Position numbers and translations under genes: made by a program | Assembly (NCBI GenBank): GCA_012840015.1 | Contig: DUMF01000002.1 | Span: 62,001 to 126,000, forward strand | Source: Bacillota bacterium | GTDB lineage: Bacteria; Bacillota; Sulfobacillia; DUMF01 | Direction: 5' to 3' | DNA: 64,000 nucleotides | Shown here: piece after piece, positions 1-64,000 of the stretch | Position numbering within the stretch: the stretch's first letter is position 1 | How the letters are laid out: each line of letters begins with the position of its first letter | Notes under the pieces: model-generated | What the model saw: the letters and a program-made list of their open reading frames with translations, nothing else | Told to the model about the DNA's origin: nothing | Database searches by the model: none

Positions 1-1
1 G

Positions 2-787
2 AAGAGGGCCTTGCAGATGAGAAGTCTGCATGTGGCCGGCCTTCACTGTCACATCGGTTCGCAGGTGTTCAACCTGGAATCTTTCCAGCGCGCCGCGTGG
101 AAGATGGAAACATTAAGGTGGGAAGTGAAACAGGAGACGGGCGTAGAACTATTGGAGCTCGATATGGGGGGCGGCCTAGGAGTGAAATACCTTGAGGGAG
201 ACGACCCTCCGCCGATAGTGAGCTACGTCGAAGCTGTAGCCCATGCTGTGGAGGAGGCGGCGAGTTACTACGGCCTCCGGTATCCCGTTTTGACTTTGGA
301 ACCGGGGAGGTCGCTGGTGGCTGAAGCGGGAATCACTGTCTATCGGGTTGGGGCAATTAAGAATCACAGGGTAGGAGAGTCCTATGTGCTCGTAGATGGC
401 GGAATGTTCGAAAACCCCAGGCATGCTCTTTACGGAGCGCAGTATACTGTCTTGCCGGTGAGAAAGCCCATCACTCATCAGAGAAGAGTGTTTACCGTTG
501 CGGGCAAGTGCTGCGAATCGGGCGATGTGATCACCAAGGGGTGCGAGCTGCCGCCCGTTTCAGCGGGTGACTTGCTTGCGGTAACATGTACGGGTGCATA
601 TCATTATGCCATGGCTTCAAATTATAACCGCTTCCCGCGGCCGGCTGTGGTAATGGCATCTGGAGGCAAGTCCGCTGTCGTGGTAGAACGGGAGAGCTAC
701 ATGGACCTGGTTAAGCGGGACAAAGTACCTGTTTGGTTGGAAGCTAAAAAGTTGGCTAAAGCTATGGGCCAGCGGCCGGGAATGTGA
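2..787 (+). CDS. lysA: Diaminopimelate decarboxylase, 5' end outside window
   Basis: Converts meso-diaminopimelate to L-lysine with PLP, the last step of lysine synthesis, in the cytosol. The reading frame is already open at base 2, so the N-terminal part with the PLP lysine is missing. Visible family motifs are the barrel segment HCHIGSQ, the glycine-rich LDMGGGLGVKY, the phosphate-binding EPGRSLVAEAG, the CCESGDV stretch that supplies the active-site cysteine, and the C-terminal GAYHYAMASNYN. The stop is one base before the next gene, so the two are probably cotranscribed. Family assignment is secure; only the start is unknown. Confidence 0.93.
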   Translation, partial: KRALQMRSLHVAGLHCHIGSQVFNLESFQRAAWKMETLRWEVKQETGVELLELDMGGGLGVKYLEGDDPPPIVSYVEAVAHAVEEAASYYGLRYPVLTLEPGRSLVAEAGITVYRVGAIKNHRVGESYVLVDGGMFENPRHALYGAQYTVLPVRKPITHQRRVFTVAGKCCESGDVITKGCELPPVSAGDLLAVTCTGAYHYAMASNYNRFPRPAVVMASGGKSAVVVERESYMDLVKRDKVPVWLEAKKLAKAMGQRPGM

Positions 788-788
788 A

Positions 789-1451
789 GTGGGCGTCTGG
801 AGCGTGGACATCAGGAGTATTATCCTTTCCATCCCGGGGTTGGTAGTGGGGGTCTCCTTTCACGAATTCGCTCATGCCTTAGCCGCTGATAGGCTTGGCG
901 ATCCTACCCCCCGGATGGAGGGACGGCTCACTCTCGAACCCTGGATGCATTTCGACATCGTAGGCACAGTTTTGCTGCTTCTGTACGGATTCGGCTGGGC
1001 GAAGCCCGTGCACGTAAATCCGTTCAATTTCCGGCGACCGAAGCGAGACATGTTGCTGGTGGCTCTCGCTGGGCCTCTGATGAACTTAGCAGTGGCCGTT
1101 GGCTGCTGGATGGTGGTAATCTTGCTTAGTGTAGTGCATTCCGGTGAACTGCTCCTTCAAGTACTCCGGATTTGTGCCTCGATCAACATTGGGCTGGCAG
1201 CCTTCAATATTTTGCCTGTGCCCCCATTGGACGGCTCAAAAGTGCTTTCGCTCGTGAGATCTCCACGCATGGAGCAGATTCTTCAAGCGCTGGAAACGTA
1301 TGGGCCGCTGCTATTGCTCCTGCTTCTGATCTCGGGCCGGATAGGCAGCCTTATTGGTGGGATCGCTTCTTTTTTTGCTAGAATTACCTTTAGTTTGGCT
1401 GCTACAGCGTTAAACCCGTTGTTGAATCTGATCACTCGTTGGTGGGGATAG
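789..1451 (+). CDS. Site-2 protease family (M50) membrane metalloprotease
   Basis: A short M50 rhomboid-like zinc protease of the YwhC/SpoIVFB-related group, about 220 aa, with five or six hydrophobic segments. The zinc motif HEFAHALAA lies near residue 25 and the second metal site (NILPVPPLDGSKV) near residue 140. It starts at GTG one base after lysA stops and runs into scpA, an order often seen in Clostridia. The substrate is unknown; the family cleaves within or next to membrane segments. Downstream position before scpAB supports a housekeeping gene. Confidence 0.88.
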   Translation: MGVWSVDIRSIILSIPGLVVGVSFHEFAHALAADRLGDPTPRMEGRLTLEPWMHFDIVGTVLLLLYGFGWAKPVHVNPFNFRRPKRDMLLVALAGPLMNLAVAVGCWMVVILLSVVHSGELLLQVLRICASINIGLAAFNILPVPPLDGSKVLSLVRSPRMEQILQALETYGPLLLLLLLISGRIGSLIGGIASFFARITFSLAATALNPLLNLITRWWG

Positions 1452-1455
1452 AGAA

Positions 1456-2190
1456 GTGCCTGAAGGGGCATGGAGCATTCTTGCAAAAGTGAGAGATGGG
1501 CTGGCTAAGCCGCTTGAAATCGCCTTGAGTTCGATAACACGTCAGTTCGTACGCTCGTGCTCCGGACGGTTCACGGAATCCGAATTGGATGAAGCGACAC
1601 AGTTTGTCGTGGAAGCGGCTCGTGTGCTCAGACTCAAGGTGGTAAGCCTCCTGCCAAGAACAGGAGAAGGCGCCAAGGGCGGTGACGCGGAAGAGACTAG
1701 TGCGTTGAGTGAGAACGGATCTGGCGGTCCAGAGGATATAGCAGCCAAAGCTGCTCCCTTCATTGAGAGAGGGGTAAGTGTGCTGAAAAGTCTCATTGCT
1801 GGCCAGAGGGGGGTGTTGGCACGTGGCTGCGAGCCCTGGCCTGTGGAACTTCAGGTGCTTCCGCGGAGGGCGGTGCAGCCGTGCCTCGGGATGGAGGAGT
1901 TCCGCCGGGTAAGTCTCCATATGAGCCATAAGCTCTTTCCTCTCGTATTCCACAACGATTACCCGCTATGGCGAAAGCTTTTTATAGAACTTGCCCGGAA
2001 GCTGCTGGGCTCACGAAAAGCCATCACGTTCAGGGATTTCGTGGGGCACTACGATGACGTGCGGCGGCCGGTGGCGGGGCTGCTGTTAGCACTGGAACTA
2101 AACCGGCGGCGCAAGATCGTGCTTAAACAACGTGAAGCATTTGGAGAGATAGTAATATGCAAACGGGTGCAGTCGAAACATGGAGCCTAA
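1456..2190 (+). CDS. scpA: Segregation and condensation protein A (divergent)
   Basis: Kleisin subunit that with ScpB and Smc compacts and segregates the chromosome. The family pattern is visible but weak: an N-terminal helical domain ending in a hydrophobic AARVLRLKVVSLLP segment (about residues 54-67), a low-complexity acidic middle, and a C-terminal winged helix ending RKIVLKQREAFGEIVI. It is 244 aa, close to the usual length. It overlaps scpB by 11 bases, which is the strongest support. Start is GTG five bases after the protease gene. The sequence is more divergent than its neighbours. Confidence 0.8.
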   Translation: MPEGAWSILAKVRDGLAKPLEIALSSITRQFVRSCSGRFTESELDEATQFVVEAARVLRLKVVSLLPRTGEGAKGGDAEETSALSENGSGGPEDIAAKAAPFIERGVSVLKSLIAGQRGVLARGCEPWPVELQVLPRRAVQPCLGMEEFRRVSLHMSHKLFPLVFHNDYPLWRKLFIELARKLLGSRKAITFRDFVGHYDDVRRPVAGLLLALELNRRRKIVLKQREAFGEIVICKRVQSKHGA

Positions 2191-2701
2191 CACGGTAGCG
2201 CTCATCGAGGCCTTGCTTTTCGTTTCAAATCGTGCCCTCACGATTGGTGAGATCGCTAAGGGGACAGGTCTCACGGAACTCGAGGTGGCCGATGCCCTAG
2301 AGAGCTTAGAAAAGGAGCTCGGGAGCCCGCACCACGGCATAGCCCTCGTACGGCTTGGTGGAGGCTACACGTTGCGCACCAAGAAGGAATACGGAGAAAA
2401 ACTGCTGATGAATGCCGCATTCACTAGGGAAGCCAGGGGCCTCTCGAGGGCGGCACTCGAGACGCTGGCCATAATCGCTTATAAGCAGCCGGTGACGAGA
2501 GCCGAGATTGAAGTACTGAGGGGCGTAAAATGCGATGGGCCGCTGGAGACTCTGCTAGAGCGAGGGCTCATCGAAGAGGCAGGGAGGAAGAGACTGCCAG
2601 GTAGGCCGGTCACTTACGCCACTACTCCTCTTTTCTTGGAATTGCTTGGGTTGAATTCTCTGAAGGAGTTGCCGCCGATCGGCAACGAAGGACTGATCTA
2701 A
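2180..2701 (+). CDS. scpB: Segregation and condensation protein B
   Basis: ScpB dimer of winged-helix domains that binds the ScpA C-terminus in the Smc complex. Typical motifs: ALLFVSNRALTIGEIAK at the N-terminus, ALETLAIIAYKQPVTRAEIE (residues 94-113) and GRPVTYATTPLFLELLGL near the end. 173 aa is normal for the family. ATG start inside the end of scpA indicates translational coupling. Confidence 0.95.
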   Translation: MEPNTVALIEALLFVSNRALTIGEIAKGTGLTELEVADALESLEKELGSPHHGIALVRLGGGYTLRTKKEYGEKLLMNAAFTREARGLSRAALETLAIIAYKQPVTRAEIEVLRGVKCDGPLETLLERGLIEEAGRKRLPGRPVTYATTPLFLELLGLNSLKELPPIGNEGLI

Positions 2702-2725
2702 ACCAACCACGGGAATAATGTTACC

Positions 2726-3259
2726 ATGAAATGGGTGTCCGTGGGTGGTGTGTCTTTCCTGCTTTTTTGTCTCGTTTGGTTTGCTCCCTGCACTGGTACC
2801 CTCCAGCTTAGATTGCAGGGTGGCAAGACTAGGTTGGACATACAATTCAACGTCTTGGGCCTCCTCCGATTCAGGATTCCATCCCCATCACCCCGCCGCG
2901 GGCGGAAGAAGCGTAAGCACCAGGCACGCAAGAGAAACTTTTTGAAAAATGCTAGAGCGACACTTCGGGTAACGCGTCGGTTCATTTCAGTCTTGGAGAA
3001 GCATGGACTAGCAGCGGTCAATGCGTGTCTTGAGGTCGGCGGTGCTAAGCCAGAAAGAACCGCGGTCAGTTACGGCGTCGCTTGTGGCTTGATCCCCGTC
3101 ACGCAGCTATTCCTCAAGAAGTTCAAAGCTAGCGTGACTCCAGTGTTTGAGCCGGGGTCGGCCGATTTAGTGCTTAGATTGAAAGTACGTACGCGCCTCG
3201 GCGGTCTAATTCTCGCGTTGGCTTCCGCTGCGTGGGAATACTACAAGGCAACAAGGTGA
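2726..3259 (+). CDS. DUF2953 family protein (YtfI-like)
   Basis: Membrane-anchored protein of unknown function found next to ytfJ in many spore formers. It has one N-terminal hydrophobic segment (about residues 5-25), a very basic patch near residues 52-72, and a C-terminal region with FKASVTPVFEPGSADLVLRLKVRTRLGG, the part most conserved in the family. Its place between scpB and gerW matches the common Firmicute order. No enzymatic motif is visible. Confidence 0.75.
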   Translation: MKWVSVGGVSFLLFCLVWFAPCTGTLQLRLQGGKTRLDIQFNVLGLLRFRIPSPSPRRGRKKRKHQARKRNFLKNARATLRVTRRFISVLEKHGLAAVNACLEVGGAKPERTAVSYGVACGLIPVTQLFLKKFKASVTPVFEPGSADLVLRLKVRTRLGGLILALASAAWEYYKATR

Positions 3260-3295
3260 AAAACTAAATCAAACGGTGGCTGCGGAGGGATTTGT

Positions 3296-3742
3296 GTGGA
3301 AGGAGAGCATCCTATCCAGGGTCTTATGAAGACTGCCATGGAATCGATCCGAGATATGGTTAACGTTAATACCGTGGTAGGGGATGCCGTGCAAGCCGAA
3401 GATGGTACGGTGATCATTCCCGTATCGAAGGTCTCTTTCGGGTTTGCGGCTGGTGGAGGAGAATATGAGACGAGTAGGGGTGAACAGAGCCCCGGTGCCA
3501 GCGGTTCCTTGCCATTTGCCGGAGGGAGCGGTGCGGGAGTCTCGGTGCAACCCATGGGCTTTCTTGTGGCCGGAAAAGGTCACGTTCGCCTACTGTCCAT
3601 AGAAGAAGGGCAACTACTCGATAAGGCGATAGACCTGGCTCCTCAGATCGTGAGCCAGATCAGTTCAATGATCCGGAATAGGGGAAAAGGACCACAGACG
3701 AAGGAGCAGGAGACTCCAATGCAGGGGAATAGTGAGGCGTAG
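3296..3742 (+). CDS. ytfJ: GerW family sporulation protein (YtfJ)
   Basis: Spore inner protein family required for normal germination in Bacillus. The typical start MKTAMESIRDMVNVNTVVGD appears at about residue 10, followed by TVIIPVSKVSFGFAAGGGEY, a glycine-rich loop and GFLVAGKGHVRLLSIEEG. The 148-aa length fits. GTG start is preceded by GGAGGGA five bases upstream. In most relatives this gene is followed by dacB, spmA, spmB and rluB; here the NHEJ region follows and rluB reappears at 26308. Confidence 0.88.
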   Translation: MEGEHPIQGLMKTAMESIRDMVNVNTVVGDAVQAEDGTVIIPVSKVSFGFAAGGGEYETSRGEQSPGASGSLPFAGGSGAGVSVQPMGFLVAGKGHVRLLSIEEGQLLDKAIDLAPQIVSQISSMIRNRGKGPQTKEQETPMQGNSEA

Positions 3743-3750
3743 GGCGCCAA

Positions 3751-4543
3751 ATGAGGCCTATCTGGAAGGGTTCTATTGCCTTCGGGTTGGTTGCGATCCC
3801 CGTCAGGCTCTACGCTGCTACGGAAAAGAAAGACCCATGCCGCGTGCGGTACGCCGATTCGTTATAAAAAGTGGTGCCCAAGTTGCGATAGGGAAGTGAC
3901 CGCCAACGAGATCGCCTGGGGGTATGAAGTGCAAAGCGGACAATATGTGCTTCTGAACCGCGAAGAATACGAGTTCATGCCAGACTCCCAAACCAAGGTA
4001 ATCAACATAAACGATTTCGTGGACTCGAGCGAAATCGATTCCTTGTATTTCGACAAGCCCTACTACTTGCAACCCGCTGAAGGGGGCCGGAAAGCATATG
4101 CTTTACTGGGTTGCGTTTTGATGGAACAGGGTAGAGTAGGGGTTGCGAGGTTTAGAGTACGGACTCGAGAATCGCTTGCGGCCATTAAGCCTTATCGTGG
4201 AAACACACTGGTACTCCAGACTATGCTTTGGCCGGACGAAATCAGGAACCCTGCCGAACTGCAGCCCGGTGAGCCGATACCTAAAATCGAACCGCGCGAG
4301 CTCGAAATGGCAAAAGCTTTAGTGGATATGATGCACGAACGTTTTGACCCCGAGGCTTACCGGAGCGGCCGCCGAGAATACTTGATCAAGCTGATCGAGC
4401 AAAAGGTAGAGGCCAATGAGGTGGAAACCCCTGCCAGGGCAGAGGAGGGTAGGGTGCTCGATCTGATGGAAGCGCTCCGGAAAAGCATGGCCTTAGCCCA
4501 GCAGGCTCAGAACGAAGGGGGCCGGACGGCACTTGGATTATGA
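3751..4543 (+). pseudogene. ku: Ku protein, frameshifted
   Basis: Bacterial Ku binds DNA ends and recruits LigD for non-homologous end joining. The natural start is the ATG at 3751: the frame gives MRPIWKGSIAFGLVAIPVRL and YAATEKKD, the classic Ku N-terminus. After the GAC codon at 3832-3834 the homology jumps to the +1 frame (HAACGTPIRYKKWCPSCDREV) and the first frame stops at 3865-3867. Compared with the usual Ku sequence about six residues are missing at the joint, consistent with a 17-base deletion. The rest of the core is intact to 4543. The second frame has no natural start. So the gene is probably inactive unless ribosomes shift or the sequence is wrong. Confidence 0.85.
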
Positions 4544-5447
4544 CTTCGACTTGAGGCCGATGCTACCGGTGGACGGGGAGAAGCTCATCGACGACCCGGC
4601 ATATGCCTACGAACCAAAATGGGATGGGTATCGGGCGATCGTTTTCGCCGGGGATGAGCTTCGGGTTCAGAGCAGAAACTTAAGGCAGCTTACACCGGAA
4701 TTCCCCGAGCTCCGCCGCATCCGCAATGCACTTGCTACCACTTCAGGGGTAGTACTCGACGGAGAGATAGTATGCCTCGTGAACGGCAGGCCCGATTTCC
4801 AAGCTCTCCGTGGGCACACCCACCCGGTCAGTTTCGTTGTGTTCGATATTCTCTACGATGGTGCTCAAAGCGTAATGGGAATGCCACTCGTTGAAAGGAA
4901 ATCCTTGTTGGAAAACAGGGTAGTAGATACAGATATCGTAGTGAAGAACGTATGGGTTAGTGGCAAGGGAAAAGAACTGTATGAGGTCGCGTGTTCGACG
5001 GGGATGGAGGGGGTGGTGGCCAAACTTTTAGAGTCGCCTTATGTGCCAGGCCGGCGTTCGCGCTATTGGCTCAAGTTCAGGCGACGCCTGACGCTGGACT
5101 GTGTAGTAGGCGGTCTGACTTATGGGGAGACGGGTGGCCTGGCTTCTATAGCCGTAGGCTGTTACGATCAAAGGCATCTGAGGTATGTGGGCAACGTCGG
5201 ATCAGGCTTGGGAGTATCTGATGTGGCAGATCTGATCACACACACTACTGAGGCCACGGAGTGTCCTTTTGATCTCTCGCTATCTGCCATTCCCCGGTGC
5301 GTAGCTAGAAGAAGTAAATGGGTGAAACCCACACTCTGCTGCGAAGTCTCGTATGCCGAGTTCACGCGCGACCTCAGGCTTAGACAACCTGTGCTCGTTA
5401 GAATCCGACCGGACAAGGATCCTTTAGAATGTCAGATTTCAAGGTAA
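4533..5447 (+). CDS. ligD: ATP-dependent DNA ligase domain of LigD
   Basis: Seals nicks using ATP in bacterial end joining. The adenylation motif EPKWDGYRAIVF (catalytic lysine about residue 29), the SRN segment, LDGEIVC, the VVAK motif V (about residue 165) and the RYWLKFRR motif are all present, followed by a C-terminal OB fold. At 304 aa it is the ligase part alone, without polymerase or phosphoesterase parts. TTG start overlaps the end of ku by 11 bases; the next gene, a polymerase stub, overlaps its end. So the locus was a split ligD operon. The ligase itself looks intact. Confidence 0.9.
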   Translation: MDYDFDLRPMLPVDGEKLIDDPAYAYEPKWDGYRAIVFAGDELRVQSRNLRQLTPEFPELRRIRNALATTSGVVLDGEIVCLVNGRPDFQALRGHTHPVSFVVFDILYDGAQSVMGMPLVERKSLLENRVVDTDIVVKNVWVSGKGKELYEVACSTGMEGVVAKLLESPYVPGRRSRYWLKFRRRLTLDCVVGGLTYGETGGLASIAVGCYDQRHLRYVGNVGSGLGVSDVADLITHTTEATECPFDLSLSAIPRCVARRSKWVKPTLCCEVSYAEFTRDLRLRQPVLVRIRPDKDPLECQISR

Positions 5448-5563
5448 CTAACCCGGATAAGGTGCTGTGGCCCGAAGGCGGCCTTACTAAGGAGCAGCTC
5501 ATCGAGTATTGGCTCCTCATCCGGGTTAGTTACCTTTATGAGAGCATCTCTTACGCTTTATAA
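5429..5563 (+). pseudogene. LigD polymerase (primase-like) domain, truncated stub
   Basis: The first 28 residues match the start of the LigD polymerase family (VTNPDKVLWPEGGLTKEQLI), starting at ATG 5429 inside the end of the ligase gene. After about base 5515 homology is lost and the frame stops at 5561. The sequence just after the break is an inverted copy of the gene start (see the inverted repeat). A related full-length polymerase gene lies at 17428, with clearly different nucleotide sequence, so that gene is not simply the missing 3' part. Confidence 0.8.
5441..5536. repeat. Perfect 18-bp inverted repeat at the ligD-pol break
   Basis: Bases 5441-5458 (AAGGTAACTAACCCGGAT) are exactly reverse-complemented at 5519-5536. 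The left arm is inside the LigD polymerase start; the right arm sits where its homology ends. An 18-bp perfect match 60 bases apart is unlikely by chance and suggests a fold-back or template-switch event. Confidence 0.85.
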
Positions 5564-5623
5564 AAGACCGTCTGCTGTCCCAACGAGATTAGACTGCCAA
5601 GAGGCCCCCTGTCGGAGCTGTAG

Positions 5624-5823
5624 CCTTACACCGGTCATATTGCCAGGGAGGACTGGAGTATCCTCCGCTGGATCCTAGTCCAGGTGACACACCGGGCAGT
5701 GCAGGTACCCGGTCCGGTCCAGGCATTTTCCCTTCCCTTCGCGCCAAAAAAGGTTACCAGGTTGCCATAGTAGCTGCTGACAGAAAGCTGCTTGCCCTTA
5801 TCCGACGTTATTGCCTCGGGGGC
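5624..5823 (+). mobile_element. IS110-family transposase fragment (C-terminal), decayed
   Basis: Two adjoining frames read GHIAREDWSILRWILVQ and then KKGYQVAIVAADRKLLALI, the C-terminal pattern of IS110/IS116 transposases (usually LRW.LV...A and K.AIVA.ARKLL). A frame change occurs near 5740. No start or full domain remains, so this is a non-functional remnant. Confidence 0.6.
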
Positions 5824-5869
5824 TTACCGTGCTGCTGACTTTCGCGGAACTCAAGTCAAGGAGCGACGT

Positions 5870-6453
5870 ATGGAACGGCGCGCAGTACCTTACCCGGTGA
5901 TGCAAGCGGCTGTTTTGACGCGTCAGGTTGAGCGATTGCTCGCAGACGAGACGGCAGAGCCCCAAGCGGTGGTAGGAGGCGCTTGCGCGTTATCATGAGT
6001 GCAGAGATTGAATCTCGAATTGCAAGAGGCTTTGGACAGGACGGGTTTGGGTGAGTACGTGTTGAGTATGCCTGGAGTAGGGGTTATGCTTGTGCGAGGT
6101 TTTCTGGGGAGAATAGGGGACCCGAGCAGGCATGAGGATTGGCGGTACTTGCACAAACTTGCGGGATTGAAGCTTGTGGAGAACGACTCCAACGAAGCGT
6201 GTGCGATCGGGGCTGCGGAGCGTACTGTACCAGATTGTGCCGACGATGATTATGCAGGAATGCTCAATTCAGGGCGTCGTACCGCTATTTCAAGACAAGG
6301 AAAGACAACCCGTTGATGGCGCAGCAGGCGCTGATAGTCCTGGCATGCAATTTGTTGCGGGTATTGTTTGCGTTGATTAAGGGGAAGCAGGTGTGGGATC
6401 CCATAAAAGTGCTTGGGACATACCGGCTGGAGCGACTTGGGTTGGTAGCTTAA
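5870..6453 (+). mobile_element. Second decayed IS110-family transposase
   Basis: Coding traces run through three frames. One piece has VLSMPGVGVMLVRGFLGRIG followed by DPSR and KLAGLKLVEN, the Transposase_20 signature (normally PGVG...A...AEIGD..RF...LA..AGL.P). Another frame has PLMAQQALIVLACNLLRVLF and ends WDPIKVLG...LGLVA with stop at 6451. Internal stops and shifts show it is dead. It is distinct from the fragment just upstream. Confidence 0.65.
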
Positions 6454-6941
6454 AGCCAGGAAGCAGCGAAAACAGGTGTGCAGTCTTGGGTGAGCGAAGC
6501 CGGTTCATTCTTCCATAAGGGTACGACCCTGGGACGGAGCACTGGTACCCCAGCGCCCCCCCAGGAGGCAGGACGAAAGAGTGTAGGGGCAAAGAGCTGG
6601 GAGGCGTGATAGGGTTGTTGGGGGCGAGCGAAGTGGACATGCAGAGTCTTGTGGAGGGAAGAACTCCGCAGGGCTACGAGCACGAGCTTACCTAACTGAT
6701 GCATGGTGGTTGCTTGCTGCCCTGCTGTCTTTCCTGACCGGATAGGATCCCCGACCCGCTTAAACTGCTGGCTTCAGCAGGCAGCAATATATGGAAGGGG
6801 CCACGTGCTAAGAGGTGTTACCACAAAAGGCCCAGTGAGCGGCTGACAATATAAACGTGTCCGGTAGCACAGATGTCAGGTACGGAAAAACAGCTGAGGT
6901 GTGCAGCAGGCGATAAGTATGCTTCAATTTACATCCATCCA
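6454..6941. other. No recognisable gene
   Basis: The 490 bases after the IS110 remnant have no frame with family resemblance on either strand. They may be the non-coding end of that element plus decayed DNA. Confidence 0.5.
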
Positions 6942-7321
6942 TCACTCCCTCGCTCGTATTAGCAGGTCAGTTCGATCCACGTGCGGGCTTACATGTACGG
7001 CCACCACAACCGGTGAACCTGTTTCTCCGGCTGCAGCTACTGGCACTGGCGAGGCTATTGACCCATCCACCAGTATTCGTCCATCACACTCTACCGGGCA
7101 AAAATTCCTTGGACTGCGATGGTGGCTCACAAGGCCTTTGCCACCAACCCGGACTTGATGCGTACTTCTTCTCCAGTAGCTATGTCGGTGGCAAAACGCT
7201 GAGAAAGAGTTCCCAGCTGTCTGACGCAGGGCTCTGTACGCGGAATGGTCCTGGAACTCGGTGCACAGTTGGGGTAGGAAGGCACAGGATCTCGTTCAAA
7301 GAATATCTGGCAGCAGCGCAA
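6942..7321 (-). pseudogene. Patatin-like phospholipase remnant
   Basis: On the minus strand one frame (from 7321 down) contains RFATDIATGEEVRIKSGLVAKAL and the next frame contains CDGRILVDGSIASPVPVAAA and VVVAVHVS. Together these match the C-terminal half of RssA/patatin-type esterases, where a DGG motif holds the catalytic aspartate (here DGS). A frame change near 7130 and lack of the GxSxG half indicate decay. It lies just downstream of the radical SAM gene on the same strand. Confidence 0.55.
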
Positions 7322-7527
7322 GTTGGCCGCGGTCCACGTGGCGGAGCACGACGTTGCAGCGCTTCATGGCTTCATGGTAGTGAAAAAATGCCGCGCCTTC
7401 CTCCCATGCCTGAAGGCAGGGGCCTCCGGCGCGGAAAAGGCCGGAACTCTACGTACGGCTTCCTGCAAACTCAACGAAAAATCGCCGGGAGACATAGTTC
7501 CCGGCGATTACGCCACCGGTGCAGGAA

Positions 7528-8883
7528 CTATTGAGCCGCAGTTGCCTGTCCTTGCCAGATCTTGTCTGCGATCTTGCCCCATGCCTCGGCATAGCCATAC
7601 AACGGTTGGCACAGCTGGGAGGCGGTGATGCCGTTCTTCTGGGTTGGGTAAGCACCTGACTCTGCCACGATTTCTTCCAGCGCTTTCGGGTTGTCGATGA
7701 GCGGGCATGGCCTCATGTGGTTCGTATTGAATGGTTGTCTGGCCTGATAGGCCTTGAACAGAGGACATTTGAGTGCATTGACCAGGCCGGTATTCTTGAT
7801 GTTCACGTTGGCATAATGTATAAAAGCGCACGGTTCCACATCGCCCATTGCATTGATGTGGAAATAGTTGCGCCCGCCAGCGATGCACCCTCCAACAGCT
7901 GCACCGTCGTTCCAGAAGTCCGCTACGAAAATGGGCTTTTCCCGGCGCCATCTTTGCACCTGTTCATACATCCACTTGCGCTGCTCTGGCGTGGCCATGT
8001 ACCTGACATCCGCTTCTCCGCCAACAGGCACATACGTGAACAGCCAGCCGAAAGCGCATCCTTTGTCCACCATAAGATCTATGAACTGGTCGCTTCCAAT
8101 AGCTTCGGTATTGTCCCTTGCGTAGGTTGCTGAGAAGCCGAAGACTACTCCTGCTTCCCTGAGGTTGTCCATGGCGCGCATTATTCTTTGGAATACGCCT
8201 TTGCCCCGCCTAGCGTCGGTTTGTTGCTCGAAGCCCTCCAAGCTTATCGCGAAAGTGATGTTTCCCGTTTGTGCGAATCTACGTGCGGCTTCGGAATCGA
8301 TTAGCGTACCGTTGGTAAACACGTGGAACACCGATTCGTCGTGCTTCCGAGCCAGTTCCAAAAGATCCTGCATTCTTACCAGGGGCTCGCCGCCCGATAC
8401 CACGATGAACCTGATGCCCAGTTCTTCTGCCTCGGTGATTACTCGATCCAAAGTGGAGTAGTCCATGTCAAGAGTTCGGTCGTATTCCGCGGCCCAGCAA
8501 CCCTTGCACCTGAGGTTGCAGCGCCCTGTGGGGTCTATCAGGATCGCCCACGGCACGTGAACGCTGTACTTCTTTTCTGAGCGCTCCCTAGCCGCCGGGG
8601 CAAGCACTCCTGCATTGATGAAAAAGTTTATCCCCAGTTTGTTAATCACGTTTGGATGGGCTTGTTTGAGTACTCTGACGATGAGCTTCCGCCAGTTGTT
8701 GTTCTCGTCCTCAAACATCTGCATCCAGCTGCGTACATACTGCTTGTGGGCTTCCTCGCGGGCTATGGTTTCGCCCCACTTAAGAATCTTGGTGAGGTTC
8801 TCTTCGGGATTGTTCACGAGATACTTGAGACCCTGCTTGAGCACTGCCTCGCCCAGCATAGCCTTGGCATATTCGAACGCCAT
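7528..8883 (-). CDS. Radical SAM protein with SPASM-like C-terminus
   Basis: The cluster motif CNLRCKGC (CX3CX2C, about residue 124) follows WAILIDPTGR, and the SAM-binding GGEP motif is VVSGGEPLV. The C-terminal third has further cysteines (GGCIAGGRNYFHINAMG, EPCAF, CPL, LCQP) in the spacing of SPASM/twitch domains that hold extra Fe-S clusters, so peptide or small-molecule modification is likely. The first 100 residues are a helical extension. ATG at 8883 is chosen because GGGAGG lies nine bases upstream; a TTG at 8892 is an alternative. It follows the ArsR gene on the same strand with an 81-base gap, so the two are probably one operon. Substrate unknown; no precursor peptide gene seen. Confidence 0.85.
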   Translation of the reverse strand: MAFEYAKAMLGEAVLKQGLKYLVNNPEENLTKILKWGETIAREEAHKQYVRSWMQMFEDENNNWRKLIVRVLKQAHPNVINKLGINFFINAGVLAPAARERSEKKYSVHVPWAILIDPTGRCNLRCKGCWAAEYDRTLDMDYSTLDRVITEAEELGIRFIVVSGGEPLVRMQDLLELARKHDESVFHVFTNGTLIDSEAARRFAQTGNITFAISLEGFEQQTDARRGKGVFQRIMRAMDNLREAGVVFGFSATYARDNTEAIGSDQFIDLMVDKGCAFGWLFTYVPVGGEADVRYMATPEQRKWMYEQVQRWRREKPIFVADFWNDGAAVGGCIAGGRNYFHINAMGDVEPCAFIHYANVNIKNTGLVNALKCPLFKAYQARQPFNTNHMRPCPLIDNPKALEEIVAESGAYPTQKNGITASQLCQPLYGYAEAWGKIADKIWQGQATAAQ

Positions 8884-8964
8884 GAATACCAACCTCCCTT
8901 TTGCATAGAGTGTCTAAAAACTACGGCTCTGTAACAGGGATAAGTGATACGTCACACGGCTGGA

Positions 8965-9261
8965 TCAGCAGGGACTCTCCCCTGCGCACCCGGCAATCAA
9001 GTGTTTCAAATGCTCTACAAGCTCAAGCACTAACGAAGCGTCAATGCAGCAGAGTGATAAACGTCCCTGCTTCCGGATACTTACGAGGCCAGCCTGTCTG
9101 AGCACTTTCAGGTGCTGGGAGATAGCAGGCTGGCTGATCCGAAGTGCACGGCTTAGCTCCTCCACGCTCAGACTGCGCGAGCACAGGAGCTTGAATATTT
9201 TGTATCTGGTCTCCTGACCAAGGGCCCGCAGGGCACGGATCGCTTCTTCCGGTGGCCGCAC
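8965..9261 (-). CDS. ArsR-family transcriptional regulator
   Basis: 98-aa winged-helix repressor. The recognition helix region is LRISQPAISQHLKVLRQAGL, followed by a wing (SIRKQGRLSLCCID). Cysteines at the start of the third helix (LLCSRS), in the wing (CC) and at the C-terminus could bind metal or sense redox, but no standard CVC motif is present. ATG start with GGGAGGAA upstream. It precedes the radical SAM gene and probably controls it and itself through the palindrome at 9305-9322. Confidence 0.88.
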   Translation of the reverse strand: MRPPEEAIRALRALGQETRYKIFKLLCSRSLSVEELSRALRISQPAISQHLKVLRQAGLVSIRKQGRLSLCCIDASLVLELVEHLKHLIAGCAGESPC

Positions 9262-9304
9262 AGTCGTTCCTCCCTAACGTTTGAGTTTTGAAATCGGTTA
9301 CTTA

Positions 9305-9322
9305 TATAAGCAGATACTTATA
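9305..9322. promoter_or_regulatory. Candidate ArsR operator palindrome
   Basis: TATAAG-CAGATA-CTTATA is a perfect 6-bp inverted repeat with 6-base spacer, 44 bases upstream of the ArsR start codon. Size and place suit autoregulation by a dimeric ArsR protein. Inference only. Confidence 0.4.
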
Positions 9323-10139
9323 GATTAGCACTAGTTGACATTGACTTCAAGACCAGGCTACCGCCGAGGGGACGAGTCTACGCTATCAGGAAGCGTCGGC
9401 GTAAAGTTTTCGTGGAGCAAGTTTTATGGGCTGGAGTAAATACTTGAGCCCCAAATATGGAGTTGATAGAGAAAAACCATGCAAAGGAGTGAGGCTCATC
9501 TTGCTAAGCAAACAGATCGTCTCTTTCTGGGACATTATCAGGTTTTAGCCCCCTAACTGATTTGGACGAGATGCCCTAAGGTTGCTAGGTTGAGATGAGG
9601 CACTCGGTAACAGAAGCTGCAAATAGTGAGGGAAGTGCTCGAGACCGGGAGCACTTCTATGGTGGCTCGCAGGCACAGTGTCAGAGACAATGTTGCAGGC
9701 CACTGGTGCGGAAGTTCATGATAATGCAAGGCGTGGTATAGTGGGCCGGGAACTGCCGGAGTACAGAGCACTTGCTGCTTAGAATGAGCGCCTAAAGAGG
9801 CTCTTGCGCGAAAAAGACCTGGAGATCGCCATTCTCAGGGATTGGGATTTGGTAAAAAAACGGAGCGCAGTTGGCAGAAAAGTTAGAGCTAAGGGACAAG
9901 TGGATTCAGGATGGCCATAGGCCTGGGATAGTGCTAAGGAGCGTTGGCGTCAGCCGTTCAACGTATTACTACCGGCGGTTACACAAGTCTAAGCAAGAAA
10001 GGAAGCACTGCGGCGGTCGGCCGTTGCCTAGCATATGCTACAGGGTTGATGGGGCGATCGTAAGCGATGAACAGGTCAAGGAACGGCTTTGCGAGTTGAT
10101 CGAGTGCAAGGGGTACGCGTACGGCTACCTAAAACTTGC

Positions 10140-10737
10140 TAGGCTCCATCATGAAACGCAACGACCCTTCACCCGGAAGGAGGTTTTTCACGTACTCCGC
10201 AGGCCTGTCCAGATCGTCAACACGGGTCTCGAAGCTAAAAGGAGCCCCTGACTGCCAGGCTGTTTCATCCACCGCTAGAGCGGCGTGCTTGACCTTCCTT
10301 GCCAGGTCAATGCCAACAGTGATCATGCTCTTCACCCCCGAGACTTCTCGGATGCGTGGGCTGCATCTGAGCCATGGCCGTGCTTCCCGCCATGCAACTT
10401 GATCAGGGGCAAGCCTCCAGTGGAGGGGCTTCCGCTGATCTTCTCAACCAGACATCACGACCGGCTGGGTTCAGGCGATCAGTCAATATGGACCATTACC
10501 CAAGGGAATAGTTCAGCCTGCCACCCACGCAAGCCGTTTACTCTGGAGTACTTGGACACATTGGTTCGGGCCCCTCCAGCAACTGGCCTTGCCGTATTGC
10601 CAACCCGCTCTACCAAAACGGGACAGCTTATCCACAATTTGAAAAGCTTGCAAACCCCTTCCTCTTACCCCCTCCCAACTACTATTCCAACAGTTATTCA
10701 CAGCCTAACCGATTGCCATAATACATGGGAACTTGCA
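10140..10737 (-). mobile_element. IS110-family fragment nested in the IS3 element
   Basis: On the minus strand 10335 to about 10146 encodes the N-terminus of an IS110 transposase: ITVGIDLARKVKHAALAVDE, with the first aspartate of the DEDD site, then PFSFETRVDDLDR. The remaining 10336-10737 is non-coding and repeated with divergence at 17122-17370. Both copies share an end at TACATGGGAA. It splits the IS3 orfB, so it arrived later. Confidence 0.65.
10336..10737. repeat. Diverged direct repeat, copy 1 (non-coding IS110 end)
   Basis: This stretch resembles 17122-17370 over most of its length, including GGGTTCAGGCGAT, GGGAATAGTTCAGCCTGCCA, GCAGCTTATCCACAATTT-like and CAGTTATTCACAGCCTAACC. It contains two DnaA-box-like 9-mers, TTATCCACA at 10628 and TTATTCACA at 10694, both kept in copy 2. 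Confidence 0.7.
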
Positions 10738-10912
10738 GAACGCTCACACAGAGTCGTTTCACCGAATACTTGTGGATGAATGCCTGGCCGGGCAGCAGTT
10801 CGATACGTTCACGGAAGCGTACCGGACTGTGGCACAGTTCACGGACTTCTACAGTAAGAGGCGGATACACTCAAACGTCCATTAGTGCGGGGCAGGCCGT
10901 TTCGCGAGTAAG

Positions 10913-11450
10913 CGGGCTACAGAAGTCTTATTTCTTCTTCATCCGTCCCTCTGTTACCTACTATGGAATGTACGCTGCCGGTAGGCGGGCGATGGCACTG
11001 AGGAAGTGCTGGGTAGAGACCCTACCTCACGGGGAAGGGGTACTTTGCATTCACGGCGTGAGGGAAGCTCTCCAAGACCACGTTCCCCAACCACACCTCA
11101 CAGGTGACCTATCTCTCCCTGGTGCAGTCCTTGGCGCAATCACACTCTTGGAAGCTGGGTTTGGCAACATCCCCACGGGAATCTGCAAAGGCGTCGAAAG
11201 GGCGCCCTGAAATCAAAAGGCGGTTGACGCCATGGCAGCGCGTGTAGAACGTACATACAGCGGCATAGACACAGAGGCTTGGCTGAACGCAACGTTACCG
11301 GCACTAAAAGGGCCTTTCTCGAGCAGGCCGTGGGTTAAATTCGCCTTAAGGCAAATCGTACGTGCTTTGCCGACGATAATGTCAGCTTAAACTCAACAAA
11401 CTGCGGGGTTCGCCTACTAAACGTTGACGCAGACTCGGTCAAGTTAGGTC
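10913..11450. other. No recognisable gene
   Basis: Between the IS3 remnant and the promoter of the transporter operon no frame shows family resemblance. Longer open frames here run through IS3 DNA out of frame. Confidence 0.5.
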
Positions 11451-11483
11451 TTGACACAAAGGGCCCAGAGAGGTACATATAAT
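11451..11483 (+). promoter_or_regulatory. Promoter of the T-box/liv operon
   Basis: A perfect TTGACA (11451-11456) is followed after 17 bases by TACATA (11474-11479) and overlapping this by a perfect TATAAT (11478-11483, 21-base spacing). Either hexamer could serve as -10. Transcription would start just before the T-box leader. Confidence 0.6.
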
Positions 11484-11497
11484 AAGCAAAAGCGAAA

Positions 11498-11760
11498 GAC
11501 GATGAAGGGGAAGAGTAGCTGGTAGACCTCTGGTTGCAGAGAGGGAGATTGGCTGGTGTGAGTCTCCTAACCGGAGACCAGTGAATGGGCCTTGGAGTTG
11601 CCGGCCGAAGTCGTAGGTAGGCTTGGACGGATGCCACCGTTAAAAGGCTACGGTATAACGGGAGAGAGCTCCTGCGTACCGGAAAAAGAGCGTACGGTCT
11701 TTAATGCCGTGCACTAGGGTGGCACCGCGGAAACCCCGTCCCTTGCAGGACGGGTTTTTT
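11498..11760 (+). ncRNA. T-box leader, specifier TGG (tryptophan)
   Basis: Senses uncharged tRNA and allows read-through into the transporter operon. The T-box sequence AGGGTGGCACCGCGG is at 11716-11730, directly before a terminator. Stem I is recognisable: AGTA-like motif near 11513, paired GCTGGT/ACCAGT and CTGGTT/AACCGG segments, AGAGAG and the distal loop GGCTGGTG. The specifier position after GTGAA (11581-11585) reads TGG at 11586-11588, followed by a purine, so tRNA-Trp is predicted. The variable T-box base is C (11723), which would pair with discriminator G73; bacterial tRNA-Trp has G73, whereas Ile, Leu and Val tRNAs have A73. Two independent positions therefore agree on tryptophan. 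Confidence 0.85.
11731..11760 (+). terminator. T-box regulated terminator
   Basis: Stem CCCGTCC (11735-11741) with GGACGGG (11748-11754), extended by AAA/TTT, then a run of T. It forms when the antiterminator with the T-box sequence does not. Confidence 0.9.
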
Positions 11761-11814
11761 GTTTCCCTTGTACCGTGCTTCGAGTTTTACAAAACTGAGA
11801 GGGAGGCTAAGCAA

Positions 11815-12978
11815 ATGAGAAAGGTAGTTTCGGGGTTCCTCGTCGTGTTTCTAGCAATGTTGGCCGTTGTGGGATGTTCGAATTCGGGTCGAAAGTCAAT
11901 TAAGATCGGTGCAGCTGGACCTTTCACGGGCGAATTGTCGAAGATCGGCCTCGATTCGCTTAACGCCATCAAGATGGCTGTGGAGGAGTGTAACCAATCA
12001 GGCGGGATCGACGGAAAAACTGTGGAAGTCGTAGTGGGCGATGACGCGGGTGACCCAGCGAAGGGCAAGATCGTGGCGGACAAATTCGTCGCTGACCCTG
12101 ACGTGCTTGGTGTGGTTGGCCCGATGAACAGCAGTGTTATTGCAGCAGCTTTGCCAGTGTATGAAAAGGCAGGACTTGTGATCATATCGCAATCTGGTAC
12201 AACGCCCGAGCTCACAGAGAAAGGCTTTAAGGTCATGCACCGCATTTGCCCGAGGGACGATGCACAGGGCATGGCGGCGGCGGCTTTCATATACAACGAG
12301 ATCAAACCCACAAAAGTCTATATCCTGGACGATAAAACCACTTACGGTCAAGGCTTGGCTGATCAGGTTGAAAAGGGCTTGAAATCGTACGGCCTGACGC
12401 AGATCAAACGAGACCAGGTGAGCACTCAGGACAAGGACTTTAGCGCGCTTGTCGCCTTGATAAAGTCGTACAATCCGGAGATGGTCTATATGGCTTTTGC
12501 AAACCCCGCTCAAGCTGCCGCACTCGCTAAACAGCTAGCTGGAGTGGGTGTAAAACCTGCCCTTATGGGCGGAGATGGGTGCAGGGAAAGGGATCAGCTC
12601 ATAGGCGGTGGGGGCGAGGCGGTCCAGGGTATGTTTGTGACAGCCATTGGGAGGAACGTCAAGGAGGTTCCGGAAGCCCGAGAGTTCGTTCAGAAATTTG
12701 AGGGGAAGTACGAAGGGATGAGCATCTTCTCAGGGCAGAGTTACGAAGCCACGAAAATACTCTTGAATGCCATAAAGGAAGCCCATAAGGCCGGGGACTT
12801 AACCAGGCAAGGGGTACTGAAAGCCCTGCATGCTACCAAGGACTATAAGGGTATCCTCGGATTCCCGGTGAGTTTCGATGCCAAGGGGGATCTTGTAGGT
12901 GGAGAAATCTTCGTTCTGAAAGTGAGCGGAAGTGACTTCGTTGAGGTGAAGAAATACACTACAGGCAACATTAAGTGA
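11815..12978 (+). CDS. livJ: Amino acid ABC transporter substrate-binding lipoprotein
   Basis: Binds an amino acid outside the membrane for the LivHMGF-type (HAAT) importer. The signal peptide ends in the lipobox AVVGC near residue 20, then KIGAAGPFTGELSKIGLDSLNAI opens the type I periplasmic binding fold (Peripla_BP_6). GDDAGDP, SGTTPEL and VYILDDKTTYGQGLAD are family-typical. ATG 11815 is chosen because GGGAGG lies eight bases upstream and the lipoprotein signal begins there; a longer frame begins inside the T-box. The family usually takes branched-chain amino acids, but the Trp T-box suggests tryptophan or related aromatic substrates. Confidence 0.92.
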   Translation: MRKVVSGFLVVFLAMLAVVGCSNSGRKSIKIGAAGPFTGELSKIGLDSLNAIKMAVEECNQSGGIDGKTVEVVVGDDAGDPAKGKIVADKFVADPDVLGVVGPMNSSVIAAALPVYEKAGLVIISQSGTTPELTEKGFKVMHRICPRDDAQGMAAAAFIYNEIKPTKVYILDDKTTYGQGLADQVEKGLKSYGLTQIKRDQVSTQDKDFSALVALIKSYNPEMVYMAFANPAQAAALAKQLAGVGVKPALMGGDGCRERDQLIGGGGEAVQGMFVTAIGRNVKEVPEAREFVQKFEGKYEGMSIFSGQSYEATKILLNAIKEAHKAGDLTRQGVLKALHATKDYKGILGFPVSFDAKGDLVGGEIFVLKVSGSDFVEVKKYTTGNIK

Positions 12979-12988
12979 GGTGTGGGGA

Positions 12989-13912
12989 ATGGGCTTCTGG
13001 GGGCATCTACCCCAGCAGTTGGTGAACGGGTTAGTTTTGGGAAGCGTATATGCACTGCTTGCCCTGGGATATTCCATGGTATATGGCATCCTCCGGGTCT
13101 TGAACTTCGCGCACGGTGACGTGTTCATGGTGTGTTCATTTGCAGGCTGGGCAGCTCTCACCGCTCTACTGAAAAGCCGTATAGCTGCCTATCCTGCAGT
13201 GACCCTGTTGCTCGTGCTGGCGGTTGCCATGGGCGTTGGCGTCGCGTTGGGAATGGCAATCGAGAGATTCGCATACAGACCTCTGCGGAAGGCAACCAGG
13301 CTTGCGCCACTTATCAGTGCAATAGGAGTTTCGATTTTCCTGCAGAACGTGGTCATGCTTGCGACTGGCGGCAGGGCCAAGGTGTATCCCCTGACCTCCG
13401 TAATACCATCCGGGCTGTACCTCAAGGTGGGCACGATTACGGTGTCGTCTACCGGTCTTCTAGTGATTGGAGTTTCAATTATACTGACCCTCGGGCTGAA
13501 CTACGTGATTCGCACTACCAGCCTCGGACGAATGATGAGGGCGACCGCTGAAGACATTGAAGCTGCGGGTTTCATGGGTATACCGATAGACTACGTCATT
13601 GCGTTTACGTTTGCCCTGGGTTCCGCTCTTGCGGGGGCCGGGGGAGTTCTAATAGGGCTTTACTATACTCAGATAGATTTCTCCCTTGGTTTTTCCGCAG
13701 GGATGAAGGCATTCACCGCCGCTGTTCTGGGGGGCATCGGGAACCTCGAAGGAGCTGTGCTTGGAGGAGTAGTACTGGGCCTTGCAGAGAGCATGGGGAC
13801 TGCCTTTATAGCGCCGGTCTATAAGGACGCCATCGCTTTCGCCATTCTGATTATCTGCTTGATCCTGCGGCCAAACGGGATCCTTGGGGACGACGTACCG
13901 GAGAAGGTGTGA
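12989..13912 (+). CDS. livH: ABC transporter permease LivH
   Basis: First membrane subunit of the HAAT importer, about 308 aa with eight or nine hydrophobic helices. Family motifs: GLVLGSVYALLALGYSMVYG and ILRVLNFAHGDVFM near the N-terminus, and GGIGNLEGAVLGGVVLGLAE near the C-terminus. ATG 12989 follows GAGG at eight bases; a GTG at 12980 is possible. It lies 10 bases after livJ and is followed by the fusion gene. Confidence 0.92.
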   Translation: MGFWGHLPQQLVNGLVLGSVYALLALGYSMVYGILRVLNFAHGDVFMVCSFAGWAALTALLKSRIAAYPAVTLLLVLAVAMGVGVALGMAIERFAYRPLRKATRLAPLISAIGVSIFLQNVVMLATGGRAKVYPLTSVIPSGLYLKVGTITVSSTGLLVIGVSIILTLGLNYVIRTTSLGRMMRATAEDIEAAGFMGIPIDYVIAFTFALGSALAGAGGVLIGLYYTQIDFSLGFSAGMKAFTAAVLGGIGNLEGAVLGGVVLGLAESMGTAFIAPVYKDAIAFAILIICLILRPNGILGDDVPEKV

Positions 13913-13916
13913 CGAA

Positions 13917-16382
13917 GTGAAGCGCACAAAAGAAAACCAGTCCATTGTAATCGTCGCAGCCATAGCACTTGGTTTGTTACCTCTGTTTGATTCAAACCCT
14001 TACCATCTCAGGCTCCTGACAACGATTAGCCTTTACGTTGTGCTGGCGTTAGGGCTGAATGTTCTGGTAGGGCTTGCAGGGTTGCTAGACATGGGCTATA
14101 TAGCCTTTTACGCTATTGGGGCATATGTCTATGCATTGCTAGCATCGCCGCAACTTGGCGTCCACCTTCCCTTCTTGACAGTGCTGCCGCTGGCTGTCCT
14201 CATTGCGGTCGGAGTGAGCCTGTTGATCGGGCTTGCGACGCTTCGCCTCAGGGGGGACTACCTGGCTGTAGTTACAATGAGTTTCGCTGAAATCCTTCGC
14301 ATTTTCCTTACAAACCTTGACCGGCCCGTTAACATCACGAACGGACCTAACGGAATCGTCGAGATAGATCCGCCCAGGTTTGGGGCTCTAACCATTGCTA
14401 CACCCCAACAAAATTACTACTTGCTCCTCCTGTTTGCCCTGGCGGCCTATCTGGTTTATACTCGCCTGATCAGGTCTCAGACGGGGCTCAAATGGAGAGC
14501 TCTCAGAGACGACGTTATTGCAGCACAGAGCCTCGGCGTAGATCCGCTGCATTATCAGATGCTGGCTTATGCTACGGGCGCGGCGTTTGCAAGCACTGCA
14601 GGGGTGCTTTTTTCTGCGTGGCAAGGAGCTGTGTTTCCGCAGAACTTCACCCTGGGCGAGCTCATCACCGTCTACTGCATGGTCATACTTGGTGGAACAG
14701 GCAATCAAACCGGCACGCTGCTAGGAGTAGTTGCTCTGGTGCTGGTCCCAGAGATACTGCGAACCTATAGTGTCTACCGCATGGCTATATACGGGATTCT
14801 CCTGGTTATAATGATGATTTACCGGCCTCAGGGTATTCTTCCTCAGAAGCCTGGACTGTGCTCAATGCCAAGGGGCGGGTGTCGCAAGGAGAGGAAAGTC
14901 GGCTTAGCACCGTGCAACGAGCCCGTACTGGTTGTGAGGAACATTACTAAAAGGTTTGAGGGCCTTCTTGTCCTCGATGGAGTGAGCTTTGAGCTTCGCA
15001 GGGGTGAGGTGCTAAGCATTATCGGACCTAACGGCGCAGGCAAGACCACCCTGATAAACATTCTGACAGGGGTCACAAAACCGGACGATGGGGAGTTCTT
15101 CTTAAAAGGGAAAAAACTGAATGGACTGAAGCCACATACTGTATACAAGCTGGGGCTATCGAGGACATTTCAGAACCTGCGGTTGTTCAAGGGTATGACG
15201 GTTGCAGAGAATGTCCTTGTGGGGCTTGACCTTACAGCCGCGACGGGTGCGGGGGACGTTCTCGAATTCTTAGACCGGGACCTGGCTTTAAGGCAGGACC
15301 AGCCCGCTGATGGCTTGAGCTATGCGCACCGAAAGATACTAGAGGTGGCCCGAGCCATAGCCGGAAACCCCGAAGTCATCCTTCTGGATGAACCGGCGGC
15401 TGGGATGAATCCGGCAGAACTACAAGAGCTGATGGAAAGGATAAACACACTCAAGCATGAAGGGTACTCAATTGTGCTGGTCGAACATCAAATGCCCCTT
15501 GTGGCAGGCGTTTCAGACAGGGTCATCGTGCTTGACCACGGCAGGAAGATCGCGGAAGGCCCACCCGAGAACGTAATGGCCGACCAGGGAGTAGTCGAAG
15601 TATACCTCGGGCACCAGATACCGTATTACGAAAGGGCAATTTCACAACTTACGAGCCGGCCCATGCTTGAGTTGAGTGAGGTGGAGGCAGGCTACGATCG
15701 CGTCAAGGTTCTTCATGGAATTAGTCTCGAGGTCAAACAGGGGGAAGTCGTGTGCTTGTTGGGCGCAAACGGGGCGGGAAAGACTACCACTATAAAGACA
15801 ATACTGGGCAGCCTGAAACCAGATAGGGGCAAGATTTGCTTCAAGGGCGAGGATATAACGGGTGAAAACCCATTCCGTGTTGTAAGGAAAGGGATTGGCC
15901 TTGTGCCTGAGGGGAGAAGGATCTTCTCGCGGATGACGGTCGAAGAGAATCTAAAACTGGGGAGTTCAGACGCTGACGCAATGGAGTACGTCTACTCGCT
16001 TTTCCCGAGGCTGAAGGAACGTAGGCAACAGCGGGCTGGTACGCTATCTGGAGGAGAGCAGCAGATGCTCGCCATAGGAAGGGCACTCATGATGAGGCCT
16101 GAGCTGCTGCTGCTAGATGAGCCGTCCATGGGGCTTGCTCCCGTGATGGTTGACAGGATATTTGAGGCCATACTCGAGCTTAACCGTAATGGGACAACCA
16201 TACTCATGGTTGAGCAAAACGCGAGGAGAGCCCTGCAAGTGGCGCATCGAGGCTACGTCCTCCAGAACGGGCGAATCGCAGCGGCGGGCCCATCTAGGCA
16301 GCTACTTGAGAGCGAAACTTTACGCAGTGCCTACTTTGGGGATCCTGCTCAGCTTAGCCATCCTGTGTTTTTAACCCCCTAA
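13917..16382 (+). CDS. Fused LivM permease - LivG ATPase - LivF ATPase
   Basis: A single 821-aa frame joins three subunits that are normally separate. Residues 1-309 are LivM (LNVLVGLAGLLDMGYIAFYA, then the permease loop, ending IYRPQGILP). After a 27-aa linker, residues 337-578 are LivG with GPNGAGKTT and VILLDEPAAGMNPAE; its helical domain is some 25-30 residues short and the ABC signature is LSYAH instead of LSYGQ. Residues 583-821 are LivF with GANGAGKTT, LSGGEQQM and LLLDEPSMGLAP, all intact, starting at what looks like the old livF ATG (15663). GTG 13917 is the likely start, four bases after livH. The last five residues (VFLTP) come from the left end of the IS3 remnant, so an insertion replaced the native end. 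Confidence 0.9.
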   Translation: MKRTKENQSIVIVAAIALGLLPLFDSNPYHLRLLTTISLYVVLALGLNVLVGLAGLLDMGYIAFYAIGAYVYALLASPQLGVHLPFLTVLPLAVLIAVGVSLLIGLATLRLRGDYLAVVTMSFAEILRIFLTNLDRPVNITNGPNGIVEIDPPRFGALTIATPQQNYYLLLLFALAAYLVYTRLIRSQTGLKWRALRDDVIAAQSLGVDPLHYQMLAYATGAAFASTAGVLFSAWQGAVFPQNFTLGELITVYCMVILGGTGNQTGTLLGVVALVLVPEILRTYSVYRMAIYGILLVIMMIYRPQGILPQKPGLCSMPRGGCRKERKVGLAPCNEPVLVVRNITKRFEGLLVLDGVSFELRRGEVLSIIGPNGAGKTTLINILTGVTKPDDGEFFLKGKKLNGLKPHTVYKLGLSRTFQNLRLFKGMTVAENVLVGLDLTAATGAGDVLEFLDRDLALRQDQPADGLSYAHRKILEVARAIAGNPEVILLDEPAAGMNPAELQELMERINTLKHEGYSIVLVEHQMPLVAGVSDRVIVLDHGRKIAEGPPENVMADQGVVEVYLGHQIPYYERAISQLTSRPMLELSEVEAGYDRVKVLHGISLEVKQGEVVCLLGANGAGKTTTIKTILGSLKPDRGKICFKGEDITGENPFRVVRKGIGLVPEGRRIFSRMTVEENLKLGSSDADAMEYVYSLFPRLKERRQQRAGTLSGGEQQMLAIGRALMMRPELLLLDEPSMGLAPVMVDRIFEAILELNRNGTTILMVEQNARRALQVAHRGYVLQNGRIAAAGPSRQLLESETLRSAYFGDPAQLSHPVFLTP

Positions 16383-16676
16383 CTGATTTGGACGAGACGC
16401 CTAAGGTCGGTAGATTGAAATCAGGGGGCGGTGACCACGTGTGGCACGCGGGCAGTTTACCCGGGAACAGAAACTGCAGATCGTGAGGGAGGTACTTGGG
16501 ACCGGGAGCACTTCGATAGTGGCTTGCAGGCACAGTATCAGAGACAGTGTTGCAGGCCGCTGGGTGCGAAAGTTCAAGGAGTTGTGCGGGGCATTTGAGA
16601 ATGTAAGGCGTGGTGTAGTGGGCGGGAACCGCCGGAGTACAGCGCACTTGCTGCTGAGAATGAGCGCCTGAAGAGA
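16371..16676 (+). mobile_element. IS3-family remnant (copy B, orfA only)
   Basis: Same left end as copy A, then an orfA frame from about 16441: RGQFTREQKLQIVREVL, GTGSTSI, GRWVRKFKELCGAFEN. It is less damaged than copy A but loses frame after VRRGV and stops at NERLKR, with no orfB. It overlaps the end of the livMGF fusion. Confidence 0.75.
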
Positions 16677-16780
16677 GTCATAATGAACGAGGCCGGCTCC
16701 CTGAGTCGTTAGCCGTAGGTTACACTGGATATGCATGCACCACCAGTGCAAAGGTACAAACGAAAGGAGAGCCGGCAAGA

Positions 16781-16915
16781 TGAATAGTATCACATAACGA
16801 TTTTGAGTCTATACGGAAGCTGATAAGGCAGCTTGGCAGGGTTTACGAGCTGCAAGTCTGCTATGAGTCAGGGCCAGCTGGCTACGTACTGCACAGGCAG
16901 CTTCAGTAAATTGCA
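16781..16915 (+). mobile_element. IS110-family transposase N-terminal fragment
   Basis: After an ATG at 16781 and an early stop, the frame reads RKLIRQLGRVYELQVCYESG and PAGYVLHRQLQ, matching the IS110 segment normally VYEAGP.GY.L.R.L. It is a different family member from the piece that follows, so at least two IS110-like elements have merged here. Confidence 0.55.
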
Positions 16916-16924
16916 CGATTGTGG

Positions 16925-17370
16925 CCTTACCGTGCGGTTAGCCGAACTCTTACGAGGTTTTTGACGTGTTCCAAAAGCCTCTCCGGGTCGTCAGTCCGGG
17001 TCTTGAAGCTGAAAGAAGCTCCTGACTGCCTGGCTGTTTCATCCAGTTGTACAGCCAAATGCTTGCCCTTCCCTTCCAGGTCTATGCCGACAGTGTCCGC
17101 CAATGTTCTCAACCGGAGCAACGCAACCGGTGGGTTCAGGCGATTAGTTCAATATGGGCCGTTACCCAGGGGAATAGTTCAGCCTGCCACCTACGCAAGC
17201 CTTACTCGGGAGTACTTAGCACATTGGTTTAAGCCCCTCCAAATCCAAAACAGGGCAGCTTATCCACAATTTCCACAGCTTGCACATTCTTTCCCCTGCC
17301 CCCTACCCCTCCCAATTACTACTCCTACAGTTATTCACAGCCTAACCGATCGCGATGATACATGGGAATG
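16925..17370 (-). mobile_element. IS110-family fragment, second copy
   Basis: Minus-strand frame 17121 to about 16930 reads VGIDLEGKGKHLAVQLDETA and FSFKTRTDDPERLLEHVKNL, homologous to the nested fragment at 10140-10335. Bases 17122-17370 repeat the same non-coding end, including DnaA-box-like TTATCCACA (17260) and TTATTCACA (17331). The shared end TACATGGGAA is followed by unique DNA leading to the LigD polymerase gene. Confidence 0.65.
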
Positions 17371-17427
17371 TGCACGCCGGGAAAGCAGCGAATGTCGGCC
17401 GAACCGCGCGGAAACAATACCCGTAAA

Positions 17428-18339
17428 ATGCAAGGGGTAAAGCTGACAAACCTGGATAAGGTACTATGGCCAGAAGATGGCATTACCAAGGGGCAGCTAA
17501 TAGATTACTACCTGTCCATGAGCTGCCACTTGCTACGGTACTTAAAAGATCGGCCGCTTTACTTTACGAGGTACCCCGATGGCATACACGGGAAGTGGTT
17601 CTACCAAAAGAACGTGCCAGTCACTGCTCCCCCTTGGATTGAAACGTGGAGCGACCGGTCCGGCACCAGGCTGATGATCGCCAGGTCTCAAATGGATATG
17701 CTCTGGATTGGCAGTCAGGCATCAATCGAAATACACCCGTGGTTTTCGACCAGGCTTAACCCTTTATACCCGAATTACATAGTTTTTGACCTGGACCCGG
17801 CACCGCCCGCTGGCTTGGAGCAGGTAAAGGTAGTCGCTAAGACCTTATGCGACATACTACGTTACGTTGGCTTAGTCAGTTTTCCAAAAACCTCCGGGGC
17901 CACCGGTGTTCACGTCTGCGTGCCGATTAGACCGGTATTCTCGTACGAAGCCTGCAGGCAATTCGTTGAGGTGGTGGCGAGGCTGGTACTCAAACAGCAC
18001 CCAGATATTGTCACCCTGGAAAGGAGGGTGGAGAAGCGCTCGGGTAAGGTGTACATCGACTACCTTCAAAACGCTATAGGGAAGACTGTAGTATCTCTAT
18101 TCTCACCGAGACCCTTGACAGGGGCTCCTGTATCCGTCCCATTTGAGTGGTCGGAATTAGATGGTATCCGGCCCTCAGAATACACACTTTTAAATGTGCC
18201 TGCCATCTTCAAGGACAGGCTTTTTCGTATCGAATACATAAGTAATTACCCACAAGACTTACTGGATGCCGCCGAAAAACTCAAAAGGCTTATGGCAGCC
18301 TTCGCTCCGGCCAGATATGATCTTTCCGACCATACCTGA
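17428..18339 (+). CDS. LigD polymerase (AEP primase-like) domain protein
   Basis: End-joining polymerase of the archaeo-eukaryotic primase fold that fills gaps with (d)NTPs. 303 aa matches a stand-alone domain. Motifs: KLTNLDKVLWPEDGITKGQL at the start, FTRYPDGIHGKWFYQKN, IEIHPWFSTR, the catalytic pair YIVFDLDP, SGATGVHVCVPI (histidine of motif II), and YLQNAIGKTVVS near the third acidic residue (IDY). ATG 17428 fits the family start; ATG 17392 gives a longer form. It sits 12 kb from the ligase gene, separated by IS debris and the liv operon. All catalytic motifs look intact. Confidence 0.9.
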   Translation: MQGVKLTNLDKVLWPEDGITKGQLIDYYLSMSCHLLRYLKDRPLYFTRYPDGIHGKWFYQKNVPVTAPPWIETWSDRSGTRLMIARSQMDMLWIGSQASIEIHPWFSTRLNPLYPNYIVFDLDPAPPAGLEQVKVVAKTLCDILRYVGLVSFPKTSGATGVHVCVPIRPVFSYEACRQFVEVVARLVLKQHPDIVTLERRVEKRSGKVYIDYLQNAIGKTVVSLFSPRPLTGAPVSVPFEWSELDGIRPSEYTLLNVPAIFKDRLFRIEYISNYPQDLLDAAEKLKRLMAAFAPARYDLSDHT

Positions 18340-18588
18340 CCTTTGCCCGATAGCTGGCGATCGAGCTGACCGCCTAGCTATCTTGGCTCGACCATTACTG
18401 ATCGAAAAACTAGAGTTTTGGACCAGCAATGATCTTCGCGCCGGCCGATACCGCTTTCGCGATATCGACCTTTGCTCGACGGGCTGAGGGTTCATTATCC
18501 CTTCAGCCGTCTTCGCTCAGCTACCATAAGCCTCATGAGGTAGTGTGGCCAATTCCAGTGATTATATTCCCGTTTTCTCACGAAACTA
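18340..18588. other. Intergenic stretch with a stem-loop
   Basis: No gene is seen. A stem-loop pairs ACGGGCTGAGGG (from 18478) with CCCTTCAGCCGT (one bulge) but has no T run, so it is a weak terminator candidate after the polymerase gene. Confidence 0.4.
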
Positions 18589-18618
18589 TTGAAAAAGAAT
18601 GGCGTCCGATGTTAGTAT
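18589..18618 (+). promoter_or_regulatory. Promoter of the ridA-mutase operon
   Basis: TTGAAA (18589-18594) and TAGTAT (18613-18618) are separated by 18 bases, 58 bases before the ridA start codon. Confidence 0.5.
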
Positions 18619-18632
18619 GAAGCGGCGGGGCG

Positions 18633-18647
18633 CTCATCAGTGATGAG
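18633..18647. promoter_or_regulatory. Candidate operator palindrome
   Basis: CTCATC-AGT-GATGAG is a perfect 6-bp inverted repeat lying just downstream of the expected transcription start, a place where a repressor would block the promoter. The FCD-family regulator encoded in the operon is the natural candidate. Inference. Confidence 0.4.
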
Positions 18648-18675
18648 TACCCAGCAGTTGAAGGAGGGACGAAGT

Positions 18676-19134
18676 TTGAAGGCAGAAGACAAGTTGAAGG
18701 AAATGGGAATAACGTTACCGGAGCCGGCCAAACCCGTGGCGGCATATGTTCCAGCTATAGTGTCTAAAGGGCTGGTTTATACGGCGGGTCAAATCCCGCT
18801 GCAGGGCGGGCAACTTACATACAAGGGCAAAGTGGGTCAAGAGCTTAGCCTCGAGCAGGGCTATGAGGCCGCCAAAGTGTGCGTCATCAACTGTCTGGCT
18901 GCCATTAAGGGAGTACTGGGCTCTCTGGACAGGGTGACGAGGATCGTTAAAGTGGTGGGTTTCGTTAACAGTGCTCCCGGCTTTACCGATCAACCAAAGG
19001 TAATCAACGGCGCCTCCGAACTCTTGGTACAGGTCTTCGGCGAGCAGGGTAAACATGCGCGTTCGGCTGTAGGGGTTTCGGAGTTACCGTTGGGGGCAGC
19101 GGTAGAGGTAGAAGTGATCGCTGAGTTCGAATGA
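18676..19134 (+). CDS. ridA: RidA/YjgF family enamine-imine deaminase
   Basis: Hydrolyses reactive enamine/imine intermediates released by PLP enzymes. 152 aa, the longer YjgF subtype. Motifs: [44 protein letters not shown] and [23 protein letters not shown] 18676 is chosen because GGAGGG is seven bases upstream; an upstream ATG lacks this. It leads a tight operon with a PLP enzyme, which fits its role of clearing PLP-derived imines. Confidence 0.9.
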
Positions 19135-19162
19135 CAGCTCTTCAAATCAAGGAGGGGTAAGA

Positions 19163-20632
19163 ATGGCGAAGTTTAAGTATAGGTGGCAGATGTATAAACA
19201 CATCCAGGCGAACTTGGGCAACATTTATGCAGAGGCTAAGAAGGCAGCCGCGGAAATCGGCATTACTGACGAGCTCAAAGGCAAGATTGGGCTTACGGGT
19301 GCGGTGTCCGGGTGCCCAGCTCCGATGACCAAAGACGTGATGGAGGCTTCAGAAAAGGGCGCCAAAGAGGTGATCCCGCTCGCAACGCTTGTGGAGCAGA
19401 TTAGGGAGATCGTGAAAGACGTTTACGGGGACGAGTTCGACGCTTGCCCAGTGAATACTTGCGAAGCAGGTCTTTGGGTTGCCTTCGATACTTTGTTCAC
19501 TCCCCCTATGCTAGGCCGCGGTGATAACTACAGGGCGCGCTACATCGCTCCTTATGAGAAGCACATGCACCACCAAGGCGGCTACGGCAGGCCGTTCCCT
19601 CCGAAGTATAAAGATTATCTCGCGGATAGAGGCTGCACCGCCGGCGAACTTGGCTTCTATGGAAAGCGCCAGAATAACCTCGATGTCGTGATAGTGAAGC
19701 TTGCCGGCGCCAAATATGATTGCCACGGTATCAAGTACTGGCCGGTGCCCCTTTTGACTGAAGTCGATGTAGAGGCTTCCACGGAAAAACTGGCTAGCGC
19801 AGCAGATGATCACGTGGAGTTCTTGAGCGGCTTCACTTCGCTCGGTTACGATACCCCAGGCTACGGTTACGGCGCCAAAGATTCGGACGGCGCGCCGTTG
19901 CTGCAAAAGTACATCGGCGAACTGGCACAGGAGTTCGACGTACCGTATATTGTGGATAACGCTTGGGGGCTTCCTTTCGTAGGGACTGACCCGCGCAAGA
20001 TCGGTGCCGATGTTATGATATATAGCATGGATAAGGCTTCCGGCGCGGCCACGAGTGGACTGTTGATCGGTAAAGAAGAGTGCATGGTGCCCATCAGGCG
20101 TGCTCTGGGCATGCACGGCGATAGGTACGGTACGCTCGCTTCTTACGGCAAGGCAGCCTACGTGACGCAGGACCCAGGAAAAGAGGCTTTGTTGACTCAG
20201 ATAGCCGTGCTCAAGAAATTGAGGGATAACCCCAAGGCATACACTGGGACTGTAGATCAGCTTTACGACCTAGTTGTAGATGAACTGAAAGAGCTGCATC
20301 CGAAGATAAGGCAAGGTCTGTTGGTCTCGAAGTCGTATAACTGCTGTACTGTTGAAATCAACTACGAAAACACGTGGAAAGGTGATGGCTTGGGCTTTCC
20401 CATTTTCTCGATCGAAGACATGTACGCTGGCTCCCACGCAATACAAACCGGCCTCTCCCAAATGGGAGTGGTCCCGACGATAGCATACGACGGCAACATC
20501 ATGATTTCACCTGGACAGGGTACATCTGACGAAAACGGTAATATCATACCCGAAAAGATGAGACTTGCCATAAAGGCGCTCGTCCGGCTGATGAATATCA
20601 TAGGCAAGTACAGCGGATTTACGGAGGAGTAA
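19163..20632 (+). CDS. PLP-dependent enzyme, fold type I, reaction unknown
   Basis: 489 aa with the layout of fold type I aminotransferase/lyase enzymes: [17 protein letters not shown] supplies the aspartate that binds the PLP ring nitrogen (about D265), and [19 protein letters not shown] gives the Schiff-base lysine (about K291). The N-terminal region has unusual cysteine-rich patches ([18 protein letters not shown]). ATG with AAGGAGGGG eight bases upstream. I do not recognise the exact family; it resembles the cysteine desulfurase/SepCysS-like side of the fold more than classical aminotransferases. Neighbours RidA, an FAD enzyme and a B12 mutase point to amino acid breakdown. Confidence 0.75.
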
Positions 20633-20653
20633 GCTCCCAAAGGAGGCACGCTT

Positions 20654-21937
20654 ATGGCCAAGGTAGTGGTTGTGGGCGGTGGATGGTCGGGTTGTGCGGC
20701 GGCCATCGCCGCCCGTAAGGCCGGAGCTGAGGTGTTGTTGCTCGAACGCACAGATCAACTGCTCGGTACTGGCCTTGTGGGAGGGATAATGCGGAACAAC
20801 GGCCGATTCACTGCTGCGGAAGAAGCGATCGCACTAGGAGCTGGGGAGTTGTTCAAAGCCTGTGATAGCGTGGCGAGACACGTAAACGTGGATTTCCCTG
20901 GGCACAAACATGCCACTCTGTACGATGTGGCACGAATCGAACCCAAAGTGCGGGGGATAGTCCGGGATTTGGGAGTGGATGTCCGCTTTGAGACCCGCGT
21001 AAGCGACATCGAGATGGAGGGGAAAAAGATCACAGCCGTAAAGGGCGAGGACGGCGAAGTGTTCACGGGAGATGTTTTCGTGGAGTGTACAGGCACTGCC
21101 GGGCCTCAAGGGAACTGTCTTAAATACGGCAACGGTTGTTGCATGTGCATCCTCCGCTGTCCCACTTTCGGTCCGCGCGTGAGTATCGCCGCGAAGGCGG
21201 GAATCAAAGAGATGATGGGCGGCTCCGCCGTAGGTACGGTCGGGGCAATGAGTGGCTCTTGCAAGTTGCTCAAGGAATCCCTTGCTCCGGAAATCGTCGA
21301 ACAATTGGATTCCAAGGGAGTGGCCGTGATACCGATACCCGAGGAGCTGCGCAAAAAAGATGCTCTGACCTTTAAAGCGTGCCAACAGTATGCGTTACCC
21401 GACTTTGCGGAAAACGTCGTGCTGCTCGATACGGGCCATGCAAAGCTCATGACCTCGTTCTTTCCCCTCGAGAAACTTAGAAAGATACCGGGTTTCGCAA
21501 ATGCGCGCTTTGAGGACCCGTATTCCGGCGGTAGAGGCAATTCAATGAGGTATTTGGCCATTTCGCCGAGGAGCAACGCTCTCAAGACCGAGGGAGTAGA
21601 TAACCTCTTCTGCGGCGGCGAGAAGACCGGCCCTATGGTGGGTCATACCGAGGCAATAGTGACTGGAACGCTCGCCGGGCATAATGCTGTCAGATGGGCG
21701 CTAGGGATGGAGCTTCTGGAGCTGCCTACGAGCCTCGCCATAGGCGACATCATTGCCTACGTTGGTGAGCAAGTGAAGAAACCGGAAGGGCTTCGGAAGA
21801 AATACACCTTCTCAGGATCGGTCTACTTCGAGCGGATGAAGCAGCTCGGCCTTTACACCACAGATGTGGCGGCCATACGCGAACGGGTTAGGAAAGCTGG
21901 CCTCGAAGGCATTTTCGACAGGCCTTTGGTTAAATGA
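20654..21937 (+). CDS. FAD-dependent oxidoreductase (GidA/TrmFO-like fold)
   Basis: 427 aa. The N-terminus VVVVGGGWSGCAAAIAARKAG is a standard FAD dinucleotide-binding motif, followed by VLLLERTDQLLGTGLVGG. A cysteine cluster GNGCCMCILRCPTFGP near residue 160 could hold an Fe-S centre or active-site thiols. The C-terminal part has NLFCGGEKTGPMVGHTEAI, like the second FAD contact in GidA/TrmFO proteins. It is 21 bases after the PLP gene and overlaps the regulator by four bases (ATGA). A role in oxidising an amino acid or imine is plausible but not shown. Confidence 0.75.
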   Translation: MAKVVVVGGGWSGCAAAIAARKAGAEVLLLERTDQLLGTGLVGGIMRNNGRFTAAEEAIALGAGELFKACDSVARHVNVDFPGHKHATLYDVARIEPKVRGIVRDLGVDVRFETRVSDIEMEGKKITAVKGEDGEVFTGDVFVECTGTAGPQGNCLKYGNGCCMCILRCPTFGPRVSIAAKAGIKEMMGGSAVGTVGAMSGSCKLLKESLAPEIVEQLDSKGVAVIPIPEELRKKDALTFKACQQYALPDFAENVVLLDTGHAKLMTSFFPLEKLRKIPGFANARFEDPYSGGRGNSMRYLAISPRSNALKTEGVDNLFCGGEKTGPMVGHTEAIVTGTLAGHNAVRWALGMELLELPTSLAIGDIIAYVGEQVKKPEGLRKKYTFSGSVYFERMKQLGLYTTDVAAIRERVRKAGLEGIFDRPLVK

Positions 21938-22698
21938 CAGGTGCGGACGGTATGTTGGACGCTCGCGACGAGCAATTGTATCAAGCGTTAAAGGCCATTT
22001 CTGAAGCGAAGGGCGCTGCCGGGTCCGGTAGCTTGGCCAGCGCCCTTCGGGCAGCCGGGCTACAGGTCAGCGAGGCCACCGCTGGTAGAATCCTCAGGGA
22101 GCTCGATCAGAAGGGTTTGACCGAAAGATCTGGGTTCAAGGGGCGAGTGCTCACTGAGGCTGGTAAGCGCCATTTGCGTGAGCTCAACGCGAAACGGGAG
22201 CAGGCGGGCTATAGCGAGGAGCTCTTGCGGGCCTTGCAAGCCGGAGAAAAGGACGAGCTGGTCGAAGTTTTGGTGGCACGTAGGGCCATCGAGAGAGAGA
22301 CAGCCAGACTGGCAGCACTGAACGCCACCGACGAACAGATAGAGGCACTCAGGCGATGTATCGAGGTGCACCAAAAGCATTTCGAGGAAGGGGTTGTGGA
22401 TGCCGAAGATGACTTGACCTTTCACAGGTTGGTGTCCGAAGCTTCCCACAACAGGGTTTTGATCGCTGCATCTCGCCTGGTCCGTCAGGACAGCCAAATG
22501 GCACCGATACTCGAATTCATCAGGCGGAACGTCGGGTCCGGTGTGGTCCACGACCACAGAAAAGTATTCCACGCTATAGAAGCAAAGGATCCTGTGGCAG
22601 CAGAAGAAGCCATGGTGAATCATATCGAAAACGTCATCGCAGACGTAAAAAGGTATTGGGAACTTCACCGGAGAGAGAATGGGGGCAATTGCATATGA
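21934..22698 (+). CDS. Transcriptional regulator with FCD-type sensor domain
   Basis: 254 aa. The first 80 residues form a winged helix (SEATAGRILRELDQKGLTER, then a wing and GRVLTEAGKRHL), less like GntR than usual. Residues about 95-240 are an all-helical FCD domain, with VARRAIERETARLAALNAT, DDLTFHRLVSEASHN and a histidine at HDHRKVFHAIEAKD, positions that in the family bind a metal and an organic acid. Overlap with both neighbours (ATGA joints) shows it belongs to the operon and probably senses its substrate. Confidence 0.8.
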   Translation: MTGADGMLDARDEQLYQALKAISEAKGAAGSGSLASALRAAGLQVSEATAGRILRELDQKGLTERSGFKGRVLTEAGKRHLRELNAKREQAGYSEELLRALQAGEKDELVEVLVARRAIERETARLAALNATDEQIEALRRCIEVHQKHFEEGVVDAEDDLTFHRLVSEASHNRVLIAASRLVRQDSQMAPILEFIRRNVGSGVVHDHRKVFHAIEAKDPVAAEEAMVNHIENVIADVKRYWELHRRENGGNCI

Positions 22699-22934
22699 AA
22701 GAGCCCATCAATCTAGTTATGGACGCCATAGACGTAGAAACGTTTTTAGCGTGCACTAGCGAGGAAGAAGCTCGCAACACGATGCTTGAGATAATGAAGC
22801 GCATGGGGCTGAACGAAGCAGAGATCGTCTTCGTAGAGACGATCGGCCCTGGAGCAAGGGTGAGGGCACGTTGTTATGTGCACAAACCCGGCGACGAATA
22901 CAGGTGGTTGCGAGGAGGTCGTAAGCATGGTTGA
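22695..22934 (+). CDS. Small conserved-looking protein before the B12 mutase
   Basis: 79 aa from ATG 22695, which overlaps the regulator stop. It has a helix-rich part (TSEEEARNTMLEIMKRMGLNEAE) and a beta-like end (VRARCYVHKPGDEYRWLRG). No family recognised. It overlaps the mutase start by eight bases. B12 aminomutases such as ornithine 4,5-aminomutase have a small partner subunit (OraS), so it could be one here, but no sequence match is claimed. Confidence 0.6.
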   Translation: MKEPINLVMDAIDVETFLACTSEEEARNTMLEIMKRMGLNEAEIVFVETIGPGARVRARCYVHKPGDEYRWLRGGRKHG

Positions 22935-24759
22935 AGAGAAAAAGAAGATCCTACTCGCTCCCCTCGATCCGGTACACGACGTCGGGCTAAAAATGATTCG
23001 GCGTGCTTTGGACGAAGCGGGCTATGAGACCAATCTGCTTCCACCAGATCTTCCACCGGAAGAAATCGTGAAGAACATGATCGCGTATAAGCCCGACTAC
23101 ACCCTCATTGGGCGTACGCTGGGATATGACGTGGAGACGGTACTTTCCAGGCTCGTAGATCTGGCAGACGCTTCGGGTTTGAGGCCGAAGATGAAGATGG
23201 TGGTCGGTGGAATGCCCATAAAACCGGAACTTGCGGCGGAATTAGGGTTTGACGCTGGGTTCGGCCCGGGTACAACACCAGAGGAAGTGGTGGCCTACAT
23301 TGAAGGGCGGCTCGAAGCTGAGCAACACACAAAGGTGTTGCGTCAGAAACCAAAGATAGCCGAGGGCTTCTCTTATAGGTTCGTTAACGAGGAAATCGGG
23401 CGGCTTTGCTCCGAGATCGCTGATGAAGCATTGGCGTGGGCGTCAGAGCGCACGTCTCCTGGCATCGAACGCTCCCAAATCCGTCGGGAGATGTTCTCAC
23501 TCCAAAGGCGGGGCGATTCGGCGGGAGTGGAAAAGCTGCGGCGAGAATATGCAGCTCTCTGCGATTCCTTTATCAAACCATTCTACGATTTGGGGCAGAC
23601 GGTGGGGAAGACGCGTTTGCTCTCCGAATCTGAGTTAGCAGCATTAAACGAATACGCGGCGGAGGCTGCCAGCCGTTTGGTGCCGAGACGGGTGCGTCAT
23701 TCCAAAGAAAGGCCGCTCGTGTTTACACAGTACGGTACGGGGTGCCCCTTCATGGACGTGGCTCACATTAAGGTGGTCGAAGCATGGGGCGCTGATGGCG
23801 TAATCCACTTCGATCCTTCGTGGGGCGCACGGCACGAAGGGCTTCTGGAAGGGCACATTACACATGAAGAAGACGGGTCTCCGATCACCCCAGAAAACCT
23901 GGCGCTCATCAAACACAGCCTCATGCCATGGACGTTATGGCAGGTTCGAGCTCACAGGGGGCTAAATACGCCAGAAACCGTCGTTCTGGCAGGCGAAATG
24001 AAGGCTGACCTCACCAAGGTGAACATGGTGTACGGTTCTCTAGGGGCAGGAACCGACCCTGAGAGGCTTGTCGTGGACGGCACTGAAGCATTACGACTCG
24101 CTGCCGAATATGGGCTACCTTACGACGTCGTGACTAACGAAGAACTGTGCGGTGTCCCAGCCTACAAAGCTTTCGCGGGGATGCTCATCGTAGCCACGAT
24201 GGGTATAAAGCTGGGTGGAAGGCCGATCTTGAAACCTCTGTTTTGCTATTCACCGGAAGTACTAATAAATGGGCAAATGTCTGACAACTACGTCGATTTC
24301 AACGCCGCTAAGCTCATGGCGCTACGGTCGATAATCGATGCTCCGGTGTGGCCCGGAGAACCGGTAGGCTTCATGACCCATACTTCAGATAGAATCCAGG
24401 CTTCTGCCACAACCATGTTGCATGCCTGCCTGGCCTCTTCATTAGACGCGGTGGCTGTAACGATTTCTTCTTCGGATGAGGCTTTTTCGGGAGGGCCCAT
24501 ATCTGCCGCAAGCCGCGTGGATACTCTCAGGGCCGTGACGGAAGGCATGAGGTTTTTCGGCAAAGCGAAAATCCAGCCTACCGAGAAAGCAGAAGAATTC
24601 GCACGAGGCATCACGGAGGGAATACAAAAAGTGCTGCAGCAAGTCAAGGCGCGCGGTTCATTCGTCTCGGCGCTGTATGAAGGGCTGTTGGGCAATAAAG
24701 AGGACGGGGTTTACCCGGGAAGGGCCGGACGGCAAACCGTGCGGACGAGGAGCACTTGA
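22927..24759 (+). CDS. Adenosylcobalamin-dependent mutase with N-terminal B12 domain
   Basis: 610 aa. Residues 5-130 are a B12-binding Rossmann domain: DPVHDVGLK (the H17 that would ligate cobalt, in a D-x-x-H-x-x-G form one residue longer than the standard DxHxxG), YTLIGRTLG and MVVGGMP. A linker of about 130 residues leads to a barrel: FTQYGTGCPFMDVAHIKVVE, SDNYVDFNAAKLMA, VGFMTHTSDRIQASATTMLH, AVAVTISSSDEAFSGGPISA. The barrel recalls glutamate mutase E and the OraE/KamD aminomutases, but domain order (B12 first) differs. ATG 22927 follows GAGGAGG. The downstream P-loop gene supports an aminomutase. Substrate unknown. Confidence 0.75.
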   Translation: MVEEKKKILLAPLDPVHDVGLKMIRRALDEAGYETNLLPPDLPPEEIVKNMIAYKPDYTLIGRTLGYDVETVLSRLVDLADASGLRPKMKMVVGGMPIKPELAAELGFDAGFGPGTTPEEVVAYIEGRLEAEQHTKVLRQKPKIAEGFSYRFVNEEIGRLCSEIADEALAWASERTSPGIERSQIRREMFSLQRRGDSAGVEKLRREYAALCDSFIKPFYDLGQTVGKTRLLSESELAALNEYAAEAASRLVPRRVRHSKERPLVFTQYGTGCPFMDVAHIKVVEAWGADGVIHFDPSWGARHEGLLEGHITHEEDGSPITPENLALIKHSLMPWTLWQVRAHRGLNTPETVVLAGEMKADLTKVNMVYGSLGAGTDPERLVVDGTEALRLAAEYGLPYDVVTNEELCGVPAYKAFAGMLIVATMGIKLGGRPILKPLFCYSPEVLINGQMSDNYVDFNAAKLMALRSIIDAPVWPGEPVGFMTHTSDRIQASATTMLHACLASSLDAVAVTISSSDEAFSGGPISAASRVDTLRAVTEGMRFFGKAKIQPTEKAEEFARGITEGIQKVLQQVKARGSFVSALYEGLLGNKEDGVYPGRAGRQTVRTRST

Positions 24760-24762
24760 GAA

Positions 24763-25830
24763 ATGAGGTCACTCCGAATTGGGTTTGCGGGGACGGCCAA
24801 GAATACCGGCAAGACCACCACCCTTTCCGCGCTTATGGACAGTTTTCTCGAGGATGGGTGGAGGCTTGGGTTAACCAGCATCGGTTACGATGGCGAAAAC
24901 CTGGACAACGTAACGGGCCTCCCCAAACCCAGGATATACGTTCAGCCCGGCGTGCTGGTGGCTACTTCCACTCGTTGTGTTGAGGCATCGAGCGCGAAAT
25001 TGAGGCTGGTGAGGGAGACTGATATCAACACGTCCCTTGGCCCGGTGATAATCGGGAAGGTGGAAGAACCGGGTCTAGTAGTCTTGGCTGGGCCTTCGTA
25101 TTCCAAGGGTCTAGAGAGCGTACTGCTGCTGTTTGAGGAGGAAGGGGTCCGAGTCAGCTTTATCGATGGAGCCTTCGGTAGGATAGCTCCCATGAATGTA
25201 GCAGATGGGTTGGTGTTATGCACTGGAGCAGCACGGGACAGAAGAGTGAGCGTGATTGCCGAAGAAGCTAGGGGCGTTGAAAGAATCCTGAAGCTAAACT
25301 CATGGTCAGGGAGCCCGGACGCGGTGCTGCCGCAGGGGTCGTTGATCGGAGAATACCCGGACGAGGGTCTGCTTCCCGTGCGCCTCCCTCCAAGGGGAGC
25401 GGTACTGGTTGAAGGAGCAGTAAGCCCTGCTGCGTTAAACCTTTTCCTAAGCTCGCACCGGGAGTTATTGGATGGTGGTACAGTCGTTTTTGAAAACCCG
25501 GTCAGCCTTATCGCAGGAGGGGCTGCTGCCGAAAACGAACGGTTGATACGACAGTTTCATAGTGTGAAGTTCTGCGTTCTGAAACGCCTTGAGCTTTTTG
25601 GGGTCACAGTTAACCCCTTTTATCCCGAAAGAGGGAGAGTGGAAGGTACCTTTGAAGCTAGGTACATCGATGCCGTTAAACTGCTCGACGTATTCCGCCG
25701 GAACCTGGAGACCCTGGTGCTGGATGTGAAACGAGAAGGTATAGGGGCCTTGTATCAGCAGGTTCTGGCTTATTTACGCAATTGGGAGCCACAAGCCTGC
25801 AGGCAATTGTACCGCAAATGTACCTCGTGA
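24763..25830 (+). CDS. P-loop protein resembling aminomutase reactivase KamB
   Basis: 355 aa, with GTAKNTGKTTT (Walker A, about residues 10-20), then LTSIGYDGE, KPRIYVQPGVLVATSTRC, INTSLGPVIIG, VVLAGPSYSKGLESV, VSFIDGAFGRIAPMNVADG and VLCTGAA. I recall this order of motifs from KamB, a component that reactivates lysine 5,6-aminomutase; that is memory-based and needs a search. The gene starts three bases after the mutase. The KamC (MutS-like) partner is not seen in the window. It is the last gene of the operon. Confidence 0.65.
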   Translation: MRSLRIGFAGTAKNTGKTTTLSALMDSFLEDGWRLGLTSIGYDGENLDNVTGLPKPRIYVQPGVLVATSTRCVEASSAKLRLVRETDINTSLGPVIIGKVEEPGLVVLAGPSYSKGLESVLLLFEEEGVRVSFIDGAFGRIAPMNVADGLVLCTGAARDRRVSVIAEEARGVERILKLNSWSGSPDAVLPQGSLIGEYPDEGLLPVRLPPRGAVLVEGAVSPAALNLFLSSHRELLDGGTVVFENPVSLIAGGAAAENERLIRQFHSVKFCVLKRLELFGVTVNPFYPERGRVEGTFEARYIDAVKLLDVFRRNLETLVLDVKREGIGALYQQVLAYLRNWEPQACRQLYRKCTS

Positions 25831-26307
25831 AAGCCACTCTAATCCCAGCTTGGGATGGCTTAGCTCAACAGACCACTCTATTCCGTTGGGCTCTACTATT
25901 ACTGTCAACGACAGGTTATTCATCAAGAACGTGGAGTCCAGGAAAAGGTTTGAACGTAAGCCAACTGAGAGAGAGCTGAGGGATAGATTTGGTGCTTCTA
26001 TCAGCCAAGCCGGTCTTACCTGGTTCCGAAAGAGAAGAGGACTTTTATTGAAAACGCTAAGCCTCCCGGTGGCGGCCAGACGGCAACCCGGTTCAAAGCT
26101 TGCATGGTCCTCAAACTCGTCCCTTCCTCGCGAAGCGGGCAGTGTTTTCCCGCCTATGGATATGGACATCTCTACGAATGTGGTAGGATCGACATGTATG
26201 CAGTTAGTGCAGAAGAGCTCGGCTCCCAGACGCATGGCCATTCTCTCCCGGCCGGTGGTAAGAATATAATATTCCTCAGCGAGAGCACGAGGTGATTGGT
26301 AAGACTA
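25831..26307. other. No recognisable gene
   Basis: Open frames of 139 aa (plus) and 155 aa (minus) overlap here, but neither shows family motifs or a good ribosome site. Probably decayed DNA at the right edge of the insertion between gerW and rluB. Confidence 0.45.
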
Positions 26308-27066
26308 GTGGTTGTGAGGCTCAATAGATACCTGAGCGCCTGCGGGATATGCTCGAGGAGGGAAGCCGACCGTCTTATCGGAGAAGGACGTGTCAAGGTA
26401 AACGGCAAGGTCATCACGCAGCTGGGCGTTAGCGTAGATCCATCACGCGATAAGGTGGAGGTAGACGGCACTCAAGCGGCTGCCCCGTCGCAGGGAGTGG
26501 CGTTTGCCATGTACAAGCCAAGGGGCATATTGACTACCTGTAGAGACCCATTCGGCCGGAAAACTGTGATGGACCTGCTCTCAGAGCGAAAGGTGACCTT
26601 TCCGAGGCGCCTGTACCCGGTGGGAAGGCTGGATAAAGAATCTGAAGGGCTGCTCTTGATCACGGATGACGGTGAGCTGGCCAATCTTGTAATGCATCCG
26701 CGCTACAGGATCGAGAAGGAATACGTGGTAGAGGTAGTGGGCGTACCTGATAGACGCGCCCTCGAAGCACTCGGAAACGGAGTTGATATCGGGGGATATA
26801 AGTCCAGCCCAGCCAGAGTGAAAGTGGTGGGGCGCCACGAAGCAGGCGCAGTGCTGCAACTGACGATGTGCGAGGGTAAGAAGCGCGAAATCAGGCTCAT
26901 GTGTAAGGCGGTGGGTCATCCTGTCGTCAGGCTCAAAAGGACGAGGATCGGGCCGCTGGCATTAGGGGATATGAAACCGGGAGAAGTGAGGAAACTTGGA
27001 ATAGCCGAGATCGAGGCCATAAAGCAGATGGCAATGGGGGTGGGACGGAATGAAAACCATGAGTGA
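26308..27066 (+). CDS. rluB: 23S rRNA pseudouridine synthase, RluB/RsuA family
   Basis: Converts a uridine in large-subunit rRNA to pseudouridine. An S4 RNA-binding domain opens the protein (RLNRYLSACGICSRREADRLI), and the catalytic motif PVGRLDKESEGLLLITDDGEL has the active aspartate. GKKREIRLMCKAVGHPVVRLKR is also typical. GTG 26308 is taken since the family begins a few residues before RLNRYL; GTG 26314 and TTG 26296 are alternatives. Overlaps the next gene by 17 bases. Confidence 0.93.
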   Translation: MVVRLNRYLSACGICSRREADRLIGEGRVKVNGKVITQLGVSVDPSRDKVEVDGTQAAAPSQGVAFAMYKPRGILTTCRDPFGRKTVMDLLSERKVTFPRRLYPVGRLDKESEGLLLITDDGELANLVMHPRYRIEKEYVVEVVGVPDRRALEALGNGVDIGGYKSSPARVKVVGRHEAGAVLQLTMCEGKKREIRLMCKAVGHPVVRLKRTRIGPLALGDMKPGEVRKLGIAEIEAIKQMAMGVGRNENHE

Positions 27067-28072
27067 GCTTGAAAGATTTCAGGTAGACAAGAATAGGCTA
27101 TTTTCCGCAACTCACGAAGAAATCCTCAACGGTGCCACCACTGACGTGTATTTCATAAAGACCTATGAGATTCTCAAGCACCTGGGATTAGAGAAAACGA
27201 GGGTAGTTGCAGAAATCTTTTCTTCCGGTCCGGGGGTCATGGCTGGTACCGAGGAATGTCTTACATTGCTTCGAGACAAACCTGTCACCGTGGAAGTACT
27301 TCCCGAAGGTGCCGAATTTGAGGACCACGAAGTAGTTATGCGGATTGAGGGGCCATACGGAGAGTTTGGGGTGTATGAGACTGCGTTACTTGGCATCTTG
27401 GCGCACAGTTCAGGCTGGGCTAAGGCGGCACGTGAGTGCCGGCGCGCGGCAGGGAAGGTGCCGTTTTTCTGCTTCGGAGCGAGGCACGTGCATCCAGCCG
27501 TCGCTCCAGTGATGGAAAGAGCCGCAGTGGTGGGAGGAGCCGATGGTTGTTCATGCGTGCTTGCCGCGAGTATATTGGGTAAGCCGCCTGTTGGAACCAT
27601 TCCGCATGCTGTGGTGCTTATAACAGGCGATACTCTCAAAGTAGCTAAGGTTTACGATCAGATCATGCCTGCTGAGTCAAAGCGGATCGTGTTGGTGGAT
27701 ACATTCAAGGACGAGGCTGAAGAATCACTCAGGGTCGCAGAAGCCCTCAAGGACAGGCTAGAGGGAGTCAGGCTGGATACACCCGGGGAAAGAGGCGGAG
27801 TGACGCCTGCCCTAGTGAGGGAGGTTAGGGCACGCCTCGATCAGGCGGGCTTCCATCATGTGGGGGTGTTCGTATCGGGTGGGGTGACGCCAGAACGAAT
27901 ACCTGCCTTGGTGGCGGCTGGGGCGGGTGCCTTTGGCATTGGGAGCTATATATCGGACGCAAAGCCGATCGACATGACGATGGACATAAAAGAAATCGAG
28001 GGACGGCCCATAGCTAAGAGGGGCAGGATCCCGGGCAGGACTAACAATCCAAGGCTACGTAGAGCAATATGA
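27050..28072 (+). CDS. Nicotinate phosphoribosyltransferase
   Basis: Makes nicotinate mononucleotide from nicotinate and PRPP, NAD salvage. Visible: TTDVYFIKTYEIL (substrate loop), FCFGARHVHPAVAPVMERAA, GTIPHAVVLITGD, VLVDTFKDE and FVSGGVTPERIPAL with the phosphate-binding GAGAFGIGSYI. 340 aa matches the short archaeal/clostridial form. ATG 27050 or 27059, overlapping rluB. Confidence 0.92.
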   Translation: MKTMSELERFQVDKNRLFSATHEEILNGATTDVYFIKTYEILKHLGLEKTRVVAEIFSSGPGVMAGTEECLTLLRDKPVTVEVLPEGAEFEDHEVVMRIEGPYGEFGVYETALLGILAHSSGWAKAARECRRAAGKVPFFCFGARHVHPAVAPVMERAAVVGGADGCSCVLAASILGKPPVGTIPHAVVLITGDTLKVAKVYDQIMPAESKRIVLVDTFKDEAEESLRVAEALKDRLEGVRLDTPGERGGVTPALVREVRARLDQAGFHHVGVFVSGGVTPERIPALVAAGAGAFGIGSYISDAKPIDMTMDIKEIEGRPIAKRGRIPGRTNNPRLRRAI

Positions 28073-28125
28073 GGGCGCATGCTGGCAAACACTAGTCGTA
28101 AACCGCTTTCGGGGGTTTCGATTTA

Positions 28126-28599
28126 GTGTTGAAGCGGCGTGAGTGGCGCAAGAGTAAGACCGCTAAGGCGAGATTGAAGTTTGTGGACGGACTGTTGTGG
28201 GCCGTGGCGGCCTGCTTTTTATTCACGATGTTTGCTGTCCAAATCGCACTATCCTTTCCGTCAGCGAGGGAGGTCTTAAGCTGGGTTGACCGCACAGAAG
28301 GCGAGCCAGTGGCTCCGCAACCCTATGGCTTGAAGAGGCTACTTAGCGCGAGAAGGTACAGTGTGACCCTGGCAGTACCCGGCGGACAGCAAGATAACCT
28401 GGGGGTTTTCGTAAACGGGAAGGAACTGGTCAGGCTTGAGCCGGGGCAAAAAACCACCATCGCAGTCAGAGAGCTGGATTTGATCGCGGTGGAGCCACCG
28501 GGTCACGTAATGGTAGTGGCTACTTCTCCGTCCGTAGTGTCCCCAGTTGTGGGGCAGATAATTACCAGCGCGGGGTTCCGCGTTCGAATAAGGAAATAA
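28126..28599 (+). CDS. Membrane-anchored protein of unknown function
   Basis: 157 aa: a very basic N-terminus (LKRREWRKSKTAKARLK), one hydrophobic segment (about residues 24-46), then a soluble part rich in valine and short strands (YSVTLAVPGG, NLGVFVNGKELVRLEPGQ, VISPVVGQ-like end). It probably sits with the C-terminal part outside. TTG start. No family recognised; position before plsC suggests a conserved neighbour in relatives. Confidence 0.6.
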   Translation: MLKRREWRKSKTAKARLKFVDGLLWAVAACFLFTMFAVQIALSFPSAREVLSWVDRTEGEPVAPQPYGLKRLLSARRYSVTLAVPGGQQDNLGVFVNGKELVRLEPGQKTTIAVRELDLIAVEPPGHVMVVATSPSVVSPVVGQIITSAGFRVRIRK

Positions 28600-28676
28600 A
28601 AAAGAGGAAACTAGTCGATGACGTCGAAACTGCATAAGTGCAAGTATTCTGTAATAAATGACCGAGCAGCGGTGGC

Positions 28677-29243
28677 GTGTGTGTGTTCTACGAAGTGATA
28701 AGGGCAATTTTCAGGTTATATGTGGATTTGGCCTACGGACCTAGCATTTCGGGAGCGGAGAACCTGCCGAACAAGGGGCCGCTCATTATTTGTGCTAACC
28801 ACGTACACTGGCTTGACCCCGTAGTAATCGCTTGCTATACTCCTCGCCAAGTTCACTTCATGGCAAAGAAGGAACTTTTCGACATTCCGGTTTTCGGGTA
28901 TGCGCTTAAAGCTCTCGGGGCTTTCCCTGTGAATCGAGGCAAGCCCGACAGGGCAGCGCTCCGCTGGGCGCTCAAGGTGCTCGATAATGGAGAAGTGCTT
29001 GGGGTGTTCCCGGAAGGAACAAGGAGCAAGACCGGTGAACTAATGCGCTTCTTCAACGGAGCTGCTTTATTGGCGTGCAGGAGCGGGGCTCCCATTGTGC
29101 CTGCGGCCATCAGGGGTACCTACTCGAGAGGAAAGGTTTGCCTAAAAATTGGCAAACCGTTTGTCTTGAGAGACTTCAGTACTAACGAGCTTTCGGAAGC
29201 GACTTCAATCATAAAAGGTAGGATCGAGGAGTTGGCCAGTTGA
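28677..29243 (+). CDS. plsC: 1-acyl-sn-glycerol-3-phosphate acyltransferase
   Basis: Second acylation in phospholipid synthesis, at the membrane. The catalytic NHVHWLDP (NHx4D) lies at about residue 42, and [12 protein letters not shown] binds the phosphate; RKPDR-like and [11 protein letters not shown] segments follow. 188 aa is typical of the short bacterial form. It overlaps ispH-rpsA by four bases. Confidence 0.93.
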
Positions 29244-31225
29244 AGAGTATCATAGTTACAAAGCACGCTGGGTTTTGCCCGGGCGTCAGGCGAGCTATCT
29301 CTCTCGCCCATGATGCTGTATCTCGAGCCGGTGAACATAAGGTATACACTCTCGGTCCTTTGATCAACAACCCAGTTGTCATTGATCGTTTGAGCAGAGC
29401 AGGCATCAGTGTGGTAACGGACCCTGAAGAGGCAAGCGGTGAGATACTAGTAATAAGGGCACACGGCGTAACGCCCGAAGTCTTGAAGCGCGCGAAGGAA
29501 CACTGTCACGTGGTCGTGGATGCTACCTGCCCATTTGTGGCTCGAGCCCAGGAGCAGGCAGCCAAGTTCGCCTCCGAGAGCTTGCCTGTGATCGTTGTCG
29601 GAGATAAAGAGCACCCTGAAGTACTGGGAATAGTCGGGAATTGTAAAGAAGCCGTGGTCATAGAAGAGCCCGAGCAGGTTCGGGCTTTAGAGTTACCGAA
29701 CGAAGCAGGGTTGGTCGCACAAACCACATATGACCAACGCAAGCTGCAACTTGTGGTGGAGGAGTTGCAGAGAAAAGGTGTACGGCTCCATTTGGCTAAC
29801 ACGATATGCGAAGCTACCCGCCTTCGGCAGGACGAAGTACGGGAGCTCGCGTCCCAGTGCGATCTAATGCTGGTAATCGGGGGTGCTTCGAGCGCCAATA
29901 CGAGGCGTCTCGTTGAAATAGCCAGAGAAGCTGGCTGCACGACCTATCTGGTGGAAGGGCCCAGCGAGATACGCGCGGAGTGGCTGGAGGGCAGGCGGGC
30001 GATTTGTATTGCAGCTGGCGCTTCTACACCGGATGACGTGATAAAGGAGGTCACAGGCAAAGTGGAAGAAATAACTGGACAGAGTCCCAATCCTTCTCAA
30101 GAGGAAAAGCGGGAGGAGGAAGCTGAGAAGAAAATCTACGATGAAGCACTGAAGCCTCTAAACGAGGGCGATATCGTAGAGGGGAAGGTTGTATCAGTGG
30201 ATGACAACGGCGCCCTCGTGGATATCGGGTATAAATCCGAAGGCATCGTGCCACCCGGTGAGCTATCTAAGAAGAACCTTCGACCTCAGGACGTGGTCAA
30301 GCCGGGAGATGTAATTCAAGTAGTCGTGCTTGGATTGGACAAAAATCAGGAAGGAACGATAAGGCTTTCTAAGCGGCGCGCTGACGAGCTACTGGCGTGG
30401 GATAGGTTAGAGAAGGCCAAACAAGACGGCTCAATCATAGAGGCAGAAGCGGTTCAAAGTGTCAAGGGAGGGCTCGTGGTGGATGTCGGGGTACGCGGCT
30501 TCGTCCCCGCTTCCCAGGTAGAACGAGGATACGTGTCCGACTTGACCAAGTATGTAGGTACCACTCTGCGAATGAAGGTCCTCGAGGTGGACAAGGCGAG
30601 GAACAGAGTGGTGCTTTCTCAGCGAGTGGTGCTTGAAGAAGAAAGGGAGAAGAAAAAGCAGGAAACGTGGGCTTCGTTGGAAGAGGGGCAGGTTAGACAC
30701 GGCGTCGTAAAGGGCATCACCGATTTTGGGGTGTTCGTGGATATCGGCGGCGTAGATGGCCTGCTTCACATTTCCGAACTCTCTTGGGGGAGGGTAAACC
30801 ACCCATCTGAGGTAGTCAAAGAAGGCCAGGAATTGGATGTAAAAGTACTCAGGGTAGACAGGGAAAAGGGCCGGATTTCCCTTGGGCTCAAGCAAATCCT
30901 TCCCGACCCGTGGACCACAGTGGAATCCAAGTACTCCGAAGGATCCACCATAGAGGGCAAGGTCACGAGGTTGGCTCCTTTCGGCGCTTTTGTAGAGCTG
31001 GAGCCAGGAGTGGAAGGGTTGGTTCACATATCGGAGATGAGCGATGAGCGCGTAGCAAAACCCGAAGACGTCGTATGCGCAGGTCAAACAGTCAGGGTAA
31101 AGGTGCTTCGCGTAAGGCCGGCAGAGAAACGCATTAGCCTGTCAATAAAACAGGCTGATCAAGGGATAAACACGGGTATACCGGGCGCAGAGGAAGCTGC
31201 AGCCAGTAACGACGAAGAAGCCTGA
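29240..31225 (+). CDS. ispH: IspH - ribosomal protein S1 fusion
   Basis: Residues 1-285 are 4-hydroxy-3-methylbut-2-enyl diphosphate reductase, last step of the MEP isoprenoid pathway: cysteines for the 4Fe-4S cluster in [22 protein letters not shown] and [11 protein letters not shown]. After an acidic linker, residues 315-645 hold four S1 RNA-binding motifs ([20 protein letters not shown], then [55 protein letters not shown]). Such fusions are known in Clostridia. TTG start. Strong terminator follows. Confidence 0.95.
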
Positions 31226-31244
31226 AGCTACCTAAAATAAGGCC

Positions 31245-31274
31245 GACCGAGGTCTAGCCTCGGTCTAATTTTTT
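31245..31274 (+). terminator. Terminator after ispH-rpsA
   Basis: GACCGAGG (31245-31252) pairs with CCTCGGTC (31258-31265), followed by a T-rich run. Confidence 0.9.
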
Positions 31275-31284
31275 AACAAAAACG

Positions 31285-31301
31285 TGTAAGCTTTTCTAAC
31301 A
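31285..31301. promoter_or_regulatory. GlnR box
   Basis: TGTAA-GCTTTTC-TAACA matches the GlnR/TnrA consensus TGTNA-N7-TNACA at every fixed base and ends six bases before the -35 of the glnR-glnA promoter. Confidence 0.85.
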
Positions 31302-31307
31302 TGCTCA

Positions 31308-31336
31308 TTGACCTTTACGTCTTGAAGGCCTAAAAT
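31308..31336 (+). promoter_or_regulatory. Promoter of glnR-glnA
   Basis: TTGACC (31308-31313) and TAAAAT (31331-31336) with a 17-base spacer, close to the sigma-A consensus. Confidence 0.8.
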
Positions 31337-31361
31337 TGAACACGTATTTGGGGGGAAGGCC

Positions 31362-31688
31362 ATGGACAAAACAGAAGCGGTCTACACCATTGGTACGGTG
31401 CTGCGTCTGACGGGACTGACTGCGCGGCAGGTCAGGTATTGGGAAAAGAAAGGTCTGCTCGCACCGAAAAGGACCCCGGGAGGCCACCGGGTGTATTCCC
31501 AAGCACAGGTCGACCTCCTTAACCGAATTGGAGAACTCGTGGAGAAGGGTTACAGGCTGGAGGAGGTGAAGCGGAGGTTGTTTACAGCCTCGGAGACCGG
31601 GCAGGTAGTGGAGAGTGACGCGGCCATACGGTTTGGAGAGAAGCCCGGCTTTAGAGGGTTGTATTACGGCTATAAAGGTGAGAGGTAG
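31362..31688 (+). CDS. glnR: MerR-family regulator GlnR
   Basis: Nitrogen regulator that represses glnA when glutamine is plentiful. 108 aa with MerR helix-turn-helix YTIGTVLRLTGLTARQVRYW and wing KRTPGGHRVYSQAQVDLL, and a short C-terminal tail that in this family contacts feedback-inhibited glutamine synthetase. It lies 18 bases before glnA and has a GlnR box in its promoter. Confidence 0.88.
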   Translation: MDKTEAVYTIGTVLRLTGLTARQVRYWEKKGLLAPKRTPGGHRVYSQAQVDLLNRIGELVEKGYRLEEVKRRLFTASETGQVVESDAAIRFGEKPGFRGLYYGYKGER

Positions 31689-31706
31689 AAATGGGAGGGA
31701 GCCCTA

Positions 31707-33041
31707 TTGAGCAAGATTGGGAAATACGAGATTCTCGAAAAGTGCAAAGAGCTTGGCGTTAAGTTTGTGATGCTGCAGTTCACCGACATTTTAGGGGTAG
31801 GTAAGAACGTCGCTATTCCCGTAGATGAGCTTAAGAGCGCACTAGATAATGACCTAATGTTTGACGGGTCCTCCATCGAAGGTTTTGTCCGCATCGAGGA
31901 GTCAGACATGTATTTGCGGCCTGACCCGGCTACCTTTGCTGTTTTTCCGTGGAAACTCCACGGTGTGGTCAGCGCTCGGATGATTTGCGATGTTTACAAT
32001 CCGGATGGTACTCCATTTGAAGGGTGCCCCAGGGGCTGCTTGAAAAGGGCTATCGAAAAGGCTAAAGCGATGGGGTATACAATGATGGCTGGCCCTGAGC
32101 CAGAGTTCTTCCTCTTTGAAAGAGAGCCAGACGGCAAACCATCCATACGTACTAACGACCAGGCATCGTATTTCGATCTTTCTCCTGTAGATAAAGGCGA
32201 GGACGCGCGGAAGGATATGGTCCTGGCTCTCGAGGAAATGGGTTTTGAGGTGGAAGCGGCCCATCACGAGGTGTCGCCTGGCCAACATGAAATCGATTTC
32301 AGGTACTCTGATGCTCTTACGACTGCCGACAATATCCTTACTTTCAAGTTCGTCGTCCGCAAGGTGGCATTGGATTACAACTTGCATGCTACTTTCATGC
32401 CCAAGCCAATCTACGGGATTAACGGTAGCGGCATGCACGTACATCAGTCTTTGCACTCGAATGACAAGAATGCGTTTTACGATCCCAAGGGCGCTTACGG
32501 AGGACTGAGTGAAGTCTGCTTGAACTACCTTGCAGGAATACTGGAACATGCCAGAGGCTTTACCGCTATCACGAACCCCCTCGTCAACTCTTACAAGCGG
32601 CTCGTGCCCGGATTCGAAGCTCCAGCATACATTGCTTGGTCAGAGAGGAATAGGAGTCCGCTCGTTAGGGTACCTGCAGCAAGGGGGGCTGCAACGAGGT
32701 TGGAGGTTCGTAGCCCCGACCCGTCGTGCAATCCATACCTGGCGTTGGCTGTCATGCTCACTGCGGGTCTCGATGGAATCAAGCGCAAGCTCACGCCTCC
32801 AGAGCCTGTAAAGGCAAACATCTATACAATGAATGGCGAAGAGAGGAAAAGGTACAGCATTGGGCAGCTGCCTGCAAGCCTGGAAGAGGCAGTCAAGGAG
32901 TTGGAAAAAGACGAGGTCATTAGGTCGGCGCTTGGCGAACACATCTTTTCGCGGTTCGTAGAAGCTAAACGGATCGAGTGGGACGCCTATAGAGTACAGG
33001 TACATCGCTGGGAGCTGGATCAATACCTAACGCTGTTCTGA
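31707..33041 (+). CDS. glnA: Glutamine synthetase type I
   Basis: Joins ammonia to glutamate with ATP. 444 aa, the Bacillus-type alpha form without adenylylation loop. Motifs: DGSSIEGFVRIEESDM, MAGPEPEFFLFE, HHEVSPGQHEIDFRY, MPKPIYGINGSGMHVHQSL, NSYKRLVPGFEAP and RVPAARGAATRLEVRSPDPS. TTG start after GGGAGGG. Ends at a stem-loop shared with the convergent gene. Confidence 0.97.
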   Translation: MSKIGKYEILEKCKELGVKFVMLQFTDILGVGKNVAIPVDELKSALDNDLMFDGSSIEGFVRIEESDMYLRPDPATFAVFPWKLHGVVSARMICDVYNPDGTPFEGCPRGCLKRAIEKAKAMGYTMMAGPEPEFFLFEREPDGKPSIRTNDQASYFDLSPVDKGEDARKDMVLALEEMGFEVEAAHHEVSPGQHEIDFRYSDALTTADNILTFKFVVRKVALDYNLHATFMPKPIYGINGSGMHVHQSLHSNDKNAFYDPKGAYGGLSEVCLNYLAGILEHARGFTAITNPLVNSYKRLVPGFEAPAYIAWSERNRSPLVRVPAARGAATRLEVRSPDPSCNPYLALAVMLTAGLDGIKRKLTPPEPVKANIYTMNGEERKRYSIGQLPASLEEAVKELEKDEVIRSALGEHIFSRFVEAKRIEWDAYRVQVHRWELDQYLTLF

Positions 33042-33047
33042 GCCAAA

Positions 33048-33077
33048 GGGTAAGAGGGCTGCTCAACCCTCTTACCC
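33048..33077. terminator. Stem-loop between convergent genes
   Basis: GGGTAAGAGGG (33048-33058) pairs perfectly with CCCTCTTACCC (33067-33077). No T run, so factor-independent termination is uncertain. Confidence 0.6.
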
Positions 33078-33098
33078 GTCTCCTATCCCTCCGAAGTA

Positions 33099-33962
33099 TC
33101 AGCCTATCATAGCTTTGTGCTCCTCTGCGTATGTGAGAATACGCGCCAGGGTCTTTTCACGTAATCTTGCTATGCCGTCGAAGTCCATGCTGGGCACGTA
33201 GTATCCTTCCATTTCATCGTGGACGTTCTTTGCCTGCTTTATGAATTGGATTGCCGCATTGAACAATTGGTCAAAGGCTTTTTTACCCTGTGAGATAACG
33301 TTCTTACGTGCCTCTAGGAGAGCCGGATCCAAACAGCTATCCATGTCCACTACCGTATCGTTAGGCCCGGGCTGATAAGAGTGCGGTTCGATGGATTTCG
33401 TGAGCGCCACACCGAGTTCGGGGATGACGACGTGTTCGGGTTTCTCAGGATTGAGGGGACAACGGTAGGTCTCGACATTGAAGCCGCGTTCCAAAGCGGC
33501 GTGAGCGATTTTGCCCAGGAGTACGGACTTACCGGTACCAGGTTCTCCCTGTATGATGAAAACCTTTCTACAACGGTCCACAATGGTGTTAAGATAGTTC
33601 ACCATGCCGTCGGGAGTAATGGCTGAAGCGAACAACAGCCTTTCATGTCCAACATGGCAGGACACCTTCGTGTTAGAAAATATCTCCCACAAGAGCTCTT
33701 CAGTCAGCGAATTCGCCTTAGCGAAGTCCATCGCTTCCATGTAAGCGACTTCAACGTCATCGTATATGGCTTTTGCCGCTCTAAGATAACGGTAAGCCCT
33801 TTCGAATAGGCGCTTAATCTCCCTGTTACACGCTATAATTTCGGTGCGATGTTTTCTGAGCTTGGATTCGTCCCAGTAATCGCCGAGATGGATGATCTCA
33901 TCCACCGCTCCGGGTGTGCGCGGATCGAAGGTATGCGGTGTCGTGTCTAGCGTAGAAACCAT
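33099..33962 (-). pseudogene. Two-P-loop ATPase (PRK06851-like), C-terminal part cut by insertion
   Basis: The C-terminal part of a protein whose N-terminal part is at 52757-52401. Host-derived sequence runs from 33940 down and includes TFDPRTPGAVDEIIHLGDYW, a second Walker A motif FIIQGEPGTGKSVLLGKIAH and a conserved tail. The element supplies an ATG at 33962 (MVSTLDTTPH), so this half may still be translated. Joined at the attachment site the two parts read VDGTAPH-TFDPRTPG without a gap. The family is common in spore formers; function unknown. Confidence 0.85.
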
Positions 33963-35529
33963 TGCACGCAGCAGCAGTTTCGAGGATGGCTACGGTTTCG
34001 GGTATAGTGTCGGGAATTTTGGCTTTGATGTCAATACGCTCCCCAGTAACAGTGATCTCTTCAATCAAGAGATTGACCAGACGCTTTTTCTCTTCAAGAG
34101 AAAGAGTGTCAAGAGCATTTCCGACCTGAGCGGCAAGCCCTTCTAACCGTTCCAATTCCTGCGCCGCGAGGTCGTGCCGGGAAAGCTCCCTTAAAATTTG
34201 CTCCCGGCGGCGCGAGAGGTACTCCCAGCGCTCTTTTATCTCCTTCAGCCGCTGTTCCATTTCAACTTCCGGTATCAAATCTTTTTGGAACATGGTCGCT
34301 ACCCTGGAGCGTTCACTAGAGATTTGGAGGATCTCTTTTTCAATAGTGTTAAGTTCCATTCCCAGAATCTTCGCAGTCTCGTCAGGGAAAGCGGCATGCA
34401 GCTCCGCGCGAAGCCTTTCGGGATTTGTCAGCCAACCGGAGACTCTTTCCCAAACGATTTCTTCTAATTCCGGAGCATTAAGGTATTGGGATTTACAGCG
34501 TTCCCGGCCCGGTATGCCGGGTGATTTCGCAGTGCAGACGTAATAAGCCCTTTTTTCCCCTTTTGTGGTAACGAGATTCCCGTGTATAGTCGCACCGCAT
34601 TTCCCACAGCGCATAAGGCCCGACAGAAGATACGGGTAAGTGCTGTAGCTGCGCCAGCGCCTTCGAGAGTTCTCAAAACGCTTTCGGGCGGCCTCCCAGG
34701 TTTGTTTATCAACAATGGCGGGGACAGAAATAGGGACCCACTCTTCGCGGGGTCTTTCTTTTCTGCTTACCCTTTGTTCAGGTGGCTTATATCTATTGAA
34801 TTTGACATCCTTAGTATCATAGCGGCGGATGTACAGGGTGCCGGCATAGGCGCTGTTGGCCAAAATACGTTTGACCGTTTGTTTGGCCCATTGTTTGCCT
34901 TTGGGACTAGGGATGCCCATGGCATTCAATCGCCGCGCTATTTCATACGGGCTGGCGTCTTCCTCGGAAACGAACCATTGATACATAAGCCTGATGATTT
35001 TAGCCTCTTCCTCGATGATGTGCAGGGTATCTGTTTCTTTATCAAATTCATAGCCGTAAAGCCCAGGGCTGTGAGTAAGTTTTCCCGCTTTTGCCTTCGC
35101 CCGCTTACCAATAAGGGAGCGGAGCCTGGTCCTGGCGCGTTCGTATTCGTCGACGGCGCTAAGTACGGTTAAGTGAAAACGGTCTTCAGGGCTGTCGGTA
35201 AACTTGGAGTTGACGAAAATCAACTCCGCTCTTGCTTTTTTTATCTCGTCAATCAACAAAAGCTGGTGTGCCACGCTGCGTGACAAGCGGCTGGTATCTA
35301 AACAAATAAACCAGCGGATGCTGCCGGCTTTAAGCTTTTCCAGCGCCGCCACCAGGGCGGGGCGCACTAAGATTGAGCCCGAGACCCCTTCGTCTACAAA
35401 TTCTACTATTTCAGTTGCACCTAATTCCTGGGCCCTGGCTCTGCACTCCTCACGCTGGGCCGCAATTGAGTAGCCTTTTTCGGCCTGTTCTTCAGTGGAC
35501 ACCCGCAAGTATATCAGTGCAGTGCTCAC
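33898..35529 (-). CDS. Large serine recombinase (site-specific integrase)
   Basis: 543 aa. N-terminal resolvase domain with the catalytic serine in IYLRVSTEEQ and the CLDTSRLSRS motif, then a Recombinase domain (IARRLNAMGIPSPKGKQW), a zinc ribbon (LMRCGKCGATIHG, later CTA and RCKSQYL) and a coiled coil. It acts on the att sites at the element ends. Its frame crosses the left att core, so the last dozen or so residues and the stop at 33898 lie in host DNA. The start overlaps the small upstream gene by four bases. Confidence 0.93.
   Translation of the reverse strand: MSTALIYLRVSTEEQAEKGYSIAAQREECRARAQELGATEIVEFVDEGVSGSILVRPALVAALEKLKAGSIRWFICLDTSRLSRSVAHQLLLIDEIKKARAELIFVNSKFTDSPEDRFHLTVLSAVDEYERARTRLRSLIGKRAKAKAGKLTHSPGLYGYEFDKETDTLHIIEEEAKIIRLMYQWFVSEEDASPYEIARRLNAMGIPSPKGKQWAKQTVKRILANSAYAGTLYIRRYDTKDVKFNRYKPPEQRVSRKERPREEWVPISVPAIVDKQTWEAARKRFENSRRRWRSYSTYPYLLSGLMRCGKCGATIHGNLVTTKGEKRAYYVCTAKSPGIPGRERCKSQYLNAPELEEIVWERVSGWLTNPERLRAELHAAFPDETAKILGMELNTIEKEILQISSERSRVATMFQKDLIPEVEMEQRLKEIKERWEYLSRRREQILRELSRHDLAAQELERLEGLAAQVGNALDTLSLEEKKRLVNLLIEEITVTGERIDIKAKIPDTIPETVAILETAAACNGFYARHDTAYLRSAHTRSGG
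33934..33940. other. Left attachment site core
   Basis: TGCGGTG is shared with the right junction (52480-52486). Left of it the sequence belongs to the disrupted ATPase gene, right of it to the element. Confidence 0.8.
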
Positions 35530-35699
35530 CGTCCTTGCCCCTTCTTCAGCTTAACTTTACTTTGACGTACTTGTGAAAATTTCCTACTCTGTTCAGGAAG
35601 GCGGAACAGAAGAAAGCGAATCGCTTCCCGGTAGGCTTGTTCACGTTCATCCTGGGAGCCGGTGCGGGTTACTATTACTTCAAATTCCCGCTTAACCAT
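35526..35699 (-). CDS. Small protein upstream of the integrase
   Basis: 57 aa from ATG 35699, which has GGAGG eight bases upstream; a GTG at 35708 is possible. Sequence VKREFEVIVTRTGSQDEREQ, AYREAIRFLLFRL is charged and helical. It overlaps the integrase start, so translation is probably coupled. Unknown family; could be an integrase accessory factor. Confidence 0.55.
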   Translation of the reverse strand: MVKREFEVIVTRTGSQDEREQAYREAIRFLLFRLPEQSRKFSQVRQSKVKLKKGQGR

Positions 35700-35969
35700 G
35701 GCCCCCACCTCCTATTAAGAAACCCGGTGACGGGCATAAACCCTTCCACCTCTATGCCTACCGGTACCTCGAAGCAGATTCCAATTATCAAGCAAATAAC
35801 TGCACTTTTTTCATTAATTCAGTTTATGCTGGAGGCGTCTATGGACGACCCGGGGAGAAATAATTACCATTTCTAAGAAAACGAAGGAAGCGCGAGCAAT
35901 GGTTGAGATCAGGGTGTTCCTTGTGGTACAAGTTTACAAATAGCACTGTTGTCTCTATACAGGACATTT

Positions 35970-36227
35970 ATGGAGGTGGAGGTGTTGCTAACCCCTGAAC
36001 TGAATGCGGACGAACTGAATTTGCCGGCAGAGGTAGCGCGAAAACTGAAAGGTAAGCGAGTAACCATCGTGGAGGTGCGCGAGGGATTTCTTCTGAAACC
36101 CGTGGAAGACCCAATTCGTGAGGCACGGGGGCTTTTGAAGGGAAAAGGCTTTAACGTAGAAAAATACCTGCAGTCCAAGCAATTGGAAAAGGATCGGTAC
36201 CAGCCTTTTAACTGCGGATCACCATGA
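35970..36227 (+). CDS. AbrB-like antitoxin (VapB type)
   Basis: About 85 aa. The N-terminal part LTPELNADELNLPAEVARKL with GKRVTIVEVREGFLLKPV fits the swapped-hairpin AbrB fold of antitoxins; the tail (REARGLLKGKGFNVEKYL) is the toxin-binding type. Its 3' end runs into a VapC remnant in another frame. Start uncertain: ATG 35970, or TTG 35985 which has the better GGAGG spacing. Confidence 0.6.
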   Translation: MEVEVLLTPELNADELNLPAEVARKLKGKRVTIVEVREGFLLKPVEDPIREARGLLKGKGFNVEKYLQSKQLEKDRYQPFNCGSP

Positions 36228-36279
36228 GTTCGACCTTATTGCTACCAGGGAAGATATAGCGTTCCGCTGGATAAGGTGA
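36205..36279 (+). pseudogene. VapC PIN-domain toxin remnant
   Basis: In a frame different from the antitoxin, the last 24 codons read LLTADHHEFDLIATREDIAF then RWIR and stop, the C-terminus of PIN-domain toxins (last acidic residue in TADHHEFD). All upstream toxin sequence is missing, so the toxin is dead and the antitoxin is an orphan. Confidence 0.65.
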
Positions 36280-36383
36280 TTCCTTTCCCCGAATAGCCTC
36301 TGTTCTAACACTCTTCACTGTTCAGGTGAGGGGCTTTTTTTATTGCCCAAAAACTAAGATCATATCAGGAGGAGATGAAGTGA

Positions 36384-37076
36384 GTGATGACTAAAAAACC
36401 GGCCGTTCCTCTCCAGCGCTGGCAGATGGAAGCTGCCCTGCAGTTGCACCAGAAATGCAAGGGGTGGCAGGCGACGGATGAGGCGCTGGATTCCCTTGCC
36501 CGGTCTTTTCCGGACTTCGATTTCAAATCAACCCTGCTCAAAGCGGCAGCGGTCAACGCCCTCTACGGAACCCAGGTTTACGCCGTAGCAGAGGTGGCAC
36601 AACACTTATGCAGCGTCTTGGGAAATACCACGGTACCGGTTACTCCTGCCCTCGTAGAGGAGCTGGCAAAGGCGAAATTTGTCAGGGGGTCAAAGCACAT
36701 AACATGGACGTTCCGGAGTTTTGCGTCCAAATTCGCCCACTTTTTTATTGATCCGAATCAATTCCCGATTTACGACTCGTATGCGGTTAAGATGCTCACA
36801 TACCATTTGAATGGGAAGGGTAGGGAAGGGCTCTCGTATGAGCAGTTTGCGGCGGGCTTTTTAGCGTTGAAGGATGCCCTGGATTTTCCCGTGACCACTC
36901 GGGAACTCGACCGATACTTGTGGTTGGCAGGCCAATTGAGGGCATGGAAGGGCTTATGCCCCTGGAGAAGACCATATACTGGAATTAATTCCGAATTGCG
37001 GTGCCTCTTCGAAACCCCCGCGCGGGAAGTCCAGGAGCTTACGAGAGCTGTCCTTGGAAGGGGTGAAAATCCGTGA
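36384..37076 (+). CDS. Unknown protein, first gene of a two-gene unit
   Basis: 230 aa, not recognised. It looks all-helical in the first half (QRWQMEAALQLHQKCKGWQA, DEALDSLARSFPDFDFKSTL), with a central conserved-looking segment HITWTFRSFASKFAHFFIDP and FPIYDSYAVKML, reminiscent of helical DNA-binding or glycosylase-like folds but without a catalytic motif I can name. ATG at 36384 or 36387. Its end overlaps the next gene by four bases, so they work together, probably in defence given the setting. Confidence 0.6.
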   Translation: MMTKKPAVPLQRWQMEAALQLHQKCKGWQATDEALDSLARSFPDFDFKSTLLKAAAVNALYGTQVYAVAEVAQHLCSVLGNTTVPVTPALVEELAKAKFVRGSKHITWTFRSFASKFAHFFIDPNQFPIYDSYAVKMLTYHLNGKGREGLSYEQFAAGFLALKDALDFPVTTRELDRYLWLAGQLRAWKGLCPWRRPYTGINSELRCLFETPAREVQELTRAVLGRGENP

Positions 37077-37549
37077 GCAATACTGGGCATGAAGGCCGCA
37101 CTTTTCGCAGCACCGCCTCATTCGGCAAACGGCAGGAATACGTTGTCATAGCTGAATTGCTCCGGCAGGGCTTTGACGTCTACCAGACGCTTGTGGACGA
37201 CCAGGGTATCGACTGCATCATACGGCAGGAAAGGGAAGGCGAGCTACGGTATCTGGACGTCCAGATCAAAGCGCGGTCGAAAGATTGCAATCCCCGAAAT
37301 GCCGGACGTTTTGCCGCCATGGAAATTACCAATCCCCGATCGAACTACTTTTTCATTTTTTACTCGGAGCAGGTTGATGCTTACTGGGTGGTTCCTTCGG
37401 AAGAGGTCGTCCGGCTTGCCCTTCGGAATAAGACGGGAAGAAACGGGGGGCGGTACACAATAAACTTTTGCAACGCAAGGGCAGACGGCACGGTGGTGGC
37501 CCGTCCGAAGTTTGACCGTTATAGAAATAATTTCAGACTATTGGAGTAG
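37073..37549 (+). CDS. PD-(D/E)XK nuclease-like protein (DUF4365-type)
   Basis: 158 aa. FGKRQEYVVIAELLRQGFDV opens the fold, followed by DDQGIDCIIRQ and YLDVQIKARS: the D...D-x-Q-x-K pattern of the restriction-nuclease-like superfamily, then YFFIFYSEQVDAYWVVPSEE. This is the layout of DUF4365 proteins, found often beside defence genes. GTG start coupled to the gene before. DNA cleavage is inferred, not shown. Confidence 0.7.
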   Translation: MSNTGHEGRTFRSTASFGKRQEYVVIAELLRQGFDVYQTLVDDQGIDCIIRQEREGELRYLDVQIKARSKDCNPRNAGRFAAMEITNPRSNYFFIFYSEQVDAYWVVPSEEVVRLALRNKTGRNGGRYTINFCNARADGTVVARPKFDRYRNNFRLLE

Positions 37550-37593
37550 CATGCAGAAAAATTTTGGGTATCGTTTGCCCGTTATTAAAGATG

Positions 37594-37633
37594 AAAACAG
37601 CCGGCTTTGCTGCGAAAACCGGCTGTTAAATTT
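37594..37633 (+). terminator. Terminator after the two-gene unit
   Basis: AACAGCCGG (37596-37604) pairs with CCGGCTGTT (37619-37627), with A- and T-rich flanks; the T run is short. Confidence 0.7.
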
Positions 37634-37802
37634 TCACGCCAATGGAGTTTGTGGCCATGAGCCAGTAGGATGAAGAAACGCTTAAATACACAATTGTAAA
37701 TAGATTAGATTTTGCAGGTTTTTCAATTGGCAGGATTTTCATGTTTTCCTGCCGAATGAGTCCTTATATCCAGTTTTCCATACTTCCTGGCAGGTGGTTT
37801 TC

Positions 37803-38003
37803 TTGGCTCAAAAGAAAATTTTTACAGCCAAAATGGGACCGAAGGGTCAAATGACGTTGCCAAAAGAAATACGGACTGCCCTTGGAATAGAAGATGGCGA
37901 CCGGGTTCTTCTCAGAATCGAAGACGATGGGAAGGTTGTCCTGGAGAAGGCGATAATTATTCCCGCAAGTAAAAAAGATGGGTTTCATGTCCAATCGGAC
38001 TAG
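37803..38003 (+). CDS. AbrB/SpoVT family DNA-binding protein
   Basis: 66 aa from TTG 37803 (AGGTGG seven bases upstream; GTG 37794 is an alternative). KMGPKGQMTLPKEIRTALGI and EDGDRVLLRIEDDGKVVLEK are the standard AbrB/MazE strand-swap motifs. It directly precedes the helicase gene, so it may regulate the defence cluster; no toxin partner follows. Confidence 0.75.
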   Translation: MAQKKIFTAKMGPKGQMTLPKEIRTALGIEDGDRVLLRIEDDGKVVLEKAIIIPASKKDGFHVQSD

Positions 38004-38051
38004 ACAATAAAAAGATATAGTGTTGTGGTATACACGAGGCAGGTGACCGGC

Positions 38052-41000
38052 GTGGTGACTCTTGAAATTGGTGATATAGTAAGTGGCTCAATTTTTCCCG
38101 AACCAGTTAAAGTGGTGGCTATTAGAGATATAGGTTCGAAGATGGTCAAAATCGAGGCTGTCGGTGTTAATTCCAGGAGATATTATGATCCCATCCTGGG
38201 CCCTGATGAGCTAGCAACTATTGTCAAATCTTCTGAACACCATCTAGTGCTCTCAGGTGAAGCCGAGCATGTATTTCTTTACTTGGAAGGTATGCGAATC
38301 CGTAATGCCTTCCAGTTTGACCCGCTATACGGCGTGAGCGTTTCGCAGGTTGACCCTTTGCCGCACCAAATCGAAGCCGTCTACCATCACATTCTCAAGA
38401 ATCCCAGCATTCGTTTCCTGCTGGCCGACGATCCCGGTGCTGGCAAGACTATAATGGCCGGGCTATTATTGAAAGAGTTGAAATACAGAGGTCTGGTTAA
38501 TCGAGTCCTTATTATCGTGCCCGGGCATCTAAAGGAACAATGGTTACGCGAGATGAAAGAGCGCTTTCAGGAGAGTTTTATAATTGTCGACCGCGGTGTA
38601 ATGAACGCCAGCTGGGGCCAAAACGTATGGACCGAGCGCCATCAAATTATAACTTCCCTGGATTTTGCCAAACAGGAGGACGTCATGTTTGCTCTAAAGG
38701 ATTCCTCCTGGGACCTGGTGATCGTGGACGAAGCCCACAAGATGTCCGCCTATAAGTACGGGGAAAAGATCAATAAAACCGCCCGCTACCAGTTCGGCGA
38801 GCTGATTTCCCAGATTACAAAGTACCTTCTCTTTCTCACCGCCACCCCCCATCGTGGCGATCCAGAAAACTTCCGCCTGTTTTTGGACCTTCTACAGCCA
38901 GGTTTTTTTGCCAATACCGAAATGCTGGCTGCCTCTATTCAAAATAAAGATAATCCGCTTTTTTTACGGCGGCTTAAAGAAGACCTTAAAGGGTTTGACA
39001 ATACCCCCCTTTTCCCGCCCCGTCAAGTAGAGACGGTGAAGTACCGGCTGAGTGATGCAGAAAAGATGCTCTACAACGCCGTCACCGAGTATGTGGAGCA
39101 AAACTTCAACAAGGCCTTGCAGAAGGAGAAGCGCAATGTTGCCTTTGCCCTGACCATCCTGCAACGTAGGCTGGCCTCCAGCGTCAGGGCGGTGCGTAAG
39201 TCTTTAGAACGCCGCCGTAGCAGGCTGGAGGAGCTGTATAAAAAGGGGCAGTTGCTCCAGGAGGTAGGCTACACGGAAGAGTATTTAGAAGACCTGGAAG
39301 AGAACCAGCGCTGGCAGAAAGAAGAAGAGCTCCTGGAAAAACTGACTTCGGCAGAAACACTGGAAGAACTGAAGGTTGAAATTGATAAGTTAGCCGAGCT
39401 TGTTCTTCTGGCTAGGGAGGTTGAAAAGCGGGAGATCGAGACGAAGCTGAACCGCCTCAGGGAAGTTATTGAAGATGTAAGGTTGCGGGAGACTGGCGCT
39501 AAAATCCTTATTTTTACTGAATCCAGGGACACGCTGGAGTATCTGGCCGAGAAAATTAGCAAGAAATGGGGATATACCGTTACCACTATTCACGGCGGGA
39601 TGGGTATGGATGCTCGCATCAGGGCGGAACATGAATTTAAGAACAGAGCCCAGGTCATGGTGGCCACGGAAGCAGCGGGTGAGGGTATCAACCTCCAATT
39701 CTGCTGGCTGATGGTTAATTACGACATCCCCTGGAACCCCAACCGCCTGGAACAGAGGATGGGGCGCATCCACCGCTACGGCCAACAGCACGAGGTTCAT
39801 ATTTACAACCTGGTGGCGGTGGATACTCGGGAAGGAAAAATTTTGGAAAAGCTCTTTGAGAAGCTGAACCGCATGAAAGAACACCTGGGTTCGGACCGGG
39901 TTTTCGATGTCATTGGCGACATCCTGCCTGGAACCAGCTTGAAAGACCTTATTCTGGAAGCTATTGCCAACCGCCGGACTATGGAAGATATTTTGGCCGA
40001 GATGGAGCGGGTCCCTGATGCCGAGGCCATCCAAAGGGTCAGGGAGGCAACTATGGAAGCCCTGGCCACGCGCCACATTGACCTTTCCCGGATCATTGGC
40101 GAGCAGAGGGTCGCTCGGGAGAACCGTTTGGTGCCGGAGTATATCGAAAAGTTTTTCCTGCGGGCTGCCCAAAAGCTCGAGCTCAAAATAGAAAAACGCC
40201 AGGATGGTTTCTGGCGGGTGGCCTCAGTTCCCTTTGAAGTGCGTAACCAGCCTTACGAATTCAAGATTAAATACGGCGAAGTACAGCGGGAGTATCTGAA
40301 GGTTGCTTTTGATAAGGAGACGGCCTTTAAGGGGCAATCCGAGTTTGTCACTATGGGCCATCCATTGATGGAGGCCGTTTTAGAAACCGTATTTAAGAAA
40401 TACCGGCAGGATGCTTCCCGCGGCGCGATTTTTATCGATCCCGACGGCAAAAAGAACGGGCTGTTGTGGTTTATGATGGGGGAGATAAAGGACGGAAGAG
40501 GGGAGGTAGCCGGTCGTAAACTGTTCTGCATTTACCAGGCTGCCGATGGCCGGCTGTTTGCCGTTAATCCCTCGCTAATCTGGGATCTCAAGCCGAGTAA
40601 AAGTGGTTCTCATGGCTTGGAAGAAGAGGTCTTGCCCGTATCGCAGGAAGATGTTATCGCCTTTGCTTTAGAGTATCAAGTGCTTCCCTACAGGGAGGAG
40701 TTGCTGGAGCAGAGGCGGCGGGACGCCGCCCTCAAGGAAAAATATGGCCTCAGGTCTATCGAATCGCTAGTCCTGGAATCGGAGGCCAAGCTGGCCGACT
40801 ATGAGATAAGAAAGCTCAAGGGTGAGAATATCCCAGATGTAACCATCATCCAGGAACAACGCAAGCGGGAAGACCTGGAACGGAAAAAAGAGCGGCTCCT
40901 GGACGATATTCGCGCCCAGACCAGTCTCTATCCTTCCGAACCCACTCTCGTGGCCATAGTTCGGGTGGTACCGGGGGGTTCTCTGCCGGATGAGATGGTC

Positions 41001-41378
41001 AGCGATGAGGCGATAGAACAGGTGGGGATGGACCTGGCCATGAGGTATGAGCGGGAACAGGGCAGGCAGCCGGAAGACGTGTCCGCTCAGGCCCTGGGTT
41101 ATGATATTCGCTCTATCGATAAGCATGGAAATTATCGCTACATCGAGGTTAAGGCCCGGGCCAGATCTGGAGCCATCGCCCTGACCCCCAACGAGTGGGT
41201 AATGGCCAATCGCCTGGGAGAGGAATACTGGCTGTACGTGGTGGAGCAGGCAGCAGCAAACCCACAGCTTTACCTGATCCAGAACCCGGCAGCTTGTTTG
41301 AAGCCTGACGAGCAGGTGGAAATTGTGCGGTACGTGGTCAGGAGCTGGCAGCCTTTAGCCACAAGGGCTGAAGTGTAA
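38052..41378 (+). CDS. SNF2/DEAD-like helicase with C-terminal DUF3883 domain
   Basis: About 1108 aa. Superfamily 2 motifs: DDPGAGKTIMAG (Walker A), VIVDEAHK (DEAH), FLTATPH, ILIFTESRDTLEYL, ATEAAGEGINLQFC and RMGRIHRYGQ (motif VI). The end has YDIRSIDKHGNYRYIEVKAR and WVMANRLGEEYWLYVV, the DUF3883 nuclease-like fold with E-x-K residues. GTG 38052 is chosen since AGGTGA lies five bases upstream; GTG 38025 is possible. First gene of the helicase-methylase-ATPase trio; similar helicases occur in BREX and DISARM loci. Confidence 0.88.
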   Translation: MVTLEIGDIVSGSIFPEPVKVVAIRDIGSKMVKIEAVGVNSRRYYDPILGPDELATIVKSSEHHLVLSGEAEHVFLYLEGMRIRNAFQFDPLYGVSVSQVDPLPHQIEAVYHHILKNPSIRFLLADDPGAGKTIMAGLLLKELKYRGLVNRVLIIVPGHLKEQWLREMKERFQESFIIVDRGVMNASWGQNVWTERHQIITSLDFAKQEDVMFALKDSSWDLVIVDEAHKMSAYKYGEKINKTARYQFGELISQITKYLLFLTATPHRGDPENFRLFLDLLQPGFFANTEMLAASIQNKDNPLFLRRLKEDLKGFDNTPLFPPRQVETVKYRLSDAEKMLYNAVTEYVEQNFNKALQKEKRNVAFALTILQRRLASSVRAVRKSLERRRSRLEELYKKGQLLQEVGYTEEYLEDLEENQRWQKEEELLEKLTSAETLEELKVEIDKLAELVLLAREVEKREIETKLNRLREVIEDVRLRETGAKILIFTESRDTLEYLAEKISKKWGYTVTTIHGGMGMDARIRAEHEFKNRAQVMVATEAAGEGINLQFCWLMVNYDIPWNPNRLEQRMGRIHRYGQQHEVHIYNLVAVDTREGKILEKLFEKLNRMKEHLGSDRVFDVIGDILPGTSLKDLILEAIANRRTMEDILAEMERVPDAEAIQRVREATMEALATRHIDLSRIIGEQRVARENRLVPEYIEKFFLRAAQKLELKIEKRQDGFWRVASVPFEVRNQPYEFKIKYGEVQREYLKVAFDKETAFKGQSEFVTMGHPLMEAVLETVFKKYRQDASRGAIFIDPDGKKNGLLWFMMGEIKDGRGEVAGRKLFCIYQAADGRLFAVNPSLIWDLKPSKSGSHGLEEEVLPVSQEDVIAFALEYQVLPYREELLEQRRRDAALKEKYGLRSIESLVLESEAKLADYEIRKLKGENIPDVTIIQEQRKREDLERKKERLLDDIRAQTSLYPSEPTLVAIVRVVPGGSLPDEMVSDEAIEQVGMDLAMRYEREQGRQPEDVSAQALGYDIRSIDKHGNYRYIEVKARARSGAIALTPNEWVMANRLGEEYWLYVVEQAAANPQLYLIQNPAACLKPDEQVEIVRYVVRSWQPLATRAEV

Positions 41379-41463
41379 CTGGCTGTGGACGGATCTCTCG
41401 TGAGAGCAACATTATTCTTCCCAAGAGGAAAAAAGGTTAGTAGCAATGGGGAGCGTGTAGACG

Positions 41464-44178
41464 TTGGGCATTAAAAAGGCCTTTATCGAAACCACTTTTC
41501 CGGTCAAAGCCGTAAGTGAGCAATCGGCCCGGGAGAAGAACATCCGGCACGGGCACATTTCCACATTACATATCTGGTGGGCCAGGCGGCCGCTGGCAGC
41601 TTCGCGGGCAACTATCTATGCCGCCCTTACCCCGGAACCGAAAGATGAAGTAGAGCGCCTAGCACGGGCTGACTTCATTGCCGAGCTTTCCAAGTGGGAA
41701 AACTCCTTAAATCCCTACTACGTTGAGCGGGCTAGAAGGGAGATCCTAGCGGCTAACGGTGGCACTCCGCCCAAGGTTTTAGATCCTTTTAACGGAGGAG
41801 GTTCTATTGCCCTTGAAGCCTTGCGCCTGGGCTGCGAGACCTACGCCAGTGACCTTAACCCCGTGGCCGTGCTGATCGAAAAGGCAACACTGGAATTTCC
41901 CCAGAGGTATGGCAGGCCGGTAATACGGAAAGAGCGTACGCCAGTGGGCGAAATGGAGCGAGAGGCTAATCCCCTTTTGGAGGATGTTGAGCGCTGGGGG
42001 GATTGGGTCCTGGAGGAGGCCAGAAAAGAAATCGGGCGCTTTTACCCTGCCGATTCCGACGGGAGCATCCCGGTGGGCTATATCTGGGCACGGACAGTGA
42101 AGTGCCAGAATCCAACCTGCGGTGCAGAGATCTTCTTGATGCGCCAGACCTGGCTGGCCAAGAAGGAGAATAAGCAGGTGGCCCTGCGGATCGTGCCGCG
42201 GGGTAGAAATGTAGGATTTGAAATTGCTGAAGGCCAGGAGATAGACTTTGACCCCAGGCAAGGTACCGTTGCCCGGGCGAAGACCATCTGCCCCTGTTGT
42301 GGCAGTGGCCTGACCGACAAAGAGGTGCGCCGGCAGTTCCAGGAGGGCAGGGCAGGCCAGCGCATGGTGGCGGTAGTCCTGCATCACCCGAACCGGCAGG
42401 GCAAGACCTACCGGGTGGCCACGGAAAAGGACGTAGAGGTTTTCCAGGAAGCTGAGAGGTATGTGGAACAAAAGCGGGGGGAGCTTTGGGATAAGTGGGG
42501 CTTCGACCCGGTGCCGGATGAACCTACCCCTAAAGGAGGAGGATCGGGAGCGGAGAGGGCCTTTTCGGTATATAACTGGGGCATGACCACCTGGGGCGAC
42601 CTCTTCAACCCCCGACAGAAGCTGGCACTGATCACCTTTGCGGATAAGGTGCGACAGGCGCAAGCTCTGATGCTGGCCGAGGGGTACGAGGAGGAGTACG
42701 CCAGGGCGGTGGTGACGTATTTGGCGTTAGGAGTGGATAGGTTAATCTCTTATTGTTCTTCTCTTGGTTACTGGCATGTCTCAGGAGAAAAGATGAGTCC
42801 GTCAATGCAACGGCAGGCGCTAGCAATGGTTTGGGACTATGCAGAACTAAATCCTTTTAGTAAAGCTACGGGGGACTGGAAGTCAGCATTGGATTGGCTC
42901 CTAAGAGTTATTGAACACTGCTGCCAGATAAATACCGCCCCAGCCACCGTCATCCAGGCCTCTACCACCGCTCTGCCCTACTCCGACAACTACTTCGACG
43001 CCGTGGTCACTGATCCGCCGTACTACGATAACGTGCCTTACTCCTACCTCTCGGACTTCTTCTACGTCTGGCTCAAGCGTACTGTGGGAGATTTATACCC
43101 CGAACTTTTTGCCACCCCGCTGACCCCCAAATCCGAAGAAATTGTCGCTTATGCCCATAAGGAAGGCGGCTTTGAGGGGGGCAAGAAGTTTTTTGAGGAA
43201 ATGATTGCCAAAGCCTTCCGGGAAATACACCGCGTCTTGAAACCCGAAGGCATTGCCGTTATTGTCTTTGCCCACAAAACCACGGATGCCTGGGAAACTA
43301 TTATCAATGCGCTTTTGAATTCCGGTCTGTACCTCACCGCCTCCTGGCCCCTTAATACCGAGATGCAGGCACGCCTGCGGGCTAAAGAATCCGCGGCCCT
43401 GGCCTCATCAATTTACATGGTCTGCCGCAAGCGGACGAAAAAGGAAACCGCGTACTTTAACGAGATCAAATCCCAGGTGGAGAAAAGAATCCGTCAAAAG
43501 CTGGACCAGTTCTGGAACGAGGGCATCAGCGGTAGCGACTTCTTCATTTCAGCAATCGGCCCGGCCCTGGAGGTCTTCGGCCGGTATGAGCGGGTAGAGA
43601 CCTATGCCGGGGAAGAAGTTAATGCCGGCGATCTGCTGGAGTTTGTCCGCAAAACCGTGAGCGAGTACGCGCTGACCAAAATCCTCAAGGACAGCCACCT
43701 GGGCGGCATTGACGCCGAAACCCGCTTTTACCTCCTCTGGCGCTGGACCTACAACGGGGCAAAAGTTCTTTTTGACGAGGCCAGGAAGCTGGCCAGTGCC
43801 GTGGGGATCGAGCTTACCCGGTACTGGAACAATGGTTTTATTAAGAAGGAGAAAGAGTTCATTAGCGTATTGGGGCCGAAAGAGCGGGGTACCAGGTTCC
43901 TGGAAAAGGCAAAGCTAGATAATATGGTCGACATCCTCCACGCATGCCTCATCCTGTGGGAGAAAAACCAGCGCCAAAAGATCACGGAAATCCTCGCCGC
44001 TACAGGGCACCTGCATAATAATGCCTTCTGGCAGGTGGCCCAGGCCCTCTCTGAAGTGCTGCCGCCTGGAGACAAGGAAAAACAGATGCTTCAGGGCTTC
44101 TTATACGGGCGGGAGAGTTATCAGAAGTCGGCTAACGGCGGTAATAATGGCGGGCAACTAAACCTTTTTCAAGAGTAA
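41464..44178 (+). CDS. Adenine-specific DNA methyltransferase (DUF1156, Zn ribbon)
   Basis: 904 aa. The N-terminus has the DUF1156 signature [20 protein letters not shown] and [24 protein letters not shown]-binding motif [17 protein letters not shown], a zinc ribbon ([11 protein letters not shown] and [10 protein letters not shown]), and the catalytic [12 protein letters not shown]. It corresponds to the COG1743 type that accompanies DUF499 ATPases. Likely methylates adenine in host DNA to mark self. TTG start. Second gene of the trio. Confidence 0.9.
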
Positions 44179-44212
44179 CTTCGGGAGCAATGATTTTAGA
44201 GGAGGCGCGTCT

Positions 44213-46933
44213 ATGACTTTACCGGCCTGGTGGCAAGTAGTGATACCCCACAAAGACATCCGGGAGAAATCTTTCAGTGAGGCGGTTTTTGCCGCCGATC
44301 TGGGCGATGTTTTAAGCGGTACGGCGCCCGAGGAATACAGGGACCCGCGGCTTTTCTTTGAAAAGACCTACCTGACCGAGGGTTTGAAAAACCTGGCGCG
44401 TAACGTCCTTTCTCGCCTCAGCACCGGGCAGGGAGACCCCGTTATCCAGTTGCAGACCCCATTTGGGGGCGGCAAGACCCATGCCCTCTTAACCCTCTAC
44501 CACCTGGTAAGGTCCTTTGGCCATGTCACTCACCTGGATCAGCTTCAGGATTTACTGATGCACTGGCAGGGCTTTTCCGGCGCACGGGTGGCGGTCTTTG
44601 TAGGGACGGCGGCGGACCCCGTAAAGGGCAAGACGCCATGGGGCGAGATCGCCCATCAGCTGGGCTGCTATGAAATAGTTAGAGAGCATGACGCAAGACG
44701 GGTGGCGCCGGGGAAAGAGCGGCTCAAAGAAATATTACAAAGAAGTGGTCCCACCTTAATTCTTATTGATGAATTATTGCAGTACATAGTCAAGGCCAAC
44801 CGGGTCGAAAAGATGGAGAAGATCACTCAAGGTCAGACCCTGGCCTTCCTGCAGGAGTTGTCGGAGGCGGTGGCTACCTCCGAGAAGTCAGTCCTGGTGC
44901 TAACGCTGCCCGCGAGCATCCTGGAGCAGTATGACGAAGAGGCCGAAAAGGCACTGGCCCAGTTGCAGAAGGTATCAGGCCGGGTAGAAAGCATTTACGT
45001 GCCGGTAGAAGGGGTGGAGATTTACGAAGTCATCCGCAAGCGGCTTTTTGAAAACCTGGGTGACCCCAAAACCCACCGCCAAATAGCCGAAGCCTATTTC
45101 CGCCTCTATCAAGGACTGGGTAGTGACGTACCCGCTGAGGTGCGGGAGACGGCCTACCGTGAGAAGATCGAGCGGGCCTATCCCTTTCACCCGGAATTTA
45201 TTGACGTTCTATACGAGCGCTGGGGTTCCTTTCCTACCTTTCAGCGCACCCGGGGTGTGTTGCGGCTCCTAGCTCAGGTCATTGGGGACTTGTATGACCG
45301 CAAGGTCTCGGCCCCCTTGATCCAGTCTTCCCTGGTGGACCTAGCCTATGTACCCGTGCGCCGGGAGTTCATTAAGCACCTCGGCAATGAGTACGATAGC
45401 ATCATTTCCGCCGACATTGCTGGCAAAGCCCGGCGGATAGACCAGGAAATGGGTAGCGAATACGAAAGGTACGGCATCGCTAAAGGTCTCGCCACGGCGG
45501 TCTTTCTGTATTCCTTTAGCGGTGGGGAGCGCCGGGGGGTAAATCTCCCCTGGCTTCGGGTGGCCCTCCTGCGGGAAGGCGTTCCCTCCACCATTGTCGG
45601 TGACGCGGTAAGCAAGCTCGAAGATTCTCTCTGGTATTTCCATACGGAAAAGCGCTTCTACAGCTTTAAGAACCAGCCCAACCTGAACCGCATCATTGTA
45701 GATAAAGAAGAGGCCATCGACCCTGACCAGGTGCGGGAAAGCCTCCATGAGCATCTGAGCAGGCTGGCCAAAGGGGCTTCTTTTGACGTCTACCTGTGGC
45801 CAAAGACTTCAGGGGACGTGCCCGATAACCGGCGGCTGAAGCTCATCCTGCTGGAGCCAGGGCAAAAATATGGGGAAAGCGAAACGGGACAGTTTGCCCG
45901 GGAGATTTTTGATAGTGCCGGCTCTACTTTTCGTATCTACCGTAATACGTTATTTGTCGTGGCCCTGGATGAGGGTGCTTATGCTGGTTTAGAAAGGCAG
46001 CTCAGGCGCTTCCTGGCCTTGCAGGATATCTCGGGCGATACGAACATCTCCTTAACGTCCAGTGCCCGGGAGGAACTCCAGACTAAGCTCAATGATTCAA
46101 AAAAAGACCTTCCTTATGTAGTCGTTACCGCCTACCGCCACGTGGGCTGGCGCAGCAACGGCGACGTTATTTGGCGGGATATGGGGCTCCCTACCGTGGG
46201 GCAAAAGCCCTCCTTAAGCGAACGTGTATGGCAGTATCTAAAAGACGAGGAACGCATTTTGTCTTTCCTGACACCAAAACTGATCCTGGACCGTGCTTTT
46301 GGCAAGGAAGAAACAGAAAAAACTCTCCAGGAAGTTTACGATGTATTCCTTAAAACCCCCGGCCTGCCATGCCTGGAAAGCGATAAAGTTCTGATGGAGG
46401 CGGCCAGACAGGGCGTGAGGACCGGTCTTCTGGGCGCACGCTTAGTTTCTACCCTCTATTTTGGCGAAACCCCGCCAGATTTGACTTTGGATGCTGTCAT
46501 TGTACGGCCCGAAAAGGCGGAGGAAGAGAAGAAGGCCTGTACCGACATTTCAACTGGTACTGACGGCAGTTTTACTGGCGGTTATGCTGGTGCAGGTGGT
46601 GGTAATAAGGATATTATGCTAAAAGAAGACGGAACAAGCGATTCGGGCCAAGCTGGAAGACAGATTGTTTCAGGTGGTGCGGATGGTTCCCGTCAAGCGG
46701 CGTCAGCTAAAGTTAAGCGAGTAAGCATCAAAGCTTCCGTACCCTGGGATAAACTGTCGCAGATTGTTACCGGCGTCATCCGGCCTTTAAAGGCATGTGG
46801 CTCAGACCCTGAGATTACTATCGAAATTAAGGCTGAGACCGAAAATGGCTTTGATCGTACTACCCTTGACAGCAAGGTAAAAGAAACATTACAGCAACTA
46901 GGGTCAAGCATAGTGGAATGGGAGGAAGGCTAA
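44213..46933 (+). CDS. DUF499 AAA+ ATPase (BrxC/PglY-related)
   Basis: 906 aa. Begins VVIPHKDIREKSFSEAVFAA, then Walker A LQTPFGGGKTHALLTLYH and Walker B LILIDELLQYI, and AYPFHPEFIDVLYERWGSFP, all hallmarks of DUF499. The C-terminal 150 residues are low-complexity glycine-rich followed by a small folded end. BREX BrxC and Pgl PglY are relatives. ATG with GGAGG upstream. Third gene of the trio; no PglZ gene follows. Confidence 0.9.
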   Translation: MTLPAWWQVVIPHKDIREKSFSEAVFAADLGDVLSGTAPEEYRDPRLFFEKTYLTEGLKNLARNVLSRLSTGQGDPVIQLQTPFGGGKTHALLTLYHLVRSFGHVTHLDQLQDLLMHWQGFSGARVAVFVGTAADPVKGKTPWGEIAHQLGCYEIVREHDARRVAPGKERLKEILQRSGPTLILIDELLQYIVKANRVEKMEKITQGQTLAFLQELSEAVATSEKSVLVLTLPASILEQYDEEAEKALAQLQKVSGRVESIYVPVEGVEIYEVIRKRLFENLGDPKTHRQIAEAYFRLYQGLGSDVPAEVRETAYREKIERAYPFHPEFIDVLYERWGSFPTFQRTRGVLRLLAQVIGDLYDRKVSAPLIQSSLVDLAYVPVRREFIKHLGNEYDSIISADIAGKARRIDQEMGSEYERYGIAKGLATAVFLYSFSGGERRGVNLPWLRVALLREGVPSTIVGDAVSKLEDSLWYFHTEKRFYSFKNQPNLNRIIVDKEEAIDPDQVRESLHEHLSRLAKGASFDVYLWPKTSGDVPDNRRLKLILLEPGQKYGESETGQFAREIFDSAGSTFRIYRNTLFVVALDEGAYAGLERQLRRFLALQDISGDTNISLTSSAREELQTKLNDSKKDLPYVVVTAYRHVGWRSNGDVIWRDMGLPTVGQKPSLSERVWQYLKDEERILSFLTPKLILDRAFGKEETEKTLQEVYDVFLKTPGLPCLESDKVLMEAARQGVRTGLLGARLVSTLYFGETPPDLTLDAVIVRPEKAEEEKKACTDISTGTDGSFTGGYAGAGGGNKDIMLKEDGTSDSGQAGRQIVSGGADGSRQAASAKVKRVSIKASVPWDKLSQIVTGVIRPLKACGSDPEITIEIKAETENGFDRTTLDSKVKETLQQLGSSIVEWEEG

Positions 46934-47220
46934 AAACATAGACCCCTTGAAGTAAGGGCGGATTAAAGCAATATGAAAGGAGATGCCACGTTTCGGATAG
47001 GAAGGAACTCATTGGTAGGCTCCTTGTCCGATAAAATTGCGATGTTTTATATGTGAGGAGCCGTTGGATCCTGCTATCCACTCAGTTCATGTAGACCGTA
47101 TTATTCCTGGGGCTAACGAAGTCAAGTAACAATTAGGCTCCAGCAGTTTATACTTCGGCACGTTTAGAAAGTCCACTCACTATGGATTGATTCAAATATG
47201 CAGTTTTTTGTAAGGGAGAT

Positions 47221-50200
47221 ATGCCGGTGACAGGTGATAAATATAACTGGAAACGTTTCTGGTGTCCCCGTACAGGCAACATCAGCTTGCTCGATGGAGG
47301 CTATTTACTTGACCCAGATTCAGAGGTTGGAATGTTTTTTAAGCATGATCTAGTCCCATTTGAAGCCATAATGGATTTCTCCTGCCTTATTTTGCTTGGC
47401 GAGCCGGGGATCGGAAAGTCAACTGCGATGGAACTGCAAAGAAGCTTGATTGACGAGCAGGTTACAAAAGCGGGAGGAGAGACTCTCTGGGTTGACCTGC
47501 GAGCTTGCTCAACGGACGAAGGTCTGTGTAAGGTCCTCTTTGAAAACCCCGTTTTTCAATCCTGGCTGAGTGGGAACCATCCGTTGCACCTGTTCCTCGA
47601 CAGCCTTGATGAGTGTCCGCTACCAATTAATACGGTGGTAGCCAAGCTGGGCGAAGAATTTAAGAATTGCCCCGTTGACCGGCTTTTCTTGCGCATCATT
47701 TGCCGGACAGCGGACTGGCCAAATAGCTTAGAAAACCGGTTAAAGCAACTGTGGGGCAAAGATGCCGTAGGCGCTTATGAACTGGCCCCGCTCCGTCGGG
47801 TTGACGTGGTTGAGGCCGCAAAAAGCAGCGGATTGGATCCAGAAGCCTTCCTGGAAGAAATCGACCGAAGGGAAGCCGTACCGCTGGCGATTAAACCAGT
47901 TACGTTGCAGTTCCTAATTAACAGTTATAGGAGTAAAGGCAAGTTCCCGCCCACCCAAGCGGAATTGTACTATGATGGCTGCCTTCGGCTCTGCGAAGAG
48001 CCAAGCGAGAGTCGTCGTGAGGCACGGCTGGTTGGCGAATTCGAATCTGAGGAGCGCTTAATGGTAGCGGCACGCATCGCAGCCGTTTCTATCTTTGCTG
48101 GCAAAAACGCTGTCTGGGTCGGCATGGATAGAGGCGACGTTCCTGATGGAGATGCCACGATAAGAGAGCTTATAGGGGGGAGCGAGAGTTCAAACGGTCG
48201 ACAATTTGAAGTCAGCGAAGCGGCCATTAGGGAAACTCTGGGGACTGGGCTATTTTCTTCACGTGGCCCGAATCGCCTGGGTTGGGCGCACCAGACCTAC
48301 GCGGAGTTCCTCGCGGCGTGGTATCTCCTCCAACATGAGGCCCCACTCACCCAAATAATGAGCCTGATTGTCCACCCGGGCACACCAGAGGTAAAAATTG
48401 TCCCACAACTGCGTGAAACAGCGGCCTGGCTGGCCAGCATGGAGCCCCGCGTGTTTTCGGAGATCATGAAGACCGACCCCGAAGTATTACTTCGCAGCGA
48501 TGTCGCGACCGTAAATGCAAAAGAACGCGAACTCCTGGTAGGGGCCCTTCTAAAACTTTATGACGAAGAAAATCTTTTGGACCTCGACCTGGATCTTCGA
48601 AGGCAATATGGGAAGCTAATCCATCCCGGTTTGGCCAGGCAACTCCGACCTTATATTCGCGACAACACTAAAGGCATCATCGTGCGCCGGGTAGCAGTGG
48701 ATATCGCAGAGGCCTGCGGTCTAAGAGAACTTCAGGAAGATCTTGTGGAGATTGCATTAGATTCGACCGAACAGCTTGCAGTACGGGTCAACGCTGCTTA
48801 TGCTGTCTGCCGCATCGGGGATGGACCAACAAAGGCAAAGCTAAAACCCCTGGCCGTCGGCGATGCCGAAGCCGATCCAGAAGACGAACTGAAAGGCTGC
48901 GCGCTGCGGGCACTATGGCCAGATCATATTACGGCAGAAGAATTGTTCGCCAGCCTTACTCCGCCTAAGAAAAAATTTTTTATTGGGGCTTATAGTACAT
49001 TTCTTTTGCACGAAGTTGCCCGGCACCTTAAACCTTCCGATTTACCGGTGGCGCTCGAGTGGGTTGAGAAACATCGGCCGGAGAGGGTGTCGTTATCGCC
49101 TTTCGAAGGTCTTGCGGACGAAATAATTCTGCAAGCATGGGATGCACTCGATTCACCAGGCGTGTTGGATGCTTTTGTGAAGATGGCCTTTTTGCGAATG
49201 AAGGATTACGTTAGTGTCGTAGAAGATCAGTCGAAATTAGAAAAGCTGAAAACCATGGTGAGTAGTGACGACCACAAGCGCCGTAAATTCCTTGTAACGG
49301 TAGCTCCCATACTCGAAGATCCCAAGAAAGAATCTTTTCTGATGAATTACGAAGTGCCGTTTGCTCTAAGCAAAGACCTTCCATGGATGATCGAGCGCCT
49401 GCAAGAATCAAAGACCGAAAAAGAGCAGCGAGCCTGGGCTCACTTGATCGAGAGAGTTTTTGACGAAGGCGATGTGGCACACTCAGAGGCCATCTATCTT
49501 GCCAGCAAAAGCTGCCCGGCTTTGGCCGAAATATTCTCAGGGTTCTTTAAGCCAGTTAAACTGAATTCGCCGGAAGCAGAAGATATGAGAAGAACGTACC
49601 AGGTAAGGGAAAAATGGCGGGAACGACGTCCAACTCGGCCGCTTTTAAAACCGCCTCCGGCAGAGCGCATTGCCGTGCTCTTGGAAAAATACGAGTCTGG
49701 AAACATAGGGGCATGGTGGCAGCTGAACAGGGAGATGACCCTCGAGCCCGACAGCACTCACTATGGTGATGAGCTTGAACCAAATCTCACCGCTCTGCCT
49801 GGTTGGAAGGCTGCTGACCAGACAACCAGGAAGAGAATAGTCGAAGCAGCAAAGAGATATGTGCATGAACAGGACCCTAGAACCTCCGAATGGCTGGGGG
49901 AAAATATACTGTACCGTCCGGCGTTTGCTGGCTACAGGGCTCTGCTGCTTCTTTTGCAAGAAGAACCTCATTTTCTTTCCGAACTGCCCGCCGACGTTTG
50001 GCAGAAGTGGGCGCCGACTATCATTGCCTACCCAGTACCAAGCAACTTTGGAGACGAAAGCCTGCATCTAACACTGGTCGAAATGGCCTACCGCTACGCC
50101 CCGGAAGAGATAATCAAAACTGTCCTTTTAATGATTGATAAGGAAAATGCGGAAGGTGATCATATTTTCATTACCCGCAAGGTGCAAAAGTGCTGGGACG

Positions 50201-51456
50201 AACGACTTGCTAAAGCACTGCTAGACAAAGCAAAGGACGAGGAGTTAAAGCCCAGGTGCATGGGCTGCCTGCTCAGTGATTTGCTGGACCACAGGGTTGA
50301 CGAAGCCAGGGCTTTCGCCGAATCACTTATATCTATACCCGCTTCCTCTGAGGAGAAAGGACGTTCAAGGGCGGTTGTGGCGGCCTGCGCGCTCATAAAC
50401 CATACTGAGAACGCTAGCTGGCTAACCGTTTGGCCGGCCATTCAAGGGGATGCTAACTTTGGACGCGAGGTGATTTTGGCCGTAGTACAAGAGGATGATT
50501 GGCATGCTGCTACTGTCGGACCAAAGCTTACAGAGGAGCAACTTGCGGATTTATACATCTGGCTTGTGCGCCAATTCCCATATACCGAAGATCCCGTTCA
50601 TGAAGAGGCTCACTGCGTTGGTCCTAGGGAGAGCGTTGCCGAGTGGAGGAACGCCATCTTGAACCATCTTAAAAATCGCGGCACTTGTAAAGCCTGTGAG
50701 GAAATTAGAAGGGTTGCCCGCGAGTTGCCCGAAATTAGCTGGCTGAAATACTCGCTGCTGACAGCCAAGGAGATTTTCCTTCGCCAAACATGGACACCAC
50801 TTCAGCCAAAGTATATTTTACAAATCGTGGCCGATAAGCGGGTTCGCCTAGTCCAAAACGGAGATCAACTTTTAGAAGCTCTGATAGAATCGCTGGAGCG
50901 TCTAGATATGAAACTTCAAGACGAAACACCCGCTGCAATCGACCTATGGAACGAATGTAAGGTAAATAACAAAACTATTTATCGCCCAAAAGACGAGAAC
51001 AGATTGTCCGATTACGTCAAGAGGTATCTGGATGAGGACCTCAGGCAGAGAGGTATCATTTTTAACCGTGAAGTTGAAATCCGCCGCGGCGCAGGACCAG
51101 GAACCGGGGAACGAACAGATATCCACGTGGACGCCGTCCTTCGCAGTTTGAATGGCGATGTGTATGATCGTGTGTCGGCCATCATTGAAGTTAAAGGCTG
51201 CTGGCACCCCGAACTATATGACGCGATGAAAACTCAGCTTGTGGACCGCTACCTTAAAGATAACCGCTGCCAACACGGACTATACCTTATCGGGTGGTTC
51301 GATTGCGCCCAGTGGGATAGCAATGATCCTCGAAAGAGCCAAGTGCCCCAACTAAGCAGGGCAGAAGCAAAGGCTAAGTTTGAAGCCCAGGCTGAAGAAC
51401 TTTCAAGGCAAGGGGTGCGAATAAGGGCCTTTATTCTAAATGCGGCACTCCGTTAA
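47221..51456 (+). CDS. NACHT-type STAND NTPase with C-terminal PD-(D/E)XK domain
   Basis: 1411 aa. The NTPase begins near residue 55: LILLGEPGIGKSTAM (Walker A, residues 60-68), HLFLDSLDEC (Walker B, NACHT-style), RIICRTADWP (sensor-like) and WAHQTYAEFLAAWYL, the end typical of NACHT modules. Residues about 400-1230 are helical repeats (HEAT-like, e.g. VRVNAAYAVCRIGDG). The C-terminus (about 1270-1411) has ERTDIHVDA and AIIEVKGCW, with D1300, E1323 and K1325 in the spacing of restriction-type nucleases. Known Avs proteins carry the effector first and repeats last; here the effector seems last. ATG after GGGAG. Separate from the trio by 290 bases. Confidence 0.8.
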   Translation: MPVTGDKYNWKRFWCPRTGNISLLDGGYLLDPDSEVGMFFKHDLVPFEAIMDFSCLILLGEPGIGKSTAMELQRSLIDEQVTKAGGETLWVDLRACSTDEGLCKVLFENPVFQSWLSGNHPLHLFLDSLDECPLPINTVVAKLGEEFKNCPVDRLFLRIICRTADWPNSLENRLKQLWGKDAVGAYELAPLRRVDVVEAAKSSGLDPEAFLEEIDRREAVPLAIKPVTLQFLINSYRSKGKFPPTQAELYYDGCLRLCEEPSESRREARLVGEFESEERLMVAARIAAVSIFAGKNAVWVGMDRGDVPDGDATIRELIGGSESSNGRQFEVSEAAIRETLGTGLFSSRGPNRLGWAHQTYAEFLAAWYLLQHEAPLTQIMSLIVHPGTPEVKIVPQLRETAAWLASMEPRVFSEIMKTDPEVLLRSDVATVNAKERELLVGALLKLYDEENLLDLDLDLRRQYGKLIHPGLARQLRPYIRDNTKGIIVRRVAVDIAEACGLRELQEDLVEIALDSTEQLAVRVNAAYAVCRIGDGPTKAKLKPLAVGDAEADPEDELKGCALRALWPDHITAEELFASLTPPKKKFFIGAYSTFLLHEVARHLKPSDLPVALEWVEKHRPERVSLSPFEGLADEIILQAWDALDSPGVLDAFVKMAFLRMKDYVSVVEDQSKLEKLKTMVSSDDHKRRKFLVTVAPILEDPKKESFLMNYEVPFALSKDLPWMIERLQESKTEKEQRAWAHLIERVFDEGDVAHSEAIYLASKSCPALAEIFSGFFKPVKLNSPEAEDMRRTYQVREKWRERRPTRPLLKPPPAERIAVLLEKYESGNIGAWWQLNREMTLEPDSTHYGDELEPNLTALPGWKAADQTTRKRIVEAAKRYVHEQDPRTSEWLGENILYRPAFAGYRALLLLLQEEPHFLSELPADVWQKWAPTIIAYPVPSNFGDESLHLTLVEMAYRYAPEEIIKTVLLMIDKENAEGDHIFITRKVQKCWDERLAKALLDKAKDEELKPRCMGCLLSDLLDHRVDEARAFAESLISIPASSEEKGRSRAVVAACALINHTENASWLTVWPAIQGDANFGREVILAVVQEDDWHAATVGPKLTEEQLADLYIWLVRQFPYTEDPVHEEAHCVGPRESVAEWRNAILNHLKNRGTCKACEEIRRVARELPEISWLKYSLLTAKEIFLRQTWTPLQPKYILQIVADKRVRLVQNGDQLLEALIESLERLDMKLQDETPAAIDLWNECKVNNKTIYRPKDENRLSDYVKRYLDEDLRQRGIIFNREVEIRRGAGPGTGERTDIHVDAVLRSLNGDVYDRVSAIIEVKGCWHPELYDAMKTQLVDRYLKDNRCQHGLYLIGWFDCAQWDSNDPRKSQVPQLSRAEAKAKFEAQAEELSRQGVRIRAFILNAALR

Positions 51457-51511
51457 CCCATCTTTCGGTAATTGAATAGATATCAAAACCTCAAGTACCG
51501 CATGGACAAAA

Positions 51512-51685
51512 ATGCGCCTGATTGGTCCTGATGATGCTGGTAAGTCCTACATTCTCAGTGCCCTTGTTTTAGTGCTGGGAGAAATGTGGCCAACGACCAG
51601 AGCCATTGAGCTTGCGGATTTTTATGCTTATTCGGACGGGAATAATGGCAAGGTGGCCCGCGGGTCCCAATTCAAAGAGGCCTGA
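51512..51685 (+). pseudogene. OLD-family/AAA ATPase N-terminal remnant
   Basis: A 57-codon frame from ATG 51512 reads LIGPDDAGKSYILSALVLVL, a Walker A with the spacing and context of OLD-family nuclease-ATPases (normally LIGPNNAGKS), then ELADFYAYSDGN and stop. The N-terminal beta strand and all later motifs are absent. Confidence 0.5.
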
Positions 51686-51849
51686 GCGGACCTGTTTTAG
51701 CCTGAACAATCATACTCATGTCGCTGGCAGGGTGGTAAAGGTTGTAAAAGCCTTTTATTGGCATAGAATAAAAACATCAGCAGTTTACGGGTTTATCCCA
51801 CGGAGCGAGCAGCCTATGGCGGAGGTTGCTCGCTCAACTTTCTGGGGCA

Positions 51850-52098
51850 AATAGTACCGGACATGCTGGCAAATTCTCGCGCCGCTCATGTTGGGCGGCG
51901 TGAGAGAATTAGGTCTGGTTGGTGATATGCTGGGATAATTCCATATTGGTATAGTTCCGGAAGCGATTTGGGAAATGGATTTTTCTTCCTTGAGAATTTC
52001 CAGTACAATTTTAGACTTAAGCTCGGCTGGATATTGTTTCCTAATACTCATGTGGACGCTTAGGACCCCCATTTTCCGTGTCTAGAATCCGGGGTCCA
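51850..52098 (-). mobile_element. IS3-family remnant with one end
   Basis: The minus strand starts with the IS3-like end TGGACCCCGGATTCTAGA (from 52098) followed by the orfA start at 52051: MSIRKQYPAELKSKIVLEIL, KEEKSISQIAS. Homology is lost after about 30 codons. Unlike the other IS3 copies in the window. Confidence 0.65.
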
Positions 52099-52400
52099 TT
52101 ACACTGCTGCTACCATTGCCTACCGCTTTTTACACCAGTATGCGGACTCCTCTACTGTTGGCAATGGGCTTACCACTATACTGGCATATCAACATGCTGA
52201 CACGAATACGTGCCACTATGGTCATATGCAAAGGATGTAAGTATACTGATATTCTGATAGGCCACCGTGCTGACGTAGTCGCACGTCACGCCGCGCAACA
52301 CGGGCGGCGTTAACAGAGAAAAGGCCGCCGGACCGTCGCGCCTACGCAGCGGCGGGAGAAAACCAGCATCTTTAAGTCGTCGGCTGAAAGATGCCGGTAA
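52099..52400. other. No recognisable gene; one stem-loop
   Basis: Nothing with family resemblance. GCATCTTT (52366-52373) pairs with AAAGATGC (52387-52394), just inside the right end of the element. Confidence 0.45.
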
Positions 52401-52757
52401 TTAGGAAGCGCGGCAAACCTTATTTAAAAACCACCACTTCGAAGGCTTGTCCGCTGTTTCTTGGGCAGACACGACCCTGTGCGGTGCGGTTCCATCGACG
52501 ATCGCTACGCCTACGGAAGGGATAGAAACTCCGTCGAGGGAAGCGTTGTCTGAGGAGCAGTGATGGAACTCTATGTCATAGCCGCGCTCTACTATGGCTT
52601 CGCCGATCTTTCTGATAAACGTAGATTTCCCTACCCCTGGGCCGCCCTTAATTATTATCAGGCGTGTTGCGTCCAATGGGACTATATGGTCATAGAAGGA
52701 ATAGAACCCCTGAGGAGTGTTAGCACCCGGAAATACTCTCTTGATGTGTCCTTTCAT
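52401..52757 (-). pseudogene. Two-P-loop ATPase (PRK06851-like), N-terminal part
   Basis: N-terminal part of the gene disrupted by the element: HIKRVFPGANTPQGFYSFYD, Walker A IIIKGGPGVGKSTFIRKIGE, FHHCSSDNASLDGVSIP and GVAIVDGTAPH up to the att core. About 28 codons from the element follow before a stop at 52401. ATG 52757 fits family start and ribosome site (AAGGA); ATG 52763 is an alternative. The rest of the gene is at 33940-33099. Confidence 0.85.
52480..52486. other. Right attachment site core
   Basis: TGCGGTG, matching the left core. To its right the sequence GCGGTTCCATCGAC continues the host ATPase gene; to its left AGACACGA forms one arm of the deduced attP dyad. Confidence 0.8.
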
Positions 52758-52900
52758 CGGCATCCATCCTTTCGGCTTTTATCCAACCCATCGTATGCCA
52801 GAGGGAATTCGGTGTGATTGATTCTTGAATAATGACTAGGGCAAATGGAGATCACTAAAAGGGACACTTGTCAAAGTATACCTCCAAGAGGGTGATTAAG

Positions 52901-53602
52901 GTGAGAATGCCAGCTGGCACCATAGCGTTGCTGGTAGTTGCAGTGCTGGTGTACTTTGGGGTTGCGCAGAGGGTTCTGGATCGCATGAGGCTTACAGACC
53001 GCGCTGCGCTTGGGTTTATCCTAGCCATGATAATCGGGGGCTTTTTAAACGTTACTCTGGTACGAGTGCCCGCAGAGCTTAGGTTGAATATCGGAGGGGG
53101 CATAGTGCCACTTGTCCTGGCTGGGTACCTCATGACTACAGCCGACGAGCGCGTAGAACGATGGAGGGCTTTGGTGGCTGCACTTGTCTCGGGGGTAGCG
53201 GTTTATATCGCTGGCAAAATAGTTCCCCCCGAAGAACAATTCATGGTAATAGACCCCTTGTACGTTTTCTCTGCCGTAGCCGGCGTGGTAGGTTACCTTG
53301 CCGGTAGGTCGAGACGTTCCGCCTTCGTTGCCGGGACAGTGGGTATCGTAATTGCGGACGTCTTACACTACATTGAGCTTCTCGTGCGGCGGATACCCGG
53401 GCGTACCTGGGTGGGAGGGGCCGGCGCCTTCGATGCTACAGTGATTGCCGGGCTTTTAGCGGTTGTTCTAGCCGAAGTAGTGGGAGAAACGCGGGAAAAG
53501 CTGCAGGGCGGTACCACAAAAGTCGGCAGGTGGCGTGGGCATGAGCCTTACGAGAAGCAGGAAGTGGCAGGGAGGGAGTCTACAGGTGAGGCAAAAGAAT
53601 AA
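52901..53602 (+). CDS. DUF1614 membrane protein
   Basis: About 233 aa with six hydrophobic segments. AALGFILAMIIGGFLNV, LNIGGGIVPLVLAGYLM and WVGGAGAFDATVIAGLLAVV are typical of the DUF1614 family, found next to spoIIP in many Clostridia. GTG 52901 follows GAGGG by about nine bases. Function unknown. Its end overlaps the spoIIP start. Confidence 0.8.
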   Translation: MRMPAGTIALLVVAVLVYFGVAQRVLDRMRLTDRAALGFILAMIIGGFLNVTLVRVPAELRLNIGGGIVPLVLAGYLMTTADERVERWRALVAALVSGVAVYIAGKIVPPEEQFMVIDPLYVFSAVAGVVGYLAGRSRRSAFVAGTVGIVIADVLHYIELLVRRIPGRTWVGGAGAFDATVIAGLLAVVLAEVVGETREKLQGGTTKVGRWRGHEPYEKQEVAGRESTGEAKE

Positions 53603-54692
53603 GTGGTGGGCATTGTGTGTTGCCGCTCTGGTGTTGGCCGGCTCACTGGTTTTGCTTAGGGTGGTAAATATCCATAGAGTCTTGCCAGCGGCCGCCGAGT
53701 TGCACGAGGAACTGGGCAATGGCAAATATTATTCTCTCATAGATTCCGCCGGCAAGGAGCTTTTCACAACCGGAATCGCACTTAGCGTCGGAGACGAATT
53801 CATAAGCGAGCATGGTACCATTTACAGGGTAAACGCGTTGGAAGGCTTGACGGCACGGTGCGCCCCGGTGGGGACAACGGGGCAAGATGTCAGCCAGGTT
53901 ACTGCGGCTGAAGCTGGCCCAACCACGGCGGGCAATATCGCCATTTACCATACTCATTCAGACGAGGCCTATGAGCCCACCCAGGGTGCAGATTCCATAC
54001 CCGCGCGTGGGGGCGTAATGGCGGTGGGCGAATCGCTAAAGGCAGCTTTACTCCAGAAAGGGGTGAAAGTGATTCACGATACCTCCTCGCACGAACCGCA
54101 TGATGCTGGCTCTTACCAGCGCTCCAGGAGAACTGCGCTTCGCCTTTTAGCTCAAAGACCATCTGCGCTGATAGACTTGCACAGGGATGCAGGACCAGCT
54201 TCTACCTACCGACGAACTATAGCCGGGCAGGACGCAGCCGGAATGACCATAGTTATCGGAAAGCAAAACCCGAAATATGCAGCTAACATGGATTTCGCGC
54301 AGAGGCTGAAAAGCGTAGCGGACAAGATGTATCCTGGACTCATACGCGGCATACTCACCACGAAAGGTAATTTCAACCAGGATTTGTCCGAAAGGGCGTT
54401 GCTGATAGAGGTAGGTACTGAGAAGAATTCCATGGAAGAAGCCCAGAAAGGCGCGGGCCTATTGGCTAACGTTATCCCTCAAGCGGTGGGCGCGGCTGCC
54501 ACTGGCACCCATGGTGCACCAGCGGGGAGCGGCGCGCGCTCAGCCGCATGGGTAATCGTGGTGCTAGCATTGATCGGGGTAGCCGCATACCTGGTGATAA
54601 GCATGGGTGGGTGGAAAGAAGCGATGTCCAAGCTCAATCTGGGTGGAGGTAACCGGGGGCCGAAGCCCGATGGCTCCGATCGCCAACAGTAA
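53586..54692 (+). CDS. spoIIP: Stage II sporulation protein P
   Basis: Cell-wall hydrolase (amidase/endopeptidase) that with SpoIID and SpoIIM drives forespore engulfment. One N-terminal membrane segment, catalytic region IAIYHTHSDEAYEPTQG with the zinc histidine, DLHRDAG, and LLIEVGTEKNSMEEAQ with the glutamate; a second hydrophobic segment lies near the C-terminus (WVIVVLALIGVAAYLVI). GTG 53586 has GGAGGG nine bases upstream; longer starts exist. Confidence 0.9.
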   Translation: MRQKNKWWALCVAALVLAGSLVLLRVVNIHRVLPAAAELHEELGNGKYYSLIDSAGKELFTTGIALSVGDEFISEHGTIYRVNALEGLTARCAPVGTTGQDVSQVTAAEAGPTTAGNIAIYHTHSDEAYEPTQGADSIPARGGVMAVGESLKAALLQKGVKVIHDTSSHEPHDAGSYQRSRRTALRLLAQRPSALIDLHRDAGPASTYRRTIAGQDAAGMTIVIGKQNPKYAANMDFAQRLKSVADKMYPGLIRGILTTKGNFNQDLSERALLIEVGTEKNSMEEAQKGAGLLANVIPQAVGAAATGTHGAPAGSGARSAAWVIVVLALIGVAAYLVISMGGWKEAMSKLNLGGGNRGPKPDGSDRQQ

Positions 54693-55659
54693 GGCGCTTT
54701 ACCTTTGCCCCACTGCGAAGGGCCTGTCGCTCCTTGCAGCACAGGCCCACCTACGCCACAAGGTTAGGCCAAAGGAGACCGCTCGCGGCGAAGGGATTAG
54801 CTTTGTCGGTAGGGACGCGGATGGTGTTTCCGTCTACGTAGGGGCCTACGGGCGGTGGCGAAGCGTCGCGATGCGGGCAGTTACCGGGTTGTGCGGAATA
54901 TGTTCGGGAGCGCAGCCGCTTGTTGTGTGCGACGTGTTGGCATACCTACCGGCATCCCCATTAGGGAATGTCCTACGCATTGTAGTCACCATGGGTCTGG
55001 AAGGGCTGATTCCTTTTTTCCGCAAGTTGGTCAAGGAGACTGTGGAAAGCGCCGCACGAGACACGCGAAGTAAGATAGCACACTATACGGCTGGTGTTAC
55101 CTCAGAGCCGCGAGAAGCCATAATATTCCACTGTTATGGCAGTGCGCATACCTCTGTTGTGCAGGCTGCCTTGTATTTGGGGCTGCTTTCACGTGACCGC
55201 CCGCCGCTCACCGAGGAGTTGAACCGGATACCTCACTTTGATAAAGTCATTAAGAGCGACATTGGCACACCCATGTTCATGGGTAACGATAAACGTGGCC
55301 GGCCGGTATACGTGTTGGGATTTGGGAGCGGCAAGGGGCCTCTTAAGCGTTTGCTGCAAGAAATTATCGCCCTTTTGGGGATTCCGCAAGGAAACATTCG
55401 CTTTTTCGACTCCTTGTCCACGGCTGGCTTCCTCACGCGGCTCGGAGGGTTTTTGTCGAGGGGAATCGGGCTGGTATGGCCAGGCCGGCCGATAGTCAAT
55501 TACGCCATTAGGAGAGACTGGAGCCGCGTCTGTGCTTTGTCGGAACGAATCAGTGAGCGCCTGGAGGCTCAGGACGGTGGGGAATCTGATAAGAGGCGGA
55601 ATAATCCAGCATGTCTCTGCGGGAAGCCTCGCGGAGAAGATCGGCCTTCAAGCGGGTGA
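54670..55659 (+). CDS. DUF3189 domain protein (two related halves)
   Basis: 329 aa. The second half begins AIIFHCYGSAHTSVVQAALY and LGLLSRDRPPLTEELNRIPH, the DUF3189 signature; the first half (ALYLCPTAKGLSLLAAQAHL) looks like a weaker related domain. Function unknown. Overlaps both spoIIP and the DUF512 gene, so it is in that operon. ATG 54670 chosen as first family-like start. Confidence 0.75.
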   Translation: MAPIANSKALYLCPTAKGLSLLAAQAHLRHKVRPKETARGEGISFVGRDADGVSVYVGAYGRWRSVAMRAVTGLCGICSGAQPLVVCDVLAYLPASPLGNVLRIVVTMGLEGLIPFFRKLVKETVESAARDTRSKIAHYTAGVTSEPREAIIFHCYGSAHTSVVQAALYLGLLSRDRPPLTEELNRIPHFDKVIKSDIGTPMFMGNDKRGRPVYVLGFGSGKGPLKRLLQEIIALLGIPQGNIRFFDSLSTAGFLTRLGGFLSRGIGLVWPGRPIVNYAIRRDWSRVCALSERISERLEAQDGGESDKRRNNPACLCGKPRGEDRPSSG

Positions 55660-56911
55660 CGCAATCCAAAGCGTCAATGGCGTGAAGTTACAAGATGTCA
55701 TAGATTTCATGTATCATTTTGCGTCGGACAGAGTAACGCTTGAAGTTACTACCGCTTCGGGCTGCCGCAAAACGATTTGCCTGGAGAAAGAGATTGACGA
55801 AGGTTTAGGCGTCACGTTTGATCGTGACGTTTTTGACGGAATTCGGGTGTGTCGCAATAAGTGCGCCTTTTGCTTCGTCTCGCAATTGCCTTCTGGAGTG
55901 CGGCCTTCCTTAAGGGTGCGCGACGACGATTATCGCTTATCTTTTCTGCACGGGAATTTCATTACCATGACGAATATGACACTCAAAGACTTCCGGCGCA
56001 TCGCTGAACTGAAGTTAAGCCCACTTTACATTTCGGTTCACACGATGAACCCTGAACTGAGGGCGAGGATGCTGGGGAATGACCGAGGGGCAGAGATCCA
56101 GAATCAGTTGGAATGGCTTGCTAAAATGGGCATTCGCTTTCACTGCCAGATAGTGGTGATACCTGGTGTAAATGGGGGCACCGAATTGGAAAGCACTGTC
56201 CAGAAGCTGTACGACATGAGACCGTGGGCACAATCGGTTGGAGTAGTGCCGGTCGGACTTACGAAGTACCATAAGGGCGGATTGAGAGGGCTTTCGCCAG
56301 AAGAAGCGAAGGAAATCGTGCAACTGGTCGAGAAGTATCAAAAACGATCACGGGCCGCCGGCTTCACCGGATGGGTATATGCATCAGATGAGATATACCT
56401 TCTAGCCGGCATTCCCGTGCCGCAGTTCGAAGAATACGACGATTTCCCGCAATTGGAAAACGGTATAGGTATGGTGGCTTCACTGTTGGAGAGTGTCTCG
56501 AGGGCAAGAGAAGAGCTCTCTCGTTTTCCTGCGGACCCTCCCAAGAGCATTCTGATGTGCGGCAAGCTCGCCCACCCTATTCTAGAGGAAGCACTAGGGC
56601 CACTGAGTAAGGCGGGTGGGGGGTTCCTTGAGATAAGGCCAGTAACCAATGAATTCCTGGGAGAAAGTGTAACCGTTTCTGGGCTTCTGGCCGGACGAGA
56701 TATTGCAGAAGCTGCACTGTGCACACTGAGAAATGGGGGCCGCGAAGAGCCTCCATTGGTAGTGGTGCCGGTGCAGGCGGCGCCGTATGGGGTTTTCCTT
56801 GACGATACCACCATGGACTGGTTACAGGAACGACTTCAAACTACCGTGCTGGCTGCAGGGCCTAATGCCGATGATCTGGTAAAGGCGCTAAAGGGCGTGG
56901 TGCGCTCATGA
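55577..56911 (+). CDS. DUF512 protein: PDZ plus radical SAM-like iron-sulfur domain
   Basis: 444 aa. A PDZ domain (HVSAGSLAEKIGLQAGDAIQ, SVNG) is followed by CRNKCAFCF (CX3CX2C), a radical SAM-type cluster site, and the C-terminal DUF512 region (KSILMCGKLAHPILEEAL, VTVSGLLAGRDI, DDTTMDWL). This gene sits before der in most Clostridia. GTG 55577 has GGAGG ten bases upstream. Overlaps der by four bases. Confidence 0.9.
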   Translation: MGNLIRGGIIQHVSAGSLAEKIGLQAGDAIQSVNGVKLQDVIDFMYHFASDRVTLEVTTASGCRKTICLEKEIDEGLGVTFDRDVFDGIRVCRNKCAFCFVSQLPSGVRPSLRVRDDDYRLSFLHGNFITMTNMTLKDFRRIAELKLSPLYISVHTMNPELRARMLGNDRGAEIQNQLEWLAKMGIRFHCQIVVIPGVNGGTELESTVQKLYDMRPWAQSVGVVPVGLTKYHKGGLRGLSPEEAKEIVQLVEKYQKRSRAAGFTGWVYASDEIYLLAGIPVPQFEEYDDFPQLENGIGMVASLLESVSRAREELSRFPADPPKSILMCGKLAHPILEEALGPLSKAGGGFLEIRPVTNEFLGESVTVSGLLAGRDIAEAALCTLRNGGREEPPLVVVPVQAAPYGVFLDDTTMDWLQERLQTTVLAAGPNADDLVKALKGVVRS

Positions 56912-58221
56912 AATCAGAAGTCGTCATAGTCGGCAGGCCGAACGTCGGGAAGTCTACTCTCTTCAATCGCATCGCCTGCCGCAAAACCGCGATCACCCAC
57001 GGTCAGCCAGGTGTGACCAGGGATATCGTTAAAGCCGAAGTGGAATGGCGCGGCCGCACTTTTTCGCTTGTGGATACAGGGGGGCTTTATTCAGACGCTC
57101 CGGGAGAACTTGAAGCGAAAGCAATTGAGCACGCTAAACGTGCCATGTCCCACGCAGGGATAATTCTCTTCGTGGTGGATGCAAGGGCCGGAGTAACTCC
57201 TGAAGACAAAGAAATAGCAGACGAGCTGAGGCGATCCGGCAAGCCCGTACTGCTCGTGGCAAACAAGGCAGACCACGTTGGCATCGAGGACTCGGTGATT
57301 GAGTTTTGGGAGCTCGGGATGGGAGAACCCATTCCTGTTTCCGCTGAGCACGGGCTGGGCGTTGGGGATCTACTCGATAGAGTCTATGAGTTGCTCCCGG
57401 AAGGTGAAGCTGGAGAGGCTGAAGTGGAAGCCACACGCCCGAGAGTTGCCATCGTCGGCAGGCCAAACGCGGGGAAGTCCTCTATTCTCAACCGAATCGT
57501 TGGGGAAGAGCGGTGTATTGTATCGGAGATTCCGGGGACTACTCGGGATTCGATTGATGTGGTCTGGCAAGGGAGTGCAGGGAGATTCCTGTTTATCGAC
57601 ACGCCAGGGCTAAGGCGGAAAACCAAAATCGAGGCTCCACTCGAAAAGCTGAGCGCTGGCCAAGCGCTAAGATCGATACACAGGTCGGACGTGTGCATCC
57701 TGGTAATCGACGCCTCTACAGGCGTAACTGACCAGGACCGTCATATAGCGGGGCAGATTGTTGAGCATTGGAAGGCGGCAGTTGTAGCTGCTAACAAGTG
57801 GGACCTGGTAACTCCTGAAGACCGAGATGCCACCCTATCCCGGATCAGATGGCGATTGGACTTCCTGGACTATGCCCGGGTACTACCTGTGTCTGCACTC
57901 ACCGGCCAGGGGATTAAGCGGTTGATCGACGAAGTTAAGACTGCATGGGAATCCCATAGTTCGAGGCAGCCCACGTCAGATGTGAACTTCGTACTGCGCG
58001 ACGCAACGCTTGTTACCCCGATCCCGTCCGGGAGGAGCAGAAAAGGGAACAAACTTTTTTATGCGACACAGGTGAGTACGTCACCTCCCACTTTTGTGGC
58101 GTTTGTGTCCGATCCCGAAGCTATTCCCGAGTCATACAGGCGGTACATGCAACAACGCTTGCGTGATGCCTTCCAGCTTAATGGTTGTCCGATCCGACTG
58201 GTTTTGAGGGCCAGGAGGTGA
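56908..58221 (+). CDS. der: GTPase Der (EngA), ribosome assembly
   Basis: Two tandem GTPase domains and a KH-like C-terminus assist 50S assembly. G1 motifs GRPNVGKSTLFN and GRPNAGKSSILN, G3 DTGG and DTPG, G4 NKAD and NKWD. 437 aa is usual. ATG start overlapping the DUF512 gene. Confidence 0.97.
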   Translation: MKSEVVIVGRPNVGKSTLFNRIACRKTAITHGQPGVTRDIVKAEVEWRGRTFSLVDTGGLYSDAPGELEAKAIEHAKRAMSHAGIILFVVDARAGVTPEDKEIADELRRSGKPVLLVANKADHVGIEDSVIEFWELGMGEPIPVSAEHGLGVGDLLDRVYELLPEGEAGEAEVEATRPRVAIVGRPNAGKSSILNRIVGEERCIVSEIPGTTRDSIDVVWQGSAGRFLFIDTPGLRRKTKIEAPLEKLSAGQALRSIHRSDVCILVIDASTGVTDQDRHIAGQIVEHWKAAVVAANKWDLVTPEDRDATLSRIRWRLDFLDYARVLPVSALTGQGIKRLIDEVKTAWESHSSRQPTSDVNFVLRDATLVTPIPSGRSRKGNKLFYATQVSTSPPTFVAFVSDPEAIPESYRRYMQQRLRDAFQLNGCPIRLVLRARR

Positions 58222-58229
58222 ATTGCGTC

Positions 58230-58829
58230 ATGGATATCATGAGGACGATCCTGGTTTTGGTGTCATGTTACCTCCTGGGAAGCGTACCCTGGGGGGTAAT
58301 AGTGGGCAGAAAGCACGGAGTGGATGTGCTTAGTAGGGGAAGTGGAAGCACTGGAGCAACCAACGTATACCGTACTGTCGGCAAAAAGGCGGCAGCGCTG
58401 GTACTGGTGCTGGATGTAGTCAAGGGATGTGCTGGGCCTCTTATCGGCGGAAGGCTGTCTGCTTTGAATCCGGATATTGGAGCCGTACTCGGCGGTGTGG
58501 CAGCGATTGCAGGGCACTGCTACTCTCCCTTTCTGGGCTTCAAGGGCGGTAAGGGAGTAGCCACTTCGGCAGGCGCCGCGCTGGTAATTCTCTATAGGTT
58601 CATCCCGATCGGTCTTGCGATCTTCGCCGTTATCGCCATTATCACGAGGTACGCGTCGCTCGCGTCGTTGACTGCAGTAACGACTGTGGTCGGGATGGTG
58701 TTATTTAGCTGTGAGTCGTTCGCGTACAAAGCGTTCGCGTTGGTCGCCGCTGCTATCATTTTCTATCGTCACATTCCCAATATAAAAAGACTGATGTCAG
58801 GGAGAGAAAACCGCATCGACCCTGCGTAA
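58230..58829 (+). CDS. plsY: Acyl-phosphate:glycerol-3-phosphate acyltransferase
   Basis: First acylation of phospholipid synthesis in the membrane. Motifs GSVPWGVIVGR, RGSGSTGATNVYRTVG and GHCYSPFLGFKGGKGVATS are the three conserved loops. About 199 aa, five membrane segments. ATG 58230; GGAGG lies 12 bases upstream. Confidence 0.95.
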   Translation: MDIMRTILVLVSCYLLGSVPWGVIVGRKHGVDVLSRGSGSTGATNVYRTVGKKAAALVLVLDVVKGCAGPLIGGRLSALNPDIGAVLGGVAAIAGHCYSPFLGFKGGKGVATSAGAALVILYRFIPIGLAIFAVIAIITRYASLASLTAVTTVVGMVLFSCESFAYKAFALVAAAIIFYRHIPNIKRLMSGRENRIDPA

Positions 58830-58843
58830 GGGGAGGCTTGAGA

Positions 58844-59845
58844 ATGAAGGTCGCCATCCTTGGAGCCGGGAGCTGGGGAACCGCGCTTTCAATACCCATC
58901 TCCGATAACGGTCATCAAGTTTGGTTGTGGACCAGAAGCCAGGCTCGGGCGGAAGATATTCGGCGCTGCCGCGAGAACGCCCGGTATCTACCGGGCGTGA
59001 GACTTCCGGACAACGTCTATGTCACGGGGGAAATCACGGAAGCGCTTGACCGTGCTGGTCTAGTCATATTTGCCGTACCGTTCAAGGCGCTGAGACAGGT
59101 CGCTGAAGCATGCAAGGGACTGATTAAAGAGGTATTGGTCATGTCTACGGCCAAGGGGATCGGAACGGGCGAAACGATTACTGGTACACAGATCCTCGCA
59201 CAGGTACTGGGGGCATCCGCGCACGTGTGTTGCTTATCGGGTCCTAATTTTGCAGCAGAAGTTAGTCGGAGATTGCCCAGCGCTACTGTTGTAGCTTCGA
59301 GATCTCCGTGGATCGCAGAAGAAGTTCAAAGCCTGCTCATGACCGGTCGCCTCAGGGTTTACGTGAGCTGTGACGAACTTGGGGTGCAGATGGGCGGAGC
59401 CCTAAAGAACGTGGTCGCGATCGCAGTCGGCATGAGCGATGGTCTAGGCCTGGGGCATAACGCACGTGCCGGTCTCATCACTCGAGGTCTCGCAGAAATG
59501 ACCAGGCTGGGCATCGTCCTTGGCGCTGAGGCCCGTACGTTTGCAGGCTTATCAGGTCTTGGAGATCTCGTTCTTACCTGCACTGGTGACTATTCCAGGA
59601 ACAGGCGCCTTGGGCTCGCTGTTGCACGGGGTCAGAGCTTGAAAGGATTCGTGGAAGAGACGGGGCTCCTCGTGGAAGGTGCGTACACGGTGAGCACCGC
59701 CAGGGAGTTATCGGGCAGACTGGGAGTGGAGATGCCAATCTGCGAGGAAGTTTATCAGATACTCTTCCGGGGCAAACCCCCGCTGGAAGGAGTAAACTCG
59801 CTCATGTGGCGGGAGAAGAAGCACGAGTATGTGGGCCTAACCTGA
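58844..59845 (+). CDS. gpsA: Glycerol-3-phosphate dehydrogenase [NAD(P)+]
   Basis: Reduces dihydroxyacetone phosphate to the PlsY substrate. VAILGAGSWGTALSIPISDN binds NAD(P); VMSTAKGIG, CCLSGPNFAAEVSRRLP, GALKNVVAIAVGMSDGLGLG and FAGLSGLGDLVLTCTGDYSR are family motifs. 333 aa. ATG 58844 after GGGGAGG, 15 bases after plsY. Confidence 0.96.
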   Translation: MKVAILGAGSWGTALSIPISDNGHQVWLWTRSQARAEDIRRCRENARYLPGVRLPDNVYVTGEITEALDRAGLVIFAVPFKALRQVAEACKGLIKEVLVMSTAKGIGTGETITGTQILAQVLGASAHVCCLSGPNFAAEVSRRLPSATVVASRSPWIAEEVQSLLMTGRLRVYVSCDELGVQMGGALKNVVAIAVGMSDGLGLGHNARAGLITRGLAEMTRLGIVLGAEARTFAGLSGLGDLVLTCTGDYSRNRRLGLAVARGQSLKGFVEETGLLVEGAYTVSTARELSGRLGVEMPICEEVYQILFRGKPPLEGVNSLMWREKKHEYVGLT

Positions 59846-59857
59846 AGACTACTGCGG

Positions 59858-61300
59858 TCATTCCGCGCTCATGGGGTTATCCTGGCCGGATTGAATGAGT
59901 TGGCTTAACGGCGCGATTTCGAATCCGCGCTCGCGCAGAGATTGTACCACGAGTGGTAGGCTACGCACCGTGGATATTCTGCTGCCGCCCTGCGCCCGAA
60001 GAATGCTGCCCGAGTCATGAAACAAAATTATGTCTCCGGGGCGGGCGAGCTTCTCTATCCTTTTCTTGATCTCTATAGGATTCGGTTCCAGCCAATCTTC
60101 TGAACTGAGACTCCAGAGTACGAGTCGGCAGCCTTCCTTCTCCAGGTACTCCTGGATATGCCGATCATAGAGCCCCCTCGGGGGTCTGAAGTACTTCGGT
60201 TGCACGCCGGTGACGTCAACGATTGCGTCCTTGGCTAGCTGAATTTCACGTAATTGTACCTTCGGGGGCAGGAGAACCATGTTAGGATGGGAATAGCTGT
60301 GGCAGCCGACTTCGTGGCCCTCAGCCACCACAGCTTTGGCGATATTTGGGTAAGCGAGCACGTGCTTGCCCACCATGAAAAAGGTTGCCTTCACGTGATG
60401 CTCGCGAAGCACTTGAAGTATCTGTGGCGTATAAACCGGGTCAGGACCGTCGTCGAAAGTGATTGCGACCATCGGCTTACTTCTATTGCCGGCACGTACG
60501 ATCCCAGCTTGGTTACCGAACCCCCTATAAACATAAGCGTTGGAATACCATAGCAGTAGAATAACACCGCTGATGATTGTAACACCGAGGCCCAGTTTGA
60601 AACGGCGTCGCCTCGTAAGACCTTTAGCATGAAATGCAGTTACCTCGGGGCTTAGCCCCGTGCCATCTTTTGAGCGTGTTAGCCGGCGGGCTTTGCCAGA
60701 CCATATCAGGTAGAGAGGCCCGATAAGCTGCCCGACTACCAGTGCAGCAGCGATCAGGGAGAACAGGAGTACGATATCGCGCTGGATAGCCACGTACGCG
60801 AATATAGGAAGAAAAAGGAAGCTGACGGCAAAGCTCATGAGGCTATATCTTGTGGCCATATAGAGAATGGCGTAGCTGAGCATGAGGAACGCGAAACACT
60901 TTGGGCTCAAGACCAAAGTTGCACCCAGAGCTACAGAGACCCCTCTTTCTGTGCGGAAACGCTGGAAGAGTGGCCAAGAATGTCCGGCTATGCAACCGAG
61001 CCCTGCACTCATCATGCATGCCCCTGTACCTACCAGTGCCCGGGCTAAAGCAACGGCCAGTATGCCTTTTAGCAGGTTTACTAAGAAAAATGGTAAGTAA
61101 GTCTTGGCGGTATTCAGTACGTTGATAGAGCGGCGTGGTACCAAGGCACCTTTGACGAGCCTCAAACGTGAGCCACTGCCTGGCCGCTTGAACGGTAGGA
61201 TCCTTACCCGAACAACGGGCCTTAGAAAGCTTATCACCCAGGCTGCCGGCACCGAACCGATGAAGTAGCCCAAAAGGCACACGCCGATGAAACTCTGCAA
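59858..61300 (-). CDS. PlsY-like membrane domain fused to polysaccharide deacetylase
   Basis: 480 aa. Residues 1-205 resemble PlsY: GYFIGSVPAAWVISFLRP, then where PlsY has GSGNxGATN this protein has RRSINVLNTAK, and GHSWPLFQRFRTERGVSVAL replaces GHNWSPFLKFKGGKGVAT. After one more membrane segment (residues 236-258) a NodB deacetylase follows: AITFDDGPDPVYTPQ, HSYSHPNM, YFRPPRGLYD and IILFHDSG, all catalytic and metal residues present. The deacetylase would be outside the cell. TTG start with AGGAGG upstream. Convergent with gpsA. Confidence 0.85.
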   Translation of the reverse strand: MQSFIGVCLLGYFIGSVPAAWVISFLRPVVRVRILPFKRPGSGSRLRLVKGALVPRRSINVLNTAKTYLPFFLVNLLKGILAVALARALVGTGACMMSAGLGCIAGHSWPLFQRFRTERGVSVALGATLVLSPKCFAFLMLSYAILYMATRYSLMSFAVSFLFLPIFAYVAIQRDIVLLFSLIAAALVVGQLIGPLYLIWSGKARRLTRSKDGTGLSPEVTAFHAKGLTRRRRFKLGLGVTIISGVILLLWYSNAYVYRGFGNQAGIVRAGNRSKPMVAITFDDGPDPVYTPQILQVLREHHVKATFFMVGKHVLAYPNIAKAVVAEGHEVGCHSYSHPNMVLLPPKVQLREIQLAKDAIVDVTGVQPKYFRPPRGLYDRHIQEYLEKEGCRLVLWSLSSEDWLEPNPIEIKKRIEKLARPGDIILFHDSGSILRAQGGSRISTVRSLPLVVQSLRERGFEIAPLSQLIQSGQDNPMSAE

Positions 61301-61365
61301 GCCACGCTTCCTCCTAGTGAAACATTATACTCCGAAGGTAGCGTGTGCTGCAGGCCGCTCGGATT

Positions 61366-62844
61366 TCAAAGGATGATACAGATCAAGCCAGCACTGCCTT
61401 CGTTTACCACCCTCGAAATGGCTTCCCTGAGTTTTTCCTGAGCGTTTTCTGGCATTCTAGATAACTTATTCTGTATGCCTTCCCTAATCAGCTCGCTCAT
61501 CGATTTACCGAAAATGTCGGTCTCCCATATCCTCTTCGGATCGTCTTCGAACTGATCCAGGATATACCTCACCAGCTCCTCACACTGTTTCTCGGTGCCG
61601 ATTATCGGAGTGATTTCGGTCTCGATATCTGCTCTGATCAAGTGTATGGACGGCGCGCTAGCCTTGAGACGTACCCCAAAACGGTTGCCCTGGCGGATCA
61701 GCTCGGGTTCAGCAAGCTGCAGGTCTGACATAGTAGGGGCGATCATTCCGTAGCCAGTTTCTCTCACTTCGTTCAACCCTTCCTCAACCTTATCCCATTC
61801 GCTTTTAACTTTGGCGAGCTCTCTTAAGCACTTCAATAGTACTCCACTATCGCTGACAGGCTGACCCAAGAGCTCCTCTACGACCTTGTAATATAGCGAC
61901 TCCTTAGCTTTGAGGCTTGCCCTGGCAAGGCCAGTGCCCATTTCCAGCTTTTCGAGAACAGTCGACTCGACCAATTCGCTGGAACCAAGTGTGGCAATAG
62001 CCTTCTCGACGTCTCTAACTCTCCGCACACCGCCGATAGCAACCGCTATCGCCTTTTCGAGTGAGCTGCGCAGCCAATGATCTTTCTCGAGCTCATTGAC
62101 CCAAGCCGGCAGCTGGATATTGATTTCCTTGATTGGGAACTCGTACAACACCTGTTCCATGACAAGGGATACATCATCTGCCTTGAGGTTTTCCACATCC
62201 AACGGTACGACCGAAACATCGTACTCCTTTTCGAGCTTGGCAGCGAGCTCCAAGGTACTGCTTGCCATCGGGTTGATGCTGTTTAGAATTACGATGAATG
62301 GTTTTCCGAGCTCCTTGAGTTCTTGTACCACCTGTTTCTCCGCGCTCACGTAGTTTTCCCGTGGAATGTCGGTTATGGAGCCGTCAGTGGTGACCACGAT
62401 ACCTAAGGTGGCATGTTCAGTTATGACTTTTCTGGTGCCCATCTCGGCCGCTTCTTGGAAAGTCACGGGCGTTTCCAGCCACGGCGTGGTTACCATTCGG
62501 GGGCTGTCGTCTTCTTCCACCCCAAGTGAGCCTGGCACGACGTAGCCCGTGCAGTCCACAAGGCGTACTCTAAGGGAAATGCTGTCCTTAAGAGTGATTT
62601 CTACACCCTGTTCGGGTATGAATTTCGGTTCTACGGTCATTATGGTTTTACCTGCGGCGGCTTGAGGAAGGGCATCTATGATTCGCTCCCTCACGTTTGG
62701 ATCGGTCACGTTGGGTAACACGAATAATTCAACGAACTTCCTGATAAACGTAGATTTACCAGACCTCACGGGGCCGAGTATACCGATGTATATATCACCG
62801 CCAGTCCTCTCCGCAATGTGCTTGAACACGTCGAATGTCTCCAT
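61366..62844 (-). CDS. spoIVA: Stage IV sporulation protein A (spore coat ATPase)
   Basis: Builds the basement layer of the spore coat. 492 aa with N-terminal P-loop GILGPVRSGKSTFIRKFVE, VRLVDCTGYVVPG (switch-like) and TDGSITDIPRENYV. The C-terminus IEIL-type end is replaced by AGLICIIL, still typical of the family. Position after gpsA is the usual one. Confidence 0.96.
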   Translation of the reverse strand: METFDVFKHIAERTGGDIYIGILGPVRSGKSTFIRKFVELFVLPNVTDPNVRERIIDALPQAAAGKTIMTVEPKFIPEQGVEITLKDSISLRVRLVDCTGYVVPGSLGVEEDDSPRMVTTPWLETPVTFQEAAEMGTRKVITEHATLGIVVTTDGSITDIPRENYVSAEKQVVQELKELGKPFIVILNSINPMASSTLELAAKLEKEYDVSVVPLDVENLKADDVSLVMEQVLYEFPIKEINIQLPAWVNELEKDHWLRSSLEKAIAVAIGGVRRVRDVEKAIATLGSSELVESTVLEKLEMGTGLARASLKAKESLYYKVVEELLGQPVSDSGVLLKCLRELAKVKSEWDKVEEGLNEVRETGYGMIAPTMSDLQLAEPELIRQGNRFGVRLKASAPSIHLIRADIETEITPIIGTEKQCEELVRYILDQFEDDPKRIWETDIFGKSMSELIREGIQNKLSRMPENAQEKLREAISRVVNEGSAGLICIIL

Positions 62845-62968
62845 GCGGTCTCCTCCTCGTGCCTGGAAGTTGTTGCTCCAGACACTAAACTATATGCCAG
62901 TCCCTCGGGCAACTTTCCATCGAAGCAGCGGTTGCTTCGAAACGCGGCAACGATTTTCTCAGTTATCC

Positions 62969-62996
62969 TTGACAAGGAGGGGGCTTTTGCTAGAAT
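62969..62996 (+). promoter_or_regulatory. Promoter of speD
   Basis: TTGACA (62969-62974) and TAGAAT (62991-62996), 16-base spacer, 57 bases before the speD start. Confidence 0.65.
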
Positions 62997-63053
62997 GGAT
63001 CTGGTTATCTTGGGGGGCGATAAAGTAATGGCATAAAGGGGGCTGGGAATGAA

Positions 63054-63425
63054 ATGAATGCCTTGGGCCGGCACGTTTTGGCGGAAGTGTACGGCTGCAG
63101 GACGCCCGTAATCGATAGCGTAGAGTCTGTCAAGGAGATAATGGTAAATGCAGCTCTAGCAGCCGGGGCAGAAGTCAGAGAAGTAGCCTTTCACAAGTTC
63201 AGTCCACAAGGAGTCTCAGGTGTTGTGGTGATTTCCGAATCACACTTGGCCGTGCACACCTGGCCGGAGTACGGGTATGCGGCTGTAGACGTCTTTACGT
63301 GCGGCGAGAGAGTGAACCCATGGGTGGCTGTGGAGTATATTGTAAAAGCTTTTGGCACTTCGAACTATACAGCTACCGAAATGAAGCGGGGAATTTTCGA
63401 GAGGGAAAACCTAAAGGCATCCTAA
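63054..63425 (+). CDS. speD: S-adenosylmethionine decarboxylase proenzyme
   Basis: Makes decarboxylated SAM for spermidine. 123 aa, the short prokaryotic class that self-cleaves before the serine in ISESHLAVHTWPEYGYAAVD; the pyruvoyl group forms from that serine. VFTCG supplies the catalytic cysteine. ATG start. Confidence 0.95.
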   Translation: MNALGRHVLAEVYGCRTPVIDSVESVKEIMVNAALAAGAEVREVAFHKFSPQGVSGVVVISESHLAVHTWPEYGYAAVDVFTCGERVNPWVAVEYIVKAFGTSNYTATEMKRGIFERENLKAS

Positions 63426-63473
63426 GCCGAGGTGATTTTTATTTTACCTGGTAGTACATCTGTCGTGTGATTG

Positions 63474-63513
63474 CCCTGCGTTTTGAGCGAAATGGACGCA
63501 GGGTGTATTTTTT
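63474..63513 (+). terminator. Terminator after speD
   Basis: CCCTGCGT (63474-63481) pairs with ACGCAGGG (63496-63503), then a T-rich run. Confidence 0.85.
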
Positions 63514-63538
63514 ATTAAAATCAGCTGGGAGGGATCAC

Positions 63539-64000
63539 ATGGAAATAGATGTCTTGAAGCAATTGAGCGAGTCGTTTGGCCCTTCCGGTTTTGAATCCGA
63601 AATTGCCCGTTTGATGCAGGGTTTTTGGAAGGAGCGATGTGACGTCCAATTCGACCGACTCGGTAGCATTGTCGGGCGGATGCCCGGTCGCGGACCGCGA
63701 GTAATGATCGCTGCCCACATGGACGAAGTAGGTTTCTTGGTAACCCATATCACTGAGAAAGGCTTCCTGCACTTTCAAACCATAGGCGGCTGGTGGGACC
63801 ATGTGCTGCTTGCCCAGAGAGTTCGAATACGCACCAGGAACGGAGATGTTTTCGGGGTAATAGGCTCAAAGCCGCCGCACCTGATGAACCAGGAAGATAG
63901 AAAGAAGATGGTGGAAAGAAAGAATATGTACATAGATGTGGGAGCGTCCAGTGCGGATGAGGTGCGAAGACTTGGAATCGAACCGGGCGATCCTGCTGTG
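63539..64000 (+). CDS. M42 family aminopeptidase, 3' end outside window
   Basis: 154 codons visible from ATG 63539 (GGGAGGGA upstream). LSESFGPSGFESEIARLM and VMIAAHMDEVGFLVTHITEK match M42 glutamyl/leucyl aminopeptidases; the histidine and aspartate of AAHMDEVG are the first metal ligands. IGSKPPHLMNQEDR is also family-like. The window ends before the remaining ligands. Confidence 0.9.
   Translation, partial: MEIDVLKQLSESFGPSGFESEIARLMQGFWKERCDVQFDRLGSIVGRMPGRGPRVMIAAHMDEVGFLVTHITEKGFLHFQTIGGWWDHVLLAQRVRIRTRNGDVFGVIGSKPPHLMNQEDRKKMVERKNMYIDVGASSADEVRRLGIEPGDPAV

Follow-up and report, generated by a model that had tools for sequence, protein, structure and literature searches.

The 64-kb stretch of Bacillota DNA analysed here (hereafter the window) carries a T-box leader specific for tryptophan in front of an operon encoding a Liv-type (HAAT) importer, in which the LivM, LivG and LivF domains lie in a single chain. 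Leader and importer are conserved together in orthologous loci, and computational searches find trp genes missing from the source genome. Transporters of the Liv type abound, and as a matter of routine they are annotated as 'branched-chain amino acid' transporters. We put the probability at roughly three in four that a transcriptional tRNA-Trp T-box controls an importer of a distinct HAAT subfamily, with L-tryptophan (possibly also other aromatics) as its likeliest substrate, in a cell that is seemingly a tryptophan auxotroph.

Anatomy and specificity of the leader

The leader is the only T-box found by cmscan in the window (Table 1). It matches the RF00230 model over its full length (model positions 1-219), with a score of 112.8 bits against a gathering threshold of 93 and an E-value of 3.8e-24. 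The first-pass annotation, made from the letters alone, had begun the feature at 11498, which is close to the beginning of stem I, and the livJ start codon lies at 11815. The specifier loop reads AGTGAA-TGG-G, and the variable base of the T-box sequence is complementary to G73 of tRNA-Trp. The terminator is built from the arms CCCGTCC and GGACGGG around a CTTGCA loop, followed by TTTTTT, and it shares sequence with the antiterminator's 3' arm. In its stem I, TGG, UGGC and antiterminator/terminator, the leader shares the layout of other Trp-specific T-boxes of RF00230 and differs from them in nothing essential; what is unusual is the gene that it controls.

Table 1 Features of the T-box leader and the transporter operon, in window coordinates
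Feature	Position	Strand	Basis
T-box leader (RF00230), whole element	11493..11746	+	covariance model match
Stem I, with AGAG bulge ~11538-11543 and GGTGTGA loop ~11555-11561	11499..11599	+	Rfam structure line, limits approximate
Specifier codon TGG (Trp)	11586..11588	+	sequence, register calibrated on the genome's other T-boxes, orthologous leaders
T-box sequence AGGGTGGCACCGCG; UGGC 11720-11723, variable base C 11723	11716..11729	+	sequence, Rfam alignment, tRNA N73 table
Intrinsic terminator, mutually exclusive with antiterminator	11735..11760	+	7-bp stem, 6 GC pairs, TTTTTT tail
livJ-like lipoprotein, substrate-binding protein, 387 aa	11815..12978	+	Peripla_BP_6, 210 bits
livH-like permease; alternative start ATG 12989	12980..13912	+	BPD_transp_2, 146 bits
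Fused LivM-LivG-LivF, 832 aa as listed	13884..16382	+	single ORF with BPD_transp_2 and two ABC_tran regions

The register of the specifier was calibrated within the same genome, where 13 T-boxes were counted at E <= 0.001. The rule 'codon + 5 nt + GGAG (or variant)' was applied to those with obvious targets, the target genes being named by reading their translations. It returned the expected amino acids for metG (ATG), alaS (GCC), leuS (CTC), proC (CCC), hom/thrB (ACC), ilvN-ilvC (GTC) and an aminotransferase adjoining serA (TCC), and in these calibration T-boxes the UGGN base matches N73 of the corresponding tRNAs. One tRNA-Trp (CCA) was found in the genome and its discriminator base is G73. 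Among the genome tRNAs fetched, G73 is limited to tRNA-Gln, -Asn, -Asp, -Ser and -Trp; every tRNA-Met has A73 and every tRNA-Gly U73. Two overlapping readings of the specifier, ATG (Met) and GGG/GGC (Gly), were ruled out because UGGC needs G73, leaving Trp as the only amino acid that fits TGG together with UGGC.

The first-pass annotation had already proposed a TGG specifier after GTGAA and a variable base C pairing with G73 of tRNA-Trp, and both proposals hold under the calibrated register. A covariance alignment, run in case it placed the specifier on an Ile, Leu or Val codon, likewise gave TGG with G73 pairing. That the leader senses tRNA-Trp is, from these sequence features, near certain.

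T-boxes act through an established mechanism in which uncharged tRNA stabilises the antiterminator. During tryptophan shortage, uncharged tRNA-Trp would base-pair with the leader at two places, its CCA anticodon to the UGG of stem I and its GCCA end to the UGGC of the antiterminator, so that the terminator would be blocked and livJ-livH-livMGF transcribed. Charged tRNA-Trp would be unable to pair in this way and transcription would end at the terminator. From the anatomy of the leader we infer that the operon is regulated by the T-box in vivo. It is highly improbable that the element is instead a degenerate relic that does not regulate the operon. Two circumstances could be read in that sense, the position of the operon between two degenerate direct repeats and the outcome of an upstream scan for a consensus sigma-70 promoter, which found none; upstream there are just TTGACA and TATAAT, 21 nt apart. 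All the functional elements of the leader are intact, however, its score ranks third among the genome's 13 T-boxes, and the T-box has been kept in divergent orthologues.

The transporter and its ligand pocket

By Pfam, the operon encodes a complete HAAT domain set, comprising a Peripla_BP_6 binding protein, two BPD_transp_2 domains and two ABC_tran domains, in agreement with the family call made from the letters alone, a branched-chain-type (HAAT) importer. The true start of the fused LivM-LivG-LivF protein is probably slightly downstream of 13884. The same fusion is present in the six other loci checked by Pfam, Spirochaetota and Actinomycetota among them, and ORF lengths suggest a single chain in most of the remaining loci too. 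LivJ scores 210.9 bits with NF011933, below the cut-off of 477 bits set for curated branched-chain LivJ. Pfam gives solely Peripla_BP_6 and its relatives for LivJ; the TrpXYZ-type binding-protein family, which we take to be ABC_sub_bind (PF04392), is absent. In an AlphaFold model of LivJ (mean pLDDT 86), the closest solved folds are 3ip5, 4n0q, 3td9 and 1usg, which are family neighbours only. The operon is flanked by the direct repeats mentioned above (window 9543-10737 and 16369-17374, ~6.7 kb apart), which are 78-94% alike in pieces and are perhaps remnants of mobile elements.

Pocket positions were read from a sequence alignment to E. coli LivJ. The residues that presumably hold the amino-acid head group, Ser79, Thr102 and the acid at 226, are unchanged throughout the clade of orthologues. 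The side-chain wall, by contrast, shows a fixed set of changes across the whole clade: Tyr18 is replaced by Ile, Leu77 by Met, Cys78 by Asn, Ala100 by Ser (Ala in one) and Trp278 by Gly, and Tyr202 is lost, the residue facing this last position being ambiguous by one place between HMMER and MAFFT. Tyr18 and Tyr202 are both present in the HAAT paralogue that stands behind a Val T-box in the same genome, and a tryptophanase-linked relative from the Actinomycetota also has Ile18, Met77, Asn78 and Ser100. The pattern points to a ligand that is an amino acid whose side chain is larger or of another kind, without proving tryptophan.

The specificity of a T-box tells what the cell senses, which is not strictly what the pump carries. 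We infer the substrate to be, most likely, L-tryptophan or a broader set of aromatic amino acids. Could this be an ordinary branched-chain or broad hydrophobic HAAT importer that was merely put under tryptophan control, with tryptophan at most one of several substrates? The nearest solved relatives bind GABA/Pro/Ala and Leu/Ile/Val, and control of multi-specific carriers by a T-box for a single amino acid has been argued earlier, the broad-specificity LIVCS carriers being the case in point (PMC2494555). We nevertheless consider this unlikely. The pocket differs fixedly from those of LivJ, LivK and the Val-T-box paralogue, the genome already has that separate HAAT system under a Val T-box, every readable orthologous leader across many families carries TGG with no swap to a Leu, Ile or Val codon, and one relative has a tryptophanase gene as its neighbour. 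The paralogous HAAT operon (G000:C4:9000-17000) consists of five separate genes, and the T-box before it has GTC (Val) as its specifier and UGGU as its T-box motif.

The use of T-boxes to assign transporters is an established method (PMC2494555), and several known systems invite comparison. E. coli LivJHMGF (LivJ 1z15, LivK 1usg) has the same domains and gene order, and the window LivJ is ~30% identical by structure comparison; the window system differs in its one-chain LivM-LivG-LivF and in the loss of Tyr18, Tyr202 and Trp278. In Streptococcus suis, trpXYZ lies behind a Trp T-box, is induced at low tryptophan and is required for growth at low tryptophan (PMC9382623). The two systems are alike in encoding an ABC importer, in following a Trp T-box and in occurring in tryptophan auxotrophs, but the streptococcal one uses a different binding-protein family (solved relative 3lft) in place of Peripla_BP_6 with paired permease domains and paired ATPases in a Liv arrangement. 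An NSS transporter of the Bacillus cereus group was likewise assigned by its Trp T-box (PMC2494555), but is a secondary symporter rather than an ABC system. The same survey lists Trp ABC cases and does not name HAAT among them. No Trp-T-box HAAT was found in the literature searched; the main T-box surveys of 2008/2009 (RNA, MMBR) lay outside that search and may hold a prior mention. The apparent novelty lies in finding a Trp T-box over a conserved HAAT subfamily whose LivM, LivG and LivF form one chain.

Conservation and tryptophan metabolism

LivJ was found at E <= 1e-60 in eight of the 151 genomes searched, the source genome included. A T-box containing GAA-TGG-R and UGGC accompanies each of the other seven (7/7), whose LivJ proteins are 54-61% identical and come from other families of the class. 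Genome contigs were also scanned for orthologues: a single-sequence scan returned no match and an alignment-based scan 54 loci, with 32 orthologues in named genomes; these are 53-64% identical and comprise 30 MAG loci from Bacillota and two from Spirochaetota. Together with the window and two loci from outside the scanned set, the 30 from Bacillota make up 33 Bacillota loci at about 53-65% identity. The specifier is TGG in all 31 of their leaders with a readable stem I, and UGGC is present in 31 of 32 readable leaders; the exception, UGGU in locus L083, could wobble-pair with G73. Five Bacillota orthologues seemed at first to lack a T-box. In four of them a TGG T-box stands before upstream genes for a FeS protein and a tungsten-type aldehyde ferredoxin oxidoreductase (AOR), the FeS-AOR pair, and the fifth (L070) is cut by the end of its contig.

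In a LivJ tree one branch separates the 33 Bacillota loci from the rest, corresponding to a single label change against an average of 21 after shuffling, although that branch itself is modestly supported (84/56). Just outside lie two Spirochaetota sequences and one from the Actinomycetota (45% identity), all without a T-box. The Actinomycetota locus (L120) has a tryptophanase gene (661 bits) behind the transporter, and its contig also carries an AOR. From a reading of the sequence only, the operon is preceded in one genome (G043) by aroA, aroE, aroC and aroK-aroB, and in another (G056) by an aroB-like gene.

The source genome is 96% complete. Neither TrpC nor TrpA was found in it and no TrpB exceeded the cut-off (best score 40 bits), whereas 14 of 14 control genomes have TrpA, TrpB and TrpC. 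The gene for IorA, the alpha subunit of indolepyruvate ferredoxin oxidoreductase (G000:C28:147477-148858, minus strand), is in several pieces with internal stop codons and looks broken. The organism is apparently unable to synthesise tryptophan, and the importer would feed L-tryptophan to such a cell. TrpA is missing from 17 of 22 T-box genomes, compared with 42 of 151 relatives at large, a comparison confounded by kinship and by gaps in MAGs; within the eight genomes of the class the correlate is seen in only four. TrpA is present in five of the 22 T-box genomes, so the importer also occurs outside auxotrophs.

The first-pass annotation had suggested tryptophan, or else indole or another aromatic compound, as the substrate. 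Tryptophan or an aromatic amino acid is favoured by the clade-wide TGG and UGGC, the loss of TrpA, TrpB and TrpC, the tryptophanase in L120 and the changed pocket. Indole is unlikely: the residues for the amino-acid head group have been retained, and the genome offers no TrpB that could use it.

The window also holds, at 18640-22698, a row of genes for a RidA-like protein, a PLP-type enzyme (489 aa; Pfam returned nothing significant for it), an FAD oxidoreductase and an FCD-type regulator.

Other T-boxes of the genome and the FeS-AOR genes

Two further leaders in the genome read TGG with UGGC, one before a FeS-AOR gene pair and one before genes for a YfcC-type permease and an amidohydrolase. 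The former (L067:10702-10974; G000:C23:74700-74974, minus strand) precedes a FeS protein with TIGR04076 and ferredoxin domains and a tungsten-type AOR. The latter (L010; G000:C23:68954-69243, plus strand) scores 84 bits, below gathering, and its tryptophan reading is less sure because a C, not a purine, follows the codon. In four loci of a UBA6811-like subclade (L068, L071, L074 and L075), one TGG T-box stands before a FeS-AOR-livJ-livH-livMGF operon, whilst in the source genome the orthologous FeS-AOR genes stand behind a Trp T-box separate from that of the importer. General control of AOR orthologues by Trp T-boxes was considered and dropped: none was found at the AOR orthologues of six other genomes (the flank in L160 being short), so the link is limited to some lineages. 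No paper joining a T-box to AOR was found in the literature searched.

The AOR genes bring in another reading, in which the importer takes up a precursor or breakdown product of tryptophan (indole, indoleacetate or another aryl acid) that is made into tryptophan with the help of the co-regulated tungsten-type AOR. The Trp T-boxes before FeS-AOR here and before FeS-AOR-livJHMGF in the UBA6811-like subclade speak for such a route, the Actinomycetota relative has AOR on its HAAT contig, and there are HAAT binding proteins whose ligands are aromatic acids (4evq, 4f8j, 4eyq). The invariant amino-acid head-group positions speak against it, as do the AOR orthologues of the six genomes just described; moreover, with no TrpB over the cut-off and IorA broken, there is no evident route from indole or indoleacetate to tryptophan. 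We regard it as very unlikely. A wider proposal is that in these uncultured Bacillota the fused HAAT importer and the tungsten-type AOR belong to one tryptophan regulon and form an undescribed route for tryptophan auxotrophs to acquire or salvage tryptophan or another indole compound; it is speculative, and we give it little credence.

Two other T-boxes of the genome deserve mention in their own right. A weak one (L013; 55.9 bits; G000:C8:24560-24798, plus strand) has the codon TCC (Ser) and UGGC and lies ahead of an apparent methylthioadenosine phosphorylase gene, an unexpected target. In the leuS T-box (L008; CTC; G000:C19:31303-31603, minus strand), an entire tRNA-Ala(GGC) gene separates stem III from the antiterminator. 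A tRNA-Ala(GGC) gene lies immediately upstream of leuS in 20 of the 30 leuS loci fetched, our own included (relatives L170-L199), and a full-length T-box match encloses it in 12 of the 15 loci scanned. Processing of this tRNA would separate the sensor from the antiterminator. No paper describing a tRNA-Ala inside a leuS T-box was found in the literature searched.

Returning to the importer and to tryptophan as its most likely substrate, an RNA element conserved across a clade here names an amino acid, on the strength of which the subfamily with one-chain LivM-LivG-LivF and a changed pocket should be re-annotated as a tryptophan/aromatic importer. The subfamily offers a concrete residue signature, and suggests how apparent tryptophan auxotrophs among uncultured Bacillota may obtain their tryptophan.
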